64,000 nt of DNA from contig NZ_JACBZP010000001.1 of the NCBI RefSeq assembly GCF_013409065.1, positions 3,110,518-3,174,517 on the forward strand. The letters run 5' to 3'. Each line of letters starts with the position of its first letter. Within the stretch, counting starts at the first letter, position 1. Positions 1 to 64,000 of the stretch are shown here, one piece after another. This DNA comes from Spelaeicoccus albus (GTDB taxonomy: Bacteria > Actinomycetota > Actinomycetes > Actinomycetales > Brevibacteriaceae). A program made the translations under genes and the position numbers. The notes under the pieces were generated by a model that had not been told where the DNA came from, searched no databases, and saw only the letters and a program-made list of their open reading frames with translations.

Positions 1-451
1 CGGTCGGCGAATTGGCATCAACCAACAACGCCAGCCGCACGGCTTCGTTACTGCCGTGCCGCCCGTCGGACCGTTGGATGGCCATCACTGCCGTGGTCGT
101 GCCGTCGGACAAGTCCAAAGTGACCCACGGGTCGCCGGATTGTTCGACGAGCCGGACCGCAATGATTTCGGCCCATTCGAGCTGTCGACGCGACAAGATG
201 TTGCGCACGTAGAGCCCGCTCGTGCTCGGTACCGCTTTCACCATGCCCAGCATGCCGAGGAACACCGCGATCAGCGCGCCCAGCGCCACGAGCATGGCGG
301 CGTCCCACCCGGTGTACCCGGTCACGTCGATGATGAAGAACATGACCGCCAGCGCCGTGAACGCCACGATGACGAGCACGGCGAACGTGAGCAGGACGAA
401 ACGCGTGCGCCGCGGCGTGAACGGCGAGTAGTCGAGGGGTTCGGAGGGCAT
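1..451 (-). CDS. PH-domain membrane protein (3' end outside window)
   Basis: The reading frame is open from an ATG at 451 to the window edge, so the C-terminus is missing. The product starts MPSEPLDYSPF and has two hydrophobic stretches near residues 19-40 and 48-66. A soluble part follows, with the beta-rich pattern (GLYVRNILSRRQLEWAEI) of bacterial PH-like (bPH_6/DUF) membrane proteins. Genes of this type commonly follow hisG in actinobacteria. It begins 9 bases after the hisG stop and is probably co-transcribed. The function of the family is unknown. The assignment rests on topology and gene context rather than on a catalytic motif. Confidence 0.75.
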   Translation of the reverse strand, partial: MPSEPLDYSPFTPRRTRFVLLTFAVLVIVAFTALAVMFFIIDVTGYTGWDAAMLVALGALIAVFLGMLGMVKAVPSTSGLYVRNILSRRQLEWAEIIAVRLVEQSGDPWVTLDLSDGTTTAVMAIQRSDGRHGSNEAVRLALLVDANSPT

Positions 452-460
452 GTCGGCCGA

Positions 461-1306
461 CTACATGCGGCAGGCGTGGATGCTTGTGACAAGGATTGCC
501 CGGGCGCCCAACGCGTATAAAGCGTCCATTGTCTTGTTGCTCTGGTCGCGCGCCACCATCGAGCGCACCGCCACCCAGCTCGGATCGTGCAACGGCGACA
601 CGGTCGGTGATTCGAACCCGGGAGTGACCTTGCTCGCCTCGTCGAGCAGCGCAACGGGGCAGTCGAAGTCGATCAGCACGTAGCTTCGGGCGACTATGAC
701 GCTTTCGAGCCTGCGCACGAGGACGTCGACGGCCGGCGTCCGCGGTACGCCGTGCCTGCCGATCAAGATGCCTTCGCTGGACATGAGCGGGCCGCCGAAG
801 ATCTCCAGGCCCGCCGAACGCAAGGTGGACCCGGTCTCGACGACGTCCGCGATCGCATCGGCCACGCCGAGTTGAATGGCGATCTCCACTGCCCCGTCGA
901 GGCCCACGATGCGCGCATCGACGCCGTTGCGCTCCAGATCGGCCCGGACCAGGCCCGGGTACGAGGTGGCAATGCGCTTGCCGTCGAGTTGGGACACCGA
1001 GCCGAACTGCCCGGCCGGGCCGGCGTAGTGGAAGGTGGACAGGCCGAAGCCGAGCGCCGTGAGCTCGTCGGCGTCCGCGCCGGAGTCGAGGAGCATGTCG
1101 CGACCCGTGATGCCGACGTCGACAATCCCCTCCCCCACGTAGACCGCGATATCGCGCGGACGCAGGAAGAAGAACTCGACGTCGTTGTCCGGGTCGGTGC
1201 GCGAGAGCTTGCGGGATTCGCGGGCCGGCAGGTAGCCGGCCTCGGTGAGCATAGTGGTGGCGTCCTCGGCCAGGGCGCCTTTGTTGGGAACCGCGATGCG
1301 GAGCAT
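461..1306 (-). CDS. hisG: ATP phosphoribosyltransferase (long form)
   Basis: HisG catalyses the first step of histidine synthesis, joining ATP and PRPP to give phosphoribosyl-ATP. At 281 residues this is the long form with its own C-terminal ACT-like regulatory domain (about 206-281), so it needs no HisZ partner and should be feedback-inhibited by histidine. The PRPP-binding loop DVVETGSTL lies at residues 154-162. The start at 1306 is supported by GAGGA nine bases upstream. It follows hisE with a 14-base gap. hisE-hisG next to rpe, separated from the main his operon, is normal in actinobacteria. Confidence 0.97.
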   Translation of the reverse strand: MLRIAVPNKGALAEDATTMLTEAGYLPARESRKLSRTDPDNDVEFFFLRPRDIAVYVGEGIVDVGITGRDMLLDSGADADELTALGFGLSTFHYAGPAGQFGSVSQLDGKRIATSYPGLVRADLERNGVDARIVGLDGAVEIAIQLGVADAIADVVETGSTLRSAGLEIFGGPLMSSEGILIGRHGVPRTPAVDVLVRRLESVIVARSYVLIDFDCPVALLDEASKVTPGFESPTVSPLHDPSWVAVRSMVARDQSNKTMDALYALGARAILVTSIHACRM

Positions 1307-1320
1307 AGAAGAATTCCTCG

Positions 1321-1584
1321 TCAGAGTTGGTCGTACACGTCGCCGGGGGTCAGTCCCTTGGCCAGCATGAGCACCTGCAGATGGTAGAGCAACTGCGAGA
1401 TCTCGCCGGCCAGTTCATGGTCCGTCTCGTACTCGGCGGCCATCCAGACCTCGGCGGCCTCTTCGACGACCTTCTTGCCGATGGCGTGCACGCCGGCGTC
1501 GAGTTCGGCAACCGTCCGTGACCCTTCGGGCCGTCTTGCGGCTTTATCGCTCAATTCGGCGAACAGCGATTCGAAATCCTTCAC
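1321..1584 (-). CDS. hisE: Phosphoribosyl-ATP pyrophosphatase
   Basis: HisE hydrolyses phosphoribosyl-ATP to phosphoribosyl-AMP, the second step of histidine synthesis. The 87-residue all-alpha protein has the MazG-like metal-binding acidic helix [14 protein letters not shown] (residues 38-51), followed by a second helix with [13 protein letters not shown]. Its size is that of a stand-alone HisE rather than an HisIE fusion. The start codon overlaps the rpe stop by four bases (ATGA at 1581-1584), so translation is probably coupled, and hisG follows directly. Confidence 0.96.
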
Positions 1585-2258
1585 GCGTTCAACCCTATGC
1601 CAATCGCGGCCGCGCGCCGCAGGGACTCGATTGCCGCGGCCGGATCGTCCCGGCCGTAGACGGCCGATCCCGCGACGAACACGTCGGCACCGGCTTCAGC
1701 GGCACGGCCGATGGTGGAGGCCGTGATGCCGCCGTCGACCTGGATGCGCACATCGAGCCCCGCGTCGGTGACGGCCTTCCGGGTGCGGCCGATTTTCGGC
1801 AGCATCGTGTCGAGAAACGATTGGCCGCCGAAGCCGGGCTCGACGGTCATGATCAGCACCATGTCGAATTCGGCCAGCAAGTCGATGTACGGCTCGATGG
1901 GGGTCGCGGGCCGCAGCGCAATTGCCGCGCGAGCGCCCGCCGCGCGGATTTCCCGCGCCAAGCGCACCGGCGCGGACGACGCTTCGGCATGGAAGGTCAC
2001 GGACCGGGCGCCTGCCTCGGCGTACGACACGGCATCCGCGTCGGCGCGCTCAATCATGAGGTGGACGTCGAGCGGAATCGGCGCCACCTCGGCCAGCCGC
2101 TTCACGACGGGCGGTCCGATAGTCAGGTTCGGCACGAAATGGCCGTCCATCACGTCGACGTGCACCGAGTCGGCGCTGCTGATGGCGGCAAGCTCGGACT
2201 CCAAATTGGCGAAGTCCGCGGACAGAATGGACGGATTGATGTCGAGGGCCACGGCCAC
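1581..2258 (-). CDS. rpe: Ribulose-phosphate 3-epimerase
   Basis: Rpe interconverts ribulose-5-phosphate and xylulose-5-phosphate in the pentose phosphate pathway. The TIM-barrel protein begins (V)[15 protein letters not shown] and carries the metal-site and phosphate-site motifs [29 protein letters not shown] and VDGGI. The frame is open upstream to 2300, but homologues start close to NPSILSADF, so a GTG at 2258 (or 2252) is preferred. Neither has a strong ribosome-binding site. A TAGAGT seven bases before the GTG at 2252 could be the -10 box of a leaderless transcript. Unusually, a gap of nearly 200 bases with tandem repeats separates it from rsmB. Confidence 0.93.
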
Positions 2259-2312
2259 AACTCTATCGGGTGTACCAAGCCGGCGGGGTCGCCCGTCCAC
2301 CGCGGAGCTCTG

Positions 2313-2388
2313 TGTCCAAGACGGGGCTGGTTGTCCGCGACGGGGTTATGTGTCCAGGACGGGGCTGGTTGTCCGCCACGGTGCAGTA
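2313..2388. repeat. Four tandem 19-bp repeats upstream of rpe
   Basis: Four head-to-tail 19-bp units fill 2313-2331, 2332-2350, 2351-2369 and 2370-2388. Each begins TGTCC followed by two variable bases and then GACGG or CACGG. Units 1 and 3 differ at one base (TGTCCAAGACGGGGCTGGT and TGTCCAGGACGGGGCTGGT). Units 2 and 4 are more diverged. This gives a higher-order 38-bp period. The array lies in the rsmB-rpe gap, about 55 bases upstream of the preferred rpe start. There are no spacers between units, so it is not a CRISPR array. No function is evident. Confidence 0.9.
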
Positions 2389-2453
2389 GATATGACCCCA
2401 CGACTGACAAACCACCCCGCGGACGGCCGGGGCAGGCCGGAAACGTCGAACGG

Positions 2454-3881
2454 CTACTTTTGCAGCAGTGCCAGGAACATCCCGTCGGTGCCGTGCAGGT
2501 GCGGCCACAACTGCGCGGCACGCCCGTCGCCGGTCTTGCGACTGGCCGCTCCGACGTCGCGGCCGACCACGGCGTCCAGCACGGCCGGCGCATCGAGCAC
2601 GCTCAGCCCGGGATGCGCCGTCACGACGTCGTCGAGGACGGCCAGCGTCTCGGCAGGGTGCGGCGAACACGTGGTGAACGCGATGACGCCGCCCGGCCGG
2701 GTCGCGGCGACAGCCGAATCGAGGAGTTCGCGTTGCAACGGGCCGAGTGAGGCGATATCGGCCGGGCGGCGACGCCATCGGGCTTCCGGGCGCCGGCGGA
2801 GCGCGCCCAGTCCGGTGCACGGCACGTCGACGAGTACGCGGTCGAACGCTTCGGGCTGTTCGGAGCCGATCCGGCGCCCGTCGGCAGTCACCACTTCGCT
2901 GTCGCCCGGAACCGGGTCGAGGGCGCCGGCGACCAGCGCGGCACGGTGCCGACTGACCTCCACGGCCGTCAGGGACGCACCGCGCCGGGCAGCGGACGCC
3001 GCCAGCAGGGCCGCCTTACCGCCGGGGCCGGCGCACAGGTCCAGCCACCGTTCGTCCGGCGTGTCGGGGTGCAGCATGGCCAACGTCACGAGTTGCGAGC
3101 CTTCGTCCTGAACCCGGGCCGTGCCGGCACGCACCTGCGAGAAGTCGCCGGGAGCGCCGGAGGCCACGACTGCGGCCAACGGCGACCACCGCCCCGGCTC
3201 GGCGCCGCCGTCCGCGAGCTCGGCAGGGGTGCTCAGGCCCGGCAGCGCGGTCAACGCGGGCCGGGCCGGCGTGTTGTCGGCATCCAACAGTTCTTCGAGC
3301 TCGTCGGCCGAACGACCGTGCGCGATGAGCGCTTGGCGCAGGCCGCGGACTATCCATTCGGGGTGGCTGAACATCACTGCCGACCGAGCGTTACCGGTCA
3401 GGCCGTCGGTGATGCGTTGGTTCCAGGTCTCGGTGTCGGCTTCGCTGATCCGGCGCAGGACGGCGTTGGCGAACTTCGATGCGCCGACGCTCACGTTTTC
3501 GCGGACCAGGGCGACCGACGAGTCGACGGCGGCATGCGCGCCGACCCGCATGTGCAGCAGCTGGTGGGCGCCCATGCGCAAAACGTCGAGCACCGCCGGT
3601 TCGATCTTGTCGGTCGGCCTGTCGGTGCACTGCGCGATGACCGCGTCGTAGAGTCCTTGCCCGCGCAGCGTGCCGTACGCCAGTTCGGTGGCGAAGGCGG
3701 CGTCCCGCCCCTTCAACCGTGCGCCGGTGAGTCGGCCCGGAAGTATCAGATTCGCGTATGCGTCGTCCTCGGTGACGGCACGCAACACCGAGTAGGCGGT
3801 CGCACGGGGCAGGTCGGCCCGTTTGGTGCGCCTGGAGGGCGCCGTCTCGCTTCGCCCGTGGTAATGCGGCCTTTGCGTCAT
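2454..3881 (-). CDS. rsmB: 16S rRNA m5C967 methyltransferase (RsmB/Fmu family)
   Basis: This SAM-dependent enzyme methylates a cytosine of 16S rRNA. At 475 residues it has the full architecture: a basic start, an N-terminal NusB-like RNA-binding domain (about 20-160) and a C-terminal Rossmann methyltransferase. Visible motifs are LDLCAGPGGKAALLAAS (motif I, SAM site), VDVPCTGLGALRRRPEARW (motif IV with the PC cysteine) and TTCSPHPAET (motif VI with the catalytic TCS cysteine). The start overlaps the fmt stop by four bases (3878-3881), the usual fmt-rsmB coupling. Confidence 0.96.
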   Translation of the reverse strand: MTQRPHYHGRSETAPSRRTKRADLPRATAYSVLRAVTEDDAYANLILPGRLTGARLKGRDAAFATELAYGTLRGQGLYDAVIAQCTDRPTDKIEPAVLDVLRMGAHQLLHMRVGAHAAVDSSVALVRENVSVGASKFANAVLRRISEADTETWNQRITDGLTGNARSAVMFSHPEWIVRGLRQALIAHGRSADELEELLDADNTPARPALTALPGLSTPAELADGGAEPGRWSPLAAVVASGAPGDFSQVRAGTARVQDEGSQLVTLAMLHPDTPDERWLDLCAGPGGKAALLAASAARRGASLTAVEVSRHRAALVAGALDPVPGDSEVVTADGRRIGSEQPEAFDRVLVDVPCTGLGALRRRPEARWRRRPADIASLGPLQRELLDSAVAATRPGGVIAFTTCSPHPAETLAVLDDVVTAHPGLSVLDAPAVLDAVVGRDVGAASRKTGDGRAAQLWPHLHGTDGMFLALLQK

Positions 3882-4816
3882 GCGTCGTCCTCCGGGGTGT
3901 CGAATCGATGGCTGTCGCCGCGCAGGCCGCGGGCCCAGTCAAGCGCCGGCATGGTCTTTTTCCCGGGCGGCGCGATGTCGCCCAGTGCTACGGGAGTGTC
4001 GCCGGTGCCGACGAGCACGTCGCCGGCCACGACCCGGACCGCGCCGGGCTCCAGCGTCGGCACGTCCGGCCGAGGACTGACCGGTCCCAGCTTGAAGCGG
4101 GCACCGTCCATTGTCGCCCATGCGCCGGGGGCCGGGGTGACGGCTCGGGCGCGGGCGTCGATTTCGGCGGCCGATGCGCGCCAGTCCAGCCGGCCGTCGG
4201 CGGTGGCGAGTTTCTCGGCGTACGTGGCACCGGTCTCCGGCTGCGGGGTGTACCGCGCCGAGCCGTCCTCCAGCTCGTTCAGTGTCCGCAACAAGAGGTC
4301 GGCGCCGGCGCCGGCCATCCGGGCCAGCAGGTCGCCGGACGTGGTGCCGGGTTCTATCGGCATGTCCAGCGTGCCGAGGATGTCTCCGGTGTCCACGCCG
4401 ACGTCGAGTGCGAAAGTCGTCGCCCCCGTCTGCCGGCGGCCGGCCATGATGGCACGTTGGACCGGCGCGGCGCCGCGCCATTCGGGCAGCAGCGAGAAAT
4501 GCAGATTTACCCACCCGTGCTTTGGGACGGCCAGCGCGCGGGGACCGATGATGGCGCCGTACGCGACGATCGGCACGGCGTCCGGTTCGAGCGCCGCAAT
4601 GCGGTCGATGACGTCGCCGCGGACCCGCGATGCCTCGATCACGTCGAGCCCCAGCTCGATCGCACGCGTTTTCACGGGGCTGGGTGTGAGGGTCCGGCGA
4701 CGTCCGACCGGAGCGTCCGGCCGGGTCAGTACTGCTGCCACCTCGTGGGAGCCGGCGGCGATCTTCTCCAGCGACGGCACCGCGGCTTCGGGGGTCCCGG
4801 CAAAAATCACACGCAC
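3878..4816 (-). CDS. fmt: Methionyl-tRNA formyltransferase
   Basis: Fmt transfers a formyl group from 10-formyl-THF to initiator Met-tRNA. The 312-residue protein has the catalytic Asn104 and His106 in WVNLHFSLLPEWRGAAPVQ and Asp142 in VDTGDI, then the C-terminal OB-like tRNA-binding domain from about 205. The start is a GTG at 4816. A TAGCAT hexamer ends seven bases before it (4823-4828 on this strand), so a leaderless transcript is possible. In related genomes fmt follows priA (and def). Here an inverted permease gene separates them. Confidence 0.96.
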   Translation of the reverse strand: MRVIFAGTPEAAVPSLEKIAAGSHEVAAVLTRPDAPVGRRRTLTPSPVKTRAIELGLDVIEASRVRGDVIDRIAALEPDAVPIVAYGAIIGPRALAVPKHGWVNLHFSLLPEWRGAAPVQRAIMAGRRQTGATTFALDVGVDTGDILGTLDMPIEPGTTSGDLLARMAGAGADLLLRTLNELEDGSARYTPQPETGATYAEKLATADGRLDWRASAAEIDARARAVTPAPGAWATMDGARFKLGPVSPRPDVPTLEPGAVRVVAGDVLVGTGDTPVALGDIAPPGKKTMPALDWARGLRGDSHRFDTPEDDA

Positions 4817-4929
4817 GCACCCATGCTAGCGAACCGTCGGACGCTCCCGGCGGCCAGCCGGGCATGTTGTGAAGCGTGCGGGATGCGAGAGTGTTTCACA
4901 AATTATCCGGTGTAGGTGGTCGTTGATGA

Positions 4930-4958
4930 TTGACATCACTCCCGTAGCGGTAAATACT
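4930..4958 (+). promoter_or_regulatory. Candidate sigma-70-type promoter of the APC permease
   Basis: A consensus TTGACA at 4930-4935 is followed after 17 bases by AATACT at 4953-4958 (four of six matches to TATAAT). It lies 44 bases upstream of the permease ATG, in the divergent gap shared with fmt. This is a prediction from hexamers and spacing only. Confidence 0.5.
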
Positions 4959-5002
4959 TCAATTCGCAGGAACCACATCCGTTACGTACTCGGGAGGCAA
5001 CG

Positions 5003-6679
5003 ATGCCCTCAGCAAGTCCACCGCCGGTGAGCCAGCCGACGAGCGTGAAAGTCGAGCATGACAAGGGCCTGAAACGCGATATTGGCAAGATCGGCCTACT
5101 CTTCACCGGCGTCGGCTCGATCATTGGATCGGGATGGCTGTTCGGTGCCTTCGAAGCCTCCGCCATGGTCGGGCCCGGCGCCATCATTTCGTGGGCGCTC
5201 GGCGCCGTCATGATCGGGTTCGTCGCGATGAACTACGCAGAACTCGGCGTGATGTTCCCGGTCGCCGGCGGCGTCATCCGCTATCCGCATTACGCGTTCG
5301 GATCGTTCGCCAGCTACACCAGCGGGTGGATCACCTGGCTGTCGGCTGCCGCAACGGTGCCGATCGAGGTGATGGCAGCCGTCCAGTACGCATCCAGCTA
5401 CCTGCCGTGGCTGATGCACAACGTCGATGGCGTCCTCGTCCTCACGGGCGGCGGCATCGGCGTCAGCATTGCGCTGTTGCTCGTCTTCTGCGTCATCAAC
5501 TACTTCGGCGTGCGCTTGTTCGCACGCGTGAACAACGTCGTCGTCTGGTGGAAACTCCTCGTGATCGTGCTGATCATCGTGGTGCTGGTGTCGCTGGCGT
5601 TCCACCCGGGACACTTCCACGAAGCGCGGTTCGGCGGATTCCTCCCCGAGGGCCCGGCTCCGATCTTCGCGGCTCTGCCTGCGGCGGGCATCGTCTTCTC
5701 GTACCTGGGATTCCGGCAAGGCGTGGAGTTCGCCGGCGAGACGAACAACCCGCAAAAGAACGTTCCGTTCGCCGTCATCGGGTCGATTGTCGTCACCGGC
5801 ATCATTTACATCCTGTTGCAGGTCGCCTTCATCGGCGCCGTTCCGGACAAGCTGCTTTCCGGTGGATGGTCGGGACTGTCATTCACCAATGAGGCCGGGC
5901 CGTGGGCAGAGATCGCCATTCTGCTCGGCGCCTTCTGGCTGGCGGTCGTGCTCTACATCGACGCGATCGCTTCGCCGGCCGACACGGGCCTGATTTTCAC
6001 GGCCCTGAGCCCTCGCCTGTCCTACTCGCAAGCGCGCGTCGGCAACGCCCCGCAGTTCCTGACGAAGCTGAACAAGCAGGGCGTTCCATGGGCGGGCCTG
6101 ATAGTGATGTTCGTTGTCTCGTGCTTCATGTTCCTCCCATTCCCGTCGTGGGCGAAACTTGTCGGGTTCATCACGTCGGGCACGGTGCTCTCGTTCGGCA
6201 GCGGGCCCGTGGTTGTCGCCGCTTTGCGCCGCCAGCTTCCCAAACAGGAGCGGCCGTTCAAGCTTCCCGGAGGCGACGTGATTCCGTTCATCGGATTCCT
6301 GTGCGCCAACCTGATCGTGTATTGGACGGGCTGGGACACGAACTGGAAACTGTTCGTTGCGGTAGCACTCGGCTACATCGTGCTGATCGGCCACTACGTC
6401 TTCCACAAGGATCGCAGCCAGATCCCGCCGCTCCAGATGAAGTCGGGCTGGTGGATGCTGCTCTGGATGGCCGGGCTGGCGCTGCTCAGCTGGATCGGCT
6501 TTTACGGCGACGGAGCGCTAAAGTTGCTCGGGTTCGGCTGGGGGGAGCTCGGCGCACTGGTCTGGACGATCATCGTTTTCGTGGTCGGCGTCAGGAACCG
6601 CCTCACGCCCGAGGAGGTCGTCTCGACCGTGCACCACACGCACATCGACGAGCCGGACCAGAAGGGCGCCGGCGAGTAA
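5003..6679 (+). CDS. APC-family amino acid permease (aspartate:H+ symporter-like)
   Basis: This 558-residue inner-membrane transporter has about 12-14 hydrophobic segments. After a short cytoplasmic N-terminus it reads KGLKRDIGKIGLLFTGVGSI then IGSGWLFGA, the unwound-helix-1 signature of the APC fold. This version of the signature resembles, from memory, the Bacillus YveA aspartate:proton symporter; the substrate is therefore an inference. GGGAGG lies seven bases before the ATG. The gene is in the opposite orientation between fmt and priA, two genes normally in one operon, so it is probably an insertion. It converges on priA with 31 bases between the stops. Confidence 0.85.
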   Translation: MPSASPPPVSQPTSVKVEHDKGLKRDIGKIGLLFTGVGSIIGSGWLFGAFEASAMVGPGAIISWALGAVMIGFVAMNYAELGVMFPVAGGVIRYPHYAFGSFASYTSGWITWLSAAATVPIEVMAAVQYASSYLPWLMHNVDGVLVLTGGGIGVSIALLLVFCVINYFGVRLFARVNNVVVWWKLLVIVLIIVVLVSLAFHPGHFHEARFGGFLPEGPAPIFAALPAAGIVFSYLGFRQGVEFAGETNNPQKNVPFAVIGSIVVTGIIYILLQVAFIGAVPDKLLSGGWSGLSFTNEAGPWAEIAILLGAFWLAVVLYIDAIASPADTGLIFTALSPRLSYSQARVGNAPQFLTKLNKQGVPWAGLIVMFVVSCFMFLPFPSWAKLVGFITSGTVLSFGSGPVVVAALRRQLPKQERPFKLPGGDVIPFIGFLCANLIVYWTGWDTNWKLFVAVALGYIVLIGHYVFHKDRSQIPPLQMKSGWWMLLWMAGLALLSWIGFYGDGALKLLGFGWGELGALVWTIIVFVVGVRNRLTPEEVVSTVHHTHIDEPDQKGAGE

Positions 6680-6705
6680 CCCAATCCGATAACGTTCCCA
6701 TAACG

Positions 6706-6744
6706 AAAAATCAGAGCGAGCCCGTGTCATCGACACGGGCTCGC
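6706..6744 (-). terminator. Intrinsic terminator overlapping the priA 3' end
   Basis: A perfect 13-bp stem (6716-6728 paired with 6732-6744) with a three-base loop is followed, on the minus strand, by TCTGA and then T5 at 6706-6710. The hairpin is made of the last priA codons (encoding ARVDDTGSL) and the terminator continues through the priA stop. It should end the long pyrR-priA transcription unit. Only the minus orientation has a T-run. Confidence 0.8.
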
Positions 6745-8738
6745 ACTGGTTCTGCGGCCCGGCGGGCGGAGCGGGCCGCAAGTGCGGCGCGCAGCTGCCG
6801 CGGCACGTCGGTGCGGGAATAGCCGAAGAACACAAGCGTGCGGGAATCGTCCGTATCCGGAATGGGCGCGGGGCCGATGATGCTGACGCCGTCCCCGGCC
6901 ACTCCCGCTTCGTCCGCGACATCGTTCAACGCGGCGGCCGGCCCGGACAGGGCTGCCATTCGCACGGCCGGCGGCATGGACAGTTCCCGACGTTCGGCGA
7001 GCTCCCGTTCGGCGTATCCCACCGGATCCCAACGGACCAACGCGCCGACGGTACGTTCTTCGTCGGCACCGATGAACACGGTGCCGCCGTCGGGCGCGGG
7101 CCGTACCAGCGCAGCCGCGGCCAGCCATCGGCGCAACGCCTGTTCGCCGGCGCGGAGCCCGGGCAGCGAAATGAGCGAATTGCCGTCGAGCAGCAATGCC
7201 GCCGCATAGCCGCCGGGCACGACGGGTTCGGCGCCGACGGTCGCCACGACGATGGCGGCGCCCGGCGGGACCGTGCCAAGCACGTGATCGCCGGACGACC
7301 GCACCATCTTCACGCCGGGGAACGCTCGTCCCAGTTCCTCCCCGGTGCGGCCGGCGCCGATCACGGAGCGGCGCAGCTCCGTACCCCCGCAGTCCGGGCA
7401 CGCGAACGCGGCGACGGGTCTGCCGCACCATCGACAGCTCGGCGGCGATTCGGCGTCCCGCTGCTCCAGCGGGCCGCGGCAGCCGGCGCACCGGGCCGCC
7501 TTGCGGCAACTGCCGCAGGTGAGCAGCGGCGCGTAGCCGGCACGCGGTACCTGGACCAGGACGGGGCCGGCGGCGTTCGGGCTGCGGTCCATGCCCAGTG
7601 CTCGCCGAACGATGCGGAACGCCGAGGCCGGGAGCCTTCCTCCGTCACCGGGGCGAGAGTCGTCGGGCGCGACGATTCGTGGCGCGCGCGCTCGTACCGT
7701 GGCGCGGGCCGCTCGCAAGTCGACGAGGTAGCCGTTCTCGACAAGTCGTTGCACGTCGGTGCTGCGCGAATGGCCGGCGAACAGGATCGGCGCGGCCGAC
7801 GCGGCCGAGCGCATCAGCAGCACTTCCCGCGGGTGCGGATACGGCGCCCGCGGTTCGTCCAGCAGGTCGTCACCGTCCTCGAGGAGGGCCAGCAGCCCGA
7901 TATCGGACACCGGCGCGAACATGGCCGCCCGAGTGCCGATCACTATCCGGCGGGTGCCGCGCAGCACGCGCAGATAGGCACCGTAGCGCTCGGCATTTCC
8001 CTCGTCGGCGCTCAGCCGCACGAATTTGTCCGGACCGACCCGCCTCGTCAGCGCTTCGGCAAGCCTGTCGAGGTCGCGGTAGTCGGGAGCGACTATCAGC
8101 GCCGATCGTCCGGCTGCGGCAGCGGCCTTGGCTGCAACGGCCAGCAGATCGGCGGGCCCGGATTCGTCGTCCCCGGGGAGCAGCGCGGCGGCGGCGCGCG
8201 GTACCGGCGCGCCGGGCCGTGCGGGCCCGGAGGGGGCGCCGGCCGCAAGGCGCCCGATGAAGGCCCGGCCGCCCGCGTAGTCGGACCACAGGGAAAGATC
8301 GCGTTCGCCGGGCGGCTCCGGGGCGGCGGCACTACCCGGTTCGGCAAGTACCCGTTCTTCGGTGCGCGCGTGGCGGGGCGGCAGAGCCAGCCGGAGGACG
8401 TCGGAGCGCGTGCCGGCGTAGCGATCGGCAACCGCACCGAACAGCGTCAATTGTTCGCCCGTCACCAACGGGAAGGCAGCGATGGCTCTGCCGATCTCGG
8501 CGAGTTCGCCGTCGTGTCCGGTGGACTCCTTGCACGCGGTGACGAGGCCATCGGCCGTGCGGCCGGAAAACGGCACCCGCACCCGCATGCCCGGTTCGAT
8601 GTGCTGCCCTGCCGGCACTGCGTAGTCGAACGGACGGTCCAGATGCGGCACCGGGGAGTCAATGAGCACCTCGGCGACCCGCCCGGGCTCGCGGGCCGCT
8701 AGGGCATCCGCCGCTTCGTCCACTCGTTTTTCCGGCAC
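6711..8738 (-). CDS. priA: Primosomal protein PriA, probably helicase-inactive
   Basis: PriA recognises stalled forks and restarts replication. The product has the N-terminal DNA-binding domain (VAEVLIDSPVPHLDRPFDYA), a degenerate helicase core, and the eight-cysteine zinc region (CGSCRKAARCAGC ... CRWCGRP ... CPDCGG). No Walker A GxxGxGKT motif is visible where it should precede SALIVAPDYRDL, and the DEAH position reads EDGDDL. This fits the actinobacterial PriA type thought to lack ATPase activity. The open frame runs on into metK, but homology begins only at VPEKRVD, so the GTG at 8738 is chosen, 38 bases after the metK stop. Confidence 0.92.
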   Translation of the reverse strand: MPEKRVDEAADALAAREPGRVAEVLIDSPVPHLDRPFDYAVPAGQHIEPGMRVRVPFSGRTADGLVTACKESTGHDGELAEIGRAIAAFPLVTGEQLTLFGAVADRYAGTRSDVLRLALPPRHARTEERVLAEPGSAAAPEPPGERDLSLWSDYAGGRAFIGRLAAGAPSGPARPGAPVPRAAAALLPGDDESGPADLLAVAAKAAAAAGRSALIVAPDYRDLDRLAEALTRRVGPDKFVRLSADEGNAERYGAYLRVLRGTRRIVIGTRAAMFAPVSDIGLLALLEDGDDLLDEPRAPYPHPREVLLMRSAASAAPILFAGHSRSTDVQRLVENGYLVDLRAARATVRARAPRIVAPDDSRPGDGGRLPASAFRIVRRALGMDRSPNAAGPVLVQVPRAGYAPLLTCGSCRKAARCAGCRGPLEQRDAESPPSCRWCGRPVAAFACPDCGGTELRRSVIGAGRTGEELGRAFPGVKMVRSSGDHVLGTVPPGAAIVVATVGAEPVVPGGYAAALLLDGNSLISLPGLRAGEQALRRWLAAAALVRPAPDGGTVFIGADEERTVGALVRWDPVGYAERELAERRELSMPPAVRMAALSGPAAALNDVADEAGVAGDGVSIIGPAPIPDTDDSRTLVFFGYSRTDVPRQLRAALAARSARRAAEPVRARVDDTGSL

Positions 8739-8776
8739 ATCGCCATTCTGGCATCGAGGCCCGACACCGGGGCCGC

Positions 8777-9949
8777 TCAGGCGCCGGCGGCCGCGATCAG
8801 GTCGTCCGCCCGGCCGGTGGTCTCCCAGCTGAACGCCTGGTCGGGCCGGCCGAAGTGGCCGTAGGCGGCCGTGCGCTGGTAAATCGGGGCCAGCAGGCTG
8901 AGGTCGCTGATGATGACGCCGGGGCGCAGGTCGAACACCTGCCGGATGGCGGCCGCGATGCGGTCGTCGGCGACGACGCCGGTGCCGAACGTCTCGACGT
9001 ACAGGCCCACCGGGTCGGCCTGGCCGATGGCGTAGGCGACCTGTACTTCGGCGCGGCGGGCCAGCCCGGCCGCCACAATCGTCTTGGCGACCCATCGCAT
9101 GGCGTACGCGGCCGACCTGTCCACCTTCGAGGGGTCCTTGCCGGAAAACGCGCCGCCCCCGTGGCGGGCGAATCCGCCGTACGTGTCCACGATGATCTTG
9201 CGTCCGGTCAGCCCGGCGTCTCCCATCGGACCGCCGATGACGAACGGACCGGCCGGATTGATGATGAACCGGGTCTGCGAGATGTCGAGCCCGGACGTCG
9301 AGATGACCGGCTTGATCACGTGCGTGAGGACATCTTGGCGCAGGGTGTCGGCGTCCGTCGATTCTTCGTGCTGGCTGGAGAGCACCACCGTGTCGAGAGT
9401 GACGGCCAGGTCGCCGTCGTAGCCGATGGTGACCTGCGTCTTGCCGTCCGGACGCAGGTAGGGCACGGTGCCGTCCTTGCGCACTGCCGTCAACCGTTCG
9501 GCAAGCCGATTGGCCAGCGAGATGGGCAGCGGCATCAGCTCGGGCGTGTCGTCATTGGCGTACCCGAACATCAGACCCTGGTCGCCGGCGCCTTGATCGT
9601 CCGGGATGCCCCGGCCGAAGACGCCGGTGTGGATGTTCGCCGACTGGGCGCCGATGGAAAGGCTGACGCCGCAGCTGTTGCCGTCGAACCCCTTGTCGGA
9701 CGAGTCGTATCCGATCTCCATGATCCGCCGCCGCACGATGTCGGCCACGTCGACGTAGCCGGTGCTGCGCACTTCGCCGGCCACGTGCACCAGGCCCGTC
9801 GTCACCATTGTCTCGACGGCGACGCGGCTGTTGATGTCCGCGATGAGGAGCGCGTCGAGCACCGAGTCCGAAATCTGGTCGCAAATCTTGTCGGGGTGGC
9901 CTTCGGTGACCGATTCCGAAGTGAAGAGGCGAAGGTGCGCACTTGTCAC
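8777..9949 (-). CDS. metK: S-adenosylmethionine synthetase
   Basis: MetK makes SAM from methionine and ATP. The 390-residue protein shows the family signatures [16 protein letters not shown] (ATP and Mg2+ site near residues 13-28), [12 protein letters not shown] (signature 1) and [19 protein letters not shown] (signature 2, phosphate loop). Its length is normal for bacterial MetK. The start overlaps the coaBC stop by four bases (9946-9949). No SAM-binding riboswitch is visible; the gene simply continues the gmk-rpoZ-coaBC operon. Confidence 0.98.
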
Positions 9950-11184
9950 TGGGGTCGTCCTTTGCTGCTGGTGGGATCGCTGCGGTGTAGTTGCTCCGCG
10001 ACGACGTCGAGTACGGCGTGAGCCACCTGCGATTTGGCTTGTTCGGTCACGACGGCCAGCGTGCCGGAATCCTTGCCGAGGATCGTCACGGCGTTGGTGT
10101 CGGTGCCGAAGGTCTTGTGCGCGCCGACCTCGTTGACGACGAGCAGATCGCAGCCCTTGGAAGCGAGCTTTGCTTGCCCGTATTCGACCACCGAGTGGGC
10201 GTCGTCGCCGGTCTCGGCCGCAAACCCGACGATGAGCCGGCGGCTGCCGGCGGCGTCGCGGGCAGTCACCAAGCCGCGGAGGATGTCGGGGTTTTGCACG
10301 AGGTCGATGGACATGCCGGATCCGCCGGATTTCTTCAGCTTGTTGCTCTCGATGCGCGCGGGCCGGTAGTCGGCGACTGCTGCGGCCATGATGACGACGT
10401 CGGCGTCCGCCGATTCTTCCGCCATGGCGGTTTCGAGCTCGGCGGCCGTGCTCACGGCGCGCACGTCAAGGTGGGACGGCGCCGGGTCCTCCAGATGGGC
10501 GGCAACGACGCGCACGGTGGCGCCGCGTTCGGCGGCGGCGCGCGCCAGCGCCAGACCTTGCCGGCCGGATGAGCGATTGCCGAGGAAACGCACCGGGTCG
10601 AGAGGTTCACGGGTGCCACCGGCGCTGACGACCACGCGGACGCTGTCCAGATCCCGCGGGGCCAATGCGGCAAGCGCAGCCTGATAGATGGTCTCGGGAT
10701 CGGGCAGCCGCCCCGGGCCGGTGTCGGCGCCCGTGAGTCGGCCGGAATCGGGGTCGATCACTATCGCGCCGCGGCTGCGCAAGGTTGCGACATTCTCGCT
10801 GGTTGCCGGGTGTTGCCACATTTCGGTGTGCATGGCCGGAGCCAGCACCACCGGCGCCGTAGCGGTCAGCAGCGTAGCGGTCAACAGGTCCTCGGCGTTG
10901 CCGTGAGCGGCCTTGGCCAGCAAGTCGGCAGTGGCGGGCGCCACGACTACCAAGTCGGCGGCACGGCCGAGGCGCACATGGGGGACGTCGGCGACGTTTT
11001 CGAACACGCCAGTATGCACCGGGTGCCCGGAGAGGGCCTCCCAGGTGGCCGAACCGACGAATTCCAACGCGGCCCGCGTCGGCACGACGTGCACGTCGTG
11101 CCCCGACTCGGTGAACCGGCGCAACAGCATCGCCGCCTTGTACGCGGCGATGCCGCCGGAGACGCCGAGGACGATGCGGGCCAT
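9946..11184 (-). CDS. coaBC: Phosphopantothenoylcysteine decarboxylase / phosphopantothenate-cysteine ligase
   Basis: This bifunctional flavoprotein of coenzyme A synthesis has an N-terminal CoaC decarboxylase ([16 protein letters not shown]; catalytic His69 in [16 protein letters not shown] matching the PxMNxxMW motif loosely) and a C-terminal CoaB ligase ([27 protein letters not shown]). Where E. coli Dfp has its active-site cysteine before the GPGRM motif, this protein reads [14 protein letters not shown] with no cysteine. From memory, mycobacterial homologues have the same substitution. It lies between rpoZ (9-base gap) and metK (overlap), the standard actinobacterial order. Confidence 0.96.
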
Positions 11185-11193
11185 TGCCGCCGC

Positions 11194-11451
11194 TTAGTCT
11201 TCGGCGGGCAGGTGGGCGACGACCTTGCCCTCGTTGATCTCGCGCATCGCGATCGACAGCGATTTCTCGTTCAACGTGGTCGGGACCAGCGGTCCGACGT
11301 TTTCCAGCAGTCCGTCCTGCAACTGCGAGTAGTACGCGTTGATCTGGCGGGCGCGCTTGGCGCCTTGGATCACGAGCGCGTACTTCGATTCGGCGATCTG
11401 AAGCAGGTCGTCGATCGGCGGGTTGGTGATGCCTTCAGGTGTTGCGGACAC
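11194..11451 (-). CDS. rpoZ: RNA polymerase omega subunit
   Basis: The small subunit helps fold and assemble the beta' subunit of RNA polymerase. The 85-residue protein contains the conserved core [20 protein letters not shown] then AKRARQIN, followed by [18 protein letters not shown]. It starts at a GTG (11451) with GGAG six bases upstream. Its place between gmk and coaBC is conserved. A triple 15-bp repeat separates it from gmk. Confidence 0.96.
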
Positions 11452-11462
11452 AAATTCTCCGT

Positions 11463-11507
11463 ACGTTCTTTATCGGGACGTTCTTTATCGGGACGTTCTT
11501 TATCGGG
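11463..11507. repeat. Three perfect 15-bp tandem repeats between gmk and rpoZ
   Basis: The unit ACGTTCTTTATCGGG (CCCGATAAAGAACGT on the coding strand) occurs three times without change at 11463-11477, 11478-11492 and 11493-11507. It sits in the 66-base gap between the gmk stop and the rpoZ start, a few bases upstream of the rpoZ ribosome-binding site. Each copy holds a TAAAGA hexamer, so the array may affect spacing or RNA processing. The identity of the copies suggests recent slippage. Confidence 0.9.
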
Positions 11508-11517
11508 ACGGACCGAA

Positions 11518-12072
11518 CTACGTGTCGGCCTGCATCAATGATACGAGTTCTTCGGCCGCTTGCCGAATATCGTTGTTCACGACAGTCGCATCGAATTCCG
11601 GTTCGGCGGCGAGTTCCTCGCGCGCCGTGACAAGTCTACGGTCTTGTTCGCCCTGCGTTTCAGTGCCCCTGCCGGTGAGTCTGCGCACGAGTTCCTCCCA
11701 GCTGGGCGGGGCGAGGAACACGAAGTACGCGTCCGGCATGGTGGTGCGCACTTGCCGCGCGCCTTGCAGATCGATCTCGAGCAGCGGCGCCTTGCCGGCC
11801 GCCATGGCCTCGCGCACCGGCCCGGCCGGCGTGCCGTACCGGTTGACGCCGTGTACGACGGCCCACTCGAGGAGCTCGCCGTTCTCGATCATGGCATCGA
11901 ACCGTTCGTGCGTGACGAAGTGATAATGGACGCCGTCGATCTCTCCGGGCCTGGGCGGCCGCGTCGTAGCGGACACGCTCAGCCACACTTGCGGATAGTG
12001 CGACCGGATGTACGTGGACACGGTTCCCTTGCCGACAGCTGTGGGGCCGGCCAGTACGGTCAGTCGGCTCAC
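11518..12072 (-). CDS. gmk: Guanylate kinase
   Basis: Gmk phosphorylates GMP and dGMP to the diphosphates. The 184-residue protein begins [19 protein letters not shown] with a P-loop (residues 9-17), then has the GMP-binding motif [20 protein letters not shown] and the lid region. It starts within the mihF stop (overlap 12069-12072), and the mihF-gmk-rpoZ order is standard for actinobacteria. Confidence 0.97.
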
Positions 12073-12386
12073 GACGTCTCGAAGCGTTCCAGCAACGCGC
12101 GCCGTTGATGCGTGCCGAGTCCACGCAAGCGCCTGGTGCCGGCGATTCCGATCTCTTCCATGAGTTGAGCGGCTCGTACCTTGCCGATACCGGGCAAGGC
12201 CTCAAGGAGCGACGACACCTTCAGCTTCCCCAGCGCCTCGTCGCTTCCCGACTTGTCCAGGACGGCGCGTAGCGACGTCTTGCCGGTGCGCAGGTCGTCC
12301 TTGACCGCAGCACGTACGCGCCGGGCCGCGGCGGCCTTGTCCAGGGCCTCGGCTCGTTGCTGGGGCGATAGTGGGGATAATGCCAC
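12069..12386 (-). CDS. mihF: Actinobacterial integration host factor
   Basis: mIHF is a small nucleoid-associated DNA-binding protein first known for phage L5 integration in mycobacteria. The 105-residue product has a basic helical N-terminus ([20 protein letters not shown]) and a helix-two-turn-helix DNA-binding part, [20 protein letters not shown]. Length and sequence fit the family, and the position directly before gmk is diagnostic. A 75-base gap separates it from pyrF, so it may also have its own promoter. Confidence 0.94.
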
Positions 12387-12461
12387 GTACCTACTCCTCT
12401 TCCACTCCGACCGGCCGCTCGCAGCGGGTTCTTCGTCTCGCTCATGACTATCACATTTTCG

Positions 12462-13328
12462 TCACCGGGCAGAAGTGCGCACCAACGTCAGATCGGCTTG
12501 CAGCTCGGTGACGGCGCGGCCGAGCTCGTCTCGGCGGGGTCCGGCGGCCAACACGGCGCGCGACACGGTCGGCAGCACCTGACCGGCGGTGAACGCCGCG
12601 CCGAAGACGCTGGTCAGCTGGCGCATGGTGGCGCCTTGAGCGCCCACCCCGGGGGCCAGGAGCGGCGCGTTGGTGGCGGCGAAGTCGATGCCGAGATCTC
12701 GCCCGACGGTTCCAATGGTCGCCCCGACGACCAGCCCGACCGAGCCGAGCGTCCCGTGCGCGGCCGCTGCCGCGTTCTCGGCCGCCGCGGCGTCGGCGAT
12801 GCCGGCCGCCACCGGCCGGCCGGTGGACATGCCGGCGTGCTGGACGGCAGCGCCTTCCGGGTTCGAGGTCAGGGCCAGCACGAACACGCCGCGCTCGTTC
12901 TCGGCTGCGAGAGCGAGGGCCGGTCGCAGCGATTCGAACCCGAGATACGGCGACAGCGTGACGGCGTCGGCGGCAAGTGGCGACGCATTGCCCAGATAGC
13001 TCTCGGCGTACGCGACCATTGTCGAGCCGATATCGCCCCGCTTGGCGTCCAACAGCGTCAACAGGCCGCGGTCGCGCGCCAGCTCGAGCGTGTCTTCGAG
13101 GGCAGCGATGCCGGAGGAGCCGAAACGTTCGAACAACGCGGCTTGCGGTTTGACCATTGCCACGCGGCCGGCCAAGGCGTCGATGACGACACCTGCCATT
13201 TCGGCGGCACCGTCGGCGCTGTCGTCCAGTCCCCAGGCCGCCAGCAGCCCCGGATGCGGGTCGATGCCCACCACCAGTCCACCGTATTCGGCAATCGCCG
13301 CCTGCAGCCGGGCGCCGAACGAGGTCAT
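12462..13328 (-). CDS. pyrF: Orotidine 5'-phosphate decarboxylase (type 2)
   Basis: PyrF converts OMP to UMP, the last step of de novo pyrimidine synthesis. The 288-residue product is the longer type-2 (mycobacterial/Myxococcus) form with the catalytic motif [12 protein letters not shown]. The frame is open to 13343, but the ATG at 13328 (MTSFGARLQ) overlaps the carB stop by four bases as ATGA, the pattern seen throughout this operon, and is preferred. Confidence 0.96.
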
Positions 13329-16300
13329 ACTCCGGCCCCCCACTGCTGCAGCGATTTGACGCGGAACGGTCCGTTCGCGACGACTTCGATGGCGCTGACG
13401 GCCACCGCGATTTCCTGGATGGTCGTCATGAGCGGGCAGTTGACGCTGGTGGCGGCTGCCCGGATCTCGTAGCCGTCGGCGCGGGCGTCCCGGCCGGACG
13501 GCGTGTTGACTATCAAGTCGATCTCCCCGGCCAGCACCTGGTCGATGATGGTGGGCTCGCCGTTCGGCCCGGTGCCGTCGGTGCCCTTGCGCACGACGGT
13601 CGACATGATGCCGTTGCGTCGGAGCACTTCGGCCGTCCCGGTGGTGGCGAGCAGTTCGAACCCGAGTTCGGCCAGCCGCCGCGCCGGCAACACCATCGAG
13701 CGTTTGTCGCGGTCGGCCACCGAGAAGAAAACCTTGCCCCGGACCGGAAGCGTCTGCGAAGCCGCTTGCTGGCTCTTGGCGAATGACGTCGGGAAGTCCA
13801 CGTCGATGCCCATCACCTCGCCGGTCGAGCGCATCTCTGGGCCGAGGATGCTGTCGACGATGGCGCCGCCGGCCGTGCGGAACCGGCGGAACGGCAATAC
13901 TGCCTCCTTGACGGCGATCGGCACGTCGGCCGGCGGGTTGCTGCCGTCGCCGGACGCCGGCAACACGGTGCCGCGCAGCGAGGCGACCGTGCGGCCGGTC
14001 GCCATCAGCGCGGCGGCCTTGGCCAGCGGGGCGGCGGTCGCCTTGGACACGAACGGCACGGTGCGGGAGGCGCGCGGATTGGCTTCAAGCACGTACAGCA
14101 CGTCGGCGGCCAGGGCGAACTGGATGTTGAGCAGCCCGTTCACGCCCACCCCTTCGGCGATGGCTCTCGTCGATTCGCGCACGCGGGCGAGCACATCCGA
14201 GCCGAGCGTGGCCGGCGGCAGTACGCAGCAGGAGTCGCCCGAATGGATTCCGGCCTCCTCGATGTGCTCCATGATGCCGCCGATGTACAGGTCGGTGCCG
14301 TCAAAGAGCGCGTCCACGTCGATTTCGATGGCGTCGTCGAGGAACCTGTCGACGAGCACGGGACGGTCGTGGCTGACCTCGGTGGCCGATTCCATGTAAT
14401 CGGACAATTGGGCCGAGTCGTACACGATCTGCATGCCGCGGCCGCCCAGCACGTAGGACGGGCGGACCAGGACGGGATAGCCGATGTCCTCGGCGATCTG
14501 CCGAGCGCCGTCGAACGACGTGGCGGTGCCGTGTTTGGGCGAGCGCAGGGACGCCGCGTCGAGCACGGCGCCGAATGCTCCGCGATCCTCGGCCAGGTCG
14601 ATGGCCTCGGGTTGCGTTCCGAGGACCGGCACGCCGGCGGCCTTGAGGTCGGCGGCAAGGCCGAGCGGCGTCTGCCCGCCGAGTGAGCAGATGACGCCGA
14701 GCACCGGGCCCGCCGCGCATTCGGCCTGGTAGACCTCGAGGACGTCCTCGAACGTGAGCGGTTCGAAGTACAGCCGGTCGGCAGTGTCGTAGTCGGTGGA
14801 GACGGTCTCGGGATTGCAGTTGACCATGACCGTCTTGTACCCGGCGCCGCGCAACGCCATGGTGGCGTGCACGCACGAATAGTCGAATTCAATGCCCTGG
14901 CCGATGCGGTTCGGCCCCGAGCCCAGGATCATGACGACCGGCTCGGTCCGTTCCGACACCTCGGTCTCATCGTCATAGGTCGAATAGTGGTACGGCGTTT
15001 TGGCTTCGAACTCGCCGGCGCACGTGTCGACGGTCTTGTACACCGGCCGGACGCCGAGTGCTTGCCGGACGCCGCGCGCCACCGCCGGGTCGATCCGGCG
15101 CAGCGCGCCGATCTGCACGTCGGAGAAGCCGTGCCGTTTTGCCGTGCGCAGCGCCGGCACGTCGAGAGTGGACGCCTCGGCCACGTCCTCGGCGATCTCG
15201 TTGATCAACGCGATCTGGTCGAGGAACCACCGGTCGATGCCGCATGCCGCGTAGACCTCGTCGATCGTGAGGCCTGCGCGCAACCCCTGCTGGACCGCGA
15301 CAAGTCGTTCGTCGGTCGGGTGGCCGATGCGGGCCAGCAGGTCGGCGCGCACCGACGGATCGGCGATATCGGGCACCGCCCCGTCCCAGTGGAACGCCGC
15401 ACCGGACTTCTCCAGCGACCGGAGAGCCTTTTGCAGGGCTTCGGTGAAATTCCGACCGAGCGCCATGGCCTCCCCCACCGATTTCATGGTGGTGGTCAGG
15501 GTGGGATCGGCCGCCGGGAATTTCTCGAACGCGAACCGCGGCACCTTCACGACCACGTAGTCGAGGGTCGGTTCGAACGATGCCGGCGTGACCTTGGTGA
15601 TGTCGTTGGGGATCTCGTCGAGGCTGTACCCGACGGCCAGCTTGGCCGCGATCTTCGCGATCGGGAATCCGGTGGCCTTCGAGGCCAGGGCGGACGACCG
15701 GGACACGCGCGGGTTCATTTCGATAGTGACGATGCGCCCGTTGTCGGGATGGACGGCGAATTGGATATTGCATCCGCCGGTGTCGACGCCGACTTCACGG
15801 ATGATGGCTTGGGAGATGTCCCGCATCCGCTGGTATTCGCGGTCCGTGAGGGTCAGCGCCGGGGCCACCGTGATGGAGTCGCCGGTGTGTACGCCGACCG
15901 GGTCGACGTTCTCGATCGAGCAGACCACGACGACGTTGTCCTTGTTGTCGCGCATCAGTTCGAGCTCGTATTCCTTCCACCCGAGGATGGATTCCTCCAG
16001 CAGGACTTCGTGCGTGAGCGAGTCCTGCAGCCCGGCCCCGGCGATCCGGCGCAAATCGTTTTCGTCGTACGCCAGACCGGACCCGAGCCCGCCCATGGTG
16101 AACGAGGGACGCACCACCAGCGGGTAGCCCAGCTTGTCGGCGGCGTCCAGGCAATCGTGCATGGTGTGCGCGATCATTGATTCGGCGACCTCGGCGCCGC
16201 AGATCTTCGCGATGTCCTTGTACTGTTGCCGGTCCTCACCGGCCTGGATGGCCGCGACGTTAGCGCCGATCAGTTCGACGTCGTATTTGTCCAGCGTGCC

Positions 16301-16615
16301 GCGCTCGTGCAGTTCGATGGCGGCGTTCAGCGCCGTCTGGCCGCCCAGGGTGGGCAGCAGCGCGTCGGGCTTCTCGGCGGCGATGATCGATTCGATCACC
16401 TCGGGGGCGATGGGTTCGATGTACGTGGCGTCGGCGATCTCCGGATCGGTCATGATGGTGGCCGGGTTCGAGTTGACAAGGATGACGCGCAGTCCTTCGG
16501 CTCGCAGCACGCGGCATGCCTGCGTGCCGGAATAATCGAATTCGCACGCTTGTCCGATGACTATCGGGCCCGATCCAATGACCAGGACGCTTTTCAGATC
16601 GCTCCGCAACGGCAT
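13325..16615 (-). CDS. carB: Carbamoyl-phosphate synthase large chain
   Basis: CarB makes carbamoyl phosphate from bicarbonate, ATP and ammonia supplied by CarA. The 1096-residue protein has the expected duplicated ATP-grasp halves (first [20 protein letters not shown], second [20 protein letters not shown]) and a C-terminal MGS-like allosteric domain from about residue 950, where UMP and ornithine act in other species. The start is one base after the carA stop, with a GGAG ribosome-binding site inside carA. Confidence 0.98.
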
Positions 16616-17776
16616 TTATTTGGCTCCTTGGCTCGTCGGATCGATCCGGTCCATCAAGTCGATGAAACGGTCGAACAGGTAACGGGAATCGTGCGGGCCG
16701 GCCGCCGATTCGGGGTGGTATTGCACGCTGAACGCCGGAACGTCGAGCGCCCGCAGGCCCTCGACGACGTTGTCGTTCAGGCAGATATGGCTCACCTCGA
16801 CGGCCCCGTACCGGCCGTCGTCGTAGGGTGCCGTCGAGGGGCCGTCGAGCGGCGCGTCGACGGCGAAGCCGTGGTTTTGGCTGGTGACCTCGACCTTGCC
16901 GGTCTCCCTGTCGAGAACCGGCTGGTTGATGCCGCGGTGGCCGAATTGCAGCTTGTAGGTGCCGTACCCCAGCGCTCGACCCAGCAGTTGGTTGCCGAAG
17001 CAGATCCCGAAGAACGGGATGCGGTGGTCGAGCACGCTGCGCAGCACGTCGACCTGACGGTCGGCAGCGGCCGGGTCGCCGGGCCCGTTGGAGAAGAACA
17101 CGCCGTCCGGCGCAATCTTCTCGAGGGTTTCGAAGGACGTGTTCGCCGGCAGCACGTGCACTTCCAGGCCGCGTTCGGCGAGCTGGGTCGGCGTCATGGA
17201 CTTGATGCCCAGGTCGAAGGCCGCGACGGTGAACCGTTTCGTGCCGACGGCCGGCACGACGTATGCCTCGGCAGTGGACGCTTCGGCGGCGAGGTCGGAT
17301 CCGGCCATCACGGGCGAGTCGAGGACCGCCTGCAGGCGGCCGGCCCGGTCCGGAGCTTCCGGGCCGGAAAAGATGCCCATCCGCATGGCGCCCTTGTCGC
17401 GCAGATGCCGGGTCAGCGCGCGTGTGTCCACGTCGGCGATACCGACCACGCCTTCGCGTTCGAGCCGCTCCCGCAGGTCGCCGGTCGAGCGCCAGCTGGA
17501 CGGGCGCCGTGCCGCGTCGCGCACCACATAGCCGGCCGCCCAGATGCGGGTGGATTCGTCGTCGACGTCATTGACGCCCGTGTTGCCGATGTGCGGGGCC
17601 GTCTGGACGATGATCTGCCGGTGATAGGACGGGTCGGTCAGCGTTTCCTGATAGCCGGTCATGGCCGTGACGAAAACGGCTTCGCCCAGCGCCGTGCCGC
17701 GGGCGCCGTACGCGGTGCCGGTGAGTTCCAGGCCGTCCTCCAGGGTCAGGGTCGCCGGCCGGCGTGGTTCGGTCAT
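16616..17776 (-). CDS. carA: Carbamoyl-phosphate synthase small chain
   Basis: CarA is the glutaminase subunit that supplies ammonia to CarB for pyrimidines and arginine. The 386-residue protein has an N-terminal CPSase small-chain domain ([16 protein letters not shown]) and a C-terminal class I glutamine amidotransferase domain with the nucleophile Cys in [16 protein letters not shown] and His/Glu in [11 protein letters not shown]. The open frame extends far upstream through the neighbouring genes, but homology begins at [15 protein letters not shown], and this ATG overlaps the upstream stop by four bases. Confidence 0.97.
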
Positions 17777-18261
17777 GATGCCTCCAGTTGCGAAATGCTC
17801 TCGATGAGCGTGGTCTTGTCGGCCGCGTACCGGGTGCGGAATCCGGTGTCGACGTCGGTGTGGCCGAGGGTCCAGCCGATGACGACGAGGCCGCCTGCTT
17901 CGACGAATTTTCCGGCCATGCCGTCGGCCGTGGACACCGACCGCAGGTCGGAGCGCGGGATGTAGAAGTCGGGCTGGCCGTCCCGTCGCACCGCAATGCC
18001 GCCGGCGTAGACTTCCACGGCCGCGCCGGTGCGGATCCCCAGGTCGTGCACGGCGATGCGGTCGAGCCAGTCGCCGGCCCTCGTCGTGCACACGTACGTG
18101 CCCTCGGCGCTCGTCCCGGGTTCGCCGGGCGCCGCCGGAACGCCCGCCGGGGCCGGGATGTCGTCTTGCCTGCCGCGCCGGGAAGTCCAGCCCCTGCGCA
18201 TCAACGCGAAGATGAGCAGGATGATCACGACGGTGACGACGACGCCGATCAGTTTGCCCAT
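17773..18261 (-). CDS. PH-like membrane protein of the pyr operon
   Basis: The 162-residue product has one N-terminal membrane segment ([16 protein letters not shown], about residues 6-21), a charged linker and a C-terminal PH-like domain with [21 protein letters not shown] gene of this kind stands between pyrC and carA in many actinobacteria (Rv1382-like). Its role is unknown, though the conserved position suggests a link to pyrimidine metabolism or to the membrane. It overlaps pyrC by 13 bases and carA by 4. Confidence 0.85.
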
Positions 18262-19556
18262 TCGTGTGCCTTTCCGATGTCGGCCAGCTCGCCGGCCGCC
18301 AGGACGGGCCGGCCGGCGAAGAATGTCGAGTGCACGGCTGCCGGCAGTTCCATTCCGGCGAACGGCGTGTTGCTGCCGGTCGAGGCCATTGCGGCAACGT
18401 CGACCGTCCGCCGGGCGGCAGGATCGACGAGGACGACGTCGGCTGCCGAGCCGGGCTCGAGCGTCCCGGCAGGCAGGCCGGCGATTTCGGCCGGCCGGGT
18501 GGACATGACGCGCACGACGTCGTCCCATCCGAACAGGCCCGGCTCCACCATCGTGGCAACCACAATGGACAGCGCCGTCTCGAGGCCGGTCATCCCCATT
18601 GCCGCGGCCGACCATTCGCACGATTTGGCCTCGGTCGGATGCGGGGCATGGTCGGTGGCGACGATGTCGATGGTTCCGTCGGCGAGGCCCTCGCGGACGG
18701 CGTGCACGTCGGCGTCCGTGCGCAGCGGAGGGTTGACCTTGAAGACCGGGTCGAACGTGCGCACCTTTTCGTCGGTCAGCAGCAGGTGATGCGGCGTCAC
18801 CTCGGCGGTGACGCGGACGCCGCGGGCCTTTGCCCACCGGATGATGTCGACGCTGCCGGCAGTCGACACGTGGCACACGTGCAGCCTGGATCCGACGTGG
18901 CCGGCCAGCAGCACGTCGCGGGCGATGATCGCTTCTTCGGCCACGGCCGGCCAACCGGGCAGCCCCAGCGCCGCGGACACGTCGCCTTCGTGCATTTGCG
19001 CGCCGCCGGTCAGCCGGGGCTCTTGCGCATGCTGGGCGATCACGCCGTCGAACGCCTTGACGTATTCGAGGGCGCGGCGCATCACGAGCGGGTCGTGCAC
19101 GCATTTGCCGTCATCGGAAAAGATCCGCACGCCGGCGGCGGAGTCGGCCATGGCGCCGAGTTCGGCCAGCTGGACGCCGTCCAGGCCGACGGTGACGGCG
19201 CCGATCGGGTGTACCGCCGTGTAGCCGGCTTCTTGGCCGAGCCGCCACACCTGTTCGACAACTCCGGCAGTGTCGGCGACCGGCGCCGTATTGGCCATGG
19301 CGTGCACTGCCGTGAATCCGCCGCGCGCTGCGGCCCGGGAGCCGGACAGGACGGTCTCGGCGTCCTCCCGGCCCGGTTCGCGCAAGTGCGTGTGCAGGTC
19401 GACGAGGCCGGGCAGCGCGGTCAGGCCGCCCGCCTCGACGACCTCCACGTCGCGTAGGCCGGGCTGCGAGAATTCGGCGACCAGCACGCCGTCCTCGATC
19501 TTCAGCTCACCGCGCGGGCCGCCGGCCGGCGACACGTCCCGGATCAAATAGTTCAC
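18249..19556 (-). CDS. pyrC: Dihydroorotase
   Basis: PyrC cyclises carbamoyl-aspartate to dihydroorotate. The 435-residue amidohydrolase carries the metal-binding [10 protein letters not shown], the HVSTAGSV and VTPHHLLL histidines, and the DHAPHPTEA motif. It is the class I (pyrB-linked) type. The start is a GTG at 19556 overlapping the pyrB stop (GTGA). The much longer open frame upstream is a shadow of pyrB. Confidence 0.97.
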
Positions 19557-20518
19557 GCTTTGTCCTCTTCCTTGGCGTAGGCCGTGAGCAGGTACAGCAC
19601 GGCCATCCGCACCGACACCCCGTTCGACACTTGTTCGGTGACCGTCGACCGGGCCGAATCGGCTGCGCCCGCCGAGATCTCGAATCCGCGGTTCATCGGC
19701 CCGGGATGCATGATCAGCGTTGACGGGCCGAGCTTTGCCACACGTTTGTCGGTCAGCCCCCAGCGTCTCGTGTATTCGTGCGCGGACGGGAAGAACGATT
19801 CGTGCATCCGCTCGGCTTGCACGCGCAGCATCATGACGGCGTCCAGATCGCTGCCGGCAAGAGTGGCGTCGAAGTCGTAGCTGATGGTGGCCGGCCACGT
19901 CTCGACGCCGACCGGCAACAGCGTGGGCGGTGCCACCACCGTGACGTGCGCGCCGAGCGTCGTGAGCAGGTACACGTTCGACCGTGCCACCCGCGAATGC
20001 AGGACGTCGCCCACTATCGCCACGTGCACGCCGTCCAGATCGCGGCCGGCCGGCGCGCGCGTATGCAGGTGACGGCGCAGCGTGAACGCGTCCAGCAGCG
20101 CCTGTGTGGGGTGCTGGTGGATGCCGTCGCCGGCGTTGATCACGCCGGCGTCGATCCACCCGGCGTGGGCAAGACGTTGCGGCGCGCCCGAGCCGGGATG
20201 GCGGATGACGACGACGTCCGCGCCGATGGCCTCCAGGGTCTGCGCCGTGTCCTGCAGGCTTTCGCCCTTGGACACCGACGACCCCTTGGCCGAAAAGTTG
20301 ATGACGTCGGCCGAGAGCCGTTTGGCGGCGGCCTCGAACGAGATTCGCGTGCGGGTGGAGTCTTCAAAGAACAGGTTGACGACCGTCCGGCCGCGCAACG
20401 TGGGGAGCTTTTTGATCTCGCGCCCGGACACCTGGTCCATTTCTTCGGCGATATCGAGGGTCTCGATGGCGTCGGCGTAGTCGAGGTCTTCGGTGCCGAG
20501 CAGGTGCCGGTAGGTCAT
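19553..20518 (-). CDS. pyrB: Aspartate carbamoyltransferase catalytic subunit
   Basis: PyrB joins carbamoyl phosphate and aspartate. The 321-residue protein has the carbamoyl-phosphate motif [13 protein letters not shown] and the aspartate-loop residues in [14 protein letters not shown]. No regulatory pyrI is present, as is usual in actinobacteria, where expression is controlled by PyrR. It overlaps pyrR by four bases (20515-20518). Confidence 0.98.
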
Positions 20519-21057
20519 GAGGTCACAATCTCGACGGCGTCGTCGCCGTCGGTCTCGAGTAGTTTGACCTGCACGCGCTCGGCCAGCGCGGTCGGCAGGT
20601 TTTTGCCGACGTGATCGGCCCGGATGGGAAGTTCTCGGTGGCCGCGGTCGACGAGCACGGCCAACCGGACGATGCGCGGCCGGCCCAGGTCGCCGAGCGC
20701 GTCGAGTGCCGAGCGGATGGTGCGGCCCGAATACAGCACGTCGTCGACGAGGACCACTGTCTTGTCGTCGATGCCGGTGCGCGGCAGTTCGGTGGCGCCG
20801 ACCGGCCGGATCGGATGGCGCGAAAGATCGTCGCGGTGCATGGTGATGTCGAGGCTGCCGCAGAGCGCGTCGGCATCGCTGCGCCCCTCGACGTCCGCGA
20901 TCTTCTCGGCGAGCCGGCGGGCCAACGGTACCCCGCGGGTCGGAATTCCGAGGACGACAAGGTCGTCGGCGCCCTTATTGTGCTCAAGCACTTCGAAAGC
21001 GATGCGAGCAATGGCTCTGCGGATCTCTGCCGCGTCCAGAACGAGACGTGACGGCAC
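20515..21057 (-). CDS. pyrR: PyrR, pyrimidine operon regulator and uracil phosphoribosyltransferase
   Basis: PyrR binds pyr leader RNA in response to UMP and also has uracil phosphoribosyltransferase activity. The PRPP-binding signature [18 protein letters not shown] is clear. The frame is open to a GTG at 21081, but that GTG lies inside the loop of the PyrR-binding RNA motif and has no ribosome-binding site. The GTG at 21057 has AAGGGGG six bases upstream and gives a normal 180-residue protein. It is the first gene of the pyr run. Confidence 0.95.
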
Positions 21058-21061
21058 TATG

Positions 21062-21100
21062 ATCCCCCTTCCCCGCCTCACGGGACGGTCGTTAAAGGAG
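21062..21100 (-). promoter_or_regulatory. PyrR-binding RNA leader element
   Basis: On the minus strand, 21087-21074 reads CGTCCCGTGAGGCG. This matches the PyrR-binding consensus ARUCCNGNGAGGYU at 12 of 14 positions. It is flanked by TTTAACGAC upstream and GGGAAGGGGG downstream, the form seen in actinobacterial pyrR leaders. The ribosome-binding site of pyrR follows immediately, so bound PyrR would be expected to block translation rather than cause attenuation. A TACGAT hexamer about 10 bases upstream of the element may be the -10 box, giving a short leader. Confidence 0.8.
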
Positions 21101-21224
21101 TGGTTGACTCCATCGTATCAGCGCCGCCGGTGCGCCGGAGACCGGGAGTGACGTAGAGTCGGACGACCGCGCGTGCGCCAGCCGCACGCCGTCCCGGCCA
21201 CCGCCTGAACGACAAGGATCGACA

Positions 21225-22481
21225 ATGACCAAGCGTGAAACGCACCCGTACACCGGCACCGTCAAAAAGCTGTTATGGCGTTCCGCACTGGCTTTCGCCG
21301 GCACGCAGGCAGCCGTGATCGGCGGCCTTGTCGCCACGGACGCCGTGAAGAAATCCCAGCGCAAGAAGCGCACCGGGTTTCCGCGGCCCGGCACGTACAC
21401 CAGCAGCGTGTCGGACGCCGTGACGACCGTGTACACGTACGGTGCCGACCTTTACGACGCCATGATCGACGAGATCGACAAGGCCGAAAGGCACGTGTTC
21501 ATTCAAAGCTACATTTGGAAGGACGACGAGACCGGCAGACGATTCAAGGATGCACTGGGCCGTGCCGCCGAACGCGGCGTCGACGTCTTCGTCAGCTACG
21601 ACGGTTTCGCCAATCTCGTTGTCCGGCCCCGTTTTTACCGGTTCCATCCGAGCGTGCACGTGCTGCGCTCGCCGATTTTCCGCCCCGGCATCATCTTTGC
21701 CAACCCGCGCTCGACCGGGCTCGATCATCGAAAGATCCTCGTTGTCGACGACCGGGTCGGATTCGTCGGCGGATACAACATCGGAGCTCCGTACGCCACC
21801 GAATGGCGCGATACGCATTTACGGATCGAAGGCCGCTCGGTCTGGGAGCTGCGGCATGCTTTCATCAGCTTTTGGAACAACACGCGTACTAGCCGGCACC
21901 CGGAGCTGCCCGACCCGGGAGCCGGCTTTTGGGAGCCGCGGCTCCGGTCGGTCAGCAATGCGCCGGCAGGCATGGTCTTCCCCATCCGGGGCGTCTACCT
22001 GGCGGCCATCAACAGGGCGACCAGCCATATCTTCATCACCACGGCCTATTTCATCCCGGACGGGCAGATTCTCGATGCGCTGACGGCCGCGTCCCGGCGC
22101 GGCGTCGACGTGCGCGTGCTGGTGCCCGAGGAGTCGAACCACGTGCTCTCCGACTGGCTCTCCCGAGGGTTTTACTCCGAACTGTTGGACGCCGGCGTGA
22201 CGATCCTGCTGTACGAGAACGCCATGGTGCACGCCAAGACCGCCACCATCGACGGCAAATGGACGACGGTGGGCACCGCCAATATCGACAGATTGAGCCT
22301 GAGCGGCAATTACGAGATCAACATGGAGCTCTACGACGACAAGCTCGCAGCCGATATGGAGCGGATCTTCGAGGTGGACAGCGGAAACAGCCGCGTGCTC
22401 ACGCCCGAGGAATGGCAGCGCCGGAATGTCGTGGCGCGGTTCGCCGAACTCGTTCTCGTGCCGTTGCGGCCGTTGCTCTAA
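21225..22481 (+). CDS. Cardiolipin synthase-like phospholipase D family protein
   Basis: The 418-residue protein has one N-terminal hydrophobic helix (about 16-38) and two PLD domains, each with an HxK(x)4D motif: DHRKILVVDDRVGFVGGYN near 167-185 and VHAKTATIDGKWTTVGTAN near 335-353. This is the layout of cardiolipin synthases, which transfer a phosphatidyl group at the membrane. The gene is transcribed divergently from pyrR, and its stop overlaps the nusB stop on the other strand. In close relatives nusB and pyrR are usually neighbours, so this gene looks inserted. Confidence 0.9.
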   Translation: MTKRETHPYTGTVKKLLWRSALAFAGTQAAVIGGLVATDAVKKSQRKKRTGFPRPGTYTSSVSDAVTTVYTYGADLYDAMIDEIDKAERHVFIQSYIWKDDETGRRFKDALGRAAERGVDVFVSYDGFANLVVRPRFYRFHPSVHVLRSPIFRPGIIFANPRSTGLDHRKILVVDDRVGFVGGYNIGAPYATEWRDTHLRIEGRSVWELRHAFISFWNNTRTSRHPELPDPGAGFWEPRLRSVSNAPAGMVFPIRGVYLAAINRATSHIFITTAYFIPDGQILDALTAASRRGVDVRVLVPEESNHVLSDWLSRGFYSELLDAGVTILLYENAMVHAKTATIDGKWTTVGTANIDRLSLSGNYEINMELYDDKLAADMERIFEVDSGNSRVLTPEEWQRRNVVARFAELVLVPLRPLL

Positions 22482-22888
22482 TACCCGAGTGACGGCTTCA
22501 TGTCGAGGATCCGGCCCAGCAGGCCGCTGACGAAGCCGGGCGAATCGTCCGTCGAAAGCTTGCGGACCAGGTCGACGGCCTCATCGACGGCCACGGGGCC
22601 GTCCACGTCGTCGTTGAACAAGATCTCCCAAGCGCCGATCCGCAACGCCGCCCTGTCGACTGCCGGCATGCGGGTCAACGGCCACCCTTGCGAATAGGTC
22701 TCGAGCAATTCGTCGATCTCATCGGTGTGCGATGCGACGCCGCGCACCAGTTCCGCCGAATACTCGCGCATGGGATAGTCGGCGTCCGAGCTGCGGGTTT
22801 CCAGCATGCTGAGCGGCGCAATACCGCGTTGTTCCGCCTCGTAGAGAACGTCGAGCGCCCGTTTCCGGGATTTACTGCGTGCTCCCAC
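22478..22888 (-). CDS. nusB: Transcription antitermination factor NusB
   Basis: NusB binds boxA RNA with S10 (NusE) to prevent early termination in rRNA operons. The 136-residue all-helical protein begins MGARSKSRKRALDVLYEAEQ and has LPAVDRAALRIGAWEIL-type helices. It starts one base into the efp stop. Its stop codon overlaps the end of the convergent PLD gene. Confidence 0.96.
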   Translation of the reverse strand: MGARSKSRKRALDVLYEAEQRGIAPLSMLETRSSDADYPMREYSAELVRGVASHTDEIDELLETYSQGWPLTRMPAVDRAALRIGAWEILFNDDVDGPVAVDEAVDLVRKLSTDDSPGFVSGLLGRILDMKPSLGY

Positions 22889-23448
22889 TAGTTGACGCGG
22901 CCCAAGTATTCGCCCGAGCGGGTGTCGACCTTGATCTTGGTTCCTTGCTCCAAGAACAACGGCACCTGGATCTCGTACCCCGTCTCGAGCGTTGCGGACT
23001 TCGATCCGCCCGACGAACGGTCGCCTTGCAGGCCCGGCTCGGTGTAGGTGATCTCAAGCGCCACCGACGGCGGCATTTCCACGTACAGCGGGACACCGTC
23101 GTGCATGGCGACCTGGATGCTCTGGCTTTCGAGAAGATAGTGGGCCGCATCGCCGACGGTCTTCTCGGGCACGTTGATCTGCTCGTAGTCGGAGTTGTCC
23201 ATGAACACGAAATCGGTGCCGTCGTGGTAGAGGTACTGCATGTCGCGACGGTCCACATTTGCCGTTTCGACCTTGGTGCCGGCGTTGAACGTCTTGTCGA
23301 CGGTCTTGCCGGACAGCACGTTCTTCAGCTTGGTGCGCACGAACGCCGGTCCCTTGCCCGGTTTGACGTGCTGGAACTCCACGACGGACCACAATTGTCC
23401 TTCGAGGTTGAGCACCAAGCCGTTCTTCAGATCGTTGGTCGAAGCCAC
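22888..23448 (-). CDS. efp: Translation elongation factor P
   Basis: EF-P relieves ribosome stalling at proline stretches. The 186-residue protein has the three OB/KOW-like domains. The domain I loop reads [13 protein letters not shown], with the lysine at the usual tip position, and the C-terminal signature ends LGRVN. The context aroB-efp-nusB-pyrR is conserved, except that about 2.1 kb has been added between aroB and efp here. Confidence 0.97.
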
Positions 23449-23628
23449 TCGCGTTTCCCCTATAGGTTGTCAAGAATTACTCGAGAACAGAATACCGAAT
23501 CGGACCGCCGGGCCCGGAGTTCCCCGGGAATCCTCACCACACGGCCGCAATCAAGGGTACCCGCCCCGGCAAAAATTCCGCGAATCGAGCGCTCCGGCCC
23601 CGCCCGTCCCCGCTCCCCGTCCTCAACC

Positions 23629-23698
23629 GCAAAACGCGCCGCCGCGTCGGGAACGCGCCGTCAGAACGGCGCGTTCCCGACGCGGCGGCGCGTTTTGC
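23629..23698. repeat. 70-bp perfect palindrome, copy 1 of a family
   Basis: Two 33-bp arms (23629-23661 and 23666-23698) are perfect inverse complements around a four-base loop, CAGA. The ends read GCAAAACGC and GCGTTTTGC. A partial second right end (CGGCGGCGCGTTTTGC) follows at 23702-23717, next to the stop of the hydrolase gene. The right arm matches copy 3 (39285-39354) at nearly all positions. It could act as a transcription-blocking hairpin, but no T-run follows, and the family form suggests a mobile palindromic repeat. Confidence 0.9.
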
Positions 23699-23727
23699 AC
23701 ACGGCGGCGCGTTTTGCAGCCCGTGGA

Positions 23728-24405
23728 TTACTTTGCCGCCTCCGCGAGCAGCCCGGCCAGTTCGGCGGGTTTGGTGTACATCGGCCAGTGGCCGGAGTCG
23801 ATGTCGAAGTACTCGACATGGCGGGCGGCCGCCAGTTCGGGCACATCGCCGCCCTCGATCCACTCCTTGGCGTCCGCCGGGCCGTATTCGGGGCAAATCA
23901 AAACGGTCGGCACGTCGAACCGCGCGTCATCCGTATAGGCAACCGCCGCGGTGCTCACCGCTTCGGGCACTGGAATGGCTGCCGCGGCGATCCGGCGCTT
24001 GGCGTCCTCGCTCAAATCAGCGGAGTCCGGGCCGTCGAAGGGTTCCCAACCGGGAAACGGCATCACGCCGCCCTCGGCGGGGAAGAAATCGGCGTACGCC
24101 TCCCCGGCAGTGGTGGGAAACCCGCCGATCAACACCGTCTTGGCCACGCGACCGGCCCGTGCGTCGGCGGCCAGCCACGCGAGCGTGCTCGCAGCCGAGT
24201 GTCCGACTACCACGGGTTTGCCGGACGCCGCGTCGACTGCCTCGACGACTGCCGCCACCTGGTCGTCGAGCGTCGCCGCATCGCCGTCCCCTTGGCCGGG
24301 CAGCGTGATCGGCACCGGGCGGTGTCCCAGATCGGCGAGCTTCGCTGCAACGTCGTCCCACGCCGAGTCGTCGAGCCAGAGTCCGGCGATGAGCAGAATG
24401 TCCAT
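23728..24405 (-). CDS. Alpha/beta hydrolase
   Basis: The 225-residue alpha/beta-hydrolase-fold protein has the nucleophile elbow VVGHSAAS (serine) and the C-terminal catalytic histidine in DSGHWPMYTKP. An acidic residue in the PTVLICPEYGPADAKEW region may complete the triad. It resembles small esterase or salicylate-esterase-like hydrolases; the substrate is unknown. The ATG at 24405 (MDILLIAGLW) has GGAG upstream and is preferred over the longer open frame. It is divergent from a WYL regulator, which may control it, and the pair is bracketed by 70-bp palindromes. Confidence 0.85.
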   Translation of the reverse strand: MDILLIAGLWLDDSAWDDVAAKLADLGHRPVPITLPGQGDGDAATLDDQVAAVVEAVDAASGKPVVVGHSAASTLAWLAADARAGRVAKTVLIGGFPTTAGEAYADFFPAEGGVMPFPGWEPFDGPDSADLSEDAKRRIAAAAIPVPEAVSTAAVAYTDDARFDVPTVLICPEYGPADAKEWIEGGDVPELAAARHVEYFDIDSGHWPMYTKPAELAGLLAEAAK

Positions 24406-24538
24406 GATGCGTCTCCTTTCATTGCTTCCGCCTACTGCCTCGGACATCGGTCCGGCGGACGCGTTGTGCTCAACACGTTAGGAGGTGTTCCGGACGATCG
24501 GCTTCCGGATAGCCTCGGCTCATGCTTATTCTTTTGAC

Positions 24539-25513
24539 ATGGCTACCGAGTCGAGCCCGACCGCGCGGGCGCTGCGTGCGCTCGAGGTATTGCAATTCTC
24601 CCCCGGCGTACAGGCCGGCGAGCTCGCCGAGCGCCTGGGCGTCACGGAGCGGGCGGCGCGCCGCTATGTCGAAATTCTCCGCGAGGCGGGCATACCCGTC
24701 GAGTCGTCCCGCGGACCGTACGGCGGCTACCGGCTCGGGCGGGGCACCAGGTTGCCTCCCGTCGTCTTCACCGAGGCCGAAGCGCTGGGCCTGGTGATGG
24801 CGGCTCTGGACGGCGGCACGTTCCCGGCGGGCGCCGAAGACGTCACCGGCGCGGCCTTGGGCAAGGTCATTCGCGCGCTTCCGGACGCCCTGGGCCGTAA
24901 AGCGGCCGAACTGCGGGAAAACGCGTCGACCGCGCCGGCGCCGAGGTCCCGGCCCCATCCGGCGGTCGCCGGCGAGCTCGCGGCAGCAGTTGCCGACCGG
25001 TCGGTCGTCGACATCACCTACAGCAACCGCCCGGGCCGCGAATGGGACGATCGCGTGGATCCGTGGGCGGTCGTTGTGCGGCACGGATACTGGTACCTGC
25101 TGTGTTTTTCGCACGGCCGCGAAGCGATCCGGACGTATCGCGTCGACCGCGTTCGTTCGGTGCGACGGTCGGCGGACACGTTCACGCCGCCGGCCGATCT
25201 TGATCCGGTGGCGGTGCTGGAGGAAAATCTCGGCATCGGCTGGGACTTCGAAACCCGAGTGCGATTCGATGCGCCGGCCGGGGACGTGTCGGAGTGGATC
25301 CATCCCGCCATGGGCAAGCTCACGGCGTCCGGCACTGGATGCGTGCTGAACGGCAGCACCGGCAATCCGGAGATGTACGTGCAGGAATGGCTGGCGTGTG
25401 TGCCTTACCAATTCCACATCGAGGGCGGACCCGAGCTCTGCGAGGCGGCCCGGACATTTGCCCGCCGCATCGCCAAAGCCGTCAACCACCGCAAAGCGCC
25501 CCGCCGCGTATAA
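24539..25513 (+). CDS. WYL-domain transcriptional regulator (HTH + WYL)
   Basis: The 324-residue product has an N-terminal HTH (LAERLGVTERAARRYVEILR), the GPYGGYRLG wing, and a central WYL domain (about 140-235, with VVRHGYWYLLCFSHGREAIR then TYRVDRV), followed by the WCX part. Such proteins bind DNA and small ligands or nucleic acids. The ATG at 24539 (MATESSPTA) is chosen. A TATTCT at 24527-24532, six bases before the ATG, would give a leaderless mRNA. The last codons and the TAA lie inside palindrome copy 2. Confidence 0.88.
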   Translation: MATESSPTARALRALEVLQFSPGVQAGELAERLGVTERAARRYVEILREAGIPVESSRGPYGGYRLGRGTRLPPVVFTEAEALGLVMAALDGGTFPAGAEDVTGAALGKVIRALPDALGRKAAELRENASTAPAPRSRPHPAVAGELAAAVADRSVVDITYSNRPGREWDDRVDPWAVVVRHGYWYLLCFSHGREAIRTYRVDRVRSVRRSADTFTPPADLDPVAVLEENLGIGWDFETRVRFDAPAGDVSEWIHPAMGKLTASGTGCVLNGSTGNPEMYVQEWLACVPYQFHIEGGPELCEAARTFARRIAKAVNHRKAPRRV

Positions 25514-25560
25514 AGCGCGAAGTCATGACGGGGCGGGCTATACGCCGCGGGGCGTTTTGC
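25491..25560. repeat. 70-bp palindrome, copy 2, overlapping the WYL gene stop
   Basis: This imperfect palindrome is centred on GTCATGAC (25522-25529). Its arms start GCAAAGCGCC and end GGCGTTTTGC and carry matching GCGTATA/TATACGC segments. It lies between the convergent WYL and aroKB genes and supplies the last seven codons and the stop of the WYL gene. Its length is exactly that of copies 1 and 3. It could serve as a bidirectional terminator. Confidence 0.85.
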
Positions 25561-25569
25561 GAAGGGGAA

Positions 25570-27351
25570 TTAGCCGAGACCGCCGACGGTCGTCAAATTA
25601 CCCCGCGGTCCCTCCGCCGCGATTTCGGCGAACGCGGCCTGCATGATTGCCGGATCGGGGCCGGCCAGCCGGGTGGTGCGGCCGGTACGGCCGTCCAAGA
25701 CCACGAACCGCAACAGCGACCCGCGTGCCTTCTTGTCCCGGGCCATCGCCTCGAGCAGTTTGGGCCACCGGTCGCCTCGATAGGTCACCGGCAGTTTGAG
25801 CTTCGACAGGATCGCCCGGTGCCTGTCGACCACGTCATCGGGCAGCCCCGAGGCCATCCGGGCCAGTTCGGCCACGTACACCATGCCGATGCTGACGGCG
25901 GCGCCGTGCGGCCACTGATAACGCTCGGCGTATTCAATGGCGTGCCCCAGCGTGTGACCGTAATTGAGGATCTCCCGCTCCCCCGATTCACGCAGGTCGT
26001 TGCCGACCACGCGGGCCTTGACAGCCACGGCGCGTTGAATGAGCTCACGCAGTATGGGCCCGTCCGGGTCGATGATCTGCTCGAGCGGATTGTCCTCGAC
26101 CAGTTCGAGGATGCGCTCGTCCTCGATGAATCCGATCTTCACGATCTCCGCCATCCCCGACAACAGCTGCCGTTCGGGAAGCGTGCGCAGGGACTCCAGG
26201 TCGATGAGCACGCCGGCGGGCGGGTGGAACACTCCGACCAGGTTCTTGCCCTCGGACGTGTTGATGCCGGTCTTGCCGCCGACCGCCGCGTCCACCATGG
26301 CCAGCAGGGTGGTGGGAATGTGCACGACCCTGACGCCGCGCAGCCACGTGGCCGCCACGAACCCGGCAAGATCGGTCACCGTGCCGCCACCCACCGAGAC
26401 GATGGCGTCCGACCGGGTGAAGTCGGATTGGCCGAGAATCGTCCAGCAAAACCCTGCCACCGGTTGCAGTTTGGCCTCTTCGCCGTCCGGAATCTCGGCG
26501 GCTATCGCGTTGTAACCGCGGCCGGCGAGCTCTTCGCGGACCGTCTCTCCGGTCGCCTGCAATGCGCGCGGATAGACAACGAGCACGCGTTCGCACGCCT
26601 CGCCCAGGAGCCCGGGCAGCTCGGTCAACAGCCCGGTGCCGATGATTGCCTGATAGTCGTCCGGCCTGGCGGGCGTCGATCCGACGTCGATACGGGTGGT
26701 TGACGTCATTGATGACCTTTCGATGGAGTTGGAGTCGTCACCGGCGAGTCGTTCCTCGTACGCGGCAAGGGCGGCGGTCACCCGATCGACGACGGTGGCG
26801 GGAGACACGCTGCTGCTGGGCACGATGAGGTCGGCGACCTCCCGGTAGACCGGTTCGCGTTCGGCGGCGAGCCGCGTCCATTGTTCCAGCGGGGTTTCGG
26901 CGGAGCCATCGGCCAGCAGCGGTCGGCTCGAGTTCTTGATCCGTGCGGCAACCGTTGCCGCGTCGATGGTGATGTACACCACCGTGACGCCGGACGACGT
27001 CAGCTGGGCCCGCGTCTCGGCGTCCAGCACGGCGCCGCCTCCGAGCGACACGATCCCGGGGGTTTCGGCAACGGTTCGCACGGCCGAATCGACGGCCCGG
27101 CGTTCGATCCGGCGGAACGCGGGTTCGCCGTCGCGGCGGAAGATCTCGCGAATCGGGCCGGCATCTTCGACGATCATGGCGTCGGTGTCGTACATGGGTA
27201 CGTCGAAAGTTTCGGACAGCAGCCGGGCCAGCGTCGTCTTGCCGGCGGCCGGAGGTCCGACAAGGACGACGTGCTGCGGCAGCTTGGGCCGGGGTTTCTG
27301 CCGCGGCGGGTGCGGCACGGGCCGCGTTGGCGGTCCGAACGGGATAGACAT
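25570..27351 (-). CDS. aroKB: Shikimate kinase / 3-dehydroquinate synthase in one reading frame
   Basis: One uninterrupted 593-codon frame holds AroK (residues about 1-190; P-loop VGPPAAGKTT, IVSLGGGAVLD and RPLLADG) and AroB (from about 215; VSVGGGTVTDLAGFVAATW, DAAVGGKTGIN and GHTLGHAIEY). These enzymes catalyse two steps of the shikimate pathway. No stop separates them, so a fused protein is expected. An internal ATG at 26709 (MTSTTRIDVG) with GAAAGG eight bases upstream could also give free AroB of 379 residues. In most relatives the two genes only overlap or touch. It starts one base after the aroC stop. Confidence 0.9.
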   Translation of the reverse strand: MSIPFGPPTRPVPHPPRQKPRPKLPQHVVLVGPPAAGKTTLARLLSETFDVPMYDTDAMIVEDAGPIREIFRRDGEPAFRRIERRAVDSAVRTVAETPGIVSLGGGAVLDAETRAQLTSSGVTVVYITIDAATVAARIKNSSRPLLADGSAETPLEQWTRLAAEREPVYREVADLIVPSSSVSPATVVDRVTAALAAYEERLAGDDSNSIERSSMTSTTRIDVGSTPARPDDYQAIIGTGLLTELPGLLGEACERVLVVYPRALQATGETVREELAGRGYNAIAAEIPDGEEAKLQPVAGFCWTILGQSDFTRSDAIVSVGGGTVTDLAGFVAATWLRGVRVVHIPTTLLAMVDAAVGGKTGINTSEGKNLVGVFHPPAGVLIDLESLRTLPERQLLSGMAEIVKIGFIEDERILELVEDNPLEQIIDPDGPILRELIQRAVAVKARVVGNDLRESGEREILNYGHTLGHAIEYAERYQWPHGAAVSIGMVYVAELARMASGLPDDVVDRHRAILSKLKLPVTYRGDRWPKLLEAMARDKKARGSLLRFVVLDGRTGRTTRLAGPDPAIMQAAFAEIAAEGPRGNLTTVGGLG

Positions 27352-27352
27352 A

Positions 27353-28540
27353 TCAGCTCTGCAGGTTCTCCGGGATGGATGCCCGGTACGAGGCAATATT
27401 CCGCGCGGTCTCGGCAAGCGAATCGCCGCCGAACTTTTCGACGACGGCGCCGGCCACCACCAGGGCGACCATGGCCTCGGCCACCACTCCCGCGGCGGGA
27501 ACCGCACACACGTCCGAGCGTTGATGGTGCGCGGTGGCCGCCTCGCCGGTGGACACGTCAACGGTGCGCAGTGCGCGCGGCACGGTGGCGATCGGTTTCA
27601 TTGCGGCGCGCACGCGCAGCGGATCGCCGGTGCTCATCCCGCCTTCCGTTCCGCCTGCCCGCCCGGACGCACGGTGGACTTTGCCGCCGTCCCGGATGAT
27701 CTCGTCGTGCGCGGCGCTGCCGCGGCGTGCGGCGGTTTTGAATCCGTCGCCGATCTCGACGCCCTTGATGGCTTGAATGCCCATCAGCGCTCCGGCAAGC
27801 CGCGAGTCCAGTCGCCGGTCCCAGTGCACGTGCGACCCGAGGCCGGGCGGCGTTCCGTAGCACACGACTTCGACGATGCCGCCCAGCGTGTCGCCTGCCT
27901 TTTTGGCGTCGTCCACTTCGGCGACCATCCTCTCGGACGTCGCCCGGTGGAAGCAGCGCATCGGGTCGGCATCAAGCGCCGGGACGTCGTCCGCGCCGGG
28001 CAGCGGGGCGTCGGCAGGCACCTCGATGGGGCCCAGTCCGACGGTGTGCGACACGACGGTGATGCCGACGCCGGCCAGGAAGTTCTCGGCGACCGAGCCG
28101 AGCGCCACGCGGGTGGCGGTCTCCCGGGCCGACGCGCGCTCGAGCACGGGCCGGGCCTCGTCGAAACCGTATTTTTGCATGCCGACGAAATCAGCGTGCC
28201 CCGGCCGCGGCCGCGTCAACGGCGCATTGCGGGCCAGCCCGTCGAGCACTTCCGCTTCGACCGGGTCGGCCGCCATGACCTGTTCCCATTTCGGCCATTC
28301 CGTGTTCGCCACCTCGATGGCCACCGGCCCGCCCTGCGTCAGGCCGTGCCGGACGCCGCCGATCAGCCGGACGGCGTCCTTCTCGAACGACATCCGGGCG
28401 CCGCGGCCGTATCCGAGCCGCCGCCTGGCCAGGGCATTCTGCACGTCTTCGGTGGTCAGAGGCACCGACGCGGGTAAGCCTTCGAGAATTCCGACAAGAG
28501 CCGGGCCGTGTGATTCCCCCGCAGTCAGCCAACGCAACAT
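27353..28540 (-). CDS. aroC: Chorismate synthase
   Basis: AroC converts EPSP to chorismate with reduced FMN. The 395-residue protein begins [19 protein letters not shown] (signature 1) and contains [12 protein letters not shown] and the C-terminal signature [19 protein letters not shown]. Homology fixes the ATG at 28540; the longer open frame upstream is noise. It overlaps the prepilin peptidase gene by 16 bases. Confidence 0.97.
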
Positions 28541-29211
28541 ACTGACGATCCTACTGAAAGCGCTCCGGCCGCGATGACGGACGTCCACGCACCGAACAGC
28601 AGAAACGGTCCGTAGGCAATGGAATCCCGCGCGCTGCGGCGTCCGGCGGCCACCAATGCCAAGGCCGCCAGCCCCGCCGCGACGACGCCGACAAGCAGCC
28701 CGGCCAGGCCGACGACCGGGTGGACCGCGCCTGCTGCCAGGCCGAGCAGCACGGCCGTCTTGATGTCGCCCTTGCCGAGGCCCGATCCGGGCAACGCTCG
28801 AATCCCGGCGAAGAACGCGCCGCCGGCCGCGCCGGTCAGGGCCGATCCCAAGGCGAGGGTCGTCACGGCCCCGGAGCGGCCGATCTCGGCGGCCAGGCAG
28901 GCTGCGCACGCGGCGATGCCGGGCCACACGATCCGGTCGGGCAGGCGGTGCAGGCGGACGTCGAAGAAGCCGAGCGCCGGGGTCGCACCGGCCACCACGC
29001 CCAACAGCACGGAACGCGGCCACGGCCCGGAAGCCACCGGCCATGCGCACACGGCAAGGGCCCCGGCCGCCAGACACGTCACCGCGGTCCAGACCATCGG
29101 GGCGCGCCGGCCGTGCCACGCCAGCCGGACGGCGTCCGCCGGGCCCACGATCGCCGGCCCGGCCGCCCCGATCACGAGGGCCGCGAGGACTGCCAGCGCG
29201 GGCGCGACCAT
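28525..29211 (-). CDS. A24-family prepilin peptidase-like protein
   Basis: The 228-residue, largely hydrophobic product has the two aspartate motifs of type IV prepilin peptidases: [17 protein letters not shown] (near 103-119) and [12 protein letters not shown]. It lacks the cysteine-rich methylase loop of PilD and is close to the TadV/CpaA-like short form. No pilin or secretion genes are in the window. The place between aroE and aroC is common in actinobacteria, so the target is elsewhere. aroE ends one base upstream. Confidence 0.85.
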
Positions 29212-29212
29212 G

Positions 29213-30124
29213 TCAGTCGCCGCGCCCGCGCACTACGGCCAGCACGGCGTCGGTGATTGCAGCGTGCCGGTCGGGGCCTGCGTCCGCGGCGGACGCGCCG
29301 TCCCCGCCGGACTGCAGGGCCGACCGCCGCGCGGCTTCGGCAAGGAACAGTTCGATTTGCCCGACCGCCTGGTGGGCGAGCATGGCCGCGCCGTCGATCA
29401 CCGTGCCGCCGGCAGCCGACCAGGCGCTTGCCAGCGGCGTCGGCCACGGATCGTAGACGACGTCGAGAAGCACGGCTCCGACAAGCGTGCCCGGAGCGCC
29501 GCGCCCGGCCGTACCGGCAAGCGACGCGGACGCGCCGACGGGGGTGGTGTTCACGGTGGTGTCGTAGTCGCCCGGGCGCCACTTGTCGAGCGGCTGCACT
29601 GCGGCACGGGCGCCCAGCGATGCCGCGACGCGCTCGACGCCGGCCGCCCGGGAAGGCGTGCGCGCAAAGACGTCGACGGCGTTGGCGCCCTGACGGGCGA
29701 AGGCGGCGGCCGCGGATCCGGCAGTCGCTCCCCCGCCGATCACGGCGCATCGGCCCGGTCGGGTGACGCCGGCTCCGCTCAAGGCCCCGATGATTCCCGC
29801 CACGTCGGTGTTGTACGCCGCCGGCGCCGGGCCGGAAAAGACGAGCGTGTTGACGCTCCCGGTGGCCGCCGCGACGTCGTCGACGGGCCCTCCGGCGCGG
29901 CGCACCAGTTCCAGCGCCCGCTGTTTCAGCGGCATGGTCAACGACAGCCCGATCCAGCTGGCGTCCAAGCCGGCCAGGTGCCCGGCCAGCCCGTCGGCGT
30001 CGACGTCCGACAGATCGTAGGAGATATCGCTGCGGCGGGCTGCCCGGTACCCCGCCTCGTGCATGACCGGCGAGAGCGAATGCGCGATCGGGTGACCGCA
30101 GACGCCGGCCCGGTGAATTGTCAC
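29213..30124 (-). CDS. aroE: Shikimate dehydrogenase
   Basis: AroE reduces 3-dehydroshikimate to shikimate. The 303-residue protein has the substrate domain GVCGHPIAHSLSPVMHEAGY, the catalytic lysine in LTMPLKQRA, the aspartate in NTDVAGI and a nucleotide-binding GGGATAGSAA. It starts at a GTG (30124) that overlaps the mltG stop as GTGA. The longer frame upstream belongs to mltG in another frame. Confidence 0.94.
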   Translation of the reverse strand: MTIHRAGVCGHPIAHSLSPVMHEAGYRAARRSDISYDLSDVDADGLAGHLAGLDASWIGLSLTMPLKQRALELVRRAGGPVDDVAAATGSVNTLVFSGPAPAAYNTDVAGIIGALSGAGVTRPGRCAVIGGGATAGSAAAAFARQGANAVDVFARTPSRAAGVERVAASLGARAAVQPLDKWRPGDYDTTVNTTPVGASASLAGTAGRGAPGTLVGAVLLDVVYDPWPTPLASAWSAAGGTVIDGAAMLAHQAVGQIELFLAEAARRSALQSGGDGASAADAGPDRHAAITDAVLAVVRGRGD

Positions 30125-31281
30125 GACTTGCCGCCGTTCTTCTTCGCCTTCCGGTGGTCGCCTTTGTGATGCTTCTTCAGCCACGCCTGATACTGCTTGA
30201 CGTGCTTTTGATGCTGCTTGTACGTCGTGGCGAACTTCGTCTTGCCGGTATCGGGGTTGACCGTCACAAAGTACATCCACGGCCCGGAGGCGGGGTCGTC
30301 CGCGGCTTTGATGCTGGCAAGGCCCGGCGAGTTGATCGGGCCGGGCGGCAAGCCCTTGTGGCGGTACGTGTTGTACGGCGATTTGCTGGCGCGCTGCTTC
30401 TTGGTCGTCGACGCATCCTCACGGGTGCCGAAGATGTAGGAAACCGTCGCATCCGATTGCAATTTGCCGTCGGTTTCCTTGTTGTCGTCCTTCAACCTGT
30501 TGTCGAAGACGCGCGCGATCTTGCGGCGCGTCGCGTAATCGCCAGGCGATTCGGCCTGCACGAGGCTTGCCTTGGTCAACACCGTGCGCTGGTCCTGCGC
30601 CCGCACGCCGGCGTCGGTCAGGGCGGCCTGCATCCGGTCGACCATCGTCTGCACGATCTCGGTAGCCGTCTCATGCGGCTTGACCTTGTACGTGGCCGGG
30701 AACAAATACCCTTCGATGCTCGGCAGATCCGCGGGCAGGCCGTATTTTTGCGGCTTGGCCTTCAGGGCCTTCTTGATCTCGGCGACAGGCAGACCGCTGA
30801 CCTTGTGAATGGCCGGCACCATTTGCATGCGCCGGTAGCCCTCCGGAACGGTGAACGTCGGCAACGCCACCGGGTTCTGCAAGAGCTTCACCGCGGCGGA
30901 TCCGCTCATGTGCCGGTGCAGGACGTAGCGTCCGGGCTGCAGCTGGTCGCCGGATTTGCTCAGCGCGTCCAGGAACGGGTCGGAGGATTTGATGACCCCC
31001 TTGTCCACCAAATCGTTGGCGACGGTGCGTCCGGACGCGCCGGACGACACCACCACGCTGACCTCACCGTGGCCGGAGCCCTTGTAATCGCCGGTGTTTC
31101 CGTGCAGGTCTGCGGCGATCCCCTTCAACGGCCCGAGCACGAGGTAGCCGGCGCCGCCGATCACCAGGACGAGAATGAGCAACAGCGTGACGGCGCGACG
31201 GCGCCGATGACGACGGCGCCGCTTCCGATGTCTGTCCTCGGTTCTCGTGTCATCGTCAGCGAATTCATGCAAGTCACTCAT
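30121..31281 (-). CDS. mltG: Endolytic murein transglycosylase
   Basis: MltG cleaves nascent peptidoglycan strands in the membrane and helps set glycan length. The 386-residue protein has a very basic cytoplasmic N-terminus (RHRKRRRRHRRRR), one transmembrane helix (about 30-50), a LysM-like region and the YceG domain with PSIEGYLFPATY, the catalytic glutamate region KASLVQAES, and YNTYRHKGLPPGPINSPG. It overlaps ruvX and aroE by four bases each. Confidence 0.95.
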   Translation of the reverse strand: MSDLHEFADDDTRTEDRHRKRRRRHRRRRAVTLLLILVLVIGGAGYLVLGPLKGIAADLHGNTGDYKGSGHGEVSVVVSSGASGRTVANDLVDKGVIKSSDPFLDALSKSGDQLQPGRYVLHRHMSGSAAVKLLQNPVALPTFTVPEGYRRMQMVPAIHKVSGLPVAEIKKALKAKPQKYGLPADLPSIEGYLFPATYKVKPHETATEIVQTMVDRMQAALTDAGVRAQDQRTVLTKASLVQAESPGDYATRRKIARVFDNRLKDDNKETDGKLQSDATVSYIFGTREDASTTKKQRASKSPYNTYRHKGLPPGPINSPGLASIKAADDPASGPWMYFVTVNPDTGKTKFATTYKQHQKHVKQYQAWLKKHHKGDHRKAKKNGGKS

Positions 31282-31772
31282 GGGTTCGCAGTAGTCCTTC
31301 CGGTGCCGGGCGGCTCCGCCGGTGCGCCCGGCGGTCGTCCGGTCGCCTTTTCACTATCGATCGCCTGCTGGAGTATCAACACGGCGGCAACCGTATCGAC
31401 GACGCCGCGTTGCTTTTTGCCGGCCATCCCCGAATCTCGGAGCTGCCGGTGCGCGGCCACAGTCGTCAACCGTTCATCGACGAGCCTAACGGGTATTGGC
31501 GCGACATGCCCGGCAAGCGCGCCGGCGAATTCGCTCGCGGTCGCGGCAGCCTGCCTGCCCACGCCGTCCAGCGAGCGCGGCAAGCCCACGATGATCTCGA
31601 TGACGCCGCGCTCGGACGCTTCCGCCGCGATTCGGACGACGTCGGCGCCGCCGTCCACGTCGCGCGGGATCGTCTCGATCGGCGTGGCCAGGATGCCGTC
31701 GGGGTCGCACGCGGCGAGGCCGACTCGAACGGCACCGACATCGACGCCGATTCTCGTGCCTCGGCGGAACAC
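31278..31772 (-). CDS. ruvX: RuvX/YqgF-family Holliday junction resolvase-like nuclease
   Basis: The RNase-H-fold protein of 164 residues begins RIGVDVGAVRVGLAACDPDG, with the first catalytic aspartate, and continues with IIVGLPRSLDG and VRLVDERLTT. YqgF acts in 16S rRNA maturation and possibly on Holliday junctions. The proline-rich C-terminal tail (GRPPGAPAEPPGTG) is longer than in E. coli. The GTG start overlaps the alaS stop by one base. Confidence 0.95.
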   Translation of the reverse strand: MFRRGTRIGVDVGAVRVGLAACDPDGILATPIETIPRDVDGGADVVRIAAEASERGVIEIIVGLPRSLDGVGRQAAATASEFAGALAGHVAPIPVRLVDERLTTVAAHRQLRDSGMAGKKQRGVVDTVAAVLILQQAIDSEKATGRPPGAPAEPPGTGRTTANP

Positions 31773-34447
31773 TATGCCCCTGCAGTGTTGGCGGACAGTC
31801 CGTCGGCGACGGCCTGTAGCGCGGCCGGCACTGCCGAAGCGTCGGTGCCGCCGCCCTGGGCCAGATCCTTCTTGCCGCCTCCGCCGCCGCCCAGGACACC
31901 GGACGCCGTCCGGACCAGCGCGCCGGCATCGAGACCGCGCTCGCGTGCGGACGCCGTCGTGGCCGTCACCAGCACGGGCCGCCCCTTCGTCACGCCGGCG
32001 ACCGCGACAACGCCGGAGCGCTCGCCCAGCCGGGCCCGCAGATCGGTGGCGAGCGAGCGCAACTCGTCGACCGATCCGACATCGCCCAGGTCGGTGGCCA
32101 CGAAGGCGGTGCCGTCGATGTCGCGTGCCGACTCGATCAGCGAACCGGCGCCGGCCAACGCCTGCTTCTTGCGCATCTCATCGATGGACCGTTCGGCCTT
32201 CTTGAGGCGCTCGAGGATGTTGTGCACGCGTCCGGGCATGTCCGCGGCCGGAACCTTGAGAATGTCGCTGAGCGAGCTGACAAGGGCGCGCTCGGCGGCG
32301 AGGTGGCGGAACGCTTCCATACCGACGGAGGCTTCGATGCGGCGCACGCCGGATCCGATCGACGATTCGGACAGCACCGAGATGGGGCCGACCTGCGAGG
32401 AATGGGCCACGTGCGTTCCGGCGCACAGTTCGCGCGACCAGGGGCCGCCAATGTCGACCACGCGCACCGTTTCGCCGTACTTCTCGCCGAACAGGGCCAT
32501 CGCGCCGGAAGCGCGGGCCGCGTCGAGCGACATGTATTCCGCCGACACGGCGAGGTCGCGGCGCACCGCCATATTCGCGGCTTCTTCGATTTCGGCGCGC
32601 GCGCTCTGACTGACCTGCGCGTTGTACGAGAAGTCGAAGCGCATGTAGCCCGCTTCGTTGAACGAGCCGGCCTGCACGGCGCCGGGCCCGAGCAGTTCGC
32701 GCAGCGCCGCATGCACCAGGTGCGTGGCCGAATGCGCTTGGCAGGCGCCGAGACGGTAATCGTCGTCCACGCTGGCCAGCACCGTGCCGCCGGGCTGCAG
32801 TTCACCGTCCGTGACTTCGACCCGGTGCACGATGAGGCCGCCGATGGGGCGTTGCACATCGAGCACCTTGGCGGTGAATCCGTCGCCGGAAATGCTGCCG
32901 GTATCGGCGCGCTGGCCGCCCGATTCGGCGTAGAACGGCGTCTCCTCCAGCACGATGTCCACTTGGTCGCCCGGCAGCGCGACGGGGGCGCTGTGCCCGT
33001 TCTTGACGATGCCGCGCACCCGTGAATCGCTCTGCAACTTCTCGTAACCGATGAACCGGGTCTCGCCGGCGTCGCGCAGTTCGCGGTATGCGGTGGTGTC
33101 GGTGACGCCGCCGGTCTTCTTGGCGCGCGCGTCGGCCTGGGCACGATCGCGCTGCTCGGCCATCAGCGCGCGGAACGATTCCTCGTCGACGGTGACGCCC
33201 TGCTCGGAGGCCATTTCAATCGTCAGGTCGATCGGGAATCCGTAGGTGTCGTGCAGCGTGAACGCCTGCCGGCCGGACAACCGCCCGCCGGCGCCCTTGA
33301 CCTTGTCGACCTCCTGGCTCAGTAGCGTCGTCCCGGAGGCCAGCGTGCGCAGGAAGGCGCGTTCTTCGGCGTACGCGATTCGGGAGATCCGTTCGAAATC
33401 GGTTTCCACCTCGGGGTACGAGGCCTTCATGGCGTCCCTCGACCGGGGCAGCAGCTCGGGCAGCGACTCACCGTGCACGCCCAGGAGGCGCATGGCGCGG
33501 ATGGCGCGGCGCAGCAGCCGGCGCAGCACATACCCGCGGCCTTCGTTGCTGGGGGTCACGCCGTCCGAGATCAGCATCATGGCGGATCGGACGTGGTCGG
33601 CGACCACGCGCAGCCGTACGTCGTCGTCATGGCTTTCCCGCCCGCCGTATTCGACTCCTGCCAGTTCGGCGGCGCGATCGAGCACGGGGCGTACTTCGTC
33701 GATCTCGTACATGTTCTCGACGCCTTGGAGCAGGAACGCCACGCGTTCCATTCCCATCCCGGTGTCGATGTTCTTGTTCGCCAGCTCGCCGAGGATGGGG
33801 TAATCCTTGCCGCGTCCTTCACCGCGCTGGTATTGCATGAACACGAGGTTCCAGATCTCGATGTATCTGTCCTCGTCGGCGATCGGACCGCCCTCAAGAC
33901 CGTACTCGGGTCCGCGGTCGTAATAGATCTCGGAGCACGGGCCGGCCGGGCCGGGCTGACCGGTGTCCCAGTAATTGTCGTCCATGCCGCGGCGCTGGAT
34001 CCGCTCATCCGGCAGGCCGGCGGTCTTCTTCCACAGCTCCGCGGCCTCGTCGTCGTCCAAGTACACCGTCACCCACAGACGGTCCGGGTCGAACCCCAGT
34101 CCGCCGCCCGACGTGGGAGTCGTCAAGAACTGCCACGCGTATTCGATGGCGCCGGCCTTGAAATAGTCCCCGAACGAGAAATTGCCGTTCATCTGGAAGA
34201 AGGTGCCGTGCCGGGTCGTCTTGCCGACCTCGTCGATGTCGAGCGTGCGCACGCACTTTTGCACGCTGGTGGCCCGCGTGTACGGCGGCGTCTCGCGCCC
34301 GGTCAGGTACGGGATGAACGGCACCATGCCGGCAATGTTGAACAGGAGCGACGGGTCGTCGCTGACGAGCGAAGCGCTCGGCACGACCGTGTGGCCGCGT
34401 TCGGAGAAGAACTGCAACCAGCGGCGTCGGATCTCGGCGGTCTGCAT
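31772..34447 (-). CDS. alaS: Alanyl-tRNA synthetase
   Basis: AlaRS charges tRNA-Ala and edits Ser/Gly mischarging. The 891-residue protein has the class II catalytic core at the N-terminus (FQMNGNFSFGDYFK; GRGYVLRRLLRRAIR), the editing domain with zinc ligands HSATHLVHAAL and CAGTHVAHSSQ, and the C-terminal DHHA1-like domain with GGGGGGKKDLAQGGG. Length and order are standard. A small membrane-anchored gene precedes it. Confidence 0.98.
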   Translation of the reverse strand: MQTAEIRRRWLQFFSERGHTVVPSASLVSDDPSLLFNIAGMVPFIPYLTGRETPPYTRATSVQKCVRTLDIDEVGKTTRHGTFFQMNGNFSFGDYFKAGAIEYAWQFLTTPTSGGGLGFDPDRLWVTVYLDDDEAAELWKKTAGLPDERIQRRGMDDNYWDTGQPGPAGPCSEIYYDRGPEYGLEGGPIADEDRYIEIWNLVFMQYQRGEGRGKDYPILGELANKNIDTGMGMERVAFLLQGVENMYEIDEVRPVLDRAAELAGVEYGGRESHDDDVRLRVVADHVRSAMMLISDGVTPSNEGRGYVLRRLLRRAIRAMRLLGVHGESLPELLPRSRDAMKASYPEVETDFERISRIAYAEERAFLRTLASGTTLLSQEVDKVKGAGGRLSGRQAFTLHDTYGFPIDLTIEMASEQGVTVDEESFRALMAEQRDRAQADARAKKTGGVTDTTAYRELRDAGETRFIGYEKLQSDSRVRGIVKNGHSAPVALPGDQVDIVLEETPFYAESGGQRADTGSISGDGFTAKVLDVQRPIGGLIVHRVEVTDGELQPGGTVLASVDDDYRLGACQAHSATHLVHAALRELLGPGAVQAGSFNEAGYMRFDFSYNAQVSQSARAEIEEAANMAVRRDLAVSAEYMSLDAARASGAMALFGEKYGETVRVVDIGGPWSRELCAGTHVAHSSQVGPISVLSESSIGSGVRRIEASVGMEAFRHLAAERALVSSLSDILKVPAADMPGRVHNILERLKKAERSIDEMRKKQALAGAGSLIESARDIDGTAFVATDLGDVGSVDELRSLATDLRARLGERSGVVAVAGVTKGRPVLVTATTASARERGLDAGALVRTASGVLGGGGGGKKDLAQGGGTDASAVPAALQAVADGLSANTAGA

Positions 34448-34491
34448 GAGTTACGGATGTACCTTTCTTTCGGCCCTGGCGGCCGGCTCGT

Positions 34492-34704
34492 TCAGTCTCG
34501 AGAGCCCCACATCGAGCGGAGTTCGGCTTTGCGCTCGCGCACCCCGTCGCCGACGGACGTCGCGAGCTCGGAGAGCGACCTGGCCATTTCGTCTTTCGAG
34601 GGCAGCCCGCCGTCCGGCGAGAATATTCTGGTGCGTTTGGCGATCTGCTGCACGGCGACCACGCCGACGGCCACGCCGAGCGATACCCAGACGAGTCGCT
34701 TCAT
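34492..34704 (-). CDS. Small membrane-anchored protein (DUF6167-like)
   Basis: This short protein of 70 residues starts MKRLVWVSLGVAVGVVAVQQ, with one hydrophobic segment, then has a charged helix (SKDEMARSLSELATSVGDGV). Short proteins of this kind lie between rpsD and alaS in many Micrococcales, often with a DUF948 partner, which is not present here. The ATG at 34704 with GGAG seven bases upstream is preferred to the longer open frame. The function is unknown. Confidence 0.75.
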   Translation of the reverse strand: MKRLVWVSLGVAVGVVAVQQIAKRTRIFSPDGGLPSKDEMARSLSELATSVGDGVRERKAELRSMWGSRD

Positions 34705-34797
34705 CGGTTCACTCCAATTCGGTCGTGATCGGTCATTGCCGAATCGGCTTTCGGCACGGAACACTTAACCCTATCCGCGATCCGGCCCGGGATGCGC

Positions 34798-34831
34798 ATC
34801 GCGCCCCCGGGATCCTTCCCGAGGGCGCGAT
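34798..34831 (-). terminator. Hairpin downstream of rpsD
   Basis: A 9-bp stem ATCGCGCCC (34798-34806) / GGGCGCGAT (34823-34831) with an inner CGGGA/TCCCG stem lies about 40 bases after the rpsD stop. No T-run follows on the minus strand, so it may be a pausing, rho-assisted or RNA-stabilising hairpin rather than a classic terminator. Confidence 0.45.
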
Positions 34832-34872
34832 ATCGCATACCTGCGTCTCCGCAGAGCTGTTGCTGTGTGGGA

Positions 34873-35502
34873 TCAGCCGCGAGCGTAGAACTCGACCACG
34901 AGCTGCACATCGCAGGTGATCGGAACTTCGGTGCGCTTCGGACGCCGCGTCAGGCGGCTTTGCAACTGCTCGAGCTGCACATCCAAGTATCCCGGAACTG
35001 CCGGGAGCACGTCACGGTGCGCCCCGGCGGCGGCCACCTGGAACGGCGGCATTTGTTCGCTGCGCTTGTGGACGTGCACCAGCTGGCCCGGCTTCACCCG
35101 GAAGGAAGGCTTGTCGACGCGTTCGCCGTCCACCATGATGTGACGGTGCACGACGAGCTGGCGGGCCTGCGCAATGGTGCGCGCAAAACCGGAGCGCAGC
35201 ACGAGCGCGTCAAGTCGCATTTCGAGAAGTTCGACCAGGTTCTCACCCGTCAGCCCTTCATGGCGGCGGGCCTCGTCGAAGAGATTGCGCAGCTGGGCCT
35301 CGCGGATGCCGTATTGGGCACGCAGGCGCTGCTTTTCCTTCAATCGGACCGAGTAGTCACTATCCGCACGGCGCCGAGCGCGTCCGTGCTCACCTGGGGG
35401 GTACGGGCGACGCTCGAAGTACTTGACTGCCTTCGGTGTCAGAGGCAGACCAAGCGCCCGGGAAGCCCGGGCCTGACGCCGCGTACGTGCTGGTGCGCTC
35501 AC
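34873..35502 (-). CDS. rpsD: 30S ribosomal protein S4
   Basis: S4 is a primary 16S rRNA-binding protein. The 209-residue product has KEKQRLRAQYGIREAQLRN and an S4 domain with MRLDALVLRSGFARTIAQAR then QLVVHRHI. No N-terminal zinc-binding cysteines are present, so it is the C-minus type. The start is a GTG at 35502 (SAPARTRRQ) with GAAAGGAA upstream; the frame before it is non-coding. The location near alaS, away from the main ribosomal-protein cluster, is common in Micrococcales. Confidence 0.97.
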   Translation of the reverse strand: MSAPARTRRQARASRALGLPLTPKAVKYFERRPYPPGEHGRARRRADSDYSVRLKEKQRLRAQYGIREAQLRNLFDEARRHEGLTGENLVELLEMRLDALVLRSGFARTIAQARQLVVHRHIMVDGERVDKPSFRVKPGQLVHVHKRSEQMPPFQVAAAGAHRDVLPAVPGYLDVQLEQLQSRLTRRPKRTEVPITCDVQLVVEFYARG

Positions 35503-35531
35503 GTAATTCCTTTCACGACAAATTGCTATCA

Positions 35532-35550
35532 TTAGGTTAGGCTGACCATA
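35532..35550 (+). promoter_or_regulatory. IdeR/DtxR-type iron box
   Basis: TTAGGTTAGGCTGACCATA matches the DtxR/IdeR operator consensus TTAGGTTAGSCTAACCTAA at 16 of 19 positions. It lies 22 bases before the GTG of the DUF2470 gene and inside the divergent rpsD promoter region. Iron-loaded IdeR/DtxR would be expected to repress the DUF2470 gene. Confidence 0.75.
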
Positions 35551-35572
35551 TCGATACAGAAGGAGGTGTTCC

Positions 35573-36397
35573 GTGTTCAGCGATCCCGAGGAATCGGCGT
35601 TGAAGGTGACGAAACACCAGCCGTCTGCGGCCGAAATAGCCCGCACTTTGTTGGCCGGGATCGGCACCGCCGTACTGACTTCCGCCCGCGCGCCGGTCAC
35701 GATCCCAGTTCTTCACGCCCAGGCCACCAACGGCGAAACCGTCATAGTGGCCGAAGCCGAATCTTTGCCCGATTTGGGCGTCACGCATTCGGACGTGGGA
35801 CACTCCGTTTCGGGTGTCCCGGTCCTCTTGCAGATCCGGTCATTGGCGCCGGTAGAAGATCTTACCGTAACTCGAGCAATAACGCTCATTTCCGGCACCG
35901 TGACGTCGTTGCCGGCCGGCCGAATCCGTGCGGCCATGGACGCGGAATGTTCCGGTCTGCGCCTCGGCGAGGTCCTCGGCTACCGGGCCGGCGCCCGGCT
36001 GCTCGCGTTTTCGCCGAATTCGTGCGAACTGGTCCGCGGGGAACAATTCCATCAGATCCCGATCGACGACGTGCTCTCGGCGTCTCCGGATCCGCTGGCA
36101 CACTCCGAGCCGGCTCTCATCATGACGTTGCGCGAAGAGACCGCCGACGACTGGCTGCCGCTGTTGAAGGCGAAAAACGCCGCTCGCGGACTGGACGGAC
36201 GCACGCCCGTGGACCTCAGTACCGTCCGAGAGGCCCGGCCGATCGCGCTGGACGCGTACGGCGTCACGCTCGCGTGCTCCTGGTATGACAGGGCGCCGGC
36301 CGCCATGCGGATCCCGTTCCCGGAGCCGGTGCACTCCGGCGGCGAGGCGCTGGACGCCGTCCGGCTCTTGGTGCTGGCTCATCAGCTGGCGGCCTGA
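35573..36397 (+). CDS. DUF2470 protein, likely iron-regulated haem/flavin split-barrel type
   Basis: The 274-residue protein starts at a GTG with a strong AGAAGGAGGTG upstream. The N-terminal two-thirds (about 15-175) has a beta-rich pattern like the pyridoxamine-oxidase split barrel. The C-terminus (about 185-272) reads PIALDAYGVTLACSWYDRAP, then RIPFPEPVHSGGEALDAVR and LLVLAHQLA, typical of DUF2470. The pairing resembles HugZ-type haem-degrading proteins. The iron box just upstream supports a role in haem or iron use. The enzymatic activity is inferred, not shown. Confidence 0.75.
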   Translation: MFSDPEESALKVTKHQPSAAEIARTLLAGIGTAVLTSARAPVTIPVLHAQATNGETVIVAEAESLPDLGVTHSDVGHSVSGVPVLLQIRSLAPVEDLTVTRAITLISGTVTSLPAGRIRAAMDAECSGLRLGEVLGYRAGARLLAFSPNSCELVRGEQFHQIPIDDVLSASPDPLAHSEPALIMTLREETADDWLPLLKAKNAARGLDGRTPVDLSTVREARPIALDAYGVTLACSWYDRAPAAMRIPFPEPVHSGGEALDAVRLLVLAHQLAA

Positions 36398-36404
36398 ACG
36401 CGGG

Positions 36405-37853
36405 CTAGGCACCGGCTCGGCCCGCTCGGCCGCGCAGCAAATCGACGATGCCGACGACGAGCGCGGCCAGGGCAAAGCACAACGACACGACGATAGCCTG
36501 GCCGAACGCATCCCCGTATGCGTCATACCGGGCCTGGCCGCTGAGGCCGCGGGCCCCGGCCGGGACCGCTATGAAGAACGCCGCGCCGATGACCGCCTGG
36601 CCGATGGCCGAGCCGATGCGCTGCGACGTCTGCAGCACTCCGGCGGCAGTGCTGCCGGCGGCCGGGTCGACGTTCGACAGGGTGAGAGTTTGGTTCGGTG
36701 TGATCACGGCGCCTTGCCCGAGCCCTGTGATGAACAGCGGGACGGCCAAGAGCAGCGCCACGTTGGATTCCGGCGTCCCCCGCATCAGTACGGCCAAGCC
36801 CGCCGCGCCCACACCGAACACCAGACACCCGCCGACGACGAGCGGTCGGCCCACGCGCGTGACGACCCGGCCGGCCAACGGTGCCATCAGCACGGCTCCG
36901 GCCGCTGCGGCGGTCACGCCGAGCCCGGATTGCAACGCCGAGTAGCCGAGTCCTTGCTGATAGTAGAGCGCCAGCACCAGCGGGATGCCTGTCATTGAGG
37001 CGAAGAAGACGATTGCCAGAGCGACCCCGGACGCGTACGACGGGCGGCGGAACAGGCGCAGGTCGACGAGCGGGTCGGCGCGGCGGCGCGTCAGGCGTGC
37101 TTCGCGGCGGATGAAGACGGTGAGGAATATTGCGCAAGGCACGAGCAGCCAGGCCAGGGCTGCGTTGCGCAGCGCATCGTATTCGACGGCTGCGAAGAGT
37201 ACGCAAAAGGTGGCCAGTCCGAGTAGGACGGCGCCCGCGACGTCCAGCCGGTGCCGGCCGGTCGCAGCTGTTCCCGGTACCCATTTGCGGGCCAACAACA
37301 TTACTGCAACGCCAATGGGCGCGTTGATGAAGAAGACGAGCCGCCATCCGAATTCCTCGCCGCCGGCGGCGATCACGAGGCCGCCGACGACCGGTCCCAG
37401 CGCCGTCCCGAGACCGACAACCGAGCCGAGGGCGCCAAACGCCTTGCCCCGCTCCGAGCCGCGGAACAGCTGTTGCACGATACCCGCCACCTGCGGGTTG
37501 ATCAGGCCGCCGAACAGGCCCTGCAGGACGCGCGCGCCCACCAACAGGCCGGGCCCCGGCGAAACGCCCGCCAGCACACTGGTGACGACGAACCCGCCGA
37601 CGCCGATCATGAACATTGTGCGGCGGCCGTGATCGTCGCCCAGGCGTCCACCCAGCACCGGTACCAGGCCGAATGACAGCGTGTACCCGCTCACTACCCA
37701 CTGCAGCATGGCCGGCGAAGCACCGGTCGACGTTCCGATGGACGGCAACGCCACGTTGGTCACGGACACGTCCAACAAGGTCATGAACAGTGCGCAGCAA
37801 CACACGCTCAGCGCGACCCACCTGCGCGGATCGGGTTCGTCGGTGTCGGTCAT
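36405..37853 (-). CDS. MFS transporter, DHA2 (14-TMS drug:H+ antiporter) family
   Basis: The 482-residue membrane protein has about 14 hydrophobic segments. Motif A-like [17 protein letters not shown] lies after the second helix, motif C-like [13 protein letters not shown] in helix five, and the helix-one motif is [15 protein letters not shown]. These are features of EmrB/QacA-type drug exporters. The substrate cannot be told from sequence. The ATG overlaps the rarA stop (37850-37853), so it is read together with rarA. Its stop faces the DUF2470 gene seven bases away. Confidence 0.88.
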
Positions 37854-39229
37854 CCCCCGTCGCCGCGGATGAGCCCGCGGAGCCGTTCGAGGCGCGCGGC
37901 CACGTCGCGTTCAGCGCCGTAATTCGTCGGCTCGTAGTAGTTCGTGCCGACGAGCTCGTCCGGCGGGTACTGTTGCTCGGCGACGGCGTGCGGGGCGTTG
38001 TGCGCGTATTTGTACTCCACCCCGTGCCCGAGTTTTTCCGCGCCCGGATAGTGCGCGTCGCGCAAATGGTCCGGCACCGATCCGGCCCGGCCGGCGCGAA
38101 CGTCGGCAAGTGCGGCGTCCAGCGCCTTATAGGAGGCGTTGGATTTCGGCGCGGTCGCCAAGTGCACGACGGCTTGTGCCAGCGGGATCCGGCCTTCCGG
38201 CATTCCGAGCATCTGCACGGCCTGGGCGGCGGACACGGCCAGCGGCAGCGCGGTCGGATCGGCCATGCCGATGTCTTCCGATGCCGAAATCATCACCCGC
38301 CGGGCAATGAAGCGCGGGTCTTCGCCGGCTTCGATCATGCGCGCCAAATAGTGCAGCGACGCATCGACGTCGGACCCGCGGATCGATTTGATGAACGCAC
38401 TGATCACGTCATAGTGCTGGTCGCCTTGCCGGTCGTAGCGCAGGACGGCGCGGTCGAGGGCCTGCTCGGCGTCGTCGGTCGTCACAACCGGCGTGCCGGC
38501 GACGGTGCCGTCGTCGGCAGTGGCCTTGCCGATGGCGACGGACGCCGCGGCCTCCAGGGTGGTGAGCCCGCGCCGGGCATCTCCCCCGGCCAGCCGGACC
38601 AAATGGTCGAGGGCGTCGTCGTCGAGCGTGACCTCGCCGGCCAGGCCGCGTTGGTCGTCAACGGCACGGCGGAGCAGCTGACCGATGTGGGTGTCGTCGA
38701 GGGGCTTCAACGTGAGCAGGAGCGAGCGGGACAGCAGTGGCGCAATGATGGAAAAGGACGGGTTCTCCGTGGTGGCCGCGACCAGCACGACGAGACGGTT
38801 CTCGACGCCGGGCAGAAGCGCATCCTGTTGAGCCTTGGTGAACCGGTGGATCTCGTCGAGGAACAACACGGTCGTGGTGCCGTAGAGGTCGCGGTCGTTG
38901 CGGGCGGTGTCCATCACGGCGCGCACGTCCTTGACGCCGGCCGTGATGGCGGACAGCTCGACGAATTTGCGCCCTTCGGCACGCGAGATGATGTGCGCCA
39001 GCGTCGTCTTGCCGGTGCCCGGCGGGCCCCACAACATGACCGACGAGGGCCCGGCGCGATCGGACGACGCCCCCTCGACCAGACGGCGCAGCGGCGACCC
39101 GGGCGCGATCAGGTGGTCTTGGCCGACGAGGTCGTCAAGAGTCTGCGGGCGCATGCGCACGGCCAGCGGCGCATACCGCGACGCGCCGGTGTCGGCGTCG
39201 TCGGATTGCGAGGAAAACAGATCTGCCAC
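37850..39229 (-). CDS. rarA: RarA/MgsA replication-associated recombination AAA+ ATPase
   Basis: RarA acts at stalled replication forks. The 459-residue protein has Walker [13 protein letters not shown], Walker B FLDEIHRF, sensor 1 ATTENPSF, and the C-terminal tetramerisation part with [20 protein letters not shown] and [13 protein letters not shown]. In close relatives rarA stands next to rpsD and aspS. Here the DUF2470 and MFS genes separate it from rpsD, and a transporter stretch separates it from aspS. Confidence 0.96.
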
Positions 39230-39284
39230 GGTGTCACTCTATCGACCACCGCCGTCAGCCGCCTCCGCACCGAGCCCGCCCCTC

Positions 39285-39354
39285 GTAAAACGCGGCGGCG
39301 CGTATAGCACGCCCCGTCATGACGGGGCGTTCCCGGCGCGGCGGCGCGTTTTGC
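39285..39354. repeat. 70-bp palindrome, copy 3
   Basis: The palindrome is centred on GTCATGAC (39316-39323) inside a perfect inner palindrome (CGCCCCGTCATGACGGGGCG). The outer arms begin GTAAAACGCG and end GCGCGTTTTGC. It has the same length as copies 1 and 2 and shares its centre with copy 2 and its right arm with copy 1. It lies between rarA and an MFS gene, ten bases after the MFS stop on the minus strand. Confidence 0.88.
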
Positions 39355-39363
39355 GGAAGGGCG

Positions 39364-40788
39364 CTACTGCGCATCGGTCGGCGGCGCGGGGTTCCGGATG
39401 CCGATTCCGGACACCACTCCCCCGGCGATCAAGAGTGCCGCGCAAAATATCAGCCCGTTTTTGAAACCGGCGGGGTCCACCGTGTCGCCCAGCACGATGC
39501 CGAGCACCGCCACGGCCAGCAGGCCTGCCACGCGTGAGATTGCGTTGTTCACGGCAGATCCGGTTCCCGCAAGCTCCCGCTGCACCGAGCCGAGAATTGC
39601 CGACGTCAACGGCGCCACGGTGATGGTCAGCCCGATGCCGAAGATCAGGACCCCGGGAAGGATCTGTGTCCAATAGGTCACGCGTGCGTCCACTATCAGC
39701 ATGTACAGATATCCCATCCCCGCCACAATCGGACCGGCCGTCATGAAAATTCGCGGCCCAATGCGTGCCGCGAGCGTGCCGATCCGCGTCGAGAACGCCA
39801 GCATGATCAGCGTGGTCGGCAGCATGGCCAGCCCGGCTGCGGTTGCCGGATATCCACCGACTTGCTGTACGAAGACGGTAATGAGGAACCCGCCGGCGGA
39901 CAGCGCCCCGTACATCAACGTGGTAGTGACATTGCCGACGGCAAAATTGCGCACGGCGAACAGGGACGGCGGGACCATGGCGCCCGGCGCCCGGCGTTCG
40001 TAGTCGATGAAGAAGGCGAAACAGCCGACGCCGATCACGAGCGGAATCCAGATCACCGGGCTGCCCCAGCCGAAGTTCGCGTATTCGATCAGAGCGAACA
40101 CCGGTCCGCCAAGTCCGAGCACGCACAGCAAGGTCCCCCTGACGTCGATGCGTGAATGGCCGGCGGTCGCGGCCCGCCCGGCGTCCAGGGGCCGCAGCCG
40201 CGGTAAGTACCACAGGGTCACGGCGATCGGGATCAGATTGATGGCGAAGACGAGGCGCCAGCTGACCAGATCGACGAACACGCCACCGAGGATCGGGCCG
40301 GCGATCATCGCGGTGCCGGTCCACGCCGTCCAGCGTCCGATTGCCCGGCCCTGGGCCGCTCCCGAGAACGCCGAGATGATCAGCGCCAGCGAGCTCGGTA
40401 CCAGCAGCGCTCCGGCAACTCCCTGCAGGCCGCGGCAAATGACCAAGAACACCGGGTCGAACGCGAGCGCGCACAGTGCCGAGGCCGCGCCGAATCCGAT
40501 GAGCCCGATCCGCAGGATTCGCACGCGTCCGAATTTGTCCGAGAACGATCCGGCGACGAGCATCAGGGCGCCTAGAGAGATCAGGTACGCATCGACGACC
40601 CATTGCTGCGTCGACAGCCCGCCGCCGAGGTCGCGGCGGATCGCCGGCAATGCCACGTTCACGACCGATCCGTCGAGGAATGCCACGAACGAGGACAAAA
40701 TCGTCACGATCATGACGCATCGTTGCAGTCGCTTCAGGTCCGCTTCGACGAATTCTCCGGATGCCGGGTCGGCCGCGCCGTCGCTCAT
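39364..40788 (-). CDS. MFS transporter, DHA2 family
   Basis: This 474-residue protein of about 14 membrane helices has FLDGSVVNVALPAIRRDLGG in helix one, VAGSFSDKFGRVRILRIGL (motif A) and TAMIAGPILGGVFVD (motif C), as in EmrB/QacA exporters. A hydrophilic N-terminus of about 25 residues precedes helix one. It is distinct from the neighbouring DHA2 gene and is not an obvious recent duplicate. The substrate is unknown. A 70-bp palindrome lies just downstream. Confidence 0.87.
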   Translation of the reverse strand: MSDGAADPASGEFVEADLKRLQRCVMIVTILSSFVAFLDGSVVNVALPAIRRDLGGGLSTQQWVVDAYLISLGALMLVAGSFSDKFGRVRILRIGLIGFGAASALCALAFDPVFLVICRGLQGVAGALLVPSSLALIISAFSGAAQGRAIGRWTAWTGTAMIAGPILGGVFVDLVSWRLVFAINLIPIAVTLWYLPRLRPLDAGRAATAGHSRIDVRGTLLCVLGLGGPVFALIEYANFGWGSPVIWIPLVIGVGCFAFFIDYERRAPGAMVPPSLFAVRNFAVGNVTTTLMYGALSAGGFLITVFVQQVGGYPATAAGLAMLPTTLIMLAFSTRIGTLAARIGPRIFMTAGPIVAGMGYLYMLIVDARVTYWTQILPGVLIFGIGLTITVAPLTSAILGSVQRELAGTGSAVNNAISRVAGLLAVAVLGIVLGDTVDPAGFKNGLIFCAALLIAGGVVSGIGIRNPAPPTDAQ

Positions 40789-40837
40789 GATCCAGGCCGT
40801 TCTTTCCGCGGTGGCCGGCCCCTAGCCGTTTGCACTT

Positions 40838-41476
40838 CTAATCGCGCCGGCGCAATTCCCTGCGGTTTGGCCGCCGCACGCTCAAGCCGCCAAAGATGTT
40901 CAGGCCGCGCAGGATCAATGTGCCCCTGTCGCCGTCGCCCTGCTCGACCCTGATCTCGTCGCCGCCCATGACCGAAATCATTTCGTTGCGTACTTCGGTA
41001 CCGTCGTCGACGATGACGTCCGCCCCGCCGAAAACGTTATAGCTGTTGACCACTACCGTCTTGCCGGGGCCGATGGCCTGACGTACGTCAAGATCGCTGC
41101 CCCCGAAGACGCAGACCATGCGGGCGAACTCCTGCTTGGGGCGCATCACCCGGTTCGATCCGCTGAACACGGATATCGACGTCAGCGGCGGGCCTCCGGT
41201 GCCCGGGCCGTGCTCGGGCACGACGTCGTGCGACCCGCGGGCGACGACCCCGGACCCCGCCTGTCTCGCGTCGTCCGCACCTTCGGGCAGATCGTGGATC
41301 AACGGCTGCAGCTTGTCCCGCGTTTTGGCTTCCCACACCGCTGCCAGCCGCTCGTCCAACTCCCCGTTGTCGAGACGGCCCTCGGCAAAGGCGGTGCGAA
41401 GGATTTCGGCAACGCGTTCGCGATCGGCGTCGGAAGCGCGCAACGGCTTGGGCTCCCCGGGCTGGTTGATGGTCAT
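40838..41476 (-). CDS. DUF1707 protein with LiaF-like C-terminal domain
   Basis: The 212-residue protein has an N-terminal DUF1707 domain (about 13-64: RASDADRERVAEILRTAFAE, GRLDNGELDERL) and a C-terminal beta-helical, LiaF/DUF2154-like part with repeated FGG units (VFGGSDLDVRQ, VFGGADVIVDDGT, IFGGLSVRRPN). No membrane helix is visible between them. Such proteins are thought to act in cell-envelope sensing. The function here is unknown, and it stands alone between two transporters. Confidence 0.82.
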   Translation of the reverse strand: MTINQPGEPKPLRASDADRERVAEILRTAFAEGRLDNGELDERLAAVWEAKTRDKLQPLIHDLPEGADDARQAGSGVVARGSHDVVPEHGPGTGGPPLTSISVFSGSNRVMRPKQEFARMVCVFGGSDLDVRQAIGPGKTVVVNSYNVFGGADVIVDDGTEVRNEMISVMGGDEIRVEQGDGDRGTLILRGLNIFGGLSVRRPNRRELRRRD

Positions 41477-41558
41477 AGTAGTGCAAGCGTAGCGAAGATT
41501 TCCGCCGTCATTCCGGCTACTCCCCCGCCGAGTGGCGGCCAGTGGCTGCCCGACCCTG

Positions 41559-41617
41559 CCGAGTGGTGGCGAATGGCTGCGAAATCGCGGATTTTGCGGC
41601 CATTCGCCACCACTCGG
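41559..41617. repeat. 19-bp perfect inverted repeat with partial upstream copy
   Basis: The arms CCGAGTGGTGGCGAATGGC (41559-41577) and its exact complement (41599-41617) flank a 21-base centre that itself nearly pairs (GCGAAATC/GATTTTGC). A degenerate copy of the left arm (GCCGAGTGGCGGCCAGTGGC) is at 41528-41547. The element sits directly downstream of the MHS transporter stop. No T-run follows. It is unrelated in sequence to the 70-bp palindromes. Confidence 0.88.
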
Positions 41618-41641
41618 TGCAAAGGCGGAACGCGGACGACG

Positions 41642-43072
41642 TCAGGACTCCGGCTCGGGCTGCTTATACCCGATCAACGGGATACCCGCCGTAGCCAACT
41701 CCTCATCGTTGTCGCCCGGGATTTGATCGCCGCGCAGCGACCGTCCCGCAGTTTCTCGGAAGAAGTAGATACCGATCAGCCCGACTATTCCGGCCGCGAC
41801 CAGGTACCAGGCCGGGAACATGTCGAAGTCGAGCTCCTTGATGAAGAACGAGTTGACCATCGCCGTGGTACCGCCGAACACGGCTGTCGAAATGTTGTAG
41901 CCGATGGCGAATCCCGAATAACGCACCTGGGTCGGGAAGATCGCCGGCAGCGTGGCCGAGATGGAGCAAAGCATGATCACCAGCAGAATGCCCAAGATGC
42001 CGATGCCGACGCCTTGCAGGAACACGTTGTGCGTGCGAATCAACATGAATGACGGCACGGACAACAGGATGTACCCGATCGCCGCGACATACAGTAGCGG
42101 TTTTCGCCCGATCCGGTCGGTCAGGCTGCCGAACCAATTGATCACGCACATCATCAGGGCAATGATCACTATCAACGTGAAGTTGCTTTGGACCGTGGAA
42201 TGCCCGAGAACCTCACTCAAGTAACTCGGCATATACGTCAGCACCATGTAATCCGCGATGTTCAGCAGTACCACGAACGCCATCAGCATGACGATTTGAC
42301 GCCAGTACCCGGAGAACAGGTCACGGAACGGCTTTTTGCTGGTCTCTTGATGCTCGGCTGCTTCGGAGAAGACCGGCGGCTCTTTCAACGACATCCGCAG
42401 CCACAAAGCCACGCCACCGAGCGGAAGCGTCAGCAGGAACGGCAGTCGCCACCAGCCGGCCGACATGGCGTCATCACCGACGATCACGGTGAGCACCGTG
42501 CAGACGAGGGCGCCTCCGCCGGTGCCAAGCAGTGTTCCGAATTCGAGGAACGAGCCGCAGAAGCCGCGCCGCCTGTCCGGTGCGTATTCGGCCATGAACA
42601 CAGCGGCGCCGCCGTATTCGCCGCCGGTGGAGAACCCCTGCACGATGCGGCAAAGCAGCAAGAGAATCGGGGCGAGCACACCGACGACGCCGAATGTCGG
42701 CAGGATGCCGATCAGGGTGGTGGGAATCGTCATCATGATGATCGTGATGACCATGACCTTCTGGCGGCCGAGTTTGTCTCCGAGCGGTCCGAGGACGAAG
42801 CCGCCGAGCGGCCGGAAGACGAATGACAGCGCCAGCACGCCAAACGTAGCAACCGTCCCCCAGGGGCCCGGGAAGAATGACGACGCGATGTAGCCGGAGA
42901 GGTAGGCATACACGCCGTAGTCGAACCATTCGACAGCATTGCCGAGTGCGGAACCGGCGATTGCTTTTCGCAGGGTCTTCTTGTCTTTGGGCGGCATCGT
43001 ACTGAATTCAATACCGTCCGGTGTCGGTGAGCTGATGTCCGATTGGGGATTGGAGAAATCTTCGGCTGTCAC
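41642..43072 (-). CDS. MHS-family MFS transporter (ProP-like)
   Basis: This protein has about 12 membrane helices and the metabolite:H+ symporter signature: GSALGNAVEWFDYGVYAYLS, GPLGDKLGRQKVM and RIVQGFSTGGEYGGAA. It ends with an acidic tail. MHS carriers import osmolytes, dicarboxylates or related acids; the substrate is unknown. The frame is open to a GTG at 43078, but the GTG at 43072 has GAGGA at better spacing. A second MHS gene is at 46972-48351. Confidence 0.88.
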   Translation of the reverse strand: MTAEDFSNPQSDISSPTPDGIEFSTMPPKDKKTLRKAIAGSALGNAVEWFDYGVYAYLSGYIASSFFPGPWGTVATFGVLALSFVFRPLGGFVLGPLGDKLGRQKVMVITIIMMTIPTTLIGILPTFGVVGVLAPILLLLCRIVQGFSTGGEYGGAAVFMAEYAPDRRRGFCGSFLEFGTLLGTGGGALVCTVLTVIVGDDAMSAGWWRLPFLLTLPLGGVALWLRMSLKEPPVFSEAAEHQETSKKPFRDLFSGYWRQIVMLMAFVVLLNIADYMVLTYMPSYLSEVLGHSTVQSNFTLIVIIALMMCVINWFGSLTDRIGRKPLLYVAAIGYILLSVPSFMLIRTHNVFLQGVGIGILGILLVIMLCSISATLPAIFPTQVRYSGFAIGYNISTAVFGGTTAMVNSFFIKELDFDMFPAWYLVAAGIVGLIGIYFFRETAGRSLRGDQIPGDNDEELATAGIPLIGYKQPEPES

Positions 43073-43265
43073 TTTCACTCCTCAAGAGTTCGTTGCGTCA
43101 CAGTCGCCCGTGACGGACGGCGCGACGTCTCGATTTGTGCCGTTGTGGGGTCGTTGCACCTCCGGGTCCCTGAATTCGTGTCCCACACTCTACCCTCGCG
43201 TGCGGTGGAATTGGGTGACGTGGCGCATAGCAGGCAATCGTTTCCCGATGTTTCCGGTCGACGGA

Positions 43266-44045
43266 TTAAGCGGTCAATGCGAGGTATGGGGCAAGCGCGA
43301 ACAGCACCGCAACGAGCGCGTATTTCAGTCCCCGGGTCGGAACGGCGTGCGCGATTTTCCAGCCGACCAGCACGCCGATAGCCTCCGGAATCCCGACAAG
43401 CAGAGCAAGTCCCCAATCGATGTCACCGCTCACGATGTACCCGACCGAGCCGACGGCGGCGATCACCACGCTTTGCGCTTGTGCGGACGCCAGGGCCGGC
43501 AGCACCGGTACGCCGATAGCGATCAATAAGGGGACGGCTAACATCGGTCCGCCGATACCGAACATCCCGCCGGCGGCTGAAACGCACAACCCGAGGCAGA
43601 TCAAGGTCGGGGCGCCGTGCGGGGGATGCTCCGGTACGGAGTTCTCTTGAGGGGAACGGCGTTCGCGGTATACGACCAGCACGGCGACAAGCGCGACGAA
43701 TGCGCCGAGCAGAACACCAAACGCTCGTCCGGACATCGCCGAGTTCGCGGCAATTCCAGCCGGGGTGCCGATGACTGCGGTCCCGCCGAGCAGGCAAGCG
43801 GTCCGGCGAGTCACGGGCTCGCGCAGTTGACCCGACCTGGCGTAGGCGGCGGTGCCGAGCAATCCGGTACCGATATGAGTCACGATCGCGGTTCCCGCGA
43901 CGGCGGCCGGAGAAAGCGCCGTCGCACCGAACAGCCCAACGGTCACCAGCACTCCGCCCGGCCCGAGCGCAGTGATCGCGATGCCGCCGACAAGCCCGAT
44001 CATTGCCAAAAGCGCAAGCACGGGCGCCGTCAGGTCGGTCAGCAC
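43266..44045 (-). CDS. TauE/SafE-family sulfite exporter-like permease
   Basis: The 259-residue protein has about eight hydrophobic helices in two repeats: GLVGGIAITALGPGGVLVTV near the start and CVSAAGGMFGIGGPMLAVP in the second half, the paired glycine-rich motifs of TauE/SafE (DUF81) proteins. Members export sulfite or organosulfur acids. It begins at a GTG 22 bases after the APC gene stop and is probably in its operon. The 193 bases between its stop and the next gene start (43073-43265) show no feature. Confidence 0.85.
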   Translation of the reverse strand: MLTDLTAPVLALLAMIGLVGGIAITALGPGGVLVTVGLFGATALSPAAVAGTAIVTHIGTGLLGTAAYARSGQLREPVTRRTACLLGGTAVIGTPAGIAANSAMSGRAFGVLLGAFVALVAVLVVYRERRSPQENSVPEHPPHGAPTLICLGLCVSAAGGMFGIGGPMLAVPLLIAIGVPVLPALASAQAQSVVIAAVGSVGYIVSGDIDWGLALLVGIPEAIGVLVGWKIAHAVPTRGLKYALVAVLFALAPYLALTA

Positions 44046-44067
44046 ACGTGTACTTTACCCGTTCGAT

Positions 44068-45417
44068 TCACTCGGCTTCTTCGAACGCGACCTGCGGGGC
44101 CGGGGCCGTGAAGAATTTCGTGATGTAGAGCAGGTAGAGGAAGCCGATCGCCGTCCAACTGAGTCCGACGATCATGGCGACCATGTCGAGGCTGTACCAA
44201 AGGTAGACGTTGATGATGAATCCGATCAGCGGGACTATGAGCCAGCCGACGGCGCTGCGCACGATTCGGAATCCGTGTTGGCGCAAATAGTACGCAACGA
44301 CCGACAAGTTGACGAACGCAAAAGCCGTGAACGCGCCGAAGTTGATCAGCGACGTCGCAGTGTTCAGGTCGAGGAACAACGCCGTCAGCGCCACAATGCC
44401 GATGACGACGATGTTCAGCAGCGGCGTGCCAAAACGCGGCTGGATGTACCCGAAGAACTTCTTGAACAAGATGCCGTCGCGTCCCATGGCGTACAGCAAC
44501 CTGGACGCGCTGGTCTGGGAGGCCAGACCGGACGAGAGCACGGAGATGAAGGCGCCGGAAAGGAAGATCGTTTGAAACACGATTCCGCCGATGTAGAGCG
44601 CGATGTGCGGAGACGCCGCGGCGATATCGTGCGTGATCGCGCTCAACGCCGAAACGTCCGGGAACAAGGTTTGCATGAAGTACGTGACGGCCGTGAAGAA
44701 GCCCGCACCGAGCAGCGCGATGAGGAAGATGGCCTTCGGCATGTTCTTCTTGGGTTCGATGGTCTCTTCGGCGAGGGTTGTCACGGCGTCGAATCCGAGA
44801 AATGCCAGCGCCAGCACCGATGCCCCGGCGAACAGACTGCCGGTTTGCATGTCCATCGAGTAGAACGGCCCGAGGGAGAATTGGGCGGCGTTGTCGGCGG
44901 TGATGACCCGGATGGTGAGCACGACGAACACTATCGCGATGACAAGTTGATAGAGCACCATGAGTACGTTCGCGGTCGCGGTGATCTTCACGCCGACGAT
45001 GTTCAACACGGTGATGACCACGAGAAGTCCGACGATCCACGCCCAGCCGGGAACCGACGGAAATTCCGCCGACAGGTAGATCTTCGCCAAGAGCGCGTTG
45101 ATCATGGGCAGGAACAAATAGTCCAGCAACGCTGCCCATCCGACCAAAAATCCGAGGCCGGATCCGATGGTCCGGCGCGTATAGGTATACGCCGACCCGG
45201 CGACCGGGAAGAGTTTCACCATTTTCCCGTAGCTGAACGCCGTGAACAGGATGGCGATCGTCACGATGATGTAGGACGCCGGAACGTGCCCGTCGGTCGA
45301 TCGGGAGACGATTCCGAACGTGTCGAAGACGGCAAATGGCGACATATATGCAAGACCGATGAACACAACGTGTCGAAGCTTCAGTCTGCGCTTGAGTTGG
45401 CCTTCGTCGCCCGGCAT
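44068..45417 (-). CDS. APC-family permease, putrescine importer PuuP-like
   Basis: The 449-residue, 12-helix protein closely resembles E. coli PuuP as remembered: LKLRHVVFIGLAYMSPFAVF, SDGHVPASYIIV, FPVAGSAYTYTRRTIGS, LLDYLFLPMINALLAKIYLS and LALAFLGFDAVTTLAEET. PuuP imports putrescine with protons. No puuABCD catabolic genes are nearby, so the substrate could also be another amine or amino acid. It is divergent from an MFS gene across 160 bases and is followed by the TauE gene. Confidence 0.88.
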   Translation of the reverse strand: MPGDEGQLKRRLKLRHVVFIGLAYMSPFAVFDTFGIVSRSTDGHVPASYIIVTIAILFTAFSYGKMVKLFPVAGSAYTYTRRTIGSGLGFLVGWAALLDYLFLPMINALLAKIYLSAEFPSVPGWAWIVGLLVVITVLNIVGVKITATANVLMVLYQLVIAIVFVVLTIRVITADNAAQFSLGPFYSMDMQTGSLFAGASVLALAFLGFDAVTTLAEETIEPKKNMPKAIFLIALLGAGFFTAVTYFMQTLFPDVSALSAITHDIAAASPHIALYIGGIVFQTIFLSGAFISVLSSGLASQTSASRLLYAMGRDGILFKKFFGYIQPRFGTPLLNIVVIGIVALTALFLDLNTATSLINFGAFTAFAFVNLSVVAYYLRQHGFRIVRSAVGWLIVPLIGFIINVYLWYSLDMVAMIVGLSWTAIGFLYLLYITKFFTAPAPQVAFEEAE

Positions 45418-45577
45418 TGGACACTTATCCTTCGCGAATACGTTTTTCGTCGTTTTACGCTACTTCGACTGTGTAATCAGTTGTAAGTCGCGGTAGGTCT
45501 CGTCCAGTTTCGTGGAATATTCACGTGAAGTCAACGACGTAGTACAGAAAAACGGAGACAGTGAGAGACTGACGGGC

Positions 45578-46726
45578 ATGCCCCTCGACGCCAAATATCG
45601 GCGCACAACGTTTACGTGGTTCGCCTTCGCATCGCTCTTCACTTTCGGCATGCTGGGCAGCGTGTTGGGGCCGATTCTTCCGTACCTGCGCGCGATTGAG
45701 AACATCTCGTACGCTCAGGCCGTGGTGCCGCAAATTGCATTTTCGATTGGCGGTGGACTTGCCGGCATCCTGGGCGGGAAGCTCGGCAGGGGCCACGGCG
45801 TGCCCGTCCGCGCCGGCTTGGCCGGAATGACGCTCGCCGCATTGGCTTTGGCATTCATCAATCAGTATCCCGTCACGATAGCCGCGGCGTTCGTCATGAG
45901 CCTGTGCGGTACTTCCACGCTCGTGGCGTTATGGGCGGCGCTGGCCGACGCACACGGACAAATGCGCAGCGTTGCGATGACCGAAGGCGAGGTCGCGGTC
46001 AGCCTGGGCGGCATCTTCGCACCGCTGGCCATTGCCGGTTTGGCGACGGTGACCTTCGGTTGGCGCGGTGCGTTCGTGGCCATCGCCGTCATAGCGGCCG
46101 TCGTTCTGGCAATCTCGGCACGCACTCAATTTCCGGCGCGGCCACCCGCACCGGAACTCTCCGGACGCCGTCGGAGCGGGCTGTCGCCGACGCTGGCCGT
46201 GACATTCCTGATCGTGGCGGCCGAATGGTGCTTGATCTTCTGGCTCGCCAGCTACCTCAACGACTCCGTCAGGATCGGACGCGCGCTGTCCATCGGCATG
46301 GTTGCGGTCTTGTATGCGGGCATGCTGCTGGGCCGTTTGGTGGCCAGCCGGCTGGCCAGGACGATGAGCGCCGAACGGTTGCTGGCCTGGTCGATTGCCG
46401 TCGCGGCGTGCGGGATACCGATCGTGCTGACCGCACACGGGCCCGTCGTCGCAGGTGTGGGGATCGCCGTCGTATCGCTGGGTCTTGGGCCGACGTATCC
46501 GCTCACGTCATCGATCCACGTGGGCGCAAGCGGCAGTGGGGCGACGGGTGCCGTGTCGCAAATGGTCGTGACCAGTGCCATCGGCCAGATCGCCGGACCG
46601 CTGCTCGCCGGATTGATAGCACAAGCGGTCGGTCTGAGACTGGGAATGACCGTCATGCCCGTACTGGTGGTCGGCGCCGGCATTGCGTTGTGGCGTCATT
46701 CCCGGCGTCGGGCATCGATGGGCTGA
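45578..46726 (+). CDS. MFS transporter, 12-TMS
   Basis: The 382-residue product starts MPLDAKYRRTTFTWFAFASL and has about 12 hydrophobic helices. Motif A-like GGKLGRGHGVPVRAG is weak, and the central loop (RPPAPELSGRRRSG) separates two halves. It does not carry an obvious DHA or MHS signature, so the subfamily and substrate are open. The ATG at 45578 is chosen over an upstream GTG at 45512, because the added residues are polar and not conserved in kind. It is followed by the MHS gene on the same strand. Confidence 0.8.
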   Translation: MPLDAKYRRTTFTWFAFASLFTFGMLGSVLGPILPYLRAIENISYAQAVVPQIAFSIGGGLAGILGGKLGRGHGVPVRAGLAGMTLAALALAFINQYPVTIAAAFVMSLCGTSTLVALWAALADAHGQMRSVAMTEGEVAVSLGGIFAPLAIAGLATVTFGWRGAFVAIAVIAAVVLAISARTQFPARPPAPELSGRRRSGLSPTLAVTFLIVAAEWCLIFWLASYLNDSVRIGRALSIGMVAVLYAGMLLGRLVASRLARTMSAERLLAWSIAVAACGIPIVLTAHGPVVAGVGIAVVSLGLGPTYPLTSSIHVGASGSGATGAVSQMVVTSAIGQIAGPLLAGLIAQAVGLRLGMTVMPVLVVGAGIALWRHSRRRASMG

Positions 46727-46746
46727 CGCAGAAATGCGCTCAGCAG

Positions 46747-46841
46747 ATTGTTGACAATTTCTGCGCCCATTTCCCTGACTAACACTATTCACGGGTGTAA
46801 CCTGTTTCACAATAAATCGTCGAGTAGAAACAGATTGTCAA
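46747..46841. promoter_or_regulatory. Nested inverted repeats, candidate operator upstream of MHS gene
   Basis: ATTGT-TG-ACAAT (46747-46758) overlaps a consensus TTGACA at 46751-46756. Downstream, CTGTTTC (46802-46808) is mirrored by GAAACAG (46827-46833), and TTGACAAT (46751-46758) is mirrored by ATTGTCAA (46834-46841). The block lies in the 245-base gap before the MHS transporter and may be a regulator-binding region. No -10 hexamer at proper spacing from TTGACA is convincing. Confidence 0.4.
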
Positions 46842-46971
46842 GCAACGCAGCACTGACGTCGACCTCGTAACCTCCCGGCCAGCACCGTCGCGGCTACGGA
46901 TCAACATTTTGCGGACGAGACGGCCGCACATGTGGTTCGTCTCGGAACGCCATTGCGACCGGGAGGCAAGC

Positions 46972-48351
46972 ATGACAGCCAATGGGAACGATTCCGGCGA
47001 GGGGACGGCCCCGCAGGACGGCGAAGTTTCGACAAAGGTACTCAGGCGGGCCGTTGGCGCGTCAATGATCGGCAATGCCACCGAGTGGTACGACTACGGC
47101 GTCTATGCCTACTTGGTTCCGCAGCTGACTTTCAACTTCTTCCCCGGCAAATACGGCGTTTTGGCGACCCTGCTGGTGTACGCGGTCTCCTTTATTCTTC
47201 GCCCGCTGGGCGGTATCGTCTGGGGGCCGATCGGCGACCGGTTCGGACGCAGCACGGTCATGTCGATCACCATCGTCCTGATGGCGGTGGGAACGTTCCT
47301 TGTCGGCGTCGTTCCGAGCCATGCAACCATCGGCATCTGGGCGCCGATCCTGCTGATCTTCCTGCGGGTTGTCCAGGGCTTCTCCACCGGCGGCGAGTAC
47401 GGCGGCGCCGCGACATTCATGGCGGAGTACGCGCCGGACAAGAAGCGCGGCTTCTGGGGGTCGTTCCTCGAGTTCGGCACGCTTGCCGGATTCAGCGGCG
47501 GCATCATCGTGACCTTGATCCTGAATGCGTCGCTGAGCGACTCCGCGATGATGTCGTGGGGCTGGCGCATCCCGTTCCTCATCGGCCTTCCGCTCGGTCT
47601 TGTCGGCCTCTATCTACGGCTTCGCATGGAGGACACCCCGGTCTTCCGCGAGCTGCAGGACAATCAAGAGGTCGAGCTCAAGGCAACCGGTGCGTTGCGA
47701 GATCTGTTCCGCAACTATCCGGGGCCGCTCCTTCGCCTCTTTGGCCTCGTTATCGCGCTGAACATCGCCGACTACATGCTCTTGACCTACATGCCGACGT
47801 ATATGCAGGGCTCGCTCGGGCTCAGCGGTACCAGTGCGGACATCGTGGTGCTCATTGGACAACTGGTAATGATGGCGCTGATTTGGATCGCCGGCGCGAC
47901 GTCCGACCACGTGGGACGAAAACCGATGTGGTGGTTCTCGATGATCGGCCTGTTCATCATCGCCATCCCGTGCTTCTGGCTCATGGGTCAAGGCTTGGGG
48001 TGGGCCATCCTGGGATTCACGGTCCTCGGATTGGTGTTCCTGCCGCAGCTCGGCACCATCTCGGCGACCTTCCCGGCCATGTTCCCAGCGCACGTGCGCT
48101 ACGCCGGCATGGCGATCAGCTACAACGTGTCGACGGCGATCTTCGGCGGTACCACGGCGTTCGTCAACGACGCGCTGGTCAGCGCGACCGGCAGCCGAAT
48201 CGTGCCCGCCTATTACCTGATGGCGGCCATGGTCATCGGCATGATCGCCTTGATCAAAGTCCCCGAGACCGCCGGCAAATCGATCCGGGGCCGCGAAGTC
48301 CCCGGCACGACCGGCGAGGGCCGCTCGGGCATCCACAACCTATCCACCTGA
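46972..48351 (+). CDS. MHS-family MFS transporter (ProP-like), second copy
   Basis: The 459-residue protein, about 12 helices, shares the MHS motifs with the gene at 41642-43072: GNATEWYDYGVYAYLVPQL, GPIGDRFGRSTVM and RVVQGFSTGGEYGGAATFMA. The two are clearly paralogous but differ along their whole length. The ATG at 46972 has GGGAGG seven bases upstream. A 5' gap with inverted repeats precedes it. It converges on metS. Confidence 0.88.
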   Translation: MTANGNDSGEGTAPQDGEVSTKVLRRAVGASMIGNATEWYDYGVYAYLVPQLTFNFFPGKYGVLATLLVYAVSFILRPLGGIVWGPIGDRFGRSTVMSITIVLMAVGTFLVGVVPSHATIGIWAPILLIFLRVVQGFSTGGEYGGAATFMAEYAPDKKRGFWGSFLEFGTLAGFSGGIIVTLILNASLSDSAMMSWGWRIPFLIGLPLGLVGLYLRLRMEDTPVFRELQDNQEVELKATGALRDLFRNYPGPLLRLFGLVIALNIADYMLLTYMPTYMQGSLGLSGTSADIVVLIGQLVMMALIWIAGATSDHVGRKPMWWFSMIGLFIIAIPCFWLMGQGLGWAILGFTVLGLVFLPQLGTISATFPAMFPAHVRYAGMAISYNVSTAIFGGTTAFVNDALVSATGSRIVPAYYLMAAMVIGMIALIKVPETAGKSIRGREVPGTTGEGRSGIHNLST

Positions 48352-48417
48352 GGTGACGCCGGACGCCGTCCGGAGCCGGTTGAGCGGGCGGGCGCGGGCG
48401 AGCCGCGCAAAGGCCGC

Positions 48418-48537
48418 TCAGCCCTCGTCTCCGGCCGTTTCGTCCGGATGCCGGTTCAAGTGGATCGCCGATGCCAGCAAGCCACCCCACACCAGGACGA
48501 TGGCAACGGTCATCATCACGATCGCGGAGATGCTCAT
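48418..48537 (-). CDS. metS: MetS-type small subunit of methionine/alanine importer
   Basis: This 39-residue protein, MSISAIVMMTVAIVLVWGGL then LASAIHLNRHPDETAGDEG, is one hydrophobic helix with a short polar tail. It is the pattern of Corynebacterium MetS, the small subunit needed by the NSS transporter MetP for methionine and alanine uptake. The ATG overlaps the stop of the transporter gene by four bases (48534-48537), so it is translationally coupled to it. It is too short for most gene finders. Confidence 0.88.
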   Translation of the reverse strand: MSISAIVMMTVAIVLVWGGLLASAIHLNRHPDETAGDEG

Positions 48538-50054
48538 ACGTTCTCACCCACTTTCACCGGTTCGAATTCGTCGTCGACATCGCGTTTCCATGGAATGAGA
48601 CTGACCAGCCACGCAAGCACGATGATGCCGATGCCGACGCCCCACCCGAAGGTATTGACGAACCACGCGGGCATATCGCCATACCCCTCGGTAATTCTGT
48701 CAACGACTTCCTTGATGAACATGTACCCCAGCAAGATCGGCGTCACCACCGAGACGAAGACCCGCCAGGTGCGGTTGACCGTGAACGACGACACGCCGTT
48801 GAGATGATCGCGAAGCTCCGGCAGCTTGCGGACGCCCCATCCGAGCACCAGCACTGCCAGTAGGGCAGCCCCGACGATGCCGAAGTTGTTGATGAACGCG
48901 TCGGTCACGTCGAGCAAATTCAAGCTCGTCGTCGTGGAGAACAGGGCAAGCGAAATAATCGCCAAGACGCCGCCGATGCTCCAGACCGCACGGTTTCTCG
49001 ACATGGCCGTCTTGTCCCGAAGCGACGATACGACGACCTCGACGATACTGATCAGCGAGGTGAAGCCGGCGACGACTATCGATCCGAAGAAGAGCACGCC
49101 GAACCACGCGCCGCCGGGCATTTCGGAGATAATCGCCGGGAACGCGATGAACGCCAAGCCGACGCCGGAATCCACCACCTCGGATACCGGCTGGCCGGCG
49201 GTGGTTGCCATGAAGCCGAGCGCCGCAAAGACGCCGATCCCCGCCAAAATCTCGAACGCACTGTTCGACAGGCCGACGACGAGTCCTGACGCCGTCAAGT
49301 TGGTCCGCCGTTTCAAATACGACGAATACGTGATCATGATGCCGAACCCGATCGACAGCGAAAAGAAGATCTGACCGTATGCGGCGACCCAGACGCTTCC
49401 GCTGCTCAGTGCTCCCCAGTCCGGGCTGAACAACGCATCCAGGCCCCGCGCGGCGCCGTCCAGGAACAAACTGCGCACCACGATGATCAAGAACACGACG
49501 ACCAAGAGCGGAATGAAAATCATGTTCGCGCGCGCGATTCCCTTTTGGACACCAAGGCCCAAGACGACCAGCACACCGCACCAGATGACGGCCAAGGGAA
49601 TGAGTACGCCAGGAACGTAGTCGAACGACACGCCCGCCGTGGCGTCTTGTTGCAGGAAGGCCCCGCCGAAGAAGTCGGCCGGATCATCGCCCCACGCCTT
49701 CGTCACGGAAAACCCGGCATACCGCAATGCCCAGGCGATCACCGCGGCGTAATAGACCGCGATGACGATCGAGATGCCGACCTGCCACCATCCGATCATT
49801 TCCCCGCGACCGCTGATGCGACGGAATGTTAAGGGCGGCGAGGCACGGAACCGATGACCGAGCGCGTAGTACATGAACAGCAGCGGGATTCCGGCGGTGG
49901 ACAGTGCCACCAAGTAGGGGATGATGAACGCCCCGCCGCCGCTGTCGTAGGCGACATACGGGAACCGCCATATGTTGCCGAGCCCGATGGCGGATCCCAC
50001 CGCGGCAAAGATAAATGACGAACGCCGCGTGAATGTCTCGCGCTGTGCAGCCAT
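48534..50054 (-). CDS. metP: Sodium-dependent (NSS) transporter, MetP-like large subunit
   Basis: The 506-residue neurotransmitter:sodium symporter family protein has about 12 helices and the Na+/substrate-site signature FIFAAVGSAIGLGNIWRFPY in helix one, plus GGGAFIIPYL. AGGAAGGA lies upstream of the ATG at 50054. The coupled small gene metS directly downstream makes this most likely the large subunit of a methionine/alanine importer. No SAM riboswitch or other leader is seen in the 170 bases upstream (50055-50224), though TATGGT near 50154 could be a -10 box. Confidence 0.9.
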   Translation of the reverse strand: MAAQRETFTRRSSFIFAAVGSAIGLGNIWRFPYVAYDSGGGAFIIPYLVALSTAGIPLLFMYYALGHRFRASPPLTFRRISGRGEMIGWWQVGISIVIAVYYAAVIAWALRYAGFSVTKAWGDDPADFFGGAFLQQDATAGVSFDYVPGVLIPLAVIWCGVLVVLGLGVQKGIARANMIFIPLLVVVFLIIVVRSLFLDGAARGLDALFSPDWGALSSGSVWVAAYGQIFFSLSIGFGIMITYSSYLKRRTNLTASGLVVGLSNSAFEILAGIGVFAALGFMATTAGQPVSEVVDSGVGLAFIAFPAIISEMPGGAWFGVLFFGSIVVAGFTSLISIVEVVVSSLRDKTAMSRNRAVWSIGGVLAIISLALFSTTTSLNLLDVTDAFINNFGIVGAALLAVLVLGWGVRKLPELRDHLNGVSSFTVNRTWRVFVSVVTPILLGYMFIKEVVDRITEGYGDMPAWFVNTFGWGVGIGIIVLAWLVSLIPWKRDVDDEFEPVKVGENV

Positions 50055-50224
50055 GGCCGTCCTTCCTGACGCTGCCGATAACGTACTCGACCGCGGAGTC
50101 GGCCTGCTCGCCCTGTGGCGTTGGTTCCGGGTTTCCCGCAGACATACTCACCATAGCGGACTTTTTCGATAAAAACCGTATGCGGAATCGGTATTTGAAG
50201 AGGTGCGGCCGTTCCGGCCGCCGA

Positions 50225-51619
50225 TCACCAACGGCCGTGATGTTCGGGAATCCGGTGAATGAGCGGAAGACAGATTGCCAGCAATGCCGCGATGCAGCCG
50301 TAGACGACGGCTTGGCCGGCCCCCGGGTCGGCTGCCACCGTCAGTATTGCCGTCACCGTCGACACCGTCGTGATCGAACCGATTTGCAGGCTCGTGGTGC
50401 GAATCGCCGCCAACGTCGATGAGCTGTCAGGCGCTAGCTGGAGCCCGGCGTTGCGGCTGGCCGGATTCATCGCCCCGCTGCCGGCCCCGATGACGAAAGT
50501 CGACACAGCCAGCCAACCGTACGGACTGACCGTGCCCGGTGGTCCGATGGCAAGCAGCGCTACACCTGCGATGACGGCGACGGCTCCGACGTAAATCGGT
50601 GGGCGATGGCCGGTTCGGCGTAGCAGCATTGCGGCGCTGAATGACAACATGATGGCCGCCACGCCCTGGGCGATCAGCAGCGTGCCGGCGCCAAGCGCGC
50701 CGATGCCGTATCGGTTGGCGGCATACAGCGGAACCAGCGCGATGACTCCCGACCGGATGCCGCTGAATACCGCATTGACGAGGTTGACGGCCCCAAACCT
50801 GCGACCGTAGATGAATACGGGATCGATGAACGGATGAGAACTCCGATTGATGTGCCGGAAGAACCACCAGAAGGCGATGACCGAGGCGGCGGCGGGAAGG
50901 ACGAGCAGCGCCGGCCGCATGCCTGATCCGAGCTCCCCGACGTAGGCAATTGCAGCCATGCCGGCCAACAGGCCGGTGCCGAGCAGTGCCATTCCCATCG
51001 GGTCCATTTTCGTGCGCGGTGCACGCATTTGATCTCGATCGCGGGGAATATAGATGAGCGAGAGCACGATGACTGCGATGCCGAGGGGCACATTGACAAG
51101 GAAGACGGCCCTCCAGCTCAGGTAGGTCACGAACAACCCGCCGAAGATCGGGCCGATCATTGCGCCGATCGGGAAGATGCTGCCGAACAAGCTGACCGCC
51201 CGATCTCGTGCGTCACCGAAATAGTCGACAACGATGCCGGTCGCCGACGGAGTGAAACCGGCGCCTCCGGCAGCTTGCAGCGCCCGCAGCGCGATCAGCT
51301 GGGAGATATTTCCCGCCAGCCCGCACAGCAGCGACGCAATAGTGAATGCGATGGTCGATGCGAGGAAGACTTTCTTCCGGCCAAAGCGCTCGCTCAACCG
51401 GCCGGATATCGGAAGCATCAGCACGAATCCGAACGAGTAGGCCGTGATTGTCCAGCCGGCCCAGTTGATGGACGTGTGCAGACCGCGCTGCAATATGTGC
51501 AATGCAGTTGCGACAATCGTCGTGTCGACCGACATCATCAGCAAAGCCAGCGCTACCGTCACGAAGACGACGACACGGCGGACGGGCGGCCGCACTTGCG
51601 GTTGACGCCCGGTCAACAT
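50225..51619 (-). CDS. MFS transporter, DHA2 family
   Basis: The 464-residue product has MMSVDTTIVATALHILQ in helix one, LPISGRLSERFGRKKVFLAS (motif A) and GAMIGPIFGGLFVTYLSWR (motif C region), features of 14-helix drug:proton antiporters. The open frame runs upstream to 51772, but MLTGRQPQVRPP at 51619 is the first methionine before helix one. It is divergent from a GNAT gene. The substrate is unknown. Confidence 0.83.
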   Translation of the reverse strand: MLTGRQPQVRPPVRRVVVFVTVALALLMMSVDTTIVATALHILQRGLHTSINWAGWTITAYSFGFVLMLPISGRLSERFGRKKVFLASTIAFTIASLLCGLAGNISQLIALRALQAAGGAGFTPSATGIVVDYFGDARDRAVSLFGSIFPIGAMIGPIFGGLFVTYLSWRAVFLVNVPLGIAVIVLSLIYIPRDRDQMRAPRTKMDPMGMALLGTGLLAGMAAIAYVGELGSGMRPALLVLPAAASVIAFWWFFRHINRSSHPFIDPVFIYGRRFGAVNLVNAVFSGIRSGVIALVPLYAANRYGIGALGAGTLLIAQGVAAIMLSFSAAMLLRRTGHRPPIYVGAVAVIAGVALLAIGPPGTVSPYGWLAVSTFVIGAGSGAMNPASRNAGLQLAPDSSSTLAAIRTTSLQIGSITTVSTVTAILTVAADPGAGQAVVYGCIAALLAICLPLIHRIPEHHGRW

Positions 51620-51728
51620 AACGTCAGCGAGTGTCCGGCCGGCACCACAATGAATTGCAGAACCACAATAGATAGCATAGCTAATCTCATGGACCGCCGC
51701 CGGAACGTACGAGGAGTGAGACGACCGG

Positions 51729-52319
51729 ATGTCAGCGATGAGCCGCTCGGATTTCGAGACCACGGGCGCCACGATGCGGGATATCGATGAGTACGTAGCG
51801 CTCGTGCAATCGGCGTATCGCGGTGAGTCCTCCCGGGCCGGATGGACGACGGAAGCTCAACTCCTGACGGGCGCACGGCTCAACGCGGAACTCGCCGGGG
51901 CGACCATCGCGGATCCGGGCAGTGCCGTTCTGCTGCTCCGCACGCGCCCCGCCGGTGCACTCCGGGCCTGCGTCCAAATCACCGACGAAGGCGCTCATGT
52001 GGCCTACCTCGGCACATTGGCCGTCGAGCCGAGGCGTCAAGGGACGGGAATCGGAAGCCGTCTCATCTCGATCGCCGAAGGTTACGCACGCCGGGAATTC
52101 GGCGCGGACACCGTCCGGCTCACGGTGTTGCGTCAACGTAGCGATCTCATCGCCTTCTATCGGCGCCGAGGATACGCCCCGACGGGACGGACGGAACCCT
52201 TCCCGTACGGCGATACCCGTGTCGGCACGCCATTGCGCGATGATCTCGAATTCGTCGAATTGAAAAAGCGCATATGCGACGCTTTGACACACGTGGACGA
52301 TCCAGCCGGCGATGCGTGA
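51729..52319 (+). CDS. GNAT-family N-acetyltransferase
   Basis: The 196-residue protein has one GNAT domain (about 15-175) with the acetyl-CoA loop VEPRRQGTGIGSRLI (matching R/QxxGxG/A) and the C-terminal FYRRRGYAPTGRTEPF. The acceptor could be a protein N-terminus, an antibiotic or a metabolite; nothing in the context decides. It marks the right end of the transporter stretch and abuts decayed sequence. Confidence 0.83.
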   Translation: MSAMSRSDFETTGATMRDIDEYVALVQSAYRGESSRAGWTTEAQLLTGARLNAELAGATIADPGSAVLLLRTRPAGALRACVQITDEGAHVAYLGTLAVEPRRQGTGIGSRLISIAEGYARREFGADTVRLTVLRQRSDLIAFYRRRGYAPTGRTEPFPYGDTRVGTPLRDDLEFVELKKRICDALTHVDDPAGDA

Positions 52320-52326
52320 GCGGTAA

Positions 52327-52452
52327 TCACACCTCGCTCCCCCGCGGGCACTTCGATGGCTTAGCCCGCGCCGCAAAGTCCTCGTTGATCTCCCTCAACG
52401 ACGGTTTGGACACGTTCGCGGAATCGTAGATGTCCAGGATTTCTTGGCACAA
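52327..52452 (-). pseudogene. C-terminal remnant of an unidentified gene, perhaps restriction-related
   Basis: On the minus strand a short frame reads LCQEILDIYDSANVSKPSLR then EINEDFAARAKPSK, ending in TGA at 52327. A neighbouring frame just upstream shows DAEERKASGG after a stop, so the piece looks frameshifted. The wording is protein-like and recalls C-terminal regions of type I restriction R subunits, but this is a weak impression. No start, core domain or partner gene is present. Confidence 0.3.
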
Positions 52453-52509
52453 CCCCGCCGGACGCCTTGCGTTCCTCGGCGTCCTACTTGGCCATCCACG
52501 CGCACGGCG

Positions 52510-53014
52510 GTGAACACGATTGCCGGCGGGGTGAAATTACTGTCGACTCGTCTGGTGGCGGCGGAGGCTGCTTCGGGCGATTGGGCTGCTGAGGGGGTTA
52601 AGACGCTGGAGTCGTGGCTGGGTCGGCACACGGGCGCCGGGTACGCCCGGCAGTACTCGCGCGGCTCGGAGACCCAACGCGAACAGATGGCCAGTACCGG
52701 CGGCCAGGCGGATCTGATCCACAAGGCCCACGACGAGGACGCGGGCCGTTCGGCAAGCATTGGAAACAACACTTGGCCCGGTGGATGCCGAAAAGGTTGA
52801 GCGCGATCGGGACGCGGTACGCCGGCGCCGGTACGTGCGCCTGTCCGACCGGGGCGGCGGCGTGTACCTGGAGGGCCTATTGGACCCGGTCGCCGGTGAA
52901 CACGTACGCGCCGCCCTGGACGCGGCCTCGTACCGGCCACCATCGGCGAACACCGTTTCCACAACCCCACCCCACCACCACAACTCCCCCTCGATTAAAC
53001 GGCTACCGGGGTAG
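52510..53014 (+). pseudogene. Decayed DUF222/HNH endonuclease (13E12-type) gene
   Basis: Pieces of a DUF222 protein lie in different frames. One (from 52510) reads AGGVKLLSTRLVAAEAASGD then WAAEGVKTLESWLGRHTGAGY. Another (from about 52780) reads VDAEKVERDRDAVRRRRYVR then LSDRGGGVYLEGLLDPVAGE and ends at 53014. The middle of the domain and the whole C-terminal HNH motif are missing. DUF222-HNH genes are multi-copy in actinobacteria and often decay or recombine. It stands convergent to aspS. The flanking bases 52453-52509 hold nothing recognisable. Confidence 0.75.
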
Positions 53015-53031
53015 GACTCGCGAGTACGCGC

Positions 53032-54822
53032 TCACTTCTCAGCGGAGGGCTGCGCCTTCGGCTTGAAATCGACGCCGGCTTCTTTGCGCTGTTCGGGCGT
53101 AATCGGAGCAGGCGCTGATGTCAGCGGGTCGAATCCTCCGCCGGACTTCGGGAAGGCGATCACTTCGCGGATCGATTCCTCCCCGGCTAACAACGCCACG
53201 ACTCGGTCCCAGCCAAATGCGATGCCGCCGTGCGGCGGGGCCCCGAACTTGAACGCTTCGAGAAGGAAGCCAAATTTAGTTTCGGCGTCTTCCCGGCTGA
53301 GTCCCATCACGTTGAACACGCGTTCTTGCACGGCGCGGTCGTGAATACGTATTGACCCGCCGCCAATCTCGTTGCCGTTGCATACGATGTCGTACGCATA
53401 CGACAGTGCCGATGCCGGATCGGCATCGAACGTGTCCATGAACTCGGGTTTCGGCGACGTGAATGCGTGGTGGACGGCCGTCCACGTGCCGCTGCCCACT
53501 GCGACGTCGCCGGCCTCGACGGCTTCGGCGGCCGACTCGAACATCGGCGCATCCACGATCCACACGAACGACCACGCGTCTTCGTCGATCTGGCCGGTCC
53601 GGTGAGCGATCTCCCCGCGTGCGGCGCCCAGCAGTGCTCGGGACGGCGTCGTCTCACCGGCGGCGAAAAAGATCGCGTCGCCGTTTGCGGCGCCGACCTT
53701 CGCGGCAAGCCCGGCTGTTTCCGATTCGGACAGGTTCTTGGCGACAGGTCCGCCAAGAGTGCCGTCTTCACCCACCAAGACATAGGCGAGACCCTTTGCA
53801 CCGCGCTGTTTGGCCCATTCCTGCCAGCCGTCGAGCTGACGGCGCGGCAGCGACCCGCCGCCGGGGTACACCACGGCGCCGACGTACGGCGCCTGGAACA
53901 CGCGGAAGCTCGTTTCCGCAAAGAACTCGGTCAACTCGGTCAACTCGATGCCGAACCGCAGATCGGGTTTGTCCGAACCAAACCGCTCCATAGCCTCGCG
54001 ATACGTCATCCTGGGGATCGGCGTTTCGATCTCGTGCCCAATGAGCCGCCAGAGCGACTTGACGATTTCCTCACCGAGGGCGATCACGTCGTCCTGATCA
54101 ACGAAACTGGCCTCGACGTCAAGCTGGGTGAATTCCGGCTGCCGATCGGCCCGGAAATCCTCGTCCCGGTAGCAACGTGCGATCTGGTAGTACTTCTCGA
54201 ATCCGGCGACCTGCAGCAGCTGCTTGAACAGCTGTGGCGACTGCGGCAGCGCATACCAGCTGCCCGGTGCCAGACGAGCCGGTACCAGGAAGTCGCGCGC
54301 ACCCTCAGGTGTCGACCGGGTCAGGGTGGGAGTTTCGAGCTCGACGAAATCGTGAGCGTCGAGCACTTCGCGCGCGGCCTTGTTCGCCTGTGAACGCAAC
54401 CGCAGCGCCGCAGCCGGGCCCGGACGGCGCAGGTCCAAGTACCGGTGCTTGAGCCGGGCCTCTTCGCCCACGTTCGCCGAGTCCTCCGCGGCGGCGGACA
54501 CCTGGAACGGCAAGGTCTCGGCAGCGCTGAGGATCTCCACCTCGTCGGCGACGACCTCGATATCGCCGCTCGGCAGGTTCGGGTTCGCGTTGCCTTCGGG
54601 GCGGATCTGCACGGTGCCGACAACCTTGACAACGGACTCGTTGCGCAGCGCGTGCGTCACGTCTTCCTCACGGACGACCACCTGCGCGATGCCCGAAGCG
54701 TCCCGCAGATCGATGAAGGCCACGCCGCCGTGATCACGACGCCTATCGACCCAACCGGCCAACGTGACGGTCGCGTCCTTGTCTGTAGCACGGAGTGTGC
54801 CGGCCTGGTGGCTGCGGAGCAC
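53032..54822 (-). CDS. aspS: Aspartyl-tRNA synthetase
   Basis: AspRS charges tRNA-Asp. The 596-residue bacterial-type enzyme has an OB-fold anticodon domain ([20 protein letters not shown]), class II motif 2 region ([20 protein letters not shown]), the inserted GAD domain (about 295-420) and motif 3 [15 protein letters not shown]. The GTG at 54822 ([10 protein letters not shown]) with GAAAGGA upstream is chosen; the frame before it is non-coding. A TAGACT on this strand near 54861 may be the -10 box. Confidence 0.97.
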
Positions 54823-54921
54823 TGTGGTCCTTTCGAAAGAGATCAGGGATTTGACGCTTAAGTCTACGACGCCGGCGCCGCCCGGCGTGATCTGGCCGCC
54901 GGTGTGGTTAGACTGGCCAGC

Positions 54922-55284
54922 GTGACTACCGAGCAACCGACGGATCTGCAGGTGGCGGCGGGCGCCGCCACCTTCCATATGCTCTCCTCGGCGACGAGAC
55001 TGCGCATTGTGTGGTTGCTGGTGCACGCCGAGTACGACGTGTCGGGTCTTGCCGAGGCGGCAAACGTGAGTTTACAGACCGTCAGCCAGCATTTGGCCAA
55101 GCTCCGCTTGGCGGGTCTGGTCAGCTCGAGACGCGATGGGCGTCACTTGTACTACACGGTCGACGACCCGCACGTCGTCACGCTCGTCATCGAAATCTTC
55201 GACCACATCGCTCCGGACGGTTCGCTGGCACCCGATCCGGAACCGCGCACACCGATGCCTATTCGGCACACACAACGCCCCTAG
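54922..55284 (+). CDS. ArsR/SmtB-family metal-responsive repressor
   Basis: The roughly 120-residue winged-helix protein has the [23 protein letters not shown] and the wing [12 protein letters not shown]. The following helix reads [19 protein letters not shown], with Asp82, His84 and His95 spaced exactly as the zinc ligands of the SmtB/CzrA alpha-5 site. The fourth position (about 98-99) is Pro-Asp rather than Glu or His. A Zn/Co sensor is likely. The GTG at 54922 is seven bases after TAGACT, a leaderless arrangement. No metal exporter is adjacent, so its target lies elsewhere or is itself. Confidence 0.83.
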
Positions 55285-55316
55285 CGTCGCCCCTTCGCCG
55301 AAAGGGCGGGCGGGAG

Positions 55317-56648
55317 CTATGTGGCGGAAATGGCCGGGCGCAAGTCCTCGGACGGCGGCGTCCACGCATTCGCGTCGGCATCCGTCTGATCGCCCGACCG
55401 GATGTCCTTGACTTGATCGCCGTCGCTCGAGCCGAACCAAACGTACGGTATGCCGCGCCGGTCGGCGTAACGGATCTGCTTGCCGAACTTCGATGAGTTC
55501 GGCGAAACCTCCGCCGAGATGCCGCGGGCGCGCAATTGACCGGCGATCCTATCGGCGTCGGCACGCGAATCCTCATCGGCCACCGTCACGAGAACGACGG
55601 TGGGAACCCGGCGGCCGGCAGAGACGAGGCCGCGGCCGACCAGCCTGGACATCAGCCGGGTCACGCCAAGCGAGATTCCCACTCCCGGGTAGGTCTTGGT
55701 TCCGCTGGATGCCAAATTGTCGTACCGGCCACCGGAGCACACCGACCCCAAGTCTTCGTGCCCCGACACGACTGTCTCGTAAACCGTGCCGGTGTAGTAG
55801 TCGAGTCCGCGCGCGATCTTCAGCTGCGCCCGAATCGCACCGGGTGCGCGCTCGGACGCCGCAGTCATCAGTCCGGCAAGAGCTTCCAACCCCTCGTCGA
55901 GCAGGGGGTGCGTCACGCCGAGCGCCCGCACGTCGTCGACGACCGACGCGTCGTCGCCTTCGATTTGCGCCAGCGCCAGGCACAGCCGCACCTGTTCGTC
56001 GTTCGCCCCGCATTCGTCGGCAAGCAGCTGCCCGACGGCGTCCGGCCCGATCTTGTCGAGCTTGTCCAGAGCGCGCAGGACGCCGCTGACGTCGTCGATG
56101 CCGACGCCCAGGCTAAATCCCTCGAGGAGTTTGCGATTGTTGACTTGTATGGTCATCGGCGGGACGCCGATATCGCGCAGTTTGCCAAAGACCTCGGCCA
56201 GGATCAACGGCACCTCGACTTCGAAGAACGCCGGAAGCTCACCGTCCCCGACGACGTCGATATCGGCTTGGATGAATTCGCGGAACCGGCCGTCCTGCGG
56301 CCGCTCACCGCGCCAGACCGGCTGGATCTGGTATCGCTTGAACGGGAAGACGAGTTTGCCGGCGTTCTCCACCACGTACCGCGCAAACGGCACGGTCAGA
56401 TCGAAGTGCAGGCCAAGCGGATTGCGCTCTTCGCCCGGTTCGGCATGCAGCCGATTCACGGCGTAGACCTCTTTGTCGATTTCTCCCTTGCGCGAAAGCT
56501 GCTCGATCGTCTCGACGGCGCGCGTGTTGATTTCCGCGTATCCGTGCAATTCGAATGTCGAGGCGAGCGTGTCGATGATGTGACGCTCGACAATCCGATC
56601 TGCCGGCAGCCATTCGGGAAAACCCGACAACGGGGTGGGACGCGCCAT
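55317..56648 (-). CDS. hisS: Histidyl-tRNA synthetase
   Basis: HisRS charges tRNA-His. The 443-residue protein has the class II motif 2 region (KRYQIQPVWRGERPQDGRFR), the histidine-A loop GLDYYTGTVYE, motif 3 GGRYDNL with GVGISLGVTRL, and the C-terminal anticodon-binding domain (about 345-443). It is the longer actinobacterial form beginning MARPTPLSGFPEWLPADR. Nothing like a T-box is seen upstream. Confidence 0.96.
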   Translation of the reverse strand: MARPTPLSGFPEWLPADRIVERHIIDTLASTFELHGYAEINTRAVETIEQLSRKGEIDKEVYAVNRLHAEPGEERNPLGLHFDLTVPFARYVVENAGKLVFPFKRYQIQPVWRGERPQDGRFREFIQADIDVVGDGELPAFFEVEVPLILAEVFGKLRDIGVPPMTIQVNNRKLLEGFSLGVGIDDVSGVLRALDKLDKIGPDAVGQLLADECGANDEQVRLCLALAQIEGDDASVVDDVRALGVTHPLLDEGLEALAGLMTAASERAPGAIRAQLKIARGLDYYTGTVYETVVSGHEDLGSVCSGGRYDNLASSGTKTYPGVGISLGVTRLMSRLVGRGLVSAGRRVPTVVLVTVADEDSRADADRIAGQLRARGISAEVSPNSSKFGKQIRYADRRGIPYVWFGSSDGDQVKDIRSGDQTDADANAWTPPSEDLRPAISAT

Positions 56649-56760
56649 GAAGCGACTCCTGGTCTGGGGTGGGAAACGTGCACGTACCAGATTACCGGCC
56701 CGGCAGCCGTGCGCTCAGCCCAGAGTCACGGCGTCGTGCGCGCTCGACGATTCTGTGAAC

Positions 56761-56777
56761 TTCTACACATTGTAGAA
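56761..56777. promoter_or_regulatory. Operator 1, perfect 17-bp dyad
   Basis: TTCTACACATTGTAGAA is a perfect dyad (TTCTACA-N3-TGTAGAA). With the dyad at 56786-56802, 25 bases away from start to start, it forms a twin operator upstream of the molybdopterin/cytochrome-b gene. The TACA-N-TGTA core recalls BlaI/CopY-type or GntR-type sites, but the cognate repressor is not in the window. Confidence 0.8.
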
Positions 56778-56785
56778 ATTACGAC

Positions 56786-56802
56786 TTTTACAGCTTGTAG
56801 AA
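56786..56802. promoter_or_regulatory. Operator 2, 17-bp dyad overlapping the -35 box
   Basis: TTTTACAGCTTGTAGAA matches the first dyad in both arms apart from one base. Its right half contains the candidate -35 hexamer TTGTAG (56795-56800), so a protein bound here should block RNA polymerase. Confidence 0.78.
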
Positions 56803-56823
56803 ATTCGGTGACGGGCCTACTTT
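56795..56823 (+). promoter_or_regulatory. Candidate leaderless promoter of the molybdopterin/cytochrome-b gene
   Basis: TTGTAG (56795-56800), a 17-base spacer and TACTTT (56818-56823) are followed after six bases by the ATG at 56830. The expected transcription start coincides with the start codon, and no ribosome-binding site is present, so the mRNA is probably leaderless. Confidence 0.6.
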
Positions 56824-56829
56824 CGTTGT

Positions 56830-58554
56830 ATGAAGAATTTTCGCGACGAGCTTTCTCAGCGTGAACGCGATGTGGTCGGCGACGAGTGGGCCGGCGGACT
56901 GCCGGTTCAAGAGGGCCGGACACCGCGGATCCGCGTCGGCAAGAACCGATGGTTCGACGTCCTGCTCATCCTGCCGATCGGGTTCGTGCTGCTGATCACC
57001 GCCATCGCCGTTGCGAAAGGGCTGCGCGGCATGCCGTCCGTGCAGCATTTCATCAGCGAATATCCCGGGCTGTCACTGCCGGACGGCGCCAAAGAGCATG
57101 CGGGTCTCCCCCGCTGGGTCGCCTGGCAACACTTCTTCAACATGCTGCTCATGATTCCGATCATGCGCGCCGGTCTGAGCATCCTTGCCGACCATCCACG
57201 CCTCTACTGGCATCGCAGCTCGGTTCCGGGCAGCGAATGGTTCCGCATGCACAGGGCCGTGCCGCCCGAGACCCTGTACACGGCAAAAGACGATTCGGTC
57301 ACCCTGCCTCCGGGCGTCGGGCTACCGAGCCGACGCCACTCGATCGGCCTGGCCCGGTGGTGGCACCTCAGCATGGACTCGCTCTGGCTGCTCAACGGGA
57401 TCGTCTTCTACGTCCTGATCTTCGTCACCTGGCAATGGCACCGGCTCGTGCCGACCAGCTGGGACATCTTCCCGAACGCACTGTCGGTCGCCATCCAATA
57501 CGCATCGCTCAACTGGCCGATCGATCATCCGTGGGTCGGCTACAACGCTCTGCAGCTGCTTGCCTATTTCGTCACGGTATTCATTGCCGCGCCATTGGCG
57601 TTCATCACGGGCCTCGGTATGTCGCCGGCCCTGTCGACGAAATTCAAATGGATCAGCAGGTTCTTCAGCATTCAGCTGGCCCGATCGATCCACTTCTTCG
57701 TGCTGCTGTGGTTCGTATTCTTCATCATCGTGCACGTGACGCTCGTCGTAGCCACCGATGCGCTGCACAACTTCAACGTGATGTACGCCGGAAACAACGG
57801 ACACGGCTGGGGCGGCTTCATCATCTTCGCCATCTCACTGGCCATCCTCGTCTTTGTCTGGGTCTCCGTCACGCCGCTGACCAACCGGCATCCTCGAATC
57901 GTCCAACGCGTCGGATTCGCCATGGTCGGGCCGTTCCAAAAGCTGTTCGAGCACGTCGATTCAAAGCCCGGTGAATACACCGAAGCCGATATCTCCACAC
58001 ACTTCTGGAAGAACGGCACGTACCCGAAGTCGAAGGAATATTCGGAGCTGTACGACAACAACTTCGAGGACTACAAGTTGCAGATCTCCGGGCTCGTCGA
58101 AAACCCGCAAGAACTCAGCTTGGCCGACCTTCGCGCTCTGCCCTATCACGACCAGATCACCCAGCACTATTGCATTCAAGGCTGGTCGGGCGTGGCCAAA
58201 TGGGGCGGCGTGCAGATGAGCACGATCGTCGATCTGGTCAAGCCCAGCCCGAAAGTCAAGTGGGTCGTGTTCTACTCGTTCGCCGACGGCTCGGACGGCG
58301 GTCTCTACTACGATGCGCAGCCCATCGAGCAGATGCAGTACCACTTGACAATGCTCGCTTACAACATGAACGACGAGACACTTCCGTACGGCCACGGCGC
58401 CCCGCTCCGGCTGCGTAACGAAGTGCAGCACGGATTCAAGATGGTCAAGTGGATCAAAGGCATCGAATTCGTGGAGAACTTCTCCGATATCGGCAGCGGT
58501 TGGGGCAGCTACAACAGCGACCACGAATTCTTCGGCTACCGGCAGTCGATCTGA
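56830..58554 (+). CDS. Fusion of cytochrome-b-type membrane domain and sulfite-oxidase-type molybdopterin domain
   Basis: The 574-residue protein has an N-terminal membrane part (about 40-370) with several helices and paired histidines suited to haem (WQHFFNMLLM, RWWHLSMDSLWLLNG, ARSIHFFVLLWF, FFIIVHVTLV), as in cytochrome b561/FdnI-like proteins. The C-terminal part (about 415-574) is a sulfite-oxidase-fold Mo-cofactor domain with the likely Mo-ligand Cys448 in QHYCIQGWSGVAKWGG. It joins in one chain what MsrPQ-like systems split in two. The electron donor, substrate and side of the membrane are not evident. Twin operators control it. Confidence 0.82.
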   Translation: MKNFRDELSQRERDVVGDEWAGGLPVQEGRTPRIRVGKNRWFDVLLILPIGFVLLITAIAVAKGLRGMPSVQHFISEYPGLSLPDGAKEHAGLPRWVAWQHFFNMLLMIPIMRAGLSILADHPRLYWHRSSVPGSEWFRMHRAVPPETLYTAKDDSVTLPPGVGLPSRRHSIGLARWWHLSMDSLWLLNGIVFYVLIFVTWQWHRLVPTSWDIFPNALSVAIQYASLNWPIDHPWVGYNALQLLAYFVTVFIAAPLAFITGLGMSPALSTKFKWISRFFSIQLARSIHFFVLLWFVFFIIVHVTLVVATDALHNFNVMYAGNNGHGWGGFIIFAISLAILVFVWVSVTPLTNRHPRIVQRVGFAMVGPFQKLFEHVDSKPGEYTEADISTHFWKNGTYPKSKEYSELYDNNFEDYKLQISGLVENPQELSLADLRALPYHDQITQHYCIQGWSGVAKWGGVQMSTIVDLVKPSPKVKWVVFYSFADGSDGGLYYDAQPIEQMQYHLTMLAYNMNDETLPYGHGAPLRLRNEVQHGFKMVKWIKGIEFVENFSDIGSGWGSYNSDHEFFGYRQSI

Positions 58555-58583
58555 TCGGCAGTCGATCTAACCGGCTGCCGATC
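58540..58583. repeat. 16-bp tandem duplication across the stop codon, with hairpin
   Basis: CGGCAGTCGATCTGAT (58540-58555) is repeated at 58556-58571 with changes in the last bases only. The first copy contains the stop codon of the molybdopterin gene. GATCGGCAG (58553-58561) pairs with CTGCCGATC (58575-58583) to give a 9-bp stem between the convergent gene and the SDR. It may stop transcription from both sides, though no T-run is present. Confidence 0.7.
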
Positions 58584-59346
58584 AGCGCGGCGCCATCCGA
58601 ATGGCGCCGTCCAAGCGAATGGTCTCGCCGTTGAGCATCGGGTTGCTGACGATGTGTTTGACCAGCGCCGCGTATTCGGCCGGCTTGCCGAGGCGGGACG
58701 GGTGCGGGACCTGTTCGCCGAGTGACCGACGTGCCTCTTCCGGTAAGCCCGCCATCATTGGCGTCTCGAAGATGCCCGGCGCGATGGCCATCACCCGAAT
58801 CAGGCTGGACGCGAATTCGCGCGCGGCCGGCAGAGTCAGCCCGGCGACCGCCGCTTTGCTGGACGCATAGGCCGGCTGGCCGATCTGGCCGTCGAATGCC
58901 GCAACGCTCGCGGTGTTGACGATGACGCCGCGCTCCTCGCCCACCGGCTCGGTCGTCTGCTGCATCTTCGCACCGGCCAGCCGGACGACGTTGAACGTGC
59001 CGAACAGATTGATGCGGACGACGCGTTCGAAGTCTTCGAGCGGCAACGGACCCTTTCGACCCACGATCTTGCCCGGTGTCGCAACGCCGGCGCAATTGAC
59101 CGCTATGCGCAGCGGGCCGAGCTCGGCGGCCCTGTCGATGGCAGCGCTCACTTGATCGGAGTCGGTCACGTCGGTCGGCACGAACGTGGCGCCGTTTCCG
59201 ATCCTGGCGGCGCATTGTTCGCCGTCGGACTGCGGAAGGTCCAATAAAACAACCGTTGCCCCGGCCGCCGAGAGTTCGGTGGCCGTTTCGAGGCCGAGCC
59301 CGGACGCACCGCCGGTGACGACGGCGACCGATTGCGAGATATCCAT
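58582..59346 (-). CDS. Short-chain dehydrogenase, 3-hydroxyacyl-CoA dehydrogenase type 2-like
   Basis: The 254-residue SDR has the cofactor motif VVTGGASGLGLETA, an Asp (VVLLDLP) favouring NAD(H), NCAGVATPG, and the catalytic Ser and Tyr-Lys in NTASVAAFDGQIGQPAYASS then K. The sequence after it (PAAREFASSLIRVMAIAPGI) is typical of HSD10/FadB2x-like enzymes that oxidise 3-hydroxyacyl-CoA. The ATG at 59346 with GAAGGGATCC upstream is preferred to the longer frame. Confidence 0.88.
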   Translation of the reverse strand: MDISQSVAVVTGGASGLGLETATELSAAGATVVLLDLPQSDGEQCAARIGNGATFVPTDVTDSDQVSAAIDRAAELGPLRIAVNCAGVATPGKIVGRKGPLPLEDFERVVRINLFGTFNVVRLAGAKMQQTTEPVGEERGVIVNTASVAAFDGQIGQPAYASSKAAVAGLTLPAAREFASSLIRVMAIAPGIFETPMMAGLPEEARRSLGEQVPHPSRLGKPAEYAALVKHIVSNPMLNGETIRLDGAIRMAPR

Positions 59347-59427
59347 GACGAGGATCCCTTCGTTGATTAGGTTCATTCAATCAGGTCGTGAGTTCCGGCC
59401 GGCCCGCCCGCCGGGGCCGGAGCTTCG

Positions 59428-60108
59428 TCAACCGAGGAACGGGTTTGTGGCAAGTTCGCGGGCAACGGTTGACGACGGCCCGTGGCCGGGGTGGACGGAC
59501 GCCTCGGCAGGAAGCGCCGGAATCACTGTGGCAAGCGTGCCGTCCATCACTGTCTGGTCGCCGCCCGCCAGATCGGTGCGTCCGACCCCGGAAGCGAACA
59601 GAACGTCGCCGGTGAAGACGTGCACGTCGTTCCCGCCGGTGATCTGCCAAAGGGTGGAACCTTGCGTGTGGCCGGGCGCCGGGATTGCCGTGACGGTCAG
59701 GCCGGCCATCGCGGCAGGCGCGGCGCCGGGCTCCGTGACCTGCGGCGGTGTCCAGGCCCTGCCGGCCAGGGCTTGCCCCATGACTGCGGCCAGTTCCGGT
59801 CCGAGCGATCCGACCGGATCGCTCAGCCACCAGTGGTCCCGTCTGTCCAGATAGGCCGGGATACGCCACCGGTCCAGCACGCTGGGAAGACCGAGCACGT
59901 GATCCGGGTGTCCGTGCGTCACAAGCATTGCCGCAGGCTCGAGCGACAACTCGGCGAGCTTGTCGGCCAGCGGCGCGGCAGCGCCCAAGCCGGCGTCGAC
60001 AAGGATGCACGGACGGCGCGCCTCGGCACCCGGTCCCGGCGGTTCAGTTGCCGCGACGATGTAGCAGTTCACGCCGAGAAAGGGCGCGACGACCGAAGTG
60101 ACGAACAT
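59428..60108 (-). CDS. Metallo-beta-lactamase-fold hydrolase
   Basis: The 226-residue protein has the MBL metal motif THGHPDHVLG, a second histidine in APGHTQGS, an aspartate in FTGDVLF and a last histidine in HPGHGPSS. This is the glyoxalase-II/YcbL type. A gene like this lies between the DUF349 gene and hisS in many actinobacteria. The natural substrate is unknown; hydrolysis of a thioester such as a mycothiol conjugate is one possibility. Confidence 0.9.
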   Translation of the reverse strand: MFVTSVVAPFLGVNCYIVAATEPPGPGAEARRPCILVDAGLGAAAPLADKLAELSLEPAAMLVTHGHPDHVLGLPSVLDRWRIPAYLDRRDHWWLSDPVGSLGPELAAVMGQALAGRAWTPPQVTEPGAAPAAMAGLTVTAIPAPGHTQGSTLWQITGGNDVHVFTGDVLFASGVGRTDLAGGDQTVMDGTLATVIPALPAEASVHPGHGPSSTVARELATNPFLG

Positions 60109-60323
60109 GACCCAACCCTAATCAGTATCGAGTTGGAAACGATTCACCGGGCCGTCGACCTCGCCGCCGACCTCGGCCGCCGAATTTGGATAGAGTATCC
60201 GAGGTCCCGTCTGCAGCGTTCATCGGCGGTTCTTCCCGTGATTAGGTACGGTGGAGAACGCAGGAGCGCAAGGCGGCCGGGCCGTTTGCGGCAGTCCTTA
60301 CAGAAATAGTGACGGTGACAAGA

Positions 60324-61727
60324 ATGACAGACGAATCCGCTCCGAAGCCGAGCCCGAAGCCGGCTCCGCGACCGGGGCCCCGGCCCGGACCACGGCCCGG
60401 ACCACGGCCCGGAGCCGCACGGCTGCGCCCCGCCGCGCCCGCAGCTCCCGCTCCGACGATCTCCACCACTGATGCGGCAGCGCAAGCCGCCAAGTTCGGT
60501 CGTGTGGCAGACGACGGCACCGTGTACGTCACCGATGCGGCCGGTGAGCGCGCCGTTGGCCAATATCCGGATGCCGCACCGGAAGAAGCGCTGGCGTATT
60601 ACTACCGCAAATACGCTGATTTGGCCGCTCAAGTGTCATTACTGGAGCAGCGTGCTGCGTCGGGGGCCCCGGCGCAAGACCTGCGCACGGCCGCCTCGAC
60701 GCTTGCCGAGCAGCTGCCCACCGCCGACGCCGTTGGCGATCTGCCCGCGCTCGTCCGTCGCGTGGACGAGGTCACGTCGACCATCGATAGCCTCGCCGCC
60801 GAGCAGGCCAAGGCTGCAGAGGAGGCTCGTGCCCAGGCATTTACGGCCCGGGACAAGATCGTTCAAGAGGCCGAATCGATTGCCGACGCCGACCCCTCCT
60901 CGTTGCACTGGAAGCAAAGCAGCGCCCGCATGACCGAATTGTTCGACGAATGGAAGTCGCAGCAAGCGTCCGGTCCCAGGCTGTCGAAATCCGACGATCA
61001 CGCTCTGTGGGGCAGGTTTCGAACGGCGCGTCACAAGTTCGACAAACATCGCCGTGAATACTTCTCGAAGCTGGACCAGCACAATGCCGAAGCCAAGCAG
61101 ATCAAGAACAAGCTCATCGCCGAGGCCGAAAAGCTGTCCACCAGCACCGATTGGGCTGCCACCTCGGCCGAATACCGCCGGCTGATGAGCGAATGGAAGG
61201 CTGCCCCGCGGGCCAGCCGGAAGGACGACGACGCCCTCTGGGCGCGGTTCCGCGCGGCTCAAGACATCTTCTTTACGGCGCGCGGGAAAAAAGACGCCGA
61301 GGTGGACGCCGAATACGCCGAGAATCTCAAGGTCAAGGAAAAGCTGCTTGAATCGGCCGAGGCGTTGCTTCCGGTCAAGGATCCCGCCGCGGCCAAGAAC
61401 GCGTTACGGAAGATCCAAGACGAATGGGAAGAAGCGGGCAAGGTGCCCCGCTCGGCCATGAAATCGGTCGAGGCGCGGCTACGCGCAGTCGAGCGAGCCG
61501 TCCAGGACGAAGAGGACGCCAAATGGCGGCGCAGCAACCCCAGGGGCTTGGAACGGGCCGAGGGAGCGCTCTCCCAGCTCGACGATTCGATAGCGGCGTT
61601 GGAAAAGGATCTCGATGCTGCCAAGGCCAGCGGCGATCAACACAAAGTCGACAAAGCCAGCGAAGCGCTGAGTGCCCGCCGGGCCTGGCGTGAACAGGTC
61701 GTCAAGGCGGCTCACGACTTCAGCTGA
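60324..61727 (+). CDS. DUF349-repeat protein
   Basis: The 467-residue protein has a Pro/Arg/Gly-rich N-terminus built on a 12-bp DNA repeat (60381-60412, encoding RPGP units), then a long helical part with three DUF349 units near residues 185-250, 265-330 and 335-405 (for example SARMTELFDEWKSQQA, SAEYRRLMSEWKAAPR and LRKIQDEWEEAGKVP). Large charged coiled regions suggest a cytoplasmic scaffold or RNA/DNA-associated role; the function is unknown. The ATG at 60324 follows a GTG at 60309 that is also possible. The 215 bases upstream contain GGATA-GAG-TATCC (60188-60200) and no other feature. Confidence 0.85.
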   Translation: MTDESAPKPSPKPAPRPGPRPGPRPGPRPGAARLRPAAPAAPAPTISTTDAAAQAAKFGRVADDGTVYVTDAAGERAVGQYPDAAPEEALAYYYRKYADLAAQVSLLEQRAASGAPAQDLRTAASTLAEQLPTADAVGDLPALVRRVDEVTSTIDSLAAEQAKAAEEARAQAFTARDKIVQEAESIADADPSSLHWKQSSARMTELFDEWKSQQASGPRLSKSDDHALWGRFRTARHKFDKHRREYFSKLDQHNAEAKQIKNKLIAEAEKLSTSTDWAATSAEYRRLMSEWKAAPRASRKDDDALWARFRAAQDIFFTARGKKDAEVDAEYAENLKVKEKLLESAEALLPVKDPAAAKNALRKIQDEWEEAGKVPRSAMKSVEARLRAVERAVQDEEDAKWRRSNPRGLERAEGALSQLDDSIAALEKDLDAAKASGDQHKVDKASEALSARRAWREQVVKAAHDFS

Positions 61728-61789
61728 CTGCGGCGAGGACTTTTCCACAGGGCGTTGCGTTTCGCCCTGAACCGGGTCACCGTTGACTC

Positions 61790-62371
61790 ATGACAGTGCC
61801 GATGCTCGTGACGCCGTCGTTCGGCGTGACGCTGCAGGACTTGCGGGTCCTTGCTGCCGACGGGCTCATCACGCGCGTGTTCGGCGACGCCTACATCGCT
61901 GCCGGCAGCGCGCTCACGCCGTCCGTTCGCGCCGGTGCTGTGGCCGCCATGGCCGAGCCCGGTGACGTGATCGGCCGCGACACTGCCGTGTGGGTGTACA
62001 CGGGGGCCTTGGCGACTCCGCTCCTGCACATCCTGGTACCGGGCGGCAAGCGGCACCGGCGCTTCCGCCCGGACTGCCTCGTGCACGAATCTCGCGCTCG
62101 CGGCGACGAGATCATCACCCTTGCCGGTCTGCGCTTGACCACCGTGCATCGCAGTGTTTACGACGTCTGCGCCGGCGACCTGACGAACGTCGACAACCTC
62201 CTGGAGTCGATCGGCTCCGCTCTCGATTGGGCCGACTTCGACGACTATCTGGTCCGGCGAGGGCCGGTGCCGGGACGCGCCAGAATCCGCGCCGCCGTGC
62301 AACGCCGTCTCGGCGGTGGATCAGCTCGAATCGAGGCGCCGACGGTCCCGACGGCGGTTAGGCTCCGGTGA
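61790..62371 (+). CDS. AbiEi-like (type IV antitoxin family) protein, no partner
   Basis: The 193-residue protein has an N-terminal winged-helix-like segment ([20 protein letters not shown]), a central domain with [15 protein letters not shown] and [20 protein letters not shown] (the phrase used in AbiEi_C-like proteins), and a basic C-terminal helix. AbiEi antitoxins are paired with AbiEii nucleotidyltransferases, but the next gene is relA on the other strand. It overlaps the relA stop by 14 bases. It is probably an orphan regulator of this fold rather than a working toxin-antitoxin unit. Confidence 0.65.
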
Positions 62372-64000
62372 TCCGGTAGACGTCGAAGACGCCGTCGATG
62401 CGCCGCACGGTGGCGAGCACGTGGTCGAGGTGGCCGGCGTCGCCCATTTCGAACACGAACCGGGAAATGGCCACCCGGTTCTTCGAGGTGGCCACCGTCG
62501 CCGACAGAATGTTCACGTGGCTATCGGACAACACCCGCGTGACGTCCGAGAGCAGACGAGACCTGTCCAGGGCCTCCACTTGGATCTGCACGAGGAACAC
62601 GTTGTTCTTGGCCCCGGACCATTCGACGTCGATCATCCGCTCGGGCTGAGTACGCAAGCCTGCCACATTGCTGCAATCGGCCCGGTGCACGCTCACACCG
62701 GAGCCGCGCGTGATGAAGCCGACTATGTCGTCGCCGGGCACCGGCGTGCAACAGCGGGCCAGCTTGACCAGGACGTCGTCCACGCCCTTGACCGCCACGC
62801 CGGAATCCGGACCGCGGCCGGCGCGCGGCCTGTTCGTCGGGATCTCGTCCGGCCCGTCGATGTCGTAGTCGGAACCGCCCAAGCTCTGCGCCAGCAAGTC
62901 GACGACGTGCTCGGCCGACACCTTGCCGTTGCCGACGGCCGCGTACATGGCGGACACATTGGCAAACCGCATCTCGGTGGCGATCGCCACCAGCGATTCT
63001 TGCGACATGAGCCGTTGCAACGGCAGGTTGTGTCTGCGCATCGCCTTGGCGATGGAGTCGCGTCCGTTCTCGATCTGCTCGTCGCGGCGTTCCTTCGAGA
63101 ACCACTGCCGGATCTTGTTGCGGGCGCGCGGGCTCTTCACGAATGTCAGCCAGTCGCGGCTGGGTCCGGCGTTCTCGTCCTTCGAAGTGAAGACTTCCAC
63201 CACGTCACCGTTGTTCAACGTGCTGTCCAGTGAGATCAGCCTGCCGTTGACGCGCGCGCCCATGGTGTGGTGCCCCACCTCGGTGTGCACGGCGTAGGCG
63301 AAATCGACGGGGGTGGATCCGGTCGGCAGCGAGATGACATTGCCCTTCGGAGTGAACACGTACACCTCGCTCGTGCTCATCTCGAAGCGCAGGCTGTCGA
63401 GGAACTCTCCCGGGTCCTCCGTCTCCTTTTGCCAGTCGAGCAGCTGACGCAGCCAGCCCATATCGTTGATGGACCCGGTGTCGTTGACCGTCAGGCTCGG
63501 AGCCGTGCCGGCATTGACGTCGTCCTTGTACTTCCAGTGCGCGGCAACGCCGAATTCGGCCCGCCGGTGCATTTGGTGGGTGCGGATCTGGATCTCCACC
63601 GGTTTGCCGCCGGGGCCGATGACAGTCGTGTGCAACGACTGATACATATTGAACTTCGGCATCGCGATGTAGTCTTTGAACCTGCCGGGCACGGGGTTCC
63701 ATTTTGCGTGCACGGCACCGAGTACCGCATAGCATTCGCGTACGGTGTCCACCAGTACGCGCACCCCGACCAGGTCGTAGATGTCGGCGAATTCGTGGCC
63801 GCGCACTATCATCTTTTGATAGATCGAGTAATAGTGCTTGGGCCGGCCCGTGATGGTTGCCTTGATCTTCGAACCGCGCAGATCGGTGTCGATCTCACTG
63901 CGCACGACCGACAGGAATTCCTCGCGTTCCGGCGTGCGCTCGGCGACAAGGCGCACGATCTCGTCATACACCTTGGGATACAACGTGGCGAACGACAGGT
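62358..64000 (-). CDS. relA: RelA/SpoT (p)ppGpp synthetase-hydrolase (5' end outside window)
   Basis: The frame is open to the window edge, so the N-terminal HD hydrolase domain is not seen. The visible part contains the synthetase domain ([59 protein letters not shown]), the TGS domain ([20 protein letters not shown]), the helical and CC/zinc-finger region ([20 protein letters not shown]) and a C-terminal ACT domain. It is the long bifunctional type normal for actinobacteria. It makes the alarmone of the stringent response on ribosomes. Confidence 0.96.

Follow-up and report, generated by a model that had tools for sequence, protein, structure and literature searches.

The joint between efp and aroB in the Spelaeicoccus albus genome raises the question of whether two genes that lie between two copies of a palindrome form a cassette carried by these palindromes, or whether the palindromes have a life of their own. 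The preliminary description of this DNA had proposed the former, i.e., a hydrolase/WYL cassette that entered, or is carried, between palindromic elements. The window (the whole stretch of DNA analysed, 64,000 nucleotides) corresponds to positions 3110518-3174517 of a single-contig genome of 4.03 Mb. The features discussed here, in window coordinates, are:

22888-23448, minus strand: efp (elongation factor P), the left boundary
23627-23700, no strand: copy 1 of the 74-bp palindrome, downstream of the hydrolase gene at 27 nt from its stop codon
23701-23717, no strand: extra outer unit adjoining copy 1, in which the block GGCGCGTTTTGC is repeated at a spacing of 19 bp
23728-24405, minus strand: alpha/beta hydrolase (Abhydrolase_6)
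24539-25513, plus strand: HTH-WYL transcriptional regulator, divergent from the hydrolase
25489-25562, no strand: copy 2 of the 74-bp palindrome, between the convergent WYL and aroB genes
25570-27318, minus strand: aroK-aroB fusion, the right boundary, with the aroK (shikimate kinase) and aroB (3-dehydroquinate synthase) domains in a single open frame
about 25570-26670, minus strand: aroB part of the aroK-aroB frame, the 3' end of the gene being at 25570
39283-39356, no strand: third copy of the palindrome within the window, downstream of the minus-strand gene 39364-40788 at 7 nt from its 3' end

The layout itself was confirmed: the hydrolase (minus strand) and WYL (plus strand) genes diverge from a common intergenic space between efp and aroB, and a palindrome lies at each end of the pair (23627-23700 and 25489-25562). 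The arms of copy 1 are perfect, 33 nt each (23629-23661 and 23666-23698), with a 4-nt spacer. Copy 2, with its palindromic core at 25491-25560, is imperfect (26 of the 35 symmetric positions of the 74-bp frame match), and the two copies are 73% alike over 82 nt. It was also correct that copy 2 supplies the last seven codons of the WYL gene (318-324) and its TAA stop, at 25490-25513. As WYL homologues align only up to residue 300-321 and then have dissimilar tails, copy 2 has replaced or extended nothing but the tail of this protein. A 17-base skeleton of the repeat family finds copies 1, 2, and the third one (39291-39348) in the window, each on both strands, and 100 shuffles of the window gave no skeleton match.

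The efp-aroB junction was compared across relatives. Within the family, aroB was found in 36 genomes, of which 14 yielded no locus and 22 were read. In 21 of these 22 loci efp lies close to aroB, and none of the 22 has a hydrolase or WYL match near aroB. Such matches near aroB were likewise not found in seven loci from other families or in the 10 tested among 36 further loci. In one relative (G003, L198:716-1988) aroQ (DHquinase_II) and a gene without a Pfam match are placed between aroB and efp, so the genes accommodated at this junction differ between lineages. Thus, of the cassette proposal, the part that stands is the addition of the pair relative to the family.

WYL matches at E <= 1e-30 occur in seven of the 59 other family genomes, none above 40% identity. 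At E <= 1e-60 (the best five candidates per genome being scored) they are present in no family genome and in 33 other genomes of the order. Among 19 WYL loci of the order that were read, two (L217 and L218, 57-61% identity) have a hydrolase diverging from the WYL gene. These divergent pairs (L217:733-2430 and L218:743-2442) come from two genomes of another family, G199 and G332, in which no match to the repeat skeleton was found. The G+C content of the pair (68.3% vs. 66.1% for the window) says little. Judging from these comparisons, the pair is a regulator with its probable target, gained here or lost by the relatives.

A BLASTN search with copies 1 and 2 as queries indicated 56 places in the genome, and a covariance model built from those added a 57th full copy as well as a derivative of 47 bp. 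This gave 57 full 74-bp copies and one derivative, dispersed through the 4.03-Mb genome; the 57th copy (889485) was left out of the alignment and of the context counts. The derivative (G000:C1:1131342-1131388, L197:3001-3047) retains the outer units only. Each of the 56 aligned copies is exactly 74 bp long, and 18 of the 74 columns are invariant (A5, CGC 9-11, G20, CGC 28-30, GT 34-35, AC 40-41, GCG 45-47, and GCG 64-66), while in the most variable column the majority base reaches 39%. Pairwise identity among these copies averages 76%, with a minimum of 54%. The 57th copy, found by the model and standing outside the alignment, keeps all 18 invariant columns, although the invariance may be somewhat overstated, since copies with intact anchors are more readily detected by BLAST and by the model. 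The majority ends of the repeat are CCGCAAAA and TTTTGCGG, and CGTC/GACG is present at the centre only. Similar blocks recur within the repeat at 19-bp spacing, and five copies, copy 1 included, have extra units at one end (judged by eye). Four copies share one convergent gap (G000:C1:2843951-2844648, L139:3001-3698), some of them within a 215-bp tandem duplication, and a different hairpin with a T-tract precedes the next gene of this cluster. The cluster was counted fully and also without its extra copies (three dropped in the placement and spacing tests, two in block covariation).

The repeat was then sought in other genomes, and no full-length copy was detected in the 59 other family, 395 other order, and 393 other class genomes tested (57 of the family genomes belong to one genus, and 39 of the class genomes are also in the order set). 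In the family, where stricter filters were used, the covariance model indicated just two short palindromes with partial likeness. One, in G021 (L153, about 1500-1560), shares the repeat centre GTCATGAC, and the other, 36 bp long, in G009 (L154, 1501-1536), shares the end block GCAGAACGCCCCG. Both fall short of a 74-bp copy and were rejected as members of the family; they are possibly distant kin or reflect a common terminator make-up. The skeleton gave five single matches in the 395 order genomes, without a palindrome in the printed letters, vs. seven for the reversed control. With at most one mismatch it gave no match in the 393 class genomes and 51 per strand in its own genome. No repeat match was found in phage and plasmid collections by distant BLASTN. 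In viral contigs, 15 stretches matched the skeleton and none was accepted as a copy, since 11-17 of their 35 symmetric positions match vs. 22-34 in the genuine copies. In the Rfam scan of 22000-27000, copy 1 alone drew matches, six in total, to microRNA models and one viral element; none reached its gathering score (best E 6e-7), and all were dismissed as responses to the shape of a perfect stem. The family appears, from the relatives tested, to be lineage-restricted.

The palindromes at the ends of the hydrolase/WYL pair are therefore ordinary members of a 57-copy family and no marks of a gene cassette. Counting the four-fold cluster once, gaps between copies of up to 1.9 kb number three (1.3 expected, P 0.14), those of up to 2.3 kb four (1.6 expected, P 0.08), and those of up to 5 kb six (3.4 expected, P 0.12); close spacing is not clearly above chance, with a slight excess possible. 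Other close copies enclose unrelated genes: a glutamine synthetase with an RDD protein, a luciferase-like monooxygenase, and a protein without a Pfam match. Nor do the copies form an array with one attC-type palindrome per cassette, as in integrons, being scattered over 4.03 Mb. It should be stressed that the 3' ends of a divergent pair both point outward, and copies that lie mostly behind genes bracket such a pair automatically. Although the pair is a local gain and is bracketed, it seems highly improbable, given the dispersal of the copies, their near-chance spacing, and the occurrence of the divergent pair in genomes lacking the repeat, that the palindromes carry or bound it as a cassette. 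This part of the preliminary description had to be abandoned. More generally, a palindrome-bracketed gene pair need not be a cassette, as the same picture arises for every divergent pair that bears elements at its 3' ends.

The placement of the copies was analysed with gene calls from a custom codon-usage gene caller (not a published program). Among the 56 copies, 32 lie in tail-tail (convergent), 19 in tandem, and four in head-head (divergent) contexts, and one lies within a gene. The convergent share (32/56) compares with 20 of 197 copy-free junctions in the same loci (Fisher about 1e-12). Without the three extra cluster copies it is 29/53 (Fisher 3e-11), and when the comparison is with the entire window (eight convergent among 57 junctions, those with copies counted in), the Fisher value is 1e-6. 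A copy is faced by 83 gene 3' ends (median distance 21 nt) and by 27 gene 5' ends (median distance 74 nt). For 45 of the 55 intergenic copies, from which the one inside a gene is excluded, a stop codon lies within 60 nt. In five copies the gene stops 25 nt inside the element, as in the WYL case. The intragenic copy (L131:3001-3074) falls within the linker of a permease-ATPase fusion gene (BPD_transp_1 and ABC_tran), whose reading frame continues through it.

Such a distribution might also be expected of a selfish miniature mobile element, mobilized by a transposase supplied elsewhere and found behind genes merely because insertions are tolerated there. The dispersal of the copies, the lack of full-length ones in the relatives tested, the copy read through in the ABC permease-ATPase gene, the five genes ending at the same place inside the element, and the deletion and extra-unit derivatives all argue for this explanation. 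Against it, no Y1 transposase was found in the genome in a search for one family (PF01797, zero matches, with five of 14 genomes matching in the control), no transposase is present among the 25 commonest of the 224 Pfam families in 104 neighbouring proteins, no target duplication was seen by eye in 15-nt flanks, and the internal columns of the repeat are as invariant as its ends. We consider mobility of this kind a serious yet rather unlikely account of the family.

Folding predictions gave a full symmetric hairpin for 52 of the 56 copies. The mean fold energy of the copies is -56.4 kcal/mol, compared with -27.6 for letter shuffles and -47.3 when halves were swapped between copies, and the half-elements hardly fold alone (-10.7 vs. 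-9.0 kcal/mol for shuffles). Arms of the same copy match at 28.6 of 35 positions vs. 26.6 when re-dealt (maximum of 2000 re-deals, 27.6). Covariation between a block and its opposite was visible in four of five blocks (z 4.4-9.2); for the fifth (columns 26-27) the coupling of left and right did not reach z 2.5, and coupling inside one arm was seen for several blocks as well (z 2.6-4.5). Double-changed cells numbered 136 vs. 77 expected from shuffles, a value reached in none of 500 shuffles. Out of five covariation measures, three beat all 500 shuffles and two did not clearly do so (57/500 and 23/500), the shuffles ignoring the relatedness of the copies. As 84.8% of arm cells are paired and 15.2% are not, with mismatches in many copies, the symmetry of the arms is kept within copies, though not strictly.

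The strict terminator scan called no terminator at copy 1 or copy 2. A GC-rich hairpin shortly behind the stop codon is there, and its T-tract consists of four T (columns 67-70), below the required five of eight. Tandem contexts show no clearly better conservation of the T-tract side (137/152 vs. 128/152). Our own hairpin finder was applied to 54 gene ends with a copy and 54 without. Among the latter, eight had a stem score of at least 9, three of these with at least three T; among the former, the stem test was passed by 24 and the T test by none. As the arms of the finder stop at 20 pairs, it takes the tail from within the longer stem. Other convergent genes can thus also be followed by ordinary hairpins with short T-tracts.

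Taken together, these palindromes are probably a dispersed, REP-like 74-bp family lying mostly behind stop codons and giving hairpins at mRNA 3' ends, with the hydrolase/WYL pair gained independently. A copy transcribed from either side would fold into one long hairpin. Its very stable stem, with AAAA preceding and TTTT following the GC-rich part, would form soon behind the stop codon, and the hairpin may end or protect the 3' end of the upstream mRNA and hinder read-through into the convergent gene. Since the short T-tract fails the strict terminator rule, a mixed role is favoured, in which the hairpin would both form and protect 3' ends and to some extent hinder convergent read-through. A role as bidirectional hairpins at mRNA 3' ends is likely. 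The family may have spread in this lineage as a non-autonomous repeat, surviving behind genes where it is harmless or helpful. The hydrolase and WYL genes would then be a regulator-target pair acquired on its own, each outward 3' end of which happens to bear an element.

Several of the observations above speak against the 3'-end hairpin explanation: the strict scan called no terminator at either copy, the arms of many copies have mismatches, two covariation measures and the fifth block give no clear signal, some blocks are coupled inside one arm, and the T-tract side is not distinctly favoured in tandem contexts. Moreover, a pure RNA hairpin would not require the 18 invariant columns. Base pairing by itself would leave these columns free to vary, so the anchors probably also reflect recognition of the sequence, or a copying process with a preference for intact ones. 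In both arms the anchors lie at distances of about 3, 8.5, 17.5, and 27.5 bp from the repeat centre. It is quite unlikely, in our opinion, that the element serves a putative chromosome-organising or transcription-blocking protein as a dimeric or tetrameric site, although the 18 strict anchors in a repeat whose most variable column has a 39% majority, their full retention in the copy outside the alignment, and the units spaced 19 bp apart, with the extra ones seen by eye in five copies, would fit such a site. Against such a site, enrichment of the copies near dnaA is only mild (21 of 54 copies within 0.5 Mb, 13.4 expected, P 0.016), the opposite side is not depleted (13 copies), and the bias towards gene 3' ends would need a separate reason. 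A terminus effect as the cause of the uneven spread was rejected, dnaA being located at 945 kb. The protein reading may also be phrased as a binding array of a putative lineage-specific protein that insulates transcription or organises the chromosome, loading behind genes and between convergent genes, with units spaced by about 19 bp, anchors by about 9-10 bp in each arm, symmetry reflecting a dimeric complex, and anchors selected copy by copy; this version, too, we regard as unlikely.

The 3'-end hairpin explanation may be set beside known repeats and terminators. Repetitive extragenic palindromes (REPs) of the GTAG/CGTC type are, according to the parts of the source that describe them, likewise palindromic, dispersed, located behind stop codons and between convergent genes, and sometimes within genes (PMC3733652), the convergent ones mostly less than 20 bp from 3' ends (PMC3733652). 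As in the 74-bp repeat, the CGTC kind lacks a dedicated transposase (PMC3733652); for the GTAG kind a Y1 (RAYT) enzyme is expected, and no such gene was found here, as stated above. The placement at gene ends and the convergent bias of REPs are thus shared. The size of their units, given as 20-40 bp (PMC3733652), and an end tag in a self-folding unit are not: the repeat is 74 bp long, forms a single long symmetric hairpin whose halves barely fold alone, and has no GTAG/CGTC tag at an end, its CGTC being central. The phyla named in that account for tagged REP families do not include Actinobacteria (PMC3733652). By their sequence features, the 74-bp repeats are REP-like, of unusual length, and with invariant anchors.

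RepRanger predicts, by structure alone, thousands of REP-like palindromes in each of three Actinomycetota genomes (PMC12306157). They are hairpins without a T-rich tail, as here; by their description, however, the predictions count short hairpins (10-71 nt long in E. coli) and define no sequence family (PMC12306157). The Ype and Efa repeats resemble the 74-bp repeat in being bigger than REPs, in preferring CDS 3' ends, and in being thought to act in RNA (PMC1590033). They come from Yersinia and Enterococcus, and their description, in the part available, mentions no anchor pattern or 19-bp units (PMC1590033). Bidirectional intrinsic and uptake-sequence terminators share the hairpin with A and T tracts between convergent genes and the repeated sequence at gene ends (PMC1852404). 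In contrast to them, the 74-bp repeat has a T-tract of just four, a far longer stem, and 57 copies vs. about 1,000 or more (PMC1852404), the latter being the number of a short uptake-sequence core and the former that of the long element alone. In the described portions of these sources, REPs and other stem-loops at similar positions are linked to termination, mRNA stability, and translation (PMC3733652, PMC1590033, PMC12306157). Judged by titles and the beginnings of abstracts, the literature matches listed contain no described actinobacterial or Brevibacteriaceae palindrome family, which is no proof of absence from print; the family seems not to have been described before, and its pattern seems unusually strict.

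The reason for which REP-type palindromes persist behind bacterial genes is still debated. A family of 57 copies, in which strictly invariant anchors stand among freely varying columns, is a clean system for weighing selection (for termination, mRNA 3' ends, or protein binding) against the mobility of the element itself.

It is also worth mentioning that the window contains two other palindromes, i.e., a long, near-perfect one of unrelated sequence at 41559-41617, between two minus-strand genes, and a shorter one at 6704-6756.
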